Source of the DNA: an uncultured Bacteroidia bacterium
GTDB taxonomy: Bacteria > Bacteroidota > Bacteroidia > Bacteroidales > F082
Direction: 5' to 3'
Assembly: GCA_902767725.1 (NCBI GenBank)
Contig: CACXIM010000055.1
Location: forward strand, 1 to 32,685
DNA length: 32,685 nucleotides
Shown: positions 1 through 32,685 of the stretch, one piece after another
How positions within the stretch are numbered: the first letter of the stretch is position 1
How the letters are laid out: every line of letters starts with the position of its first letter
Program-made: the position numbers and the translations under genes
Notes under the pieces: generated by a model
The model's database searches: none
Seen by the model: the letters and a program-made list of their open reading frames with translations, nothing else
What the model was told of the DNA's origin: nothing

Positions 1-1
1 T

Positions 2-700
2 ATGAAACCCAAACTCGTCATCTTCGACCTCGACGGCACGCTGCTCGACACCATCGACGACCTCAAGGAGGCCGTCAACCACGCCATGAGCTTGAGAGGT
101 TTCCCGACTTATACGCGCGACGAAGTCATGGCCATGGTCGGCCACGGCGCCCGCAACCTGATGCGAAAGGCCTTACCCATCGACCGTAAGGATGACAACA
201 TGGTGGATGCCGCCTATAACGACTTCAGGGCATACTACATCACCCATATCGACATACACACAAAGCCTTTTGCTGGAATACAAGACCTCTTGGCCAAGCT
301 ACACCAAGAAGGCGTGATGCTTGCCGTGGCCTCCAACAAGTTCCAAGAAGGCACCGAACACCTCATTAAGGAGTTCTTCCCTGAGATTCCCTTTGTGGCG
401 GTCTTGGGTGGTCGTCCAGACTTTCCGCTCAAGCCAAACCCTGAAATCGTTAACGAAGTATTACTCAAGGCAGGTGTCAAGAAGGAAGATGCCGTCATGA
501 TCGGCGACTCCGACACCGACATGGAGACTGCGGCCAACGGCGGCATCATGGGCGTTGCTGTGAATTGGGGGTATCGGAATATGAGAGACATAAACAATTT
601 GATAATCGGCCCTTCGACCCTTCGACGAGCTCAGGGCTCAGGGGCCGAACTCTTTACGGTGGTAGACACTGCTGAAGAACTACAAAAGTTGTTTTTATAA
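2..700 (+). CDS. gph: HAD-family phosphatase, probably phosphoglycolate phosphatase
   Basis: Predicted cytoplasmic HAD-superfamily hydrolase of 232 residues, the usual size of the Gph group, which removes phosphate from 2-phosphoglycolate. HAD motif I, DLDGTLLDT, has the nucleophile and acid/base aspartates at about residues 9 and 11. A lysine in the LKPNPE segment and motif IV, GDSDTDME, complete the active site. The cap domain lies between motif I and the SNK segment. The start is one base from the window edge, so an upstream start cannot be excluded. Residues about 203-215 (GPSTLRRAQGSGAE region) are encoded by a palindromic repeat at 608-646 and look like an in-frame insertion before the last helix. 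Substrate is inferred from family; other HAD phosphatases look similar. Confidence 0.85.
   Translation: MKPKLVIFDLDGTLLDTIDDLKEAVNHAMSLRGFPTYTRDEVMAMVGHGARNLMRKALPIDRKDDNMVDAAYNDFRAYYITHIDIHTKPFAGIQDLLAKLHQEGVMLAVASNKFQEGTEHLIKEFFPEIPFVAVLGGRPDFPLKPNPEIVNEVLLKAGVKKEDAVMIGDSDTDMETAANGGIMGVAVNWGYRNMRDINNLIIGPSTLRRAQGSGAELFTVVDTAEELQKLFL
608..646. repeat. Palindromic repeat inserted in gph (RPE-like)
   Basis: A semi-palindromic stretch with outer arms CGGCCC and GGGGCCG and the core CCTTCGACGAGCTCAGG. The same core recurs in opposite orientation inside the EFR1 ferredoxin gene at 9075-9096. It is open in the gph frame and gives residues absent from typical Gph proteins at this point. I recognise the core as a word repeated in many bacterial genomes, but copy number in this genome cannot be seen here. 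Confidence 0.75.
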
Positions 701-736
701 TTCTTTGAAGTTTTTTATCAAAAAAGAAAAAATATG

Positions 737-744
737 TATTTTTG
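737..744 (+). promoter_or_regulatory. Bacteroidetes -7 box TATTTTTG for the ATPase gene
   Basis: TATTTTTG fits the TAnnTTTG -7 element and lies 41 bases before the ATG of the DUF4143-type ATPase. I see no convincing TTTG -33 element at the usual spacing. Confidence 0.5.
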
Positions 745-784
745 CGGCATAAATCCGTAGATTGCTACAAATATATTCCATGAA

Positions 785-2023
785 ATGATGTTTTTTGAGC
801 GAAAAACATATCTGCAACAACTCATATCGGCAGAAGGAAACGGCATGATAAAAGTGATTACCGGCATTAGACGATGCGGAAAGTCATTCTTGCTGTTTAA
901 CATCTTTCGCGATTACCTGAAAACAAAAGGAATCCAAGATGACCATATCATCCAAGTAAATTTAGAGGATAGAAGAAACAAACGCTTAAGAGACCCTGAC
1001 GAACTACTGAACCACATTGACCAACAGATGATTGACGAAAACGTGTATTACATTCTATTGGATGAGATACAACTAGTACCCGAGTTCGAAGATGTGCTGA
1101 ATTCCTATTTACACGTTAAAAATGCTGAGGTTTATGTGACAGGATCAAATGCTAAGTTTTTGTCAAAAGATGTCATTACTGAGTTTAGGGGACGTGGTTG
1201 GGAAATAAGGGTGCATCCTTTGAGTTTTGATGAATACTACGAGGCCATAGGAGGCGAAAAAGCGGCCGCTCTTGAGTCATATTACTTGTACGGAGGACTA
1301 CCAGGTGTGATGCAGTTCGAATCATCGGCCGAGAAACAGAACTATTTACGAGAGGTGTTCGAAACGGTATATCTCAAGGATGTATTGGAACGCCACCACC
1401 TTCAGAACGCCGATGGCATGAGAGAACTTATACGCATATTGGCTTCAGGCATCGGCTCAAGTACAAATGTGCGACGTATAGCCAACACTTTCAAATCGGT
1501 TGCCAATATGGAGATTGGACCCAATACCATTACGCGTTATCTCGATCATTTGCAAGATTCATTCATTATCAACGAAGCATTGCGCTATGATGTGAAAGGA
1601 CGCAAATACATTGGCACCGAAACAAAATACTATTTTGAAGACTTGGGCATTCGCAATGCCATTCTCGATTTCCGTCAGATAGAGTTTAATCACACCATGG
1701 AGAACGTTATCTATAACGAACTGCGCAGGCAGGGATTCAGTGTCGACGTTGGACTCGTTGAAATCATCTTGCATGATGCCGAAGGAAAGAGCGTGAGAAA
1801 AAAACTGGAAATCGACTTCGTTGTGAATCGTCATGATGAACGCTTATACATTCAGTCTGCCTTCACATTGCCCGACAAGGAAAAAGTGGAACAAGAGCAA
1901 GCCTCTCTACTTAAAGTATCCGATGGATTTAAGAAAATAATCATATCGGGCGACCGCTTTAGATCGAATTATAACGATGATGGTATTTTGATAATGAGCA
2001 TATTTGATTTCCTGCTAAACTAG
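785..2023 (+). CDS. ATP-binding protein, AAA_14/DUF4143 family
   Basis: A 412-residue AAA-type ATPase of the large AAA_14 plus DUF4143 family, common in anaerobes and of uncertain cellular role. The Walker A motif GIRRCGKS is at residues 27-34. Walker B, ILLDEIQ, has acidic residues at 93-94. A VTGSNAKFLS sensor-like segment is near 120. The C-terminal half, from about residue 190, is the DUF4143 region, with a GTETKYYFEDLGIRNA stretch and a nuclease-like EIDFVVNR segment. The gene looks AT-richer than its neighbours, which suggests acquired DNA. vsr follows 7 bases after its stop, so the two may be cotranscribed. ATG 788 is an equally possible start. No partner that would define a function is visible. 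Confidence 0.85.
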   Translation: MMFFERKTYLQQLISAEGNGMIKVITGIRRCGKSFLLFNIFRDYLKTKGIQDDHIIQVNLEDRRNKRLRDPDELLNHIDQQMIDENVYYILLDEIQLVPEFEDVLNSYLHVKNAEVYVTGSNAKFLSKDVITEFRGRGWEIRVHPLSFDEYYEAIGGEKAAALESYYLYGGLPGVMQFESSAEKQNYLREVFETVYLKDVLERHHLQNADGMRELIRILASGIGSSTNVRRIANTFKSVANMEIGPNTITRYLDHLQDSFIINEALRYDVKGRKYIGTETKYYFEDLGIRNAILDFRQIEFNHTMENVIYNELRRQGFSVDVGLVEIILHDAEGKSVRKKLEIDFVVNRHDERLYIQSAFTLPDKEKVEQEQASLLKVSDGFKKIIISGDRFRSNYNDDGILIMSIFDFLLN

Positions 2024-2030
2024 AGTTGTC

Positions 2031-2579
2031 ATGACCGACCGTCTCACACCCGAACAACGCCACCGCGTGATGTCGCGCATCTACGGCAAAGGCACCAAAC
2101 CCGAGCTGAAGGTCAGGCAATGGCTGTGGCGACATGGTTATCGTTATCGCCTCAACGTGAAGAGCGTGCCTGGTAAACCCGACATCGTCATGCGGCGGTA
2201 TCGCACGGCGATTTTTGTGAATGGGTGTTTTTGGCATGGGCACCATGTAGAGACGTTTCAGGAAACGTCTCTACAGATGGTTAATTCAAAATGCTGCAAA
2301 ATTCCGCAGACGAACAGGGAGTTTTGGGTGAACAAAATCAAAAGAAACCAAGAGCGCGACCAAAAGAATTATCAGTTGCTGCACGACAACGGTTGGCAGG
2401 TCATCGTCATCTGGGAATGCCAACTCACGCCCAAGCGCATCGAGGAGACCATGCTACGCGTGGAGTTGCTGCTCAACGAACATTTCTTGGCTTTGCACCA
2501 GCCGAAGGTGATACCCTACGATGTTCAGGAGACGCCTATTTCTATTGCAGCGGAAGAAGAGAATTACGGAAAGAGGTGA
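2031..2579 (+). CDS. vsr: Very short patch repair endonuclease (Vsr) with an inserted loop
   Basis: Vsr-family mismatch endonuclease, 182 residues; the E. coli enzyme nicks T:G mismatches made by deamination at Dcm sites. From memory of E. coli Vsr, Glu25, Asp51, Cys66, His69 and His71 all fall at identical numbers here (KPELKV, GKPDIV, GCFWHGH); position 64 is Asn instead of His. Position 73, a zinc-ligand Cys in E. coli, is Val, and codon 73 is the first base of a 28-base palindrome. By alignment about 13 extra residues precede KIPQTNREFW, and a Cys-Cys pair at 88-89 might replace the lost ligand. The later WECQL cysteine is present. No cytosine methyltransferase lies nearby, so the gene is an orphan here. 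Activity is uncertain. Confidence 0.85.
   Translation: MTDRLTPEQRHRVMSRIYGKGTKPELKVRQWLWRHGYRYRLNVKSVPGKPDIVMRRYRTAIFVNGCFWHGHHVETFQETSLQMVNSKCCKIPQTNREFWVNKIKRNQERDQKNYQLLHDNGWQVIVIWECQLTPKRIEETMLRVELLLNEHFLALHQPKVIPYDVQETPISIAAEEENYGKR
2247..2274. repeat. 28-base palindrome, copy 1 of 3, inside vsr
   Basis: Arms of 13 bases (GTAGAGACGTTTC and its complement) are separated by a 2-base AG loop, giving 28 bases. Outer arms match the copies at 11461-11488 and 19776-19803; the core differs. It lies within vsr without breaking the frame. Confidence 0.9.
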
Positions 2580-2596
2580 GAATTAAAATATCTTTC

Positions 2597-2604
2597 TATC
2601 TTTG
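2597..2604 (+). promoter_or_regulatory. -7 box TATCTTTG for the OmpA-family gene
   Basis: An exact TAnnTTTG element lies 18 bases after the vsr stop and 29 bases before the OmpA-family ATG, placing the transcription start about 20 bases ahead of that ATG. Confidence 0.75.
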
Positions 2605-2633
2605 CAGTCTCAAACCAATTAAAACACATTAAA

Positions 2634-3737
2634 ATGAAGAAGATTATTACCATAATAGCGATGCTTTTGTTTGCCGGAATGGCTGCTATGGCTCAAGAAA
2701 CCAACTACGCCAAAAGCGACTTCGTCCCCGGTGACGAGATTATTTTTGACGACAACTTTGAAGGGGAGAAGCTTGGCGAGTTTCCGCTGAGGTGGGATTT
2801 ACTGGATGGCTATGCGGAGACGGCGCAGCAGCAGGGACGTAATGTGATTGCGTTCACCGACAACGGACTGGGACAAGTGATGCCGCTGATGAAACAGAAA
2901 TGGGATTGGCTGCCGGAGGTGTTCACGGTGGAGTTCGACCTCTACGTGGCTCCTATGAATACGGGAGACGCGGAGGATTCATCACTCGACATGAGTATTT
3001 ATTTTGGTGAACGCGGCGACGACAGCTATTACAATGCATCTAGCTATGTGAAATTCTGGTACAGGGAAGATGGCTCCTGCAATCTGACATGGAGCCTGCT
3101 GAAACCGGACGGAGACAACCAGTCGAGTGGAGAGAAGATGCTGGGCCTGAACTCGGGCAACAGTGATTATCTGGAAAAAGACAACCCAGTGGTTCCCGGA
3201 GAGTGGAACCACTTCGCTTTCTCGTTCAACCAGCGGGCATTCAAGGGCTATGTGAACGGCGTGCGTATGATCAACGTGCCGGCTATGAAGGCTCCTGGCT
3301 ACCTCTTCTTTGCCAGCGGAGCGTTCTATCGCTACACAGGGTTGAGCAATGTGCGCATCGCGCAAGGTGCCGTGCCGCTCTACGACCGCCTCACCACCGA
3401 CGGCAAAATCGTCTCCTACGCCATCACTTTCGAGACTGGCAAGGCCGATTTGAAGCCGGAATCCGTCATCGAAATCAACCGTGTGGCCAAACTGATGCAA
3501 GAGCATCCCGAGCTTGAATTCGAGGTACAAGGCCATTGTGACAATACCGGTACCGATGCCGTGAACGACCCGCTGAGCCAACAGAGGGCCGAGGCCATCG
3601 TGAACGCCCTCGTGAAGCAAGGTATCGCACAATCACGCCTCACACCCGTGGGCAAAGGTTCGCATTCTCCCATCGCCTCTAACGACACAGCCGAAGGACG
3701 CGCCAAGAACCGCCGAGTGGAGTTCGTAAAGAAATAA
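2634..3737 (+). CDS. Exported OmpA-family protein with LamG-like domain
   Basis: A 367-residue envelope protein. Residues 1-20 form a signal peptide ending AMA before Gln21. Residues about 35-245 resemble a concanavalin/LamG-type beta-sandwich (FDDNFEGEKLGEFPLRWD start, WNHFAFSFNQRAFKGYVNG near the end). Residues about 260-367 form an OmpA C-terminal peptidoglycan-binding domain, with FETGKADLKPES, VQGHCDNTGTD and the closing GRAKNRRVEF. There is no transmembrane barrel, so it is probably a periplasmic or membrane-associated protein that anchors to the wall through the OmpA domain. The sandwich ligand is unknown. A TATCTTTG box sits 29 bases upstream. It converges with the DUF1295 gene, 3 bases between stops, and appears monocistronic. 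Confidence 0.85.
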   Translation: MKKIITIIAMLLFAGMAAMAQETNYAKSDFVPGDEIIFDDNFEGEKLGEFPLRWDLLDGYAETAQQQGRNVIAFTDNGLGQVMPLMKQKWDWLPEVFTVEFDLYVAPMNTGDAEDSSLDMSIYFGERGDDSYYNASSYVKFWYREDGSCNLTWSLLKPDGDNQSSGEKMLGLNSGNSDYLEKDNPVVPGEWNHFAFSFNQRAFKGYVNGVRMINVPAMKAPGYLFFASGAFYRYTGLSNVRIAQGAVPLYDRLTTDGKIVSYAITFETGKADLKPESVIEINRVAKLMQEHPELEFEVQGHCDNTGTDAVNDPLSQQRAEAIVNALVKQGIAQSRLTPVGKGSHSPIASNDTAEGRAKNRRVEFVKK

Positions 3738-3740
3738 ACA

Positions 3741-4589
3741 TCAAATCAGCATCCGCGTCTTTTTCCTATACTCATCATAGCCTGGCTTGTTTTGAAGCTG
3801 GCGCCGTTCCATCATGGGGATGCTGATGAAGAGAAAGAGTGCGGTCATGGCCACAGGAGCAAGGATCAGCCAATCCAAGCCATAGATTGAAGCATACATC
3901 GTCCAAACGCCCCACCACATCGAGATCTCACCGAGGTAGTTGGGATGGCGACCGTGTTTCCAAAAGCCTACATCGCAATATTGACCGGGGTGTTCTTCTC
4001 GAAAACGATGGATCTGGGTGTCAGAAACCAACTGTAAAGTGGCGGCTGAAATGCAAATTGCAAAGCCGAGCCAAGTCAACATGTTGGCCGTTTCCGTAGA
4101 CTCAAACAAACCGAATCCAGGAAGCATGGCTGCGAACACCAAGACGGTCGGCATCATGTTCAAGCCAAAGAAATTGATGACTTGGAAAATGAAAGGCGAC
4201 TGTGTCTCGCGATAACGGGTATAGCGCCAATCCTCATGGGCGAGACCCTTAAAAGTATAAGCCCAATTGCCCGTCAAACGAATGCCCCAATACCAAACGG
4301 CGATGAGCAACAAAACGACTGGCAAGGTAAAGGTCGACTTGTAAAAAGCCCAAACGGTGAACATGACTGGAGGTGCCACACTCCAATAGGGATCGTAAAC
4401 TGACACGTTTTTATAGAAGAGGCCAAATCCCCACACGACAACCGTAGCCACTACATCAGCCAAAAACAAGGCCACAAGCTCGTGCAGTCCCTTGTTTAGC
4501 GTCATGAAAACAAAATAACCTAATAAAATGGCTATCAGATAGATAATACTGACGATAACAATACTAACTGTTTTGGTTTGATTCTTCAT
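3741..4589 (-). CDS. DUF1295 / steroid 5-alpha-reductase-like membrane protein
   Basis: A 282-residue integral membrane protein with about seven hydrophobic segments. The C-terminal half shows the conserved DUF1295/ICMT-like region: RFREEHPGQYCDVGFWKHGRHPNYLGE, which in related enzymes binds cofactor, followed by two membrane helices and PGYDEYRKKT. Family members include isoprenylcysteine methyltransferase-like and NADPH-dependent reductase-like proteins, so substrate and reaction cannot be assigned. It starts 7 bases after the stop of the GH92 mannosidase and is probably the last gene of that operon. No mechanistic link to glycan use is evident, so the pairing may only reflect cotranscription. 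Confidence 0.8.
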   Translation of the reverse strand: MKNQTKTVSIVIVSIIYLIAILLGYFVFMTLNKGLHELVALFLADVVATVVVWGFGLFYKNVSVYDPYWSVAPPVMFTVWAFYKSTFTLPVVLLLIAVWYWGIRLTGNWAYTFKGLAHEDWRYTRYRETQSPFIFQVINFFGLNMMPTVLVFAAMLPGFGLFESTETANMLTWLGFAICISAATLQLVSDTQIHRFREEHPGQYCDVGFWKHGRHPNYLGEISMWWGVWTMYASIYGLDWLILAPVAMTALFLFISIPMMERRQLQNKPGYDEYRKKTRMLI

Positions 4590-4596
4590 GTTCCAA

Positions 4597-6828
4597 TCAT
4601 TTCAAAATAAACTCCAATGTTCCGCCAGCCATGATTTCCTGGTGTGTAATATTGTAATCCTTTATCGCCTTGCCATTGAGCTTCACGCTCTTCACATGGA
4701 TGCGTTCAGGAGTCTTGTTCGGTGCGGAAATCACAAAGTCCATTCCATTCGCAAGATGCAAGGTTGCCTTGTTGAACAATGGCGTGCCAATGACGTATTC
4801 TGCCGACCCCGCATGGAAGGGATAGAAACCGAGGCTTGAGAAGATGTACCAAGCCGACATTTGGCCGCAATCGTCGTTGCCGGCATAGCCGCAAGGCGTG
4901 GCGCGATAGAACTCGCTCCTCACCTGCTCCACCAACTCCTGCGTGCGCTCAGGCTTGCCAGCGAAGTTATAGAGATAAACGGTGTGGTGGCTAGGCTCGT
5001 TGCCATGGGCATATTGTCCGATGAATCCGCTGGCGTTGCCGTTGACTTCACCGCTGGTGGCAGTGAGACTGAAGTTCTCGTCGAGTTTCTTTAAGAAGCC
5101 TTTTGTGCCGCCGAAAAGGTCGATGAGGCCTTGCGGGTCTTGCGGCACAAACCACATATACTGCCAAGCATTGCCTTCCACGAAGCAAGGCTGTTCGTAC
5201 GACAACGGATCGAAGCCTTCCATCCAGTTGCCTTTTTCGTCCTTGGGACGAAAGAAGCCCGTTTCTGGGTCGAAGAGGTTTTTATAGAACATACTACGAC
5301 GATAGAAACGTTCATAGTCTTCGGTTTTGCCGAGTTTCTTTGCCACCAAAGCCACGCAAGCATCATCAAAAGCCTGCTCCATGGTAATACTGACGCTCTC
5401 GTCTTGCAAGGTTTGTGGCATGTAGCCGTATTGTTCCCAAATCTCAAACGGTGAGTTGAAGTGGCTCCGTGTGCTACTCTCGACCATAGCTTGATAGGCC
5501 TCCTCCACATCGATGCCGGGAATCTCAGCGAGGATAGCATCGGCAAGCACAGGGATGGCATGGTTGCCAATCATGCAATAGTTGTCTTGTCCCCAGAGAT
5601 CCCAAATGGGCAGGTAACCATAGGTTTTGTGGTGCAGCACCATGTCGCGGACAAACTGCGCGGCAATGTCGGGCGCTATGAGCGTATACAGCGGATGTGC
5701 AGCGCGGAAGGTGTCCCAAAGGCTGAACGTGCTGTGATACGTCTGTCCCTCAGGCATCTGCTTGATCTCGAAATTGGTATCCATATAACGGCCATCCACG
5801 TCGCTCATAGTATTGGGTTGCATCAATAAGTGGTATAGACCCGTGTAGAATATGGTCTTTTGCTCTTCGGTGCCTTCGATGTCGATGCGGCTGAGTTCAC
5901 GTTGCCAAATGTCGTGGGCAGCTTTGACATAGCCGTCAAAATCCCAACTTTGGGCTTCGGCCAGCATGTTTTTCCTTGCGCCTTCGTTGTCAACGGGCGA
6001 GATGGCGACTTTAATAATCAGTTCGTTTCCTTCTTTGGAGTCAAAACTCAAAGCTGCGCGCAAGGTGCGACCATTGACAATATCACTATTTCCGACACTC
6101 AACCCGCCATTCATCAACAGATGCTGGTTGAACGGCCTTGAAAACTCAGCGCGGAAATACACTTTGCGCATCTTGGCCCAGCCCGTGACGACGCGGTAGC
6201 CTTCAATAGTGTGGTCATCGACGAGGCGAATCTGTGCTTGGATCACATCGTAAGTGCGGCGTTTGGAGTAATAGGCCTCGCCACGGAAGGTGCCACGGTC
6301 AAGATCGAGCACCACGGTCTGAGGCTGTCCCTCGGGAAAAGTATAACGATGGATGCCCGTGCGCGTAGTGGCTGAAAGCTCCACATTGACATTACTCTCC
6401 TGTAACAATACCTGATAATACCCTGGGCAAGCGGACTCTTTGTCATGGCTATAATGCTGTCCGAAGTCGGCAGCTTTCAACTGCTCGGGTGTCACTGCTG
6501 TGCACAAGGGCATGAGACTCACATCGATGAGGTCGGTGCAGCCCGTGCCACTGAGGTGGGTATGGGTGAAGCCATAGATGATGTCTTTGTTGTAGTCGTA
6601 GCCCGAACATGGATCCCATGTCACCATCAGCTCAGTCTCAGGACTCAGTTGTACCATGCCTTGTGGCATCGTGGCGCCCGGGAATGTGCTTCCACTGAGG
6701 GCCCCTGTCTCATCGGTCTGTGTGCCGATAAAAGGGTTTACAAATTGCGTGTAGTCGTTAGTGCTTTGGGCGCAGAGGAAGAAGGGCAGCAACAGAATTG
6801 CTGCCAAAAAAACTTTGTTTTTTGTCAT
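4597..6828 (-). CDS. GH92 family alpha-mannosidase, exported
   Basis: A 743-residue glycoside hydrolase of family 92, calcium-dependent exo-acting alpha-mannosidases that trim mannose from N-glycans and yeast mannans. Residues 1-20 are a signal peptide (FFLCA end; a lipoprotein is less likely). The N-terminal sandwich starts with YTQFVNPFIGTQTDETG and contains FPGATMPQGMVQLSPET. The catalytic (alpha/alpha)6 part has TYHSTFSLWDTFRAAHPLY, GNAWQYMWFVPQD, GNEPSHHTVYLYNFAGKP and GNDDCGQMSAWYIFSSLGFYP, all family hallmarks. Length is typical and no key segment is missing. It lies 5 bases behind the T9SS-tailed gene and 7 bases ahead of DUF1295. Linkage preference within GH92 cannot be read from sequence alone. 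Confidence 0.93.
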   Translation of the reverse strand: MTKNKVFLAAILLLPFFLCAQSTNDYTQFVNPFIGTQTDETGALSGSTFPGATMPQGMVQLSPETELMVTWDPCSGYDYNKDIIYGFTHTHLSGTGCTDLIDVSLMPLCTAVTPEQLKAADFGQHYSHDKESACPGYYQVLLQESNVNVELSATTRTGIHRYTFPEGQPQTVVLDLDRGTFRGEAYYSKRRTYDVIQAQIRLVDDHTIEGYRVVTGWAKMRKVYFRAEFSRPFNQHLLMNGGLSVGNSDIVNGRTLRAALSFDSKEGNELIIKVAISPVDNEGARKNMLAEAQSWDFDGYVKAAHDIWQRELSRIDIEGTEEQKTIFYTGLYHLLMQPNTMSDVDGRYMDTNFEIKQMPEGQTYHSTFSLWDTFRAAHPLYTLIAPDIAAQFVRDMVLHHKTYGYLPIWDLWGQDNYCMIGNHAIPVLADAILAEIPGIDVEEAYQAMVESSTRSHFNSPFEIWEQYGYMPQTLQDESVSITMEQAFDDACVALVAKKLGKTEDYERFYRRSMFYKNLFDPETGFFRPKDEKGNWMEGFDPLSYEQPCFVEGNAWQYMWFVPQDPQGLIDLFGGTKGFLKKLDENFSLTATSGEVNGNASGFIGQYAHGNEPSHHTVYLYNFAGKPERTQELVEQVRSEFYRATPCGYAGNDDCGQMSAWYIFSSLGFYPFHAGSAEYVIGTPLFNKATLHLANGMDFVISAPNKTPERIHVKSVKLNGKAIKDYNITHQEIMAGGTLEFILK

Positions 6829-6833
6829 AGTTG

Positions 6834-8345
6834 TTATTCTTTCACCAATTTAATCGTGCTCGTACCCACCTCACTTGAGATGCGGGCCATATAAACACCT
6901 TTTGCACAACCGCTAAGGTCAATCTCGGCACGACCTTCATTCAACATAGTAGATGTAATCTTTCTGCCAAACAAATCAAAGACGGTAATATCGCCAGAGG
7001 CAGCATTAGTCTCAATGCTGACACGACCCAAAGTAGGATTAGGGCTGACATTCACGGCAAGGGAAGCATCCTCTTCTACACCATCATCGACATAATTGCC
7101 CACCCTCACATCGTCAACATACACGCCATCGGCATGGTTAGACTTTGCCCTGAAGGCGATAAGATAGGTGTCGGAGGCTGCGGGTAGCGCATACGATACT
7201 TCCTCCCAGTCCTCGCAAGCAGAGGTGAAGTTGTCGAGCAGATGCCATGAATCATCAGGAGAGGTGGCATAGTAAACGGAAAGCTCATCGACATTAATCT
7301 CCAGACTACGCTGACGATGCTTGAAGGTAAGGTAGGGGTCGGTGACAGCAGTAATGTCCAAAGGCGCAGAAACAAGCCAAGCCACATCGCCAAGCCAAAT
7401 GAAGAAAGCTGTATTGTTGAGAATGAGATAGCCAGGATCAATCACCCAGCCATCCTCGCCTGCCTCGATTTGGTTTTGCCAGCAAACAAAGTCCTCCGAG
7501 GCCTCAAAGTCGTCGAAATAAGGCAGATCATCGGTGACAACAATCACGTCGCATAGTGTCTTGAACGTCGTGGGTTGCGACCACTCTGATTCCATTCCTC
7601 CACCACAATTGGATTTCACACGGAAAGTATACTCTGTATTAGGCTCCAATCGCTCCATCAGATAGGGTTGCGAAGTCGCCGTGGTTTGGTGTCCGTTTAT
7701 GTCAATGGTCCAGTTCTCTTCGTTGCCTGTCGTCGACCATCCAAGAAGAGCTGAATTCGTTGTGATTTCATTGACAGTCAGGCCTACAGGACGAGCACAG
7801 CCTCCAGCCGAGGCAATCTCAATATCATCGATGAAAACGTAGTAACCTCCATTGCAGTGACCCAAGAACGACACCTGGAAGGTAGCACTCAAGTCGTCCA
7901 ACGTAAACGATGCATCATACGTGTTAGCCCAGTCACTGATGCTAAAAATGTCCAGTTGATGCCAGCTATCGGAAGGAGAGGTGCGGTAACTCACCGTGAG
8001 CTCATCGTAGGGAGGAAACAGAGCCATCATGGCGTAGGCAAAGCTGAAGGTAGCACTGTTGCTACCCGTCAAATCAAAGGTGGGCGACACCAGACGTGCC
8101 TCATCGCCAGAGGAAGCATTTTGGAAGGCTACCACGTTGGATTCCGTACCTTGCATCACTGCCCAAGTGGCAGAGCTTGTCGTCTCCACCGTCCAACATT
8201 CCATCTCACCTGATTGGAAGTCTTCGATGTAAGACTGTCCAGGAGCGATGGGAATGGTACATTGTGCAACTGCAGTAGCAGCGTTAAAGAAGAGAGCCAT
8301 TACAGTGGCAAATAGTGCTTTCGCAAAGTAGTGTTTGTTTTTCAT
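6834..8345 (-). CDS. T9SS-exported choice-of-anchor J / fibronectin III protein
   Basis: A 503-residue secreted multidomain protein. Residues 1-27 form a signal peptide ending TAVAQ. Residues about 38-180 are a MAM/choice-of-anchor J-like sandwich (YIEDFQSGEMECW start, YVFIDDIEI end). Residues about 183-265 form a fibronectin type III domain (GLTVNEITTNSALLGWS). A second anchor J-like domain follows at about 275-415 (PYFDDFEASEDFVCW, GVYVDDVRVG). Residues about 430-503 are a T9SS type A sorting tail (VNVSPNPTLGRVSIET, GVYMARI, KLVKE end). Inferred fate: export across the outer membrane with tail cleavage. It heads the mannosidase operon and may be a surface or secreted glycan-binding partner, but no catalytic site is seen. 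Confidence 0.88.
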   Translation of the reverse strand: MKNKHYFAKALFATVMALFFNAATAVAQCTIPIAPGQSYIEDFQSGEMECWTVETTSSATWAVMQGTESNVVAFQNASSGDEARLVSPTFDLTGSNSATFSFAYAMMALFPPYDELTVSYRTSPSDSWHQLDIFSISDWANTYDASFTLDDLSATFQVSFLGHCNGGYYVFIDDIEIASAGGCARPVGLTVNEITTNSALLGWSTTGNEENWTIDINGHQTTATSQPYLMERLEPNTEYTFRVKSNCGGGMESEWSQPTTFKTLCDVIVVTDDLPYFDDFEASEDFVCWQNQIEAGEDGWVIDPGYLILNNTAFFIWLGDVAWLVSAPLDITAVTDPYLTFKHRQRSLEINVDELSVYYATSPDDSWHLLDNFTSACEDWEEVSYALPAASDTYLIAFRAKSNHADGVYVDDVRVGNYVDDGVEEDASLAVNVSPNPTLGRVSIETNAASGDITVFDLFGRKITSTMLNEGRAEIDLSGCAKGVYMARISSEVGTSTIKLVKE

Positions 8346-8380
8346 AGCGCTTTTATTTTTGATATTGAATGATTTACAGG

Positions 8381-8388
8381 CAAAGATA
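8381..8388 (-). promoter_or_regulatory. -7 box TATCTTTG for the T9SS protein/GH92/DUF1295 operon
   Basis: On the minus strand TATCTTTG lies 35 bases ahead of the ATG at 8345, the only good promoter box seen before this three-gene run. Confidence 0.7.
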
Positions 8389-8480
8389 TGTATTTATGTT
8401 TAAGTGTTGATTGTTTAATTAACTACGTTGAAATTTTAATTCGGCGTTAGCCAATCTTCGATTTGTTGAATTGAGCCTAT

Positions 8481-8545
8481 TAGCTTTCAGCTATCAGCAT
8501 TGTAATGACCAAGCTGAAAGCTGACGGCTGATAGCTGATAGCTTA
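8481..8545. repeat. Word-based inverted repeat overlapping the EFR1 3' end
   Basis: The left arm TAGCTTTCAGCTATCAGC (8481-8498) pairs imperfectly with AGCTGAAAGCTG and GCTGATAGCTGATAGC in the right arm (about 8510-8545). Both are built from short AGCTGAT/AGCTGAAA words. It encodes the last residues of the EFR1 ferredoxin and could act as a terminator stem, though no T-run follows on the minus strand. Confidence 0.75.
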
Positions 8546-9317
8546 TTATCTTCTCCCAAAGTAATACTGTCCCTTCCCTACCGTAGCATTGCCGTATTGG
8601 ATGGCATTGGTGATAACACGACATGCACATCGTGCAGTTGCCGTTCCATTTCGGGCGACCGTCTTCAAGGATAACGTTCTTCAGAGGACAGGCTTCCACA
8701 CACTTGCCGCAATGGATGCAGGCATCAGTAGTAATATACTTCTTGTCATTGGTAGCCATCTTGCTGAAGCCTGGGTTGATCACACGGCTCTTGAACCAAG
8801 CCGCGCCGCCTTTTGTCATTTTGGAAAAACGTTCTTTGTTTTGTATTCTTGGAATATATTCGGCCAAGACAGTATCAGTAGCTGCAATTTTGCGTTGGGC
8901 ATTCTCGTCGGTGTCGAGTTTGAAACCAGGCATGCCGATAAAGGTCTCAGGCATTTGAAGGCTGATACAAGCATCGAGCTTCATGCCCTTTTGTTCCAAC
9001 GCCTTACGGAAGATGTCTTCGGCTAGACCACATTCGTCGCCACAGGTGCAGGCAAAATATACGTAAGACAAGGTACCTGAGCCTGTCGAAGGGCCGACTT
9101 TAACAGATAACTTCTTAACAAAATTCATTACTAACTTCGGAGGACCCCAAGCATAGATGGGGAACACGAAGCCAAGCCTTTCGCCTTCGGCCAATTCGTA
9201 TTCATAGCGGCCTTCACGTGCGGCTTCAGGAATGAAGATCAAATGGTCGTTGAGACCTGCGGCGATTGTTTCCGCCACATGTTTGCTGTTGCCACAACCA
9301 GAGAAATAGAATAACAT
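8487..9317 (-). CDS. EFR1 family ferredoxin (flavodoxin fold plus 4Fe-4S)
   Basis: A cytoplasmic redox protein of 276 residues from the ATG at 9317. The N-terminal flavodoxin-like fold begins MLFYFSGCGNSKHVAETIA, with the FMN-phosphate-type loop at about residues 6-12. A C-terminal pair of ferredoxin motifs reads CIHCGKCVEACP and CTMCMSCYHQCHP, predicted to hold two 4Fe-4S clusters. I chose 9317 because a farther upstream start at 9341 is TTG and lies inside the TATCTTTG promoter box. Two repeat-derived stretches are present: VGPSTGSGT in the flavodoxin half, from a palindromic element at 9075-9096, and the terminal SYQLSAVSFQLGHYNADS tail, from the inverted repeat at 8481-8545. Its redox partner is unknown. 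Confidence 0.85.
   Translation of the reverse strand: MLFYFSGCGNSKHVAETIAAGLNDHLIFIPEAAREGRYEYELAEGERLGFVFPIYAWGPPKLVMNFVKKLSVKVGPSTGSGTLSYVYFACTCGDECGLAEDIFRKALEQKGMKLDACISLQMPETFIGMPGFKLDTDENAQRKIAATDTVLAEYIPRIQNKERFSKMTKGGAAWFKSRVINPGFSKMATNDKKYITTDACIHCGKCVEACPLKNVILEDGRPKWNGNCTMCMSCYHQCHPIRQCYGREGTVLLWEKIISYQLSAVSFQLGHYNADS
9075..9096. repeat. RPE-like repeat inside the EFR1 ferredoxin gene
   Basis: CCTGAGCCTGTCGAAGGG is the opposite-orientation relative of the core seen in gph at 608-646. It encodes GPSTGSG in frame, at a position where related proteins run directly into the YVYFACTCGD strand. Confidence 0.75.
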
Positions 9318-9338
9318 AAGTTCTTGTGTTTGATGCGG

Positions 9339-9346
9339 CAAAGATA
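9339..9346 (-). promoter_or_regulatory. -7 box TATCTTTG for the EFR1 ferredoxin
   Basis: TATCTTTG on the minus strand, 21 bases ahead of the chosen ATG at 9317. It overlaps the TTG at 9341, which rules that codon out as a start. Confidence 0.75.
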
Positions 9347-9358
9347 AACAGAATATCG

Positions 9359-9366
9359 TACTTTTG
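9359..9366 (+). promoter_or_regulatory. -7 box TACTTTTG for the MATE transporter
   Basis: TACTTTTG fits TAnnTTTG and is 21 bases ahead of ATG 9388. It overlaps the alternative TTG start at 9364. Only 12 bases separate it from the opposing box at 9339-9346. Confidence 0.75.
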
Positions 9367-9387
9367 CAAGCCGAAACGAATTACTTC

Positions 9388-10698
9388 ATGCCCAAAGACT
9401 CACTTAACCGTTCCATCTTGCGTTTGGCCATCCCCAACATCATCAGCAACATCACTGTGCCGCTGCTGGGCTTCGTCGACATGATGCTGATGGGACATCA
9501 GGATTCTGTGGCCTACATCGGAGCCATCGGCTTGGGCGGCACCATCTTCAGCGTGATGTACTCCATCTTCAGCTTCATGCGAGCGGGCACGACGGGTTTC
9601 ACTGCACAGGCCTACGGTGCCAACGACCGCGCCGAGATCGCCTATTCGCTCTATCGCTCACTCTGCATCGCAATGATAGCAACTGTGCTGGTGCTTACGC
9701 TGCAAGGACCAGTAGAATGGCTCAGCATGAAACTGCTTAACGGCAGCCAAGAGGTGTTGGCCTATACTTCCACCTATTTCCGCGTGCGCATCTGGGCAGC
9801 GCCGGCGGTGCTCTGCCTCTATGCCTTCAATGGTTGGTACATCGGCATGCAAAATACCACCATCCCCATGATCATCGCTATTTTGACCAACGTGGTGAAC
9901 ATCGTTTTGAGTGTCATTTTCGTCAATGCCATGGGCATGGGCGTCACGGGCGTAGCCTTGGGTACGGTCATCGCCCAATACTGCGGCTTGCTGACTGCCA
10001 TCATCTTCCTCTTCGCCAAATTCCGCTACCACCTCATCCCTATCCGAAGCATCCTTTTGTTCGAGAAAGACAAACTGAAGCGTTTCTTCAAGGTGAATGC
10101 CGACTTTATGATTCGCAGCATCCTTTTAGTATTAAGCATTGCCTTCTTCAACAACCAGTCAGCCAAACTCGGCGACGACATGCTGGCCGTCAACATGATT
10201 TTGATGCAGTTCTTCTACATCTTCTCTTACTTCACCGATGGATTTGCTTACGCAGGCGAGGCCTTGGTGGGCCGTTTCACGGGGGCGCATGACCCCAAGC
10301 AACTCCGACAAACTGTCAAGCTACTGTTCCTTTGGGGTTTCTTCATCGCCTTGCCTTTCACCGTGCTTTATGCCCTCTTCCCCGACTGGTTCATCCGTCT
10401 TGTCAGCGACCAGCCAGGCATCATCCCGATGGCAAAGCCTTATCATATCTACCTTGCTGCCATCCCGCTCATCACCTTTGCCGCCTTCCTTTGGGACGGT
10501 GTTTACATCGGTGCCACTGCGGCACGTGCCATCCGCAACACAATGCTCATTTCGGCCGTCGGCGTGTTTTTGCCTGCCACCTTATTATTAACGCCCCGTT
10601 TCGGCAACCATGGTCTTTGGATAGCTTTCCTATTGTTTATGGTCGCCCGCGGCCTGAGCATGACTTTAATGGCAAAAAAGGCCGTGTTCGGAGCATAA
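9388..10698 (+). CDS. MATE family efflux transporter (DinF-like)
   Basis: A 436-residue inner-membrane protein with about twelve hydrophobic helices in two related halves, typical of MATE antiporters that expel drugs or metabolites using sodium or proton gradients. The first half opens with LNRSILRLAIPNIISNITVPLLGFVDMMLMGH, whose VDMMLMGH stretch is the MATE helix-1 signature. The second half begins near RFFKVNADFMIRSILL and includes DGFAYAGEALVGRFTGA. I use ATG 9388 because the upstream TTG at 9364 lies within the promoter box. A hairpin with a T-run follows the stop by about 40 bases. It is divergent from the EFR1 ferredoxin. The transported compound cannot be predicted. Confidence 0.9.
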   Translation: MPKDSLNRSILRLAIPNIISNITVPLLGFVDMMLMGHQDSVAYIGAIGLGGTIFSVMYSIFSFMRAGTTGFTAQAYGANDRAEIAYSLYRSLCIAMIATVLVLTLQGPVEWLSMKLLNGSQEVLAYTSTYFRVRIWAAPAVLCLYAFNGWYIGMQNTTIPMIIAILTNVVNIVLSVIFVNAMGMGVTGVALGTVIAQYCGLLTAIIFLFAKFRYHLIPIRSILLFEKDKLKRFFKVNADFMIRSILLVLSIAFFNNQSAKLGDDMLAVNMILMQFFYIFSYFTDGFAYAGEALVGRFTGAHDPKQLRQTVKLLFLWGFFIALPFTVLYALFPDWFIRLVSDQPGIIPMAKPYHIYLAAIPLITFAAFLWDGVYIGATAARAIRNTMLISAVGVFLPATLLLTPRFGNHGLWIAFLLFMVARGLSMTLMAKKAVFGA

Positions 10699-10735
10699 TG
10701 TTTCGGGCGGATTTACAATCCACCTGCAAAGAACC

Positions 10736-10761
10736 CGCGGATTTGTAATCCGCGTTTTTTT
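10736..10761 (+). terminator. Rho-independent-like terminator after the MATE gene
   Basis: Eight-base arms CGCGGATT and AATCCGCG with a TGT loop are followed by seven Ts. The same GCGGATTT word also occurs about 30 bases upstream (10708), so the terminator seems built from a repeat family. Confidence 0.75.
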
Positions 10762-10763
10762 CC

Positions 10764-10771
10764 TATCTTTG
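10764..10771 (+). promoter_or_regulatory. -7 box TATCTTTG for the DUF2461 gene
   Basis: TATCTTTG begins 2 bases after the T-run of the preceding terminator and lies 19 bases ahead of ATG 10791. Confidence 0.75.
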
Positions 10772-10790
10772 CACTAAATATGAAACTCCT

Positions 10791-11456
10791 ATGGAAGAGA
10801 TCCTAACATTTCTCGATGACGTCCTCCACAATAACAACCGTCCTTGGTTTCAGGAGCACAAGAAACAATACCAAACGGCACAAGCCAACTTCAATGCCTT
10901 GGCCGAGCAGATCATCGCCGGCGTGCAGAAGTTTGACGACAACTGCAAAGGCTTAACTCTAAAAGACTGCACCTACCGCTTCTATCGCGACACGCGTTTT
11001 TCGCCCGACAAGCGACCTTACAAGACCCATTTTGGCGTGTTCGTTTGCCCCGAAGGCAAGAAGTCAATGCTGAGCGGCTACTATTTTCACTTGGAGGCCA
11101 AGGAGTCGGAATATCTCGGCCACAACATGCTCTGCACGGGGATGTATATGCCCGACACGGCCATGTTGAAGACTATCCGCGATGAAATCCTCTTCAACGG
11201 CGAGCCTTTGAAGGAGGCCATCTCCAAAGCCAAAGGTTTCGACCTTGACATCAGCCACGCCATGAAGCGTATACCCAATGGCTATCCCAAAGATCATCCT
11301 CAAGCCGAGCTCTTTAAGCAGCGTGACTGGCTTCTGGTGCAGGACCTCCCCGACAAACGCCTCTCCGACCCACACCTCATCGATTGGGTGCTGAGTGAAT
11401 TCGAGAAAACCAAGGACTTCTGCCAGTGGCTGAATAGAACCGTTCGAGGAGAATAA
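10791..11456 (+). CDS. DUF2461 domain-containing protein
   Basis: A 221-residue protein of the DUF2461 (TIGR02453) family, widespread and of unknown function. The family pattern is clear: FLDDVLHNNNRPWFQEHKKQY at residues about 5-25, then FYRDTRFSPDKRPYKTHFGVFV and GYYFHLEAKESEYLGHNMLCTGMYMPD, ending with the WLLVQDLPDK region. It has no signal peptide or membrane segment, so it is probably cytoplasmic. A TATCTTTG box directly upstream and a 28-base palindrome 4 bases after the stop frame it as a single-gene unit. It converges with pheS. Confidence 0.88.
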   Translation: MEEILTFLDDVLHNNNRPWFQEHKKQYQTAQANFNALAEQIIAGVQKFDDNCKGLTLKDCTYRFYRDTRFSPDKRPYKTHFGVFVCPEGKKSMLSGYYFHLEAKESEYLGHNMLCTGMYMPDTAMLKTIRDEILFNGEPLKEAISKAKGFDLDISHAMKRIPNGYPKDHPQAELFKQRDWLLVQDLPDKRLSDPHLIDWVLSEFEKTKDFCQWLNRTVRGE

Positions 11457-11460
11457 AACG

Positions 11461-11488
11461 GTAGAGACGATGCAAGCACCGTCTCTAC
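11461..11488. repeat. 28-base palindrome, copy 2 of 3, between convergent genes
   Basis: Outer arms GTAGAGACG and CGTCTCTAC flank a core containing TGC/GCA around AA, with one A-C mismatch. It lies between the stops of DUF2461 and pheS and may act as a bidirectional terminator stem. Confidence 0.9.
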
Positions 11489-11515
11489 AAATAAAAATCC
11501 ATATTTCTGTAATCC

Positions 11516-12547
11516 TTACGCCAGTTCAAACTGCTCGAGGAACTTTAAGTCGTTTTCGAAGAACAGTCGCAGGTCATTGATGCCGTATTTCAGCATGGCA
11601 ATGCGTTCCACGCCCATGCCGAAGGCGAAACCCGTGTATTTCTCCGGGTCGATGCCGCTGGCGATGAGGATGTTGGGGTCGCACATGCCACAACCCAAGA
11701 TCTCAACCCATCCTGTGTGCTTGCAGATGTTGCAGCCCTTGCCGCCACAGATGTTGCACGAAATGTCCATCTCCGCCGAAGTCTCGGTGAAGGGGAAATA
11801 CGAGGGACGGAAACGCACCTTGGTGCCCTCGCCAAAGAACTCCTGTACAAAGTGGTACAAAGTCTGCTTCAGGTCGGCAAACGATACGTTTTCATCGATA
11901 TACAAGCCCTCGATCTGGTGGAAGATACAATGGGCACGGGCAGAGATGGCCTCGTTGCGGAACACACGGCCAGGGGCGATGATGCGGATGGGCGGCTGGT
12001 GGGTCTCCATCACGCGGACCTGCACGCTCGAGGTGTGGGTACGCAACAGCACATCCGAGGCCTTGTTGACATTGGGCTCCTTGCTGATAAAGAAGGTGTC
12101 CTGCATGTCGCGTGCAGGATGGTCGAGCGGGAAGTTCAAGGCGGAGAACACGTGATAGTCGTCCTCAATCTCGGGACCTTCGGCGATGGTGAAGCCGAGA
12201 TGTGAGAAGATCTCGTTGATGTCGCGACGCACAATCGACAGCGGGTGACGCGCACCCTTCATGTCGGCGGCAGGCATACTCATGTCGAAACCGGCATCGT
12301 TGCTGTGCTGGTTCTCAAACTTTTGAAGCTGTTCTTCCACCTTGTCTTGCACGACGTTCTTCAACTCGTTGAGCTTCATGCCCATCTCTTTGCGGAGCTC
12401 AGGGGCCACGTTCTTGAAGTCAGCAAACAAAGCGGGAATAATGCCTTTCTTGCTCAAATAAGTGATGCGGAAGTTCTCCAAAGCCTCTTTGCTGTCGGCC
12501 TGGAAATCACGCACTTGGGATAGTATTTCTTCGATTTTGTCTTTCAT
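11516..12547 (-). CDS. pheS: Phenylalanyl-tRNA synthetase alpha subunit
   Basis: A 343-residue catalytic alpha subunit of PheRS, which charges tRNA-Phe as an alpha2-beta2 complex. An N-terminal coiled region covers about residues 1-90 (tRNA binding). Class II motif 2 is visible in PIRIIAPGRVFRNEAISARAHCIFHQIEGLYID, and motif 3 in GFAFGMGVERIAMLKYGINDLRLFFENDLKFLEQF at the end. A cysteine-rich insert, CNICGGKGCNICKHTGWVEILGCGMC, could bind zinc and is familiar from Bacteroidetes PheS. Length is typical. The beta subunit is not in the window. An exported cyclophilin lies upstream on the same strand, separated by a word-based inverted repeat. Confidence 0.95.
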   Translation of the reverse strand: MKDKIEEILSQVRDFQADSKEALENFRITYLSKKGIIPALFADFKNVAPELRKEMGMKLNELKNVVQDKVEEQLQKFENQHSNDAGFDMSMPAADMKGARHPLSIVRRDINEIFSHLGFTIAEGPEIEDDYHVFSALNFPLDHPARDMQDTFFISKEPNVNKASDVLLRTHTSSVQVRVMETHQPPIRIIAPGRVFRNEAISARAHCIFHQIEGLYIDENVSFADLKQTLYHFVQEFFGEGTKVRFRPSYFPFTETSAEMDISCNICGGKGCNICKHTGWVEILGCGMCDPNILIASGIDPEKYTGFAFGMGVERIAMLKYGINDLRLFFENDLKFLEQFELA

Positions 12548-12560
12548 CGTATATCAGCTT

Positions 12561-12632
12561 TAAGCCGTAAGCAGCAAGCCGTAAGCAGCAGCAATTCAAA
12601 TGCTTACTGCTTATGGCTTAGAGCTTATGGCT
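12561..12632. repeat. Word-based inverted repeat between the cyclophilin gene and pheS
   Basis: AAGCCGTAAGCAG words repeated twice on the left (about 12562-12588) face TGCTTACTGC, TTATGGCTTA and GCTTATGGCT on the right (12601-12632). The stem is long and imperfect. It fills almost all of the gap between the two minus-strand genes. Confidence 0.75.
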
Positions 12633-12634
12633 TT

Positions 12635-13270
12635 TTATTTTTCAATCGTAACGGAAATGATAGTCACAGGATCAACAGGGACGTCCATGCGGCCAGTTTT
12701 CACGGCAGCAATCTTGTCAACTATCTCCAAACCTTCGGTAACTTCGCCAAAAACGGTATAGTCGCCATCGAGATGCGGGGTGCCACCCACGGTCCTATAG
12801 GCCTGACGCTGACGGGCACTGAATACCTTGCCCATGCGGCTCTCAAACATGTCTAAAGTCTTGTCATCATACACCTTGCCTTGCACGATGTAGAACTGCG
12901 AACCACTGGAGGCCTTCTGGGGATTAACCTGATCAGGCTGACGGGCGGCACAAAGGGCTCCTTTCTTGTGGAAGTGGTTGTCCTTGAACTCGGCGGGGAC
13001 TCTATAGCCTGGGTCGAGACGACCGTCCTTGTTCTGTCCACCTTGGATCATGAAGTCCTTGATGACGCGATGGAAGGGCGAGCCATTGTACCAACCCTCG
13101 TTCACCAACTTGATGAAGTTGTCGCGATGCTGCGGCGTGTCGTTATACAGTTTGGCCTTTATGGTTCCCATGCTAGTCTTGATGACGACCACAGTTTCCT
13201 TTTCATTTGCTTTCTGTGCTTGGCAGGTCAATCCAACCAAAACCAAAGCAGCGATAATCAGTTTTTTCAT
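12635..13270 (-). CDS. Exported cyclophilin-type peptidyl-prolyl isomerase
   Basis: A 211-residue cyclophilin that speeds proline cis-trans isomerisation during protein folding. Residues 1-18 look like a signal peptide (LIIAALVLVGLTCQAQ), so the site of action is probably the periplasm. Conserved segments include GSPFHRVIKDFMIQGGQNKDG (catalytic arginine and the FMIQGG core), SGSQFYIVQGKVYDD and DGDYTVFGEVTEGLEIVDKI. The tryptophan that binds cyclosporin in eukaryotic forms is not apparent. It lies upstream of pheS and 67 bases downstream of the DUF4270 gene, with no clear promoter box in that gap. Confidence 0.9.
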   Translation of the reverse strand: MKKLIIAALVLVGLTCQAQKANEKETVVVIKTSMGTIKAKLYNDTPQHRDNFIKLVNEGWYNGSPFHRVIKDFMIQGGQNKDGRLDPGYRVPAEFKDNHFHKKGALCAARQPDQVNPQKASSGSQFYIVQGKVYDDKTLDMFESRMGKVFSARQRQAYRTVGGTPHLDGDYTVFGEVTEGLEIVDKIAAVKTGRMDVPVDPVTIISVTIEK

Positions 13271-13337
13271 ATTTCTAAATATTTAAAATTCAACATTCAG
13301 CATTGACTTCGTCGAATACTTCGTATTTCAACATTCC

Positions 13338-14681
13338 TCATTCATTCACAATGGAATACGTCACTTCCAACCTCATCTTCTCATCTACTGGTGCCTCAGG
13401 ACCATTGATGATGTAACGTGTCGCGTTGTAGGCCGCACCATTGATACCCAAACTCAGCCCAAGGTTATCTTTCTTGCCATCGATCATTTGTTGCAGATAT
13501 TCCGTGATGCGGAAACTCACTGCCTGCTTGCTTGAGCTGTAGGTACCGTCAAAGAAAGCGCTGCCTTCAAGATAATCAGGCAAGAGATAGGTAGTCGTAT
13601 CGGAGCCGAAACCTACCAACAGGAAGTTTTTCGGAGTTTTAAAAATGGAATCCGTCAATGCAGCATTGGCAGGTAGGATAAGTTTGGCTTCGTTGACCAC
13701 CAGACGACAACCTTCCAAGGTATCCGTCCAATGACTCAGGTTGGGGAACAACACCTTGGCCCTCACTCCACCCATGGTCTGCAGGTAAATGTCCGACTGA
13801 CCCAAGGCCTCCTGACCATCCAGCAGCTGGCTCACAAACTCAGGACTACCTTGCGAATAGTCGTGATCGAAATGATTGAAATAGGTATCGGAAGACGTCA
13901 CATAGAAATTATAGCGCATGGGCTTATCAGGCGTAGCCGCATTGTGATAGTAAAGCTGCAACAAGGTATACGTGTTGTTCGTCAGGTTGATGGAACTGAT
14001 GGCGCCATCGAGGCTTACAGGAGCGCAAGTCACATAAAGTCCCTTGAAGTATTGCTTAAAGAGGTCGGGACGTGAGAAAGCCGTGGTGTCCAGATTAACC
14101 AACTGGTTGCCCAACTCTTGACTCAACGGGATCCGAATTACAGGCTGGGGTATAGTGTCGTTACCTATGATGTTTACCTTAGTCTTAGGTCGAGGGCTAA
14201 ATTGGCACCCATTGGCATGGTCAATGCTACCTGTGGCCACCGTCGAATGACTATAATAATTGTTTTCAAACGAAAGCGAGTCTGTCAACTCATAGGCATG
14301 CACTGTCTGCATCACCGTGGTGTCGCCATAGTAGTCCACAAGACAAAGCTGTAGCACCAACGAATCGACCACCGGGTTGCTTCCAAAGCTCTGTCCAGCT
14401 ACCGAAGGACGAAACTGGGTATAGAAGCCTGCTTCGGTATTGCCGAAAACAGGGTCTTTCATGGCACCCAGCAAGGCGTTGGATGAATTGTCAGTCGCCA
14501 CAGAGTCGAGGTAGGAATGGCAAACAATTTCAGTGGTGTCGGTATGATAAATGCTAATATAGCTATCGTCGGAAATAAGATTGTTTCCAATCGTCTCGGG
14601 CGATTTCTTGCACGAGGCAAAAGCCATCATGCCAATCATTAACGCCAAGCCAATCAGAGCGGTTGAATGATGTGTTTTCAT
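13338..14681 (-). CDS. DUF4270 lipoprotein
   Basis: A 447-residue predicted lipoprotein of the Bacteroidetes DUF4270 family, function unknown. The N-terminus has a hydrophobic segment ending in the lipobox-like MMAFASCKK, placing the lipidated Cys near residue 24. The family start follows: ETIGNNLISDDSYISIYHTDT, then LLGAMKDPVFGNTEAGFYTQFRP. The rest is mostly beta-rich without recognised catalytic motifs. It follows the short glycogen-synthase-like gene by 54 bases on the same strand; I recall this gene pair as common in Bacteroidales. It is probably exposed at the outer membrane, and no substrate can be inferred. Confidence 0.88.
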   Translation of the reverse strand: MKTHHSTALIGLALMIGMMAFASCKKSPETIGNNLISDDSYISIYHTDTTEIVCHSYLDSVATDNSSNALLGAMKDPVFGNTEAGFYTQFRPSVAGQSFGSNPVVDSLVLQLCLVDYYGDTTVMQTVHAYELTDSLSFENNYYSHSTVATGSIDHANGCQFSPRPKTKVNIIGNDTIPQPVIRIPLSQELGNQLVNLDTTAFSRPDLFKQYFKGLYVTCAPVSLDGAISSINLTNNTYTLLQLYYHNAATPDKPMRYNFYVTSSDTYFNHFDHDYSQGSPEFVSQLLDGQEALGQSDIYLQTMGGVRAKVLFPNLSHWTDTLEGCRLVVNEAKLILPANAALTDSIFKTPKNFLLVGFGSDTTTYLLPDYLEGSAFFDGTYSSSKQAVSFRITEYLQQMIDGKKDNLGLSLGINGAAYNATRYIINGPEAPVDEKMRLEVTYSIVNE

Positions 14682-14735
14682 CAGGTCGAAAATTAATTGA
14701 GGTTCTTCGTGTGAGATAACTCAAAAACGTTGTCC

Positions 14736-15560
14736 TTATTGTTTCTGAAGGAGAAGGTCATAGAAATCATTGCAAGCCTGGGCATAATGCACCTGCTCCT
14801 GATACGAGAGTACTGGCTTCTTGACGGTTTGCAGATAGGCTGCAATCTCAGGGTTAAGATTCTCTGTACAAACCACGATGCCATCGGAATAATCAATGGC
14901 TGCCTTCGTCAGGTTGACATAGTTGCCTTCCTTGAAATATTTAAGGTCTTTGGCCGTCATGCCTGGCAGTTTCATCATCTTGTCGAACCCAGGCTTGAAA
15001 TCTTCCTTGAAACCGTCGTCGTAAATGGAGTACACAATCTTCGTCTCGTTGAAGAGCGGGTTGTCGCGGACGTTCATGGCGCGTTTGATGTAGACCGGCA
15101 TCAAAGCCGAGATCCACCCGTGACAATGGATGACATCGGGCGACCAGTTGAGTTTCTTCACCGTCTCGATGACGCCACGCGTGAAGAACACGCAGCGATA
15201 GTCATTATCGTCGCTAAACACGCCCTTTTCGTCATACATCAAGTACTTCTTCTTCGTAAAGAAGTCGTCGTTATCGATGAAATAAATCTGCATCCTTGCC
15301 TTCTGGATGGAAGCCACCTTGATGATGAGCGGGTGGTCCGTGTCGTTGATGATAAGGTTCATACCCGAGAGGCGAATCACCTCGTGGAGCTGGTTGCGGC
15401 GCTCGTTGATGACACCATAGCGCGGCATGAAGATGCGGATTTCTTTACCGCTTTCTTGAGTGGCTTGTGGAAGGTAGCGACCGATGAGACTCATCGGGGT
15501 CTCCGGCAGATAGGGTGCAATTTCCTGGTGGACGAATAGTACTCTTGTCTTGCTAGTCAT
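14736..15560 (-). CDS. Short glycogen/starch synthase-like protein (GT5 N-terminal domain only)
   Basis: A 274-residue protein matching the N-terminal Rossmann domain of GT5 glycogen synthases: RVLFVHQEIAPYLP near the start, IRIFMPRYGVINERRNQ, and DVIHCHGWISALMPVYIKR. Full glycogen synthases are about 480 residues and carry the ADP-glucose-binding C-terminal domain, which is absent. The usual N-terminal K-x-G-G-L motif is also not evident. The short form next to DUF4270 recurs in Bacteroidales, as I recall, so it is probably a distinct protein rather than a broken gene. Catalysis is doubtful. A TAATTTTG box lies 24 bases upstream, divergent from the MeaB gene. Confidence 0.82.
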   Translation of the reverse strand: MTSKTRVLFVHQEIAPYLPETPMSLIGRYLPQATQESGKEIRIFMPRYGVINERRNQLHEVIRLSGMNLIINDTDHPLIIKVASIQKARMQIYFIDNDDFFTKKKYLMYDEKGVFSDDNDYRCVFFTRGVIETVKKLNWSPDVIHCHGWISALMPVYIKRAMNVRDNPLFNETKIVYSIYDDGFKEDFKPGFDKMMKLPGMTAKDLKYFKEGNYVNLTKAAIDYSDGIVVCTENLNPEIAAYLQTVKKPVLSYQEQVHYAQACNDFYDLLLQKQ

Positions 15561-15584
15561 GGGCGTTAGTTTGCTTAGAAACTA

Positions 15585-15592
15585 CAAAATTA
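15585..15592 (-). promoter_or_regulatory. -7 box TAATTTTG for the glycogen-synthase-like gene
   Basis: TAATTTTG on the minus strand fits TAnnTTTG and lies 24 bases before the ATG at 15560. Confidence 0.65.
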
Positions 15593-15650
15593 CGCATTTT
15601 TTTTGGAATAACGCAAGAAAAAATTCAAAATTACTGATTTACAATTTCTT

Positions 15651-15729
15651 GACTATGACTTGTGACAATGACTATGACCACTCTATCTCAATAGGAATGC
15701 GGTCATTGTCATAGTCATTAGTCATAGTC
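15651..15729. repeat. Word-based inverted repeat between divergent genes
   Basis: The left arm (15651-15679), built from GACTATGACT and GACAATGACTATGACC, faces GGTCATTGTCATAGTCAT and TAGTCATAGTC (15700-15729). The loop is about 20 bases. It separates the promoters of the glycogen-synthase-like and MeaB genes. Confidence 0.8.
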
Positions 15730-15794
15730 CCAACAATTCAACAATTGACTACGTCGAATTATCATTTCAACACCCAACAATCAACAATAATCCA

Positions 15795-15802
15795 TATCTT
15801 TG
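15795..15802 (+). promoter_or_regulatory. -7 box TATCTTTG for the MeaB GTPase gene
   Basis: TATCTTTG lies 32 bases ahead of ATG 15835 and excludes the earlier in-frame ATG at 15745 as the natural start. Confidence 0.75.
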
Positions 15803-15834
15803 CAAACTCAAACCGCATAACACCACAGCCCGCT

Positions 15835-16953
15835 ATGGAGTACGAACACTTTGAAAATCAGGAACATGAATGGGAATCGAACCTCAAAGTCACCGAAGGA
15901 GTGGAGGGACCCATCCAAGTCAACCCGAACGCTTTGGAGCGTATGAAGCGCCATCACCAGCAGCTCATGCCTTTAGAATACTATGTCGACGGCATCCTCA
16001 AAGGCGACCGTGTGGCATTGAGCAAGGCCATCACCTTGGTGGAGAGTGCCCTGCCCAAGCATCAGGACTTGGCGCAACAGATCATAGCGTCTTGCCTGCC
16101 CCATGCGGGAAAGGCTCTTCGTTTGGGCATTACGGGTGTGCCGGGCGCGGGCAAGAGCACTTTCATCGAGGCTTTGGGCGTGCATCTGTGCAACAAAGGA
16201 CAGAAGCTGGCCGTGTTGGCCATCGACCCGTCGAGTCAACGCTCCAAGGGCAGCATCTTGGGCGACAAGACCCGTATGGAAAGCCTTTCCGTGCATCCCA
16301 ATGCCTATATCCGTCCCTCGGCCTCAGCAGGCACCTTAGGCGGCGTGGCAAGAAAAACCAGGGAAACGATTATCCTTTGTGAAGCAGCGGGATATGATAC
16401 CATTTTTGTGGAGACCGTGGGCGTAGGTCAATCCGAGACGGCGGTGCATTCCATGGTGGATTTCTTCCTGCTCATATTAATCAGCGGCGCCGGCGATGAG
16501 CTGCAAGGCATCAAGCGCGGCATCATGGAGATGGCCGACGGCATCGCAGTGAACAAGGCCGACGGCGACAACGTGATGCGTGCAAACCGCGCCGCCGCGG
16601 AATGTCGCAATGCGCTGCACCTCTTCCCCTTGCCCGAATCGGGACAGGAGACCAATGTACTGACCTGCTCCGCCCTGACGGGATTCCAAATCGACGAGGT
16701 GTGGCAGATGGTCGCCGACCACGTGCAGGCCATCCGCGACAACGGCTACCTTTATAAGAAACGCGCCCAACAAGACGTGCAGATGATGTACGACTCGATG
16801 GACAGCGCCTTGAAAAATGATTTCTACCAAAACCAACTGGTTTCCGACTTGCTTCCTCTAGTCGAAGCCGATGTGCGCGGCCAGCGCATGAGCGCTTATA
16901 TTGGGGCGCAGAAACTGTTGGATGCTTATTTTAATATGCTGAAGAGGGAATAA
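15835..16953 (+). CDS. meaB: MeaB/ArgK-family GTPase, methylmalonyl-CoA mutase chaperone
   Basis: A 372-residue G3E-family GTPase that protects or reloads the B12 cofactor of methylmalonyl-CoA mutase. Walker A GVPGAGKST is at residues 101-109. The DPSSQRSKGSILGDKTRM segment follows, then ETVGVGQSE (switch region) and NKADG (base recognition). The C-terminal helices after about residue 290 match the family dimerisation arm. I place the start at 15835: the promoter box at 15795-15802 lies downstream of the alternative ATG at 15745, and the extra 30 residues would come from repeat-rich leader DNA. The mutase genes are not in the window. The family was once annotated ArgK (arginine kinase), which is not supported. 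Confidence 0.9.
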   Translation: MEYEHFENQEHEWESNLKVTEGVEGPIQVNPNALERMKRHHQQLMPLEYYVDGILKGDRVALSKAITLVESALPKHQDLAQQIIASCLPHAGKALRLGITGVPGAGKSTFIEALGVHLCNKGQKLAVLAIDPSSQRSKGSILGDKTRMESLSVHPNAYIRPSASAGTLGGVARKTRETIILCEAAGYDTIFVETVGVGQSETAVHSMVDFFLLILISGAGDELQGIKRGIMEMADGIAVNKADGDNVMRANRAAAECRNALHLFPLPESGQETNVLTCSALTGFQIDEVWQMVADHVQAIRDNGYLYKKRAQQDVQMMYDSMDSALKNDFYQNQLVSDLLPLVEADVRGQRMSAYIGAQKLLDAYFNMLKRE

Positions 16954-17190
16954 TTATTCCGCCTGTTGTTGGTATTCCTTGGCTTTTGCCTCCTCCCCAT
17001 TAAGCATATACAGCTCATATAGGTTGCGGCAGACTTCTTTGCGGACATTTTCCTGTGCCTCGGTGAGCGGCCCTTCGCCCAATTTGGACAACACGCGCTC
17101 GTATTCCGCTATCAGTTCAGGGCCTTCCTCGCCGTTGGCTTCCATCGTCTTGGCGTTGTTGAAGGCAATCATCCAGTCTTTTAGTGCCAT
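16954..17190 (-). CDS. Small helical hypothetical protein
   Basis: A 78-residue protein I do not recognise. It is highly charged and predicted helical: KDWMIAFNNAKTMEANGEE, then LSKLGEGPLTEAQENVRKEVCRN, and LYMLNGEEAKAKEYQQQ, a pattern resembling a TPR-like pair of helices. There is no signal peptide. It starts 11 bases after the stop of the exported hypothetical gene on the same strand, and its stop abuts the meaB stop with no gap, so it is the end of a two-gene unit. The frame is clean and the composition like that of neighbours, supporting a real gene, but no function can be given. Confidence 0.6.
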   Translation of the reverse strand: MALKDWMIAFNNAKTMEANGEEGPELIAEYERVLSKLGEGPLTEAQENVRKEVCRNLYELYMLNGEEAKAKEYQQQAE

Positions 17191-17201
17191 AATGCTTGGT
17201 T

Positions 17202-17993
17202 TTATTCTTGTTTTTCAATCACGTTCGTTATCCAATCCCAATGGTTTTCCACGACCTCTTCCATGGGATATATCTTTTTCTCTTGGGTATCAATGTAAAA
17301 GAATTTGTCTCCTTTCATGGCAAAATAATAGCCAGGACTCCAAAAAACATAGTCTTTTGAAAAGTCCCAATCTGCCTTTCCAAAAAAAGTAGGAAAACAA
17401 AACACAAAATCTATCACATCGGCTTTAAATAATTTACCGAGAATTTCTTCATAATTATGATCAAGCTCACGTATCGGGTATCCAAACTTGCAAAAAAACG
17501 TGTCTAAATCATGAGAAATATGGAGAATCGTGTCTAAATCATGGGAAACATGGTGAATCTTGGAAAGTCGAGGATATCTCTTAACACAAGAATACGCCTT
17601 GTCATTTACAGTATCAAAAACAAATGAATCATTTACTCTTATTCCAGCCTTCCCTTGTTCTACTAGTTTGACCCAGTCAGCCAAAAACTTTCCGCTCACA
17701 AAATAATTCTTGGTGAACAAGTTAGTGTCAACAAGGGATTCTTCATAGTAGAAATAATTTCCCCCCGGACCCTTATGGCAGTTATAGGTATCATAAACGA
17801 CACAATTTTCTGGCTCAAAAGGGCGGACAAACTCCAACTTGTCATTGTCAAAGATAAAAGCCGAATCCAATTTCGACAAGATGAATTCATGACGTTCCTT
17901 TATCGAAACAGAATCCACGATTCTTTCAAGAAGTGTTTGTGCATTTACCCAAGTCGAGCAAAATATCAGTACAAATAAAATTGATTTTTTCAT
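17202..17993 (-). CDS. Exported hypothetical protein with internal duplication
   Basis: A 263-residue protein with a signal peptide at residues 1-18 (ILFVLIFCSTWVNAQ). I do not recognise a family. It is rich in aromatic and acidic residues, with many Phe/Tyr/Trp near the C-terminus (FGKADWDFSKDYVFWSPGYYFAMKGDKFFYID), suggesting a beta-rich periplasmic or surface protein. A 30-base tandem duplication at 17499-17558 produces two adjacent HVSHDLDTIL/HISHDLDTFF copies, probably recent. The gene is AT-rich against its neighbours. A TACTTTTG box lies 33 bases upstream, divergent from the glutamine synthetase promoter. Confidence 0.75.
   Translation of the reverse strand: MKKSILFVLIFCSTWVNAQTLLERIVDSVSIKERHEFILSKLDSAFIFDNDKLEFVRPFEPENCVVYDTYNCHKGPGGNYFYYEESLVDTNLFTKNYFVSGKFLADWVKLVEQGKAGIRVNDSFVFDTVNDKAYSCVKRYPRLSKIHHVSHDLDTILHISHDLDTFFCKFGYPIRELDHNYEEILGKLFKADVIDFVFCFPTFFGKADWDFSKDYVFWSPGYYFAMKGDKFFYIDTQEKKIYPMEEVVENHWDWITNVIEKQE
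17499..17558. repeat. 30-base tandem duplication in the hypothetical gene
   Basis: Two adjacent 30-base units (17499-17528 and 17529-17558), both beginning CGTGTCTAAATCATG, differ at three positions. They stay in frame and duplicate ten residues. Confidence 0.9.
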
Positions 17994-18026
17994 AGTTCAA
18001 ATCGCTATTTTGTCGTTTTATCGTTG

Positions 18027-18034
18027 CAAAAGTA
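18027..18034 (-). promoter_or_regulatory. -7 box TACTTTTG for the exported hypothetical gene
   Basis: TACTTTTG on the minus strand, 33 bases before the ATG at 17993. Confidence 0.65.
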
Positions 18035-18106
18035 GTAATTTATTTTATAAGCAAAGGAAAAAACGGAAATTTTTGTCTTTTAAACTTTTTATGACGGAAT
18101 ATTCCC

Positions 18107-18114
18107 TATCTTTG
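18107..18114 (+). promoter_or_regulatory. -7 box TATCTTTG for glutamine synthetase
   Basis: TATCTTTG lies 133 bases before the glnA ATG, implying an unusually long leader of about 125 bases that contains the GC-rich repeat at 18127-18197. No other box is seen closer to the gene. Confidence 0.65.
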
Positions 18115-18126
18115 CGCACAATCTGT

Positions 18127-18197
18127 GGACTGCTTCGTGCTTCGCAGTGACGCAAAGCGGCAGAAAGTCCCGCGTCCCGTGTCTCGCAGTCCCGCGT
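18127..18197. repeat. GC-rich repeat cluster in the glnA leader
   Basis: An imperfect hairpin from ACTGCTTCGTG and CTTCGCAGTGAC is followed by repeated GTCCCGCGTC and GTGTCTCGCAGTC words. It resembles the element at 32271-32334 (TGCGTCCCGCA/TGCGAGACGCA). The 71 bases are clearly GC-richer than the AT-rich sequence on both sides. Confidence 0.65.
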
Positions 18198-18247
18198 CAA
18201 ACGAATCTTCAAATTTTGAGTTTTTAAACTTTAAATAGCAAATCGTA

Positions 18248-19759
18248 ATGGACCAAAGAATTGCCATGAACCCCAATCGTCTGGTGCAGTACCTTCAAAA
18301 GCCTGCAGCAGAATTCACTCGCGCCGACATCATCCGTTATTGCGAGGAAAACCAAATCGAATTCGTCAACTTCCACTATTGTGGCTGGGACGGTAAGCTG
18401 AAGACCCTCAACTTCGTGATCCACAGCCTCGAACACCTCGAAAGCATCCTCACCGCCGGTGAGCGCGTCGACGGTTCAAGCCTCTTCCCCTTCATCGAGG
18501 CCGGTAAGAGCGACCTCTATGTGGTGCCGAAGTACAAGACCGCCTTCCTCAACCCCTTCTCAGAGATCCCGACCTTGGACATCCTCTGTTCGTTCTACAA
18601 CCGTGACGGCGAACCTTTCGAAAGCTCACCAGAGCATATCCTCCACAAAGCACACGAAGTGTTCAAGAAGACCACGGGCTTGCAAATGGAGACCATGGGC
18701 GAGTTGGAATACTATATCATCGCCGACGACGAGGAAATCTACGAAGTGCCCGACCAACGTGGCTACCACGAGAGCGCCCCATTCAACAAGTTCACCGAAT
18801 ACCGCGTCGAGGCCATGCGTCTCATCGCCCAAGCTGGCGGCTTGATCAAGTACGGTCACTCCGAAGTGGGTAACTTCACCCTCGACGGTAAGATCTACGA
18901 GCAGAACGAAATCGAGTTCCTGCCCACCAACATCGAAGATGCAGCCGACCAACTCGTGGTCGCCAAGTGGATCATGCGCCAACTGGCCTACGAATATGGC
19001 GTCACCCTGACCTTCGCCCCGAAAATCACTGTGGGTAAAGCCGGCTCGGGCATGCACGTGCACTGCAAGTTCACGAAGGACGGCAAGAGCGTGATGGTCA
19101 CCAAGGGCGAACTCAGCGACTATGGCAAGAAAGCCATCGCCGGCTACATGGACGCCGGTACCTCGCTGCCTGCCTTCGGCAACCCCAACCCGCTGTCGTT
19201 CCTCCGTCTGGTGCCCCATCAGGAAGCCCCGACCTCACTGTGCTGGTCTTACTCCAACCGCAGCGCCTTGGTGCGCGTGCCGCTGGGCTGGATCAACAAC
19301 GGCAAGGACATGGCTGCCAACGCCAACCCGCTGGAAAAGAAGTCGAACAAAGACTTCAGCGAGAAACAGACCTTCGAATGGCGTGCCTCCGACGGTTGCG
19401 CCGACATGTACCTGCTGATGGCTGCCCTCTGCGCTGCCGCTCGTCACGGATTCGAGATGCCCAACGCCCTCGAAGTGGCTGAGAAGACCTACGTCGGCCT
19501 CGGCGTGAACATCCACGACGACAAGAACAAGCAACTGCAAGAGAGCCTCGAGCAACTGCCCGACAGCTGCGTGGCCGCCGCCAAGGAATTGGAGAAAGAC
19601 CGCGAGATTTACACCGCCAAAGGCGTGTTCTCCGACGCCATCATCGACTACATGATCAAGTTCCTCACCGACTTCAACGATGCCCATTTGCGCAAGGATT
19701 TGGGCAACGACACGAAGAAGATCCTGAAATTGGTGAAGGACAACATTCACGTCGGATAA
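18248..19759 (+). CDS. glnA: Glutamine synthetase, type I-like
   Basis: A 503-residue glutamine synthetase joining ammonia to glutamate using ATP in the cytoplasm. An N-terminal beta-grasp domain covers about residues 18-105 (IEFVNFHYCGWDGKLKTLNF, VDGSSLFPFIEAGKSDLYVVP). Catalytic landmarks follow: ETMGELEYYII (metal-binding glutamates), KAGSGMHVHCKF, NPNPLSFLRLVPHQEAPT and ALVRVPLG. Length fits type I, not the ~730-residue type III also found in Bacteroidales. I see no tyrosine-containing loop like the adenylylation site of the E. coli enzyme, so control by that route is unlikely (inference). ATG 18266 is a possible alternative start. The codon use is strongly biased, as in highly expressed genes. 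Confidence 0.93.
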   Translation: MDQRIAMNPNRLVQYLQKPAAEFTRADIIRYCEENQIEFVNFHYCGWDGKLKTLNFVIHSLEHLESILTAGERVDGSSLFPFIEAGKSDLYVVPKYKTAFLNPFSEIPTLDILCSFYNRDGEPFESSPEHILHKAHEVFKKTTGLQMETMGELEYYIIADDEEIYEVPDQRGYHESAPFNKFTEYRVEAMRLIAQAGGLIKYGHSEVGNFTLDGKIYEQNEIEFLPTNIEDAADQLVVAKWIMRQLAYEYGVTLTFAPKITVGKAGSGMHVHCKFTKDGKSVMVTKGELSDYGKKAIAGYMDAGTSLPAFGNPNPLSFLRLVPHQEAPTSLCWSYSNRSALVRVPLGWINNGKDMAANANPLEKKSNKDFSEKQTFEWRASDGCADMYLLMAALCAAARHGFEMPNALEVAEKTYVGLGVNIHDDKNKQLQESLEQLPDSCVAAAKELEKDREIYTAKGVFSDAIIDYMIKFLTDFNDAHLRKDLGNDTKKILKLVKDNIHVG

Positions 19760-19775
19760 TTCAACGGTTTGTCTG

Positions 19776-19803
19776 GTAGAGACGTAGCGCGCTACGTCTC
19801 TAC
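19776..19803. repeat. 28-base palindrome, copy 3 of 3, perfect
   Basis: A perfect palindrome with 14-base arms (GTAGAGACGTAGCG and its complement), 16 bases after the glnA stop and 24 bases before the glycosyltransferase ATG. No T-run follows, so it is a stem without a classical terminator tail. Confidence 0.92.
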
Positions 19804-19827
19804 AAACCGACCGATAATAACAATGCC

Positions 19828-21528
19828 ATGACAAAGGACAAGATATTCAATTGGAGATTTTGCCTTTGTTGTGGCATTTTCATTTGGTTTATCATCAACC
19901 TCCTACAGGGCATCTTCACCGAAATTCAGGAAGACGAGGCTTATTATGTCCTTTATGGAGAGCATCTCGCTTGGGGCTATTTCGACCATCCGCCCATGGT
20001 GGGGCTAATGACCTTTTTGAGCAGCATTTTCTTTTCGGGCACTTTGGGCGTGAGGTTTTTCACGATTATTGCGTCTTGTTTGTCGATGTGGGTGATGTGG
20101 GAGATTGCGGATCAAGTCCGCAATGACCCCATGAAAAAGAGCCCCTTATTATTCTTAGTCCTAGCATACTCCATCGTGATGTTCAACATCTACGGCTTTG
20201 TCACCACACCTGATGCGAGCTTGATTCTGTTTTCCGCACTGTTTTTGCTTGTCTATCAGCGCTATCTGGAAAACAAGTCATGGAAAAATGCCTTATTGAT
20301 GGGCCTATTCATGGCTTTGATGGTCTACAGCAAGTATCACGCTTTCTTGCTTTTTGGCCTAATCGTGCTATCCAACCTCAAGTTGTTGAAAGACGGCAAG
20401 TTTTGGGTGGCCTGCCTTTTGGCTTTGGCCTTGCTGATGCCACATATCCTTTGGCAGGTCAACAATGACTTTCCGAGCTTCAAGTACCATCTAGCTGGGC
20501 GCAACGAATCGTTCCGCTGGAGCTATTTCTTGGAGTATCTGCCCAATCAACTGCTCATTTTCAATCCGTTTACGTTTGGGGCGGTGGTGTATGTATTGAT
20601 TAAGTACCGCAGTAACAATGCATTCGAACGTGGCATGCGGTTTATCCTGGTTGGTTTCTTTTTCTTCTTCTGGCTGATGGCTTTTCGCGGACATGTGGAG
20701 CCACACTGGACCATCGTTTGCGTCATCCCAGTAGTGGTTTTGGTTTACCGCAAAGCATTGATTGATGAGAAGCTGAGGAAATACGCTAAGTTCTTCATCC
20801 TTCCCTCCCTCCTCTTGGTTTTGGCCTTCAGAATCCTCTTGTTGACGCCTCTGGCCGACCGTTTTGGCTATCACGGCAAGGAGCCTTATTACAAGGCTAT
20901 CGAGCAGGTGGCGGGCGACCGTCCCGTGGTATTCCGAGGCTCGTTCCAAGAGCCTGCCCTCTACCATTATTTCACAGGCAAGGAGAGTTCAACACTGCAA
21001 TGCTATTACGATCGCATGACGCAATACGACCTCTGGCAGTTCGACAAGACTTGGATTGGTAAACCCGTGTTCATCTGTGGTCCTGTCAATGGGCGCTCAG
21101 AGACATACTATGTTGGAGGTGTGGAAGTCGAAGGCTTCCTCAGCGATGATTTCTCCTCTGCCAACCGTTTGGTGACCACGTTCAACATCATCAACGCGAA
21201 AAGTGACAAAACGCCCGTGTTCCATCAAGGCGACACTCTCCGCATTGAATTCTCTATCCACAATCCTTGCGAAGCACCAATCGATTTCCACCACAAGGAC
21301 TTTGGTATGGTCATCAAGGCACATTACCTGCCTAGCGATGCCTTCAGCTATTGTTTCTATAAGAAAATCATTGAAATTGATCCTCAAGCCACATATCAAG
21401 GACAGCTCTACACCATTGTCAACGAGGAAGTTAGCATCGGTGAATACCGATTCAACCTCGGGATTGGCGACCGCATCGCATCTTTCGTCACCGAGAAAAG
21501 TGGCGTGAAAATCAGGATTGAGCCCTAA
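19828..21528 (+). CDS. ArnT/PMT-like membrane glycosyltransferase
   Basis: A 566-residue polytopic protein of the GT39/GT83-like superfamily, which moves sugars from lipid-phosphate donors to lipids or proteins on the periplasmic side. The first loop contains the signature ITEIQEDEAYYVLYGEHLAWGYFDHPPM, with the conserved acidic pair at about residue 37 and the DHPP motif. About ten to twelve hydrophobic helices extend to about residue 355; the rest, with DLWQFDKTWIGKPVFICGP, is a soluble C-terminal domain. A short palindrome at 20104-20124 encodes IADQVRN in a loop after a membrane helix and appears inserted. It overlaps the IPExxxVDY gene tail by 17 bases. Acceptor unknown. Confidence 0.85.
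   Translation: MTKDKIFNWRFCLCCGIFIWFIINLLQGIFTEIQEDEAYYVLYGEHLAWGYFDHPPMVGLMTFLSSIFFSGTLGVRFFTIIASCLSMWVMWEIADQVRNDPMKKSPLLFLVLAYSIVMFNIYGFVTTPDASLILFSALFLLVYQRYLENKSWKNALLMGLFMALMVYSKYHAFLLFGLIVLSNLKLLKDGKFWVACLLALALLMPHILWQVNNDFPSFKYHLAGRNESFRWSYFLEYLPNQLLIFNPFTFGAVVYVLIKYRSNNAFERGMRFILVGFFFFFWLMAFRGHVEPHWTIVCVIPVVVLVYRKALIDEKLRKYAKFFILPSLLLVLAFRILLLTPLADRFGYHGKEPYYKAIEQVAGDRPVVFRGSFQEPALYHYFTGKESSTLQCYYDRMTQYDLWQFDKTWIGKPVFICGPVNGRSETYYVGGVEVEGFLSDDFSSANRLVTTFNIINAKSDKTPVFHQGDTLRIEFSIHNPCEAPIDFHHKDFGMVIKAHYLPSDAFSYCFYKKIIEIDPQATYQGQLYTIVNEEVSIGEYRFNLGIGDRIASFVTEKSGVKIRIEP
20104..20124. repeat. Short palindrome inserted in the glycosyltransferase gene
   Basis: Arms ATTGCGGA and TCCGCAAT surround the loop TCAAG. 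The complementary strand reads GTCATTGCGGACTTGATCC, a word I recognise as a dispersed repeat in other bacterial genomes. It is in frame, at about residues 93-99. Confidence 0.7.
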
Positions 21529-22033
21529 GCGCAGCCAATTCCGCTTCTTGTCGGCGCATCTTTTCCCTCACAGCGTTGAGATCGTTCTGCTTCTTTTTCT
21601 TGGTCACCATCTGTTGCTCACAGTCGGCGATGGTTTCCAGCACCTGGCGCAAATTCTTGTCTTTCTCCAAGACGAAGGCATGCACGACGCCCTCTATCTC
21701 ACGCAAGCTGCGCATGATGTTAATCTGCCGCTCGGCAGTAAGGGTATTCTGGATGAGAAAGAGATAGTCCAAACGCGGCTTAAAGGGGAACAACACCTTT
21801 TCCTTGCACACGAGCGACACGAGGTTGTAGACGTTGTAGTTCTCGCCCGCCGTGTAATAGAAGAAGGAAAACGGCGCACCCTCGAAGACGAGGTCGTCAT
21901 AACGGGCCAGGTCGAGCGCAAGTTTGTTGTTGATACCCCAAGCCAGCTTATAGTCGACCAAAGTCGTGTTGATGCCGACGACGGTGGTGTCGTCGAACGA
22001 AGCGATCTGTATCTTGTTGCTTTTGGGTTTCAT
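21512..22033 (-). CDS. IPExxxVDY family protein
   Basis: A 173-residue cytoplasmic protein of the Bacteroidetes IPExxxVDY family, function unknown. The family core is visible in TTLVDYKLAWGINNKLALDL at about residues 24-43, followed by YNLVSLVCKEKVLFPFKPRLDYLFLIQ, where IPE is replaced by PFKPRLDY. The last 50 residues are charged and probably coiled-coil (KKKKQNDLNAVREKMRRQEAELAALR). This family is commonly near rnc in Bacteroidales, as here, but a 230-base repeat-bearing gap separates it from rnc. Its own TATCTTTG box ends only 4 bases before the ATG, suggesting a leaderless message. Confidence 0.82.
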   Translation of the reverse strand: MKPKSNKIQIASFDDTTVVGINTTLVDYKLAWGINNKLALDLARYDDLVFEGAPFSFFYYTAGENYNVYNLVSLVCKEKVLFPFKPRLDYLFLIQNTLTAERQINIMRSLREIEGVVHAFVLEKDKNLRQVLETIADCEQQMVTKKKKQNDLNAVREKMRRQEAELAALRAQS

Positions 22034-22037
22034 GCCG

Positions 22038-22045
22038 CAAAGATA
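22038..22045 (-). promoter_or_regulatory. -7 box TATCTTTG very close to the IPExxxVDY start
   Basis: TATCTTTG on the minus strand ends 4 bases before the ATG at 22033. A start about 7 bases downstream would fall at the ATG, leaving no leader. Confidence 0.6.
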
Positions 22046-22075
22046 AAACTAATTTTCAATTAAAATGATTTTGCA

Positions 22076-22220
22076 GGCTTCAGAAAGCATGTCATTCCTA
22101 CGAGGCCATGAGGGAGGGCTTGGAATCTATGTTTTCTGAAGCCGTCTAGAAAGGTTGCTGCCTTATGAATCGCCTTCTATAGATTCCCTGCCTACCCACT
22201 TGCCTACGTTGGAATGACAT
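22076..22220. repeat. Nested inverted-repeat element (MITE- or REP-like)
   Basis: Three inverted pairs: GGCTTCAGAAA (22076) with TTTCTGAAGCC (about 22133-22143); ATGTCATTCCTACG (22089-22102) with CGTTGGAATGACAT (22207-22220); GGAATCTAT with ATAGATTCC (near 22179-22187). No coding potential is seen. It fills most of the gap between IPExxxVDY and rnc. Confidence 0.8.
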
Positions 22221-22263
22221 AGAAGGCTCGCGGAAATAACATTGGTAGCTTGTTTAAGCAACA

Positions 22264-22986
22264 TTAATTTTCGCCAAACAATTGTTTCCACGTTTTTTCA
22301 GCGGCAAGCTGCTCGGCGCCACGAATGGAGCGGTCGATGGCATCGGCGTATGGCTGCCCGTCGATGACAATCTGCACGTGGAACTGTTTCTTGTGTCCTT
22401 CTCCGATTTCCTCCAGCATCTTAAAAGCAGTGTTTTTCTTGTTCTTCTGCGACCATTCAAGGAGCTTGCTCTTGAAGTTGACATCGGTCTGTTGCAGCTG
22501 CTCCACGTCGATATGGATGTTGACGATGCGGTCGATGATGATGTGTTTGGCGAAGTCGAAGCCGCGGTCAAGGTAGATGGCACCCATGAGAGCCTCAAAA
22601 GCATTGCCGCCCATCGAATGGGCGTTGTTGCCCACGTCGGGGGTGTGGCGGATATAGTCACCAAAGCCGAGCTTCTCCGAAAGCTTGTTAAGGGAGGCAC
22701 GGCTGACGATGCGCGAGCGCATCTCGGTAAGGAAGCCTTCGGGCTGTGTGGGGTAGGTGTGGAAGAGGTAGTCGGCCACGGCGGTGCTCAGCACGGCGTC
22801 GCCAAGGTATTCCATGCGTTCGTTGCTGACGTGATAGTTGCCCACAGTCTCAGCGGCCACCGACTTATGGGTGAAGGCCACACGATACAATGCGATATTC
22901 TTCGGATAAAAACCAAAGATGTTGTGAATATAGTCGTAAAGGGCCTTGTCGGCAGGGTCTTTTGGGGAAGTGTGGAAGAGTGCCAT
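22264..22986 (-). CDS. rnc: Ribonuclease III
   Basis: A 240-residue RNase III from ATG 22986, processing double-stranded rRNA and mRNA precursors. The catalytic domain (about residues 1-150) carries the signature ERMEYLGDAVLSTAVADYLF and a second acidic motif in GGNAFEALMGAIYLDRGFD. A double-stranded RNA-binding domain follows at about 160-238 (FKSKLLEWSQKNKKNTAFK, AEQLAAEKTWKQLF). A GTG at 22992 would add two residues but overlaps the fabF stop; ATG 22986, 2 bases after that stop, suggests translational coupling. Order acpP-fabF-rnc is the usual Bacteroidales cluster. Confidence 0.94.
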   Translation of the reverse strand: MALFHTSPKDPADKALYDYIHNIFGFYPKNIALYRVAFTHKSVAAETVGNYHVSNERMEYLGDAVLSTAVADYLFHTYPTQPEGFLTEMRSRIVSRASLNKLSEKLGFGDYIRHTPDVGNNAHSMGGNAFEALMGAIYLDRGFDFAKHIIIDRIVNIHIDVEQLQQTDVNFKSKLLEWSQKNKKNTAFKMLEEIGEGHKKQFHVQIVIDGQPYADAIDRSIRGAEQLAAEKTWKQLFGEN

Positions 22987-22988
22987 TA

Positions 22989-24243
22989 TCACTCAAACTT
23001 TTTGAAGATTACGGTGGCGTTTTGTCCGCCGAATCCAAATGAGTTGGAAAGTCCGTAGTGGATGTCGCGCTGACGGGCTTTGTTGATTGAAGACGATGTC
23101 GAGACGCGGGTCGATCTGCGGGTCGTCGTCAAAATGGTTGATGGTGGGAGGAATGATGCCGTTCTTGAGGGCAAGGATGGTGGCAATGGCTTCGACGGCG
23201 CCAGCGCCACCGAGGAGGTGACCAATCATCGACTTAGTGGAGTTGATACTGATGTTGTAGGCATGTTCGCCAAACACCTTCTTAATGGCAAGGGTTTCAG
23301 CGACATCACCCATGGGTGTCGAAGTGCCATGTGCGTTGATGTGGTCGATGGCCTCTGGTGACAGTCCAGCATCGCGTAGGGCACGTAGCATGCTGAGGGC
23401 GCCACCAGCGCCTTCCGGGTCGGGAGCGGTGATGTGGTATGCATCGGCCGATTCGCCGCCGCCAACCACTTCGCCATAGATCTTGGCGCCACGTGCGATG
23501 GCGTGTTCATACTCCTCGAAAACGAGGCTGCCCGCACCTTCGCCCAAGACAAATCCGTCGCGGTTGAGGTCGAAAGGACGTGAAGCCGTCAGCGGGTCAT
23601 CATTACGGGTCGATAGGGCTTTCATGGCGTTGAAACCACCAATGCCGAGTTGGCCGATGGCTGCTCCAGCACCGCCTGCAACGACGGCTTGACATTTGCC
23701 CAAACGGATATAGTTGAAGGCTTCAACAATAGCATGCGTCGATGAGGCACAAGCCGAAACGGTGGCGAAGTTGGGGCCACGGAAGCCATATTTGATGGAG
23801 ATAACGCCACCCGGCATGTTGACAATCATCTTGGTGATGAGGAAGGGCCCGAAACGCGGCGTACCATCGGTCTGCGCATACTCCATCGTTTCTTGATAAA
23901 GGTGGTTGACGCCACCGATGCCCGAAGTCATCATGACGCCCACCTCATCCAAGTCGCAGTTTTCGGCGTTGAGGCCCGAATCAGCAACAGCCTCGTCGGC
24001 GGCGATGAGAGCAAACTGGGCGAAGTGGTCGTACTTACGCACGTTCTTCTTCTCAAAATAGTCCTCAGGGTTGTAGTCCTTCACCTCGCAGGCGAAACGC
24101 GTCTTGAATAAAGTAGAATCGAAACGGGTAATCTCACCGACACCGTTTTTACCATTCACCAAACCTTCCCAAAACTCAGGAATGGTCTTCCCTATGGGGG
24201 TGATGGCACCGAGGCCTGTGACGACTACACGTTTCGATTCCAT
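22989..24243 (-). CDS. fabF: 3-oxoacyl-ACP synthase II, frameshifted near the 3' end
   Basis: Beta-ketoacyl-ACP synthase II, the condensing enzyme of fatty acid elongation. The catalytic Cys lies in [16 protein letters not shown], with His in [12 protein letters not shown] and [19 protein letters not shown]. After RLDIVFN the frame carries a tandem TCAATCAA (plus 23083-23090) and runs into an unrelated tail stopping at 22993. Removing one TCAA unit joins [13 protein letters not shown], then [19 protein letters not shown], and a stop at 22989, restoring a normal 416-residue enzyme. As written, the protein loses the conserved FGFGG-N end that forms part of the active site. It is 23 bases downstream of acpP. 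Either a real 4-base duplication or a sequence error. Confidence 0.88.
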
Positions 24244-24266
24244 AAATAACTTTATTTGCTTAGAAA

Positions 24267-24438
24267 TTAGTTGTTTTCAGCACGCATCTTTTCGATGAGC
24301 TTCACAACATCACCCACAGTCTGGATGTTTTCCTGTTGGTCGTCCGGGATGGAGAGGTTGAAGCTCTTTTCAAATTCCATCATCAGTTCGACGGTGTCCA
24401 GCAATGATCGGAACGATTTCATTCAAAATTTCTTGCAT
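24267..24438 (-). pseudogene. acpP: Acyl carrier protein gene, internally truncated
   Basis: The 3' part encodes the last 43 residues of an acyl carrier protein, [20 protein letters not shown] then [20 protein letters not shown]. An ATG at 24438, right after a good promoter, begins a different frame ([12 protein letters not shown]) that stops shortly. Only about 13 codons precede LDTVEL where about 36 are expected, so roughly 65-70 bases are missing, including the D-S-L motif whose Ser carries phosphopantetheine. A 51-residue frame from ATG 24422 ([13 protein letters not shown] start) is open but lacks a normal site. ACP is essential, so either another copy exists or the sequence here is wrong. 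It precedes fabF by 23 bases. Confidence 0.8.
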
Positions 24439-24469
24439 AGTTCTCAATTTTTAGTTGATAAATAGGCCG

Positions 24470-24477
24470 CAAAGATA
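24470..24477 (-). promoter_or_regulatory. -7 box TATCTTTG for acpP-fabF-rnc
   Basis: TATCTTTG on the minus strand lies 31 bases before the acpP ATG at 24438 and would drive the acpP-fabF-rnc cluster. Confidence 0.75.
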
Positions 24478-24586
24478 ACACTTATTTCCAATTCAAAAGC
24501 ACACTTTTTACCAATAAATTGATAATCAGTTGTTTAAAATAGAATTTCGGTCTACCTCGTGACCAGTAATTACTCGTTTTCGGGTG

Positions 24587-24594
24587 CAAAGGTA
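24587..24594 (-). promoter_or_regulatory. Second minus-strand -7 box TACCTTTG without its own gene
   Basis: TACCTTTG fits TAnnTTTG and lies 109 bases upstream of the acpP box. No credible protein gene starts between them. The gap 24439-24702 otherwise holds AT-rich sequence with no clear gene, so this could give a longer acpP leader or a small RNA. Confidence 0.45.
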
Positions 24595-24702
24595 CGACTT
24601 TTTTTGAAAATCGCATCTTTTTTCGGTTTTTTGGCGATTTGGCAACAAAAATAGCCCAATTCAAGTTATTCTTCGTATTTTTACCCCCTCAAACAAAACC
24701 CT

Positions 24703-27561
24703 ATGGAAACCACAGAGAAAAAACTCTTCCTATTGGATGCCTACGCGCTGATTTACAGGGCTTTTTTCGCCATGAGCAAGAACCCGAGGATGAACTCAAA
24801 AGGCCTCAACACTTCTGCAGTAATGGGCTTCTTGAACTCACTTTACGAGATCCTGCAGAAAGAGAAACCTACTCATATCGGCGTGGCCTTCGACGTGGCC
24901 GGCACCGCACAACGACAGGCCGAATACAGCGAATACAAAGCCAATCGCGAGAAGATGCCTGACGATCTCCGCGATGCCATACCTTATATTATAAGACTTA
25001 TCGAGGCCTTCAACATCCCCGTCTACGGCGTGGAAGGCTACGAAGCCGACGATGTCATTGGAACACTCTCAAAAAAAGCCGAACAACAAGGCTTTGTCAC
25101 CTATATGATGACCCCCGACAAGGACTTCGGGCAACTGGTGACGGACAAGATTTTGCTTTACAAACCCGCCAAGTTCGGCGAGCCGGCACAAGTATGGGGG
25201 CCAAAAGAAGTCTGCGAACGCTATGGCATTCAAGAGCCTAAGCAACTCATCGACATCCTTGGTCTATGGGGCGATGCCGCCGACAACATTCCAGGCATCC
25301 CGGGCATCGGCGAGAAGACTGCAGCACAACTGGTTGGAAAATACGGTAGCGTGGAAAACCTCATCGCCCATGCCGATGAGCTGAAAGGCAAACAAAAGGA
25401 GAATGTCGTCAACTTTGCTGAGCAAGGACTGATGTCGAAGAGTCTGGCCACCATCAACTTGGAGGTGCCCGTCGACTTCGATGAGGAAGAACTACGTGCC
25501 AAGGAGCCCGATGTGCCAGCGCTGATGGCTCTTTTTGAGGAACTGGAGTTTAGGACTTTCGCCAAGCGATTTTTGGAGGATTATAAGGGGAAGCACGGGG
25601 TTGACTCCCCCCTGCCCCCCTCTCAGAGGGGGACAAGCCAACCCACAGGGGCATCAGGAGGGAGTCAACAACCAGACCTGTTCTCTTCTAACGAAACTTT
25701 CGACCTTTTCAATCAAGGCAACAACAGCGGTCTGCTGGAGTTCTCCGACAAGGACTCGGCCAAGACGGTGCCACATGACTACAAACTTGTTGAAACTGAT
25801 GCTGACATTAAGGCTTTGGTCGAACACTTATCGAAGCAAACACAATTCGTCTTCGACACCGAGACCACCAACATCGACGTCTACTCCGCCGAGTTGGTGG
25901 GGCTTTCCTTCGCCATCAAGGCGCATGAGGCGTGGTATCTGTCCATGCCCGCCGAACGCGAAGAATGCCAGAAGAAACTGGAGCTGCTGCGGCCTTTGTT
26001 TGAAGACGATAGCATCATGAAGATAGGGCAAAACCTGAAATACGACATTTCCATGCTGACGCAATATGGCATCAGCGTAAAAGGCAAGCTCTTCGACACC
26101 ATGCTGGCACATTACCTCCTCGAACCCGAGCAACGCCACAACATGGACTACCTCGCCGAAGTCTACCTCAATTACATCACCATCCCCATTGAAGACTTGA
26201 TTGGCAAAGGCCGTCAGCAAAAGACCATGCGCGAGGTGTCCGTGGAACTAGTCAAGGAATACGCCGCCGAGGATGCTGACATCACACTGCAACTCTACGA
26301 GAAACTAATGCCCTTGTTGAAAGAAAACGGTGTGGAGAAGTTATTCTATGAGATTGAGATGCCACTGGTACCCGTGCTCAGCCGCATGGAGGCCAACGGC
26401 GTGCGTATCGACACGGAAAATCTGCAGCAAATCAGTGAAGCTTTTGGCATCGAGATTCATAAGATTGAAGAAGATATCTACAAAGCCGCTGGCATGCCCT
26501 TCAACATCGCCTCGCCGAAGCAATTGGGCGAAGTCCTCTTCGAGAAACTCCGTATCGACGAGAAGACCAAGAAAACCAAGACAGGACAATATGCCACGGG
26601 CGAGGATGTCTTGCAAAAACTATCGCACAAGCATCCCATCATCCAAATGATTTTGGATTACCGCTCATTGACCAAGCTGAAGTCCACTTATCTGGATGCC
26701 CTTCCTGCTTTGGTCAACCCGAAAGATGGTTTGATTCACACTTCCTACAACCAAGCCGTGACGGCCACGGGACGCTTGAGTTCCAACAATCCCAACCTGC
26801 AGAACATTCCTGTGCGAACCGAGAAAGGCCGCGAAATCCGTCGCGCCTTCGTACCTCGCAGTCCAGAATACACCCTTTTGGCCGCCGATTACAGCCAAAT
26901 CGAGCTGCGCATTATCGCTCATTTGAGCCAAGACCCCGCCATGGTCAACGACTTCAACCTTGGTCATGACATCCATGCTGCTACGGCAGCCAAGGTGTTC
27001 CATGTGCCTATGGACCACGTCACCAAGGAGCAGCGCAGCCGCGCCAAGGCAGTCAACTTCGGCATCATCTACGGCATGTCGGCCTTTGGTCTGGCCGAGC
27101 GCATGGAGCTCTCGCGCAGCGAGGCCGCCGACATCATCAAAAAGTACTTTGAGGAATATGCTGGAATCAAGGAATACATGAATCGCAGCATTGCCTTGGC
27201 GCGTGAACGCGGCTATGCCGAGACCATCTTAGGCCGACGCCGTTATCTACGCGACATCAACGGCTCCAACAGCGTGGTGCGCGGTTTCGCCGAACGCAAT
27301 GCCATCAACGCACCCATCCAGGGTAGCTCCGCCGACATGATCAAAATCGCCATGATTGGCATCCATCAGGAGTTGGAACACCTAAAGATGCAGTCGAAAA
27401 TGATCCTTCAGGTGCACGATGAACTGGTCTTCGATGCACATCTCGACGAACTTGAAGCCCTAAAGGCCATCGTTCAGAATAAGATGGTGAATGCCTTGCC
27501 GCTGTCGGTGCCGGTCATCGTGGAGATGAACACGGGGGCGAACTGGCTGGAGGCGCATTAG
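24703..27561 (+). CDS. polA: DNA polymerase I
   Basis: A 952-residue three-domain DNA polymerase I for repair and primer removal. Residues about 5-290 are the 5'-3' exonuclease (LFLLDAYALIYRAFFAM, EADDVIGTLSKKA, GDAADNIPGIPGIGEKTA). Residues about 365-540 are the 3'-5' proofreading domain and look active: FVFDTETTNID, NLKYDISML and YAAEDADITLQLYEKL keep the metal-binding acids. The polymerase part has motif A LAADYSQIELRIIAHLSQD, motif B RSRAKAVNFGIIYGMSAFG and motif C ILQVHDELVFD. Residues about 300-322, between the exonuclease domains, come from a 68-base repeat with ends TTGACTCCC/GGGAGTCAA. The linker tolerates extra residues, so the enzyme is probably functional. Confidence 0.96.
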   Translation: METTEKKLFLLDAYALIYRAFFAMSKNPRMNSKGLNTSAVMGFLNSLYEILQKEKPTHIGVAFDVAGTAQRQAEYSEYKANREKMPDDLRDAIPYIIRLIEAFNIPVYGVEGYEADDVIGTLSKKAEQQGFVTYMMTPDKDFGQLVTDKILLYKPAKFGEPAQVWGPKEVCERYGIQEPKQLIDILGLWGDAADNIPGIPGIGEKTAAQLVGKYGSVENLIAHADELKGKQKENVVNFAEQGLMSKSLATINLEVPVDFDEEELRAKEPDVPALMALFEELEFRTFAKRFLEDYKGKHGVDSPLPPSQRGTSQPTGASGGSQQPDLFSSNETFDLFNQGNNSGLLEFSDKDSAKTVPHDYKLVETDADIKALVEHLSKQTQFVFDTETTNIDVYSAELVGLSFAIKAHEAWYLSMPAEREECQKKLELLRPLFEDDSIMKIGQNLKYDISMLTQYGISVKGKLFDTMLAHYLLEPEQRHNMDYLAEVYLNYITIPIEDLIGKGRQQKTMREVSVELVKEYAAEDADITLQLYEKLMPLLKENGVEKLFYEIEMPLVPVLSRMEANGVRIDTENLQQISEAFGIEIHKIEEDIYKAAGMPFNIASPKQLGEVLFEKLRIDEKTKKTKTGQYATGEDVLQKLSHKHPIIQMILDYRSLTKLKSTYLDALPALVNPKDGLIHTSYNQAVTATGRLSSNNPNLQNIPVRTEKGREIRRAFVPRSPEYTLLAADYSQIELRIIAHLSQDPAMVNDFNLGHDIHAATAAKVFHVPMDHVTKEQRSRAKAVNFGIIYGMSAFGLAERMELSRSEAADIIKKYFEEYAGIKEYMNRSIALARERGYAETILGRRRYLRDINGSNSVVRGFAERNAINAPIQGSSADMIKIAMIGIHQELEHLKMQSKMILQVHDELVFDAHLDELEALKAIVQNKMVNALPLSVPVIVEMNTGANWLEAH
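25601..25668. repeat. Inverted-repeat element inserted in the polA linker
   Basis: Nine-base perfect ends TTGACTCCC and GGGAGTCAA enclose an inner stem CCCCCCTCTC/GAGGGGG. It encodes proline/glycine/serine-rich residues about 300-322 between domains. The C-run composition contrasts sharply with the rest of polA. Confidence 0.8.
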
Positions 27562-27566
27562 CGTAT

Positions 27567-27660
27567 ACGGCGAAGATATACAACGGCGAATTAGACAAAT
27601 TCTGCGAATTTGATTTTTCGACAAATGTAATTCGTTTTATTCGGATAACTCGCCGACAAA
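27567..27660. repeat. Upstream palindromic flank of the GxxExxY gene
   Basis: A quasi-palindrome with ends CGGCGAATTA and ATAACTCGCCG, preceded by a short related ACGGCGAAGATA word. Over 80 ungapped columns (27581-27660) it matches the downstream flank (28082-28161) at 62 positions by hand count. It ends 11 bases before the gene's ATG. Confidence 0.85.
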
Positions 27661-27671
27661 AATAAAAACCT

Positions 27672-28061
27672 ATGGAAGACAGAATACTATTCAAGGAAGA
27701 GTCGTATAAAATTATCGGAGCAGCAATGGAGGTACATAAAGTGCTCGGTACTGGTTTTACAGAGCCTGTATATCAAGAGGCTTTGGAACTTGAATTCCAA
27801 TTGCGTGATATCCCGTATGTGCGCGAAAAGAATTTCCAAATAACTTATAAAGGGCAGATTTTGGAGAAAGGATTTCGGCCCGATTTTGTTTGTTTCGATG
27901 AAATCATCGTTGAATTGAAAGCGGTTTCGGATTTTACTGATGAGCATTACGCCCAAGTTTACAATTACTTGAAAGCCTGCCAAATGGACTTAGGTCTGCT
28001 TATCAACTTCGGCAAAAAGTCCTTGGAATATAAGCGAATCCCTTGCACCCAAAAATGGTAA
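27672..28061 (+). CDS. GxxExxY protein, PD-(D/E)XK nuclease-fold
   Basis: A 129-residue protein of the GxxExxY family (PF13366-type), function unknown. The name-giving motif is GFTEPVY at residues 28-34. A PD-(D/E)XK-like catalytic core follows: FRPDFV with Asp71, then the strand IIVELKAV with Glu81 and Lys83, and a Q-x-x-x-Y motif in AQVYNYLK at 95-99. All nuclease-type residues are present, so DNA or RNA cleavage is possible but unproven. The gene lies between polA and metG, bracketed by two related palindromes of about 78 bases. No TAnnTTTG box is evident; the upstream palindrome occupies the promoter position. AT-richer than its neighbours, which suggests transfer. Confidence 0.9.
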   Translation: MEDRILFKEESYKIIGAAMEVHKVLGTGFTEPVYQEALELEFQLRDIPYVREKNFQITYKGQILEKGFRPDFVCFDEIIVELKAVSDFTDEHYAQVYNYLKACQMDLGLLINFGKKSLEYKRIPCTQKW

Positions 28062-28065
28062 CAGA

Positions 28066-28160
28066 ACGGCAAATTATGTAACAACGGCGAATTATCCAAA
28101 TTTTGCAAATTCGATTCTGCGATGAATGCAATTTGCTTAATTCGAATAATTCGCCGTTGA
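28066..28160. repeat. Downstream palindromic flank of the GxxExxY gene
   Basis: A 78-base imperfect palindrome (28082-28159) with ends CAACGGCGAATTAT and ATAATTCGCCGTTG, preceded by a related ACGGCAAATTATG word at 28066. It is a direct relative of the flank at 27567-27660. It lies between the stops of the GxxExxY gene and metG and could also terminate both. Confidence 0.88.
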
Positions 28161-28178
28161 AAGAAATCGAGCCGTTCC

Positions 28179-30257
28179 TTAGCCGACACTGCATCCCGGC
28201 GCCACCAAATCGCTCGGCGTCAGCAGCACGAGACGACCGTCCTTATCCTCAGCGGACAGGATCATACCTTCACTGACCACGCCCTTTAGCTTGCGAGGCT
28301 CGAAGTTGGCGACGAAACAGACCTGTTTGCCCACCAGCTTCTCTGGCTCGGTATAGTATTTCGCAATACCACTCACTATGGTGCGCTTCTGCATGCCGTC
28401 GTCGATGAGGAACTGCAACAGCTTGTCGGCTTTCGGCACCTTCTGGCACTCGAGAATGGTGCCCACACGGACATCCACCTTCATGTAGTCGTCGAAGCTG
28501 ACCACGGGCTTCACCTCGGCAGGCTTCCAAGCATTCAGTTGATTGGCCTTCTTGGTGTCCTCCAACTTTTGCAGTTGGGCAGCCACCACGCTGTCCTCGA
28601 CCTTCTCGAACAAAAGTTCAGGTTGATTGATGACATGGCCTTCAGGCAGCAGAACAGTGTTCTCGGCATCGTTCCAACCCTTCACTTCCAGTCCAATCAT
28701 CTGCTGCAATTTCTTTGCACTGAAGGGCAAGAAAGGCTCGCTCAAAATAGCGAGATGGGCCACAATCTGCAACGACAAAGCCATCACGGTCTTCACCCGC
28801 TCGGGGTCGGTCTTGATTTGCTTCCAAGGCTCGTTGTCGGTGAGGTATTTGTTGCCGAGACGGGCTAAATTCATCAGTTCGGAGAGGGCCTCGCGGAACT
28901 TGTAGGTATCCAACAAATGACCAATCTTAGCGGGATAAACGTTCATCTCTTCGATGACAGCCTTGTCGGTGTCGTTGAGGTTGCCCAAAGCGGGCACGGC
29001 ACCTTCATAGTATTTATGCGTCAAGACCAAGGTGCGGTTGACAAAGTTGCCAAATATGGCCAAAAGTTCGTTGTTATTGCGGTCTTGGTAGTCTTTCCAA
29101 GTGAAATTATTGTCCTTGGTCTCAGGGGCGTTGGCGGTCAAGACATAGCGCAGCACATCCTGCTTGCCAGGGAATTCCTGCAGGTATTCGTGCAGCCACA
29201 CGGCCCAGTTGCGCGAGGTCGAAATCTTGTCGTTTTCAAGGTTGAGGAACTCGTTGGCAGGCACGTTGTCGGGCATAATATAGTCGCCGTAGGCTTTCAT
29301 CATGCAGGGGAAGATGATGCAATGGAACACGATGTTGTCCTTGCCAATGAAATGCACCAGCTTGGTCTCAGGGTCTTTCCACCATTTTTCCCAGTCTTCA
29401 CCACGTTGCTCGCAAATCTCCTTGGTGTTGGAGATGTAGCCAATGGGGGCGTCAAACCAAACATAAAGTACCTTACCTTCGGCACCCTCAATTGGGACAG
29501 GCACACCCCAGTCAAGGTCGCGGGTGACGGCGCGAGGTTGCAAGCCGCCATCGAGCCAGCTCTTCACCTGACCATAAACATTGGATTTCCACTCTTTGTG
29601 ACCTTCGAGAATCCATTCACGGAGCCAGCCCTCATATTGATCCAAAGGCAGGTACCAGTGCTTGGTCGGCTTCTTCACCAAGGCCGCGCCGCTGAGCTGG
29701 GAGTGCGGATTGATGAGTTCATCGGGGCTCAAAGAAGAGCCGCATTTCTCGCATTGATCGCCATAGGCACCTTCGGCACCACATTTTGGGCATGTGCCCA
29801 CTATATATCTGTCGGAAAGGAATTTCTGCCTTTCGGGGTCGAAATATTGTTCCGTCTCCTTCTCGATGAACTTTCCTTCATCGTAGAGTTTCTTGAAGAA
29901 CTCTTGGGCCGTGGCACGGTGCATCTTCGAAGAGGTGCGCGAGTAGATATCATAGCTGATGCCCAGCTCCTCGAACGACTTCTTGATGATCTCGTGGTAA
30001 CGATCCACTATGTCTTGAGGCGTGCAGCCTTCCTTTTCGGCTTTGATGGTAATTGGCACGCCGTGCTCATCGGAACCACCGACAAACAAGACGTCCTCGC
30101 CACGCATTCGCAGATAGCGAACGTATGTGTCGGCAGGGATATAGACGCCGGCAAGGTGACCGATGTGGACAGGGCCATTGGCATAAGGCAAGGCCGTGGT
30201 TACCGTGTAACGCTTGAATCCGTTTTCACGGATTGAGGGCTTGTTCGTTGATTCCAT
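28179..30257 (-). CDS. metG: Methionyl-tRNA synthetase
   Basis: A 692-residue MetRS from ATG 30257, charging tRNA-Met in the cytoplasm. The class I HIGH motif is HIGHLAG; the KMSKS-equivalent is KISTSRN. A zinc knuckle in [18 protein letters not shown] lies in the connective peptide. After the anticodon-binding helices a C-terminal EMAP/Trbp111-like tRNA-binding domain covers about the last 110 residues ([20 protein letters not shown] start, LVAPGCSVG end). An in-frame ATG at 30287 is unlikely because it overlaps the TATTTTTG promoter box at 30285-30292. It is divergent from the outer-membrane protein gene at 30380 and converges with the GxxExxY gene. Confidence 0.96.
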
Positions 30258-30284
30258 AGTGTAGTTATTTTTGAAAAACGGGTG

Positions 30285-30292
30285 CAAAAATA
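30285..30292 (-). promoter_or_regulatory. -7 box TATTTTTG for metG
   Basis: TATTTTTG on the minus strand, 27 bases before ATG 30257, overlapping the alternative ATG at 30287. Confidence 0.7.
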
Positions 30293-30333
30293 CAAAACAT
30301 TTTGCAATGCGGGGAAAACCGCCAAATAAATCG

Positions 30334-30341
30334 TATCTTTG
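30334..30341 (+). promoter_or_regulatory. -7 box TATCTTTG for the 30380 gene
   Basis: TATCTTTG lies 38 bases before ATG 30380, divergent from the metG box 41 bases away. Confidence 0.7.
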
Positions 30342-30379
30342 CCGAACAATAAAAACCCAATTCTAACAACTTTAATTTT

Positions 30380-31225
30380 ATGAAATTCAAATCTTTACTT
30401 TTTGTTGGTGCATTATTATTGGCTGCTCATGGCATGGCCCAGACACCCTCAAACAACGGCGACAAACCGATGGTGCCGCTGACCTACAGCCCTCATCAGT
30501 CTAAAGCACCTATTTGGATCGACCTTTCGGTCGGAGCGAATTATGTTGACTGCTACGATGCCAGCACCGTCCCATTCAAGTACACCGGAGTTGGCAACAA
30601 CGTCGACATGGGCGTTAACATTGAATGGGGCAGATGTCATCTACGTCCGTCTTTCCGCACATTCAACAACACATTGAAAAACCCAGCTGGCGTCGCACAG
30701 GATTACGATCTCTCAACGGAGTTCCTTTACCGTGTGTTCGATAACAAAAGCAACCGCCTGCACCTTTGGGCTGGCGCCACTTTGAATGGTTTCGCCGACA
30801 TAAAGAGCATACCGTCGTTGCAAAATGCATCCTCTTGTATTTCCCTTTTCGGAGACCTTGGCGCAACAGGCTTGTTGCAATACGATTTTGCCTTCAACAA
30901 AAGCAAGAACCACCCTTGGCTGACCACCTATTTTAAGTTGAATCTGCCTTTGTATGGTTTTGCCAACCGCCCAAACTTTGCATACGTGGGCAACCCTACC
31001 ATCAACCAACAGCTCACAGAGGCTTTGTTTGGTTGGAAAGAAACCTTCGGCAAATTCTTCCCGGGTGTCAATACAGACTTGGGACTTTACCTCAACCTGC
31101 TTAACGGCAACCGCATTGGCCTCACCTACCGCTGGGATTACCTCACCACAGGCAAAAAAGGCACCTATCGCTACGACAATGCCATCCATTCCTTTAATCT
31201 CTCCTTTATGTTCAGAATCAATTGA
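30380..31225 (+). CDS. Probable outer-membrane beta-barrel protein
   Basis: A 281-residue exported protein with a signal peptide at residues 1-21 (LLFVGALLLAAHGMAQ). The mature part has alternating hydrophobic/polar strands (IWIDLSVGANYVDCYD, VDMGVNIEWGRCHLRPSFRT, LHLWAGATLNGFADI, NRIGLTYRWDYLTTG) and ends in SFNLSFMFRIN, a C-terminal aromatic strand typical of outer-membrane barrels. I do not recognise a named family. The S41 peptidase lipoprotein starts 8 bases after its stop, so the two are probably cotranscribed. A TATCTTTG box precedes the gene. Function is unknown. Confidence 0.75.
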   Translation: MKFKSLLFVGALLLAAHGMAQTPSNNGDKPMVPLTYSPHQSKAPIWIDLSVGANYVDCYDASTVPFKYTGVGNNVDMGVNIEWGRCHLRPSFRTFNNTLKNPAGVAQDYDLSTEFLYRVFDNKSNRLHLWAGATLNGFADIKSIPSLQNASSCISLFGDLGATGLLQYDFAFNKSKNHPWLTTYFKLNLPLYGFANRPNFAYVGNPTINQQLTEALFGWKETFGKFFPGVNTDLGLYLNLLNGNRIGLTYRWDYLTTGKKGTYRYDNAIHSFNLSFMFRIN

Positions 31226-31233
31226 TTATAGCT

Positions 31234-32264
31234 ATGAAGAAACATCATATCATCATTATTAGCCTTTTGGCATCGGTTTTCGCCTTCGCCTCATGCGAGC
31301 GTGCCCTTATGGAAAAAGACGAGCCCTCGAACCCTGTCAACGTGTTCGACTACCTCTGGAACCAAGTGGATCAAAACTACTCTTTCTTCGACATCAAAGG
31401 CATCGACTGGGATTCGGTGCGCGAAGTGTATCGCCCGATGGTCAACTGAGCGATGAAGAGCTGTTCCAAGTTTGCGCGGCCATGCTCAACACCTTGCGTG
31501 ACGGTCACACCAATCTGTTCTCCGACTTCGACCGTTCCATAAATGACTCTGTGTATTACAAGATGTACGCTGAGAAAAACATCAACACAGACGTCGTCGT
31601 CCTTAACTACCTGACGGTGAACCACCACGTCACTGGCAGTTTCTCTCACAACGCCATCCGTGACGGCAAGGTGGCCTATCTCCGCTATACTTCATTCTCG
31701 AACGATGTCGATGAAACAACCTTGAAGTTTTTGGTGGATCGTTACAAGGATTGCAATGGCATGATCATCGACATGCGCCAAAACGGCGGCGGTTCCATCA
31801 ACAACGTGGCCAACCTGCTCAGCATCTTCGACAACCACAAGCAACTGCTCTACAAAACCCAAGTGAAGAAGGGGCCTGGTCATGACGAATTTACCGATGA
31901 TCTTGAGGTGTATGCCGCCGACAGCTGCATCTTGGGGAAGGACAATGCCTACACCAAGCCAGTGGCCGTGCTCATCGACCGTGGTTCATATAGCGCCACT
32001 TCGTTCTTCTCGGTGTGTACGCAAAGCTACGACAACATCCAACTCTTTGGTGACTACACCGGTGGCGGTTTGGGCCTGCCTAATGGCGGCATCTTGCCCA
32101 ACGGTTGGACTTATCGTTTCAGCACAAGCCGCACCATCGCCCCCGACGGACAAAACTACGAAAACGGCGTTCCGCCCGATGTGCGCGTCATCCTCGACCC
32201 CGCCTGCACTGCCCAAGGCATCGACAACGTGATTGAGGCCGCTGCGGACTGGATTATGCAATAA
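31234..32264 (+). CDS. S41 family peptidase lipoprotein, apparent frameshift
   Basis: A predicted lipoprotein of the C-terminal-processing (S41) peptidase group. The first frame (MKKHHIIIISLLASVFAFAS, Cys21 lipobox) runs to RPMVN and stops at 31449. The next frame continues LSDEELFQVCAAMLNTLRDGHTNLFS. Restoring one C near 31446 joins VN to LSDEEL without gap and gives 343 residues. S41 features are IIDMRQNGGGSINNVANLL, the nucleophile region VLIDRGSYSATSFFSV and GDYTGGGLGLPNGGILPNG. The DGHT segment is typical of this family. As written the gene is split into a short lipoprotein stub and a long body without a signal. A single-base sequence error or a recent mutation are both possible. Confidence 0.85.
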
Positions 32265-32270
32265 CTTTGT

Positions 32271-32334
32271 CATTGCCTGCGTCCCGCATACGAAATAAAC
32301 TTTTTCCGTCTGCGAGACGCAGACGACGGCAATG
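32271..32334. repeat. Inverted repeat before the TonB-dependent receptor
   Basis: CATTGCC (32271) pairs with GGCAATG (32328-32334), and TGCGTCCCGCA (32278-32288) with TGCGAGACGCA (32311-32321) at ten of eleven bases. Related words occur in the glnA leader repeat. Confidence 0.75.
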
Positions 32335-32388
32335 CAATAATAAGGGAAACTTTGCGTTAAAGCGGTTGTATAAACCATCAAACGCAGT

Positions 32389-32685
32389 ATGAAACAACAC
32401 TACTTGAGCCGATGGTTGATCGCCATCGGCTTTTTTATGGCCTGTATGCCAGTCCTTGCCCAAAAGCGCACCCTCAGCGGCTATGTGATGGACGCGGCCA
32501 GCAAGGAAACCCTCATCGGGGCAACCATCATTGACAAAAACACGGGGAAAGGCTGTGCAACAAATAGCTACGGATTCTACACTCTAACCTTGGACCAAGG
32601 CCAAGTAGAGCTGCAAGTGTCGTATGTGGGTTACACCCAACAAAGCCGTTCCCTCGACTTGAAGGAAAACCTCAGCCTTAACTTC
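32389..32685 (+). CDS. TonB-dependent receptor (SusC/RagA-type), 5' part only
   Basis: The open frame from ATG 32389 continues past the window edge for 99 codons. Residues about 1-25 form a signal peptide (WLIAIGFFMACMPVLAQ). The rest, beginning KRTLSGYVMDAASKETLIGA and continuing through NSYGFYTLTLDQGQVELQVSYVGY, is a carboxypeptidase-regulatory-like beta-sandwich typical of the N-terminus of Bacteroidetes TonB-dependent receptors. The plug and barrel would follow outside the window. The substrate cannot be told from this part; a CarboxypepD_reg-like domain can also precede other surface proteins. Confidence 0.8.
   Translation, partial: MKQHYLSRWLIAIGFFMACMPVLAQKRTLSGYVMDAASKETLIGATIIDKNTGKGCATNSYGFYTLTLDQGQVELQVSYVGYTQQSRSLDLKENLSLNF

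What the first reader, a model, noticed from the sequence alone, without database searches (positions are those of the whole stretch)
27567..28160. GxxExxY nuclease-fold gene bracketed by two related ~78-base palindromes: candidate minimal mobile or hairpin-processing module
The flanks at 27581-27660 and 28082-28161 align without gaps at 62 of 80 positions by hand count, and the downstream one is a 78-base palindrome of its own. Both are preceded by a shorter related ACGGC-A word 14 to 16 bases upstream. They enclose little but a small PD-(D/E)XK-fold gene with intact Asp71, Glu81 and Lys83. GxxExxY proteins have no settled function. A nuclease gene between long structured repeats resembles RAYT/REP pairs, where the encoded enzyme acts on the palindromes that border it. 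That role is inference.
Basis: partly seen in the sequence, partly recalled or inferred. Interest (0 to 1): 0.72.

Follow-up and report, generated by a model that had tools for sequence, protein, structure and literature searches.

The report
Mobile nuclease cassette between repeated palindromes
A small nuclease gene of unknown function sits between matching repeated palindromes, and comparison with related bacteria suggests that gene and repeats come, go and are swapped together as one small mobile unit that slips into the seam between neighbouring genes.

Summary
In detail: a GxxExxY gene (27672-28061) lies between two related palindromes (62 of 80 positions; fold z -3.4 and -7.8). It is one case of a wider pattern. 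Of 68 GxxExxY loci with full flanks, 46 have paired flank repeats scoring >=40, against 11 of 188 control ORFs. The repeats are arms of 9-nt iterons (ACGAATTnn, ACGGATTnn, ACAGATTnn): one inverted arm per side, or a palindrome per side. At one site (ychF-idi) in 58 congeneric genomes, 26 carry a cassette exactly between stop and start codon, 23 are empty with the codons abutting, 3 hold a window-type palindrome alone. Iteron letters follow the nuclease lineage (3 changes on its tree), not the flanks (10), so arms and gene travel together. Gene-less copies abound (564 arm matches in 47 of 99 genomes; control 3) and are commoner where the gene is resident. The gene is under purifying selection; the model resembles SSO0001 and lambda exonuclease. 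Best reading: a mobile cassette whose nuclease acts on its own arms; that action is inferred. Four-helix-bundle (23S IVS-type) genes carry parallel arms with a 7-nt period. My searches of the paper library found no description.

The parts
27672..28061 (+). GxxExxY (TIGR04256 / PDDEXK_3) gene, 129 aa, PD-(D/E)XK nuclease fold; E31, D71, E81, K83 and Q95 invariant in 68 relatives
27582..27657 (.). upstream palindrome (pal1): arm, loop, inverted arm; 9-nt iterons of the C(G/A)AATT type
28082..28159 (.). downstream palindrome (pal2), the stronger one; related copies in 10 of 99 other genomes searched, in the same genus only
27567..27576 (+). short ACGGCGAAG word upstream of pal1, a partial arm
28065..28075 (+). 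short AACGGCAAATT word between gene and pal2, a partial arm
24703..27561 (+). polA, left neighbour (host gene)
28179..30287 (-). metG, right neighbour (host gene), convergent with polA

Best explanation
The window holds one copy of a small mobile cassette: a GxxExxY nuclease gene plus its own flanking arms. SHOWN by comparison: arms and gene are gained, lost and swapped as a unit; cassettes sit between closely spaced genes, at one site exactly between a stop and the next start codon; the arms' iteron letters belong to the nuclease lineage; arm pairs without the gene are dispersed through the same genomes. INFERRED: the nuclease recognises its cognate iteron arms (as DNA or as a folded strand) and cuts or resects there; host homologous recombination then copies the cassette into the matching empty junction of another genome (homing-like spread, which would explain conversion tracts running into the flanks), and more rarely the same activity lets arm-bounded pieces, with or without the gene, appear at new junctions. 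The window-type solo palindromes and the ~110-165-nt solo elements would be gene-less derivatives moved in trans. Loss by recombination between the two flanking palindromes would leave one palindrome, as seen at polA-metG in G021.
For: Flank repeats: 46 of 68 GxxExxY genes score >=40 vs 11 of 188 control ORFs of the same loci (Fisher p 1.5e-23); arms and period. Filled/empty site: ychF-idi, 26 cassette, 23 abutting, 9 other in 58 genomes; polA-metG, 3 cassette, 2 solo, 2 with a 7-nt gap, 6 other spacers in 13 genomes. Unit exchange: G124 vs G018 flanks ~97% identical, cassette windows mostly 40-76%; G016 vs G021 cassette plus ~60 nt of flank 98-100%, left flank 94%; iteron type needs 3 changes on the protein tree (0 of 200 shuffles as low) and 10 on the flank tree (15 of 200 as low); cassette presence needs 12 changes on a ychF tree of 39 genomes, at least 8 forced by well-supported branches. 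Solo copies: 564 arm matches in 47 of 99 genomes vs 3 for the reversed pattern; median 7.5 beyond the cassette's own arms in 26 cassette genomes vs 0 in 23 empty ones (p 6e-5; 5 of 6 sister pairs the same way). Structure kept: 10 of 30 pairs with two-sided changes, 0 of 500 shuffles reach it. Gene kept: median dN/dS 0.04 (15 pairs) and 0.06 (class B); model pLDDT 95, best fold matches SSO0001 and lambda exonuclease.
Against: No cleavage, binding or movement was observed; no two genomes here differ by one clean insertion with a proven target duplication. At the ychF-idi site the data fit plain allelic recombination of flanks without any enzyme action. Resident gene type and type of the solo copies disagree in G022 and G058 (agree in 5 others; read by eye). 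G000 has 12 arm matches of this family but is empty at ychF-idi. Five of 22 pattern-positive genomes of the order have no TIGR04256 hit, G307 with 6 copies; the association there is weak (p 0.04). Twelve of 68 loci have no flank match above 28. The G021 'pop-out' palindrome is a mixed match to both copies, not a clean cross-over. The fold match is to exonucleases, not to transposases.
Confidence: 0.68

Rival explanations
1. IVS-like RNA element: as in 23S rRNA intervening sequences, the arms act in RNA, forming a stem that RNase III cuts, so that the insert leaves its host messages intact; the protein is a passenger or an RNA-binding partner and spread is by homologous recombination.
For: Small ORF between inverted arms; inserts between cistrons without breaking either gene; compensatory changes in the stems; four-helix-bundle (IVS-family) genes have the same layout with their own arms. 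In Coxiella the IVS is called selfish, has a 28-bp terminal stem and is cut by RNase III (PMC4990558, passages).
Against: Dispersed gene-less copies at many loci and their link with the resident gene go beyond a passenger; the enzyme resembles DNA exonucleases; the palindromes of the window lie between convergent genes, where no shared transcript need exist.
Confidence: 0.3
2. Homing endonuclease cassette: the nuclease cuts the empty junction sequence (for example ychF-idi), not the arms, and the cassette is copied in by repair; the arms are by-products.
For: Same site filled or empty in 26 and 23 of 58 genomes; cassette plus short flank tract nearly identical between G016 and G021; patchy presence.
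Against: Arm letters are tied to the nuclease lineage; arms with no gene sit at many unrelated junctions; one junction accepts different families (window-type solo at ychF-idi in 3 genomes).
Confidence: 0.2
3. The arms are mobilised by another enzyme of the cell (an HuH/RAYT or IS transposase); GxxExxY is a passenger or host repair gene.
For: Five of 22 pattern-positive genomes lack a TIGR04256 hit; solo copies in genomes empty at ychF-idi, G000 included.
Against: Arm type follows the GxxExxY lineage and solo number follows its presence. I did not search these genomes for RAYT or IS genes.
Confidence: 0.12
4. Ordinary vertically inherited gene between transcription terminators.
For: The window copy lies between convergent genes, and its gene stays 3' of polA in 7 genomes while the other neighbour changes.
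Against: Empty and solo states at the same junction, cassette replacement, arms at operon-internal junctions.
Confidence: 0.03

Closest known systems
REP/REPIN palindromes with RAYT (REP-associated tyrosine transposase)
   Same: A single-copy-scale enzyme gene flanked by palindromes, and many dispersed gene-less palindromes; copy number linked to the enzyme gene.
   Different: Enzyme is PD-(D/E)XK, not HuH tyrosine; arms are 9-nt iterons rather than a 20-40-nt REP; whole cassette is exchanged at fixed junctions. RAYT literature seen only as a search listing with starts of abstracts.
23S rRNA intervening sequences (IVS) with four-helix-bundle S23-type ORF
   Same: Small ORF between inverted repeats, sporadic, inserted where both halves of the host product survive; passages of PMC4990558.
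   Different: Not in 23S rRNA here; nuclease instead of four-helix bundle; iteron period 9 instead of 7; many solo copies.
Homing endonuclease cassettes
   Same: Filled and empty alleles of one site, flanks near-identical, patchy distribution.
   Different: Lineage-specific terminal arms and dispersed gene-less copies.
IS elements with MITE derivatives
   Same: Terminal inverted arms, autonomous and gene-less forms.
   Different: No transposase fold; target duplication not established.

Membership tests
GxxExxY protein family (TIGR04256, PF13366) | profile score above the curated cut-off | tested here: met
   149.1 bits vs cut-off 35; 140.5 vs 22
PD-(D/E)XK nuclease fold, Cas4/lambda-exonuclease side | D...ExK active site and fold match | tested here: met
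   D71, E81, K83 invariant in 68; Foldseek best 4ic1 SSO0001 E 4e-5, next lambda exonuclease E 1e-3. That SSO0001 is Cas4, and that Q95-x3-Y99 is the RecB-family QxxxY motif, is recalled.
REPIN-RAYT system | enzyme is an HuH tyrosine transposase | tested here: not met
   gene is PD-(D/E)XK
REPIN-RAYT system | dispersed palindromes commoner where the enzyme gene is present | tested here: met
   median 7.5 vs 0, p 6e-5; weaker at order level, p 0.04
23S rRNA IVS | insert within 23S rRNA | tested here: not met
   window copy lies between polA and metG
23S rRNA IVS | excision of the insert RNA by RNase III | not testable with these tools
   stems are present and keep pairing; no RNA data
Homing endonuclease | filled and empty alleles of one site | tested here: met
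   26 filled, 23 empty of 58 genomes
Homing endonuclease | cuts the empty site | not testable with these tools
   no biochemistry
IS/MITE transposon | terminal inverted repeats | tested here: met
   inverted arms at the ends of class-B cassettes and solos
IS/MITE transposon | target-site duplication | tested here: inconclusive
   16 of 26 cassette genomes keep T(A/G)AT at the left edge and ATG at the right, from a T(A/G)ATG junction: at most a 2-3-nt duplication, not separable from a reused stop/start codon
IS/MITE transposon | transposase gene of a known family | tested here: not met
   only Pfam/NCBIfam matches are PDDEXK_3 and GxxExxY

The most novel reading that the evidence does not exclude
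A previously undescribed guild of small mobile elements made of one small protein gene between arms of short iterons, in which the protein family sets the iteron period (9 nt for GxxExxY nucleases, 7 nt for four-helix-bundle proteins) and each protein lineage reads its own iteron letters. Such elements, and their gene-less derivatives, would account for many unexplained short intergenic tandem or palindromic repeats in bacteria, possibly including published heptamer repeats.
Probability: 0.4. Interest if true: 0.9.

Novelty: categorically new. Interest (0 to 1): 0.82.

Why it matters
GxxExxY genes were found in 137 of 247 genomes sampled from the order and have no settled function. A cognate pair of nuclease and iteron arms gives that family a testable job, names a substrate to try, and ties a class of unexplained intergenic repeats to an enzyme. 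If the nuclease reads iteron letters, the natural variants (GG, GA, AG) are a ready-made specificity series. The parallel with four-helix-bundle genes would join this to the old puzzle of 23S rRNA intervening sequences.

Tried and rejected
Palindrome-associated transposable elements (PATE): the term was searched because of the name; 4 papers listed, none opened; not pursued. Phage cargo: no phage record matches the protein. Plasmid cargo: 8 plasmid records, all under 60% identity and predicted non-mobilizable. Sequence relation to solved structures: only T7 endonuclease I at E 0.23, not significant. A clean recombinational pop-out at polA-metG in G021: the solo palindrome shares 6 distinguishing positions with pal1 and 13 with pal2, interleaved, and the metG tree does not place G021 decisively; left open (the alignment part failed because the solo was not located, redone). 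Empty-site search for the G000 solos: one of 8 sites (L244) was left out of the query, one (L238) gave no paired flanks; in five of the other six sites at least one relative lacks the element, but the gap is often negative, so exact boundaries are not fixed; at the L237 site G133 has two matching places, so orthology there is unsure. Two of 30 four-helix rows were dropped because the script took another ORF. Four of 80 loci had no ORF of 90 aa and 8 lacked full flanks and were left out of the count.

Full report
THE OBSERVATION. The window lies in a draft genome (G000, 3.06 Mb, 153 contigs, 79.6% complete) of an uncultured Bacteroidales; the closest named records for the protein (92-93% identical) are uncultured Bacteroidales MAGs. 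Between the convergent genes polA and metG lies a 129-aa GxxExxY gene bracketed by two related palindromes. Both palindromes fold better than all 200 shuffles when taken alone; the upstream one is weaker and falls to z -2.3 with wider flanks.

THE SAME LAYOUT IN THE SAME GENOME. G000 has five GxxExxY genes. The other four also have repeats on both sides, with other sequences: flank-to-flank scores 159, 64, 53 and 34. The last lies inside the upper range of mismatched flank pairs (95% point 41), so it is suggestive only.

THE LAYOUT ELSEWHERE. A scan of one genome per species gave the best 80 loci of 573 confirmed; titles name Bacteroidota and also Lentisphaerae, Cloacimonadota, Calditrichia, Treponema, Delongbacteria, Desulfobulbaceae, Hydrogenedentota, Pyrinomonadaceae and Ardenticatenaceae. 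Of 68 with an ORF and full 300-nt flanks, 46 score >=40 in flank-to-flank local alignment and 55 score >=30; for 188 other ORFs of the same loci the figures are 11 and 17 (p 1.5e-23 for >=40). Flanks paired at random between loci reach 40 in 4.8%, raised because different loci share iteron types. Twelve of the 68 score under 30 or nearly so and show no clear arms. The arms are made of iterons: GxxExxY flanks show a peak at lag 9 only (0.59 and 0.58 mean best-window identity in two sets, about 0.43-0.48 at other lags, 0.45 when shuffled). Typical arms read CCACGAATTnnACGAATTnnACGAAT or CTACGGATTnn..., either one arm on each side in inverted orientation (class B) or a palindrome on each side (class A, the window).

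FILLED AND EMPTY SITES. Eighteen of the first 34 genus loci share one site, between ychF and idi (genes named from their translated ends, recalled). I read this junction in 58 genomes (of 88 with a ychF match among 99; 30 others were not fetched or ran off a contig end): 26 carry the cassette, 23 have stop and start abutting or overlapping within 5 nt, and 9 have something else, of which 3 hold a solo palindrome of the window's type (61 rows, three genomes twice). The cassette lies exactly between the stop of ychF and the start of idi. On a ychF tree of 39 of these genomes (26 cassette, 13 empty) presence needs 12 changes, at least 8 on well-supported branches, and is no more clustered than shuffled labels. 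At polA-metG, 13 genomes keep the junction: cassette in G000, G132 and G133; one palindrome in G021 and G056; a 7-nt gap in G126 and G110; unrelated spacers in six. In G048, G104 and G121 the same gene, 85-87% identical, lies 3' of polA with another right-hand neighbour, shared among them; in G048 this region encodes a dnaG-like protein by my reading of its translation (recalled, not searched).

ARMS AND GENE ARE ONE UNIT. G124 and G018 share ~97% identical flanks on both sides of ychF-idi, but between them the cassettes belong to different protein clades and their windows are mostly 40-76% identical, with the break at the arms. G016 and G021 have cassettes 98-100% identical, including about 60 nt of upstream flank, within flanks 94% identical on the left: a conversion-like tract. 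In 26 cassettes of this site the iteron letters (GG, GA or AG) agree between both arms, L364 (AG left, GG right) being the clear exception and L050 and L363 poorly resolved. Iteron type needs 3 changes on the nuclease tree (minimum 2; shuffles 12.6 on average, 0 of 200 as low) and 10 on the ychF-flank tree (shuffles 12.7; 15 of 200 as low).

GENE-LESS COPIES. In G000 eight solo elements carry the class-B ends with no gene, 108-164 nt long as measured by the script. A two-iteron pattern matches 564 places in 47 of 99 genus genomes; the reversed control matches 3. After taking away two matches for the cassette's own arms, the 26 cassette genomes have a median of 7.5 and the 23 empty ones 0 (p 6e-5); in 5 of 6 sister pairs that I picked from the tree the cassette genome has more. 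In the order, 22 of 247 genomes hold a stricter three-iteron pattern (103 matches, control 2); 17 of the 22 have a TIGR04256 hit against 120 of the other 225 (p 0.04). By eye from the cut list, solo and resident iteron type agree in G021, G120, G042, G117 and G109 and disagree in G022 and G058. For six of the G000 solo sites with readable relatives, at least one relative lacks any insert of this kind at five of them, and the same element is present in a relative at three. At one of them G000 and G022 have GA letters and G029, G120 and G042 have AG letters at the same junction. Twelve solo elements fold alike: 10 of 30 pairs show two-sided changes and 95.5% of cells pair, reached by 0 of 500 shuffles; sliding the partners destroys it. 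One of five measures, the number of further pair types, does not exceed the shuffles (385 of 500). The orientation of these twelve was set by eye.

THE PROTEIN. dN/dS is low (median 0.04 over 15 pairs of the window clade, 0.06 in class B), though dS is saturated in many pairs. An AlphaFold2 model from 68 sequences has pLDDT 95 and pTM 0.88. The only PDB matches at E <= 0.001 are four chains of SSO0001, then lambda exonuclease, LHK-Exo, RecE, MGME1 and AdnAB; a Holliday-junction resolvase appears at E 0.075. That points to an end-processing or exonuclease-like enzyme and leaves junction cleavage possible.

A PARALLEL. Four-helix-bundle genes (TIGR02436, the 23S IVS family) in the same genus have flank repeats scoring >=30 in 27 of 28 usable loci of the best 30, with a period of 7 nt (0.774 at lag 7). 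Solo palindromes of that kind sit at some of the junctions that hold GxxExxY solos in other genomes. A published heptamer repeat, TAACTGA, in Beggiatoaceae, cyanobacteria and some Bacteroidetes is unexplained; its authors considered a repeat-binding protein as the mobile part (PMC4679880, passages). Linking it to four-helix elements is a guess.

IN PRINT. GxxExxY occurs in 2 papers of the library (one passage of PMC8934634 read; the other seen as a listing), PF13366 in 1 (listing), and 12 iteron strings in none; a search for four-helix bundle, inverted repeat and intergenic listed nothing fitting among the 12 shown of 493. Most subscription papers are not in the library.

JUDGEMENT. That arms and gene form a mobile unit I hold at about 0.9; that the nuclease acts on its arms to drive it, about 0.6; the combined statement 0.68. 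I rate it categorically new because each known family considered fails at least one tested defining feature or lacks the solo copies and arms, while it works like several of them.

Noticed in passing
L257-L286 (genus-mates of the window): Four-helix-bundle (TIGR02436) genes are flanked by inverted or palindromic arms with a 7-nt period, a parallel element class.
   Followed up: partly
L013 1256-1487 (G034): A GxxExxY remnant with the middle of the gene missing (residues 1-40 and 93-129 left) between window-type palindromes.
   Followed up: no
L173 and L144 flanks: Long direct repeats flanking the gene appear, on reading, to include decayed pieces of a GxxExxY gene, as if cassettes had piled up in tandem.
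   Followed up: no
L364: Mosaic cassette: left arm of AG type, right arm of GG type.
   Followed up: no
L292, L310, L336, L341 and others: The same intergenic junctions hold other repeat families in relatives, for example one with CCCTTCGACAGGCTCAGGGACC and one with CACTGCGAGGNACGAAGCAGTC.
   Followed up: no
window:24703-27561 and L040-L043: The cassette stays 3' of polA while the gene on its other side differs between genomes, a rearrangement break at the cassette.
   Followed up: partly
G307: Six three-iteron arms but no TIGR04256 hit in this genome (86% complete).
   Followed up: no
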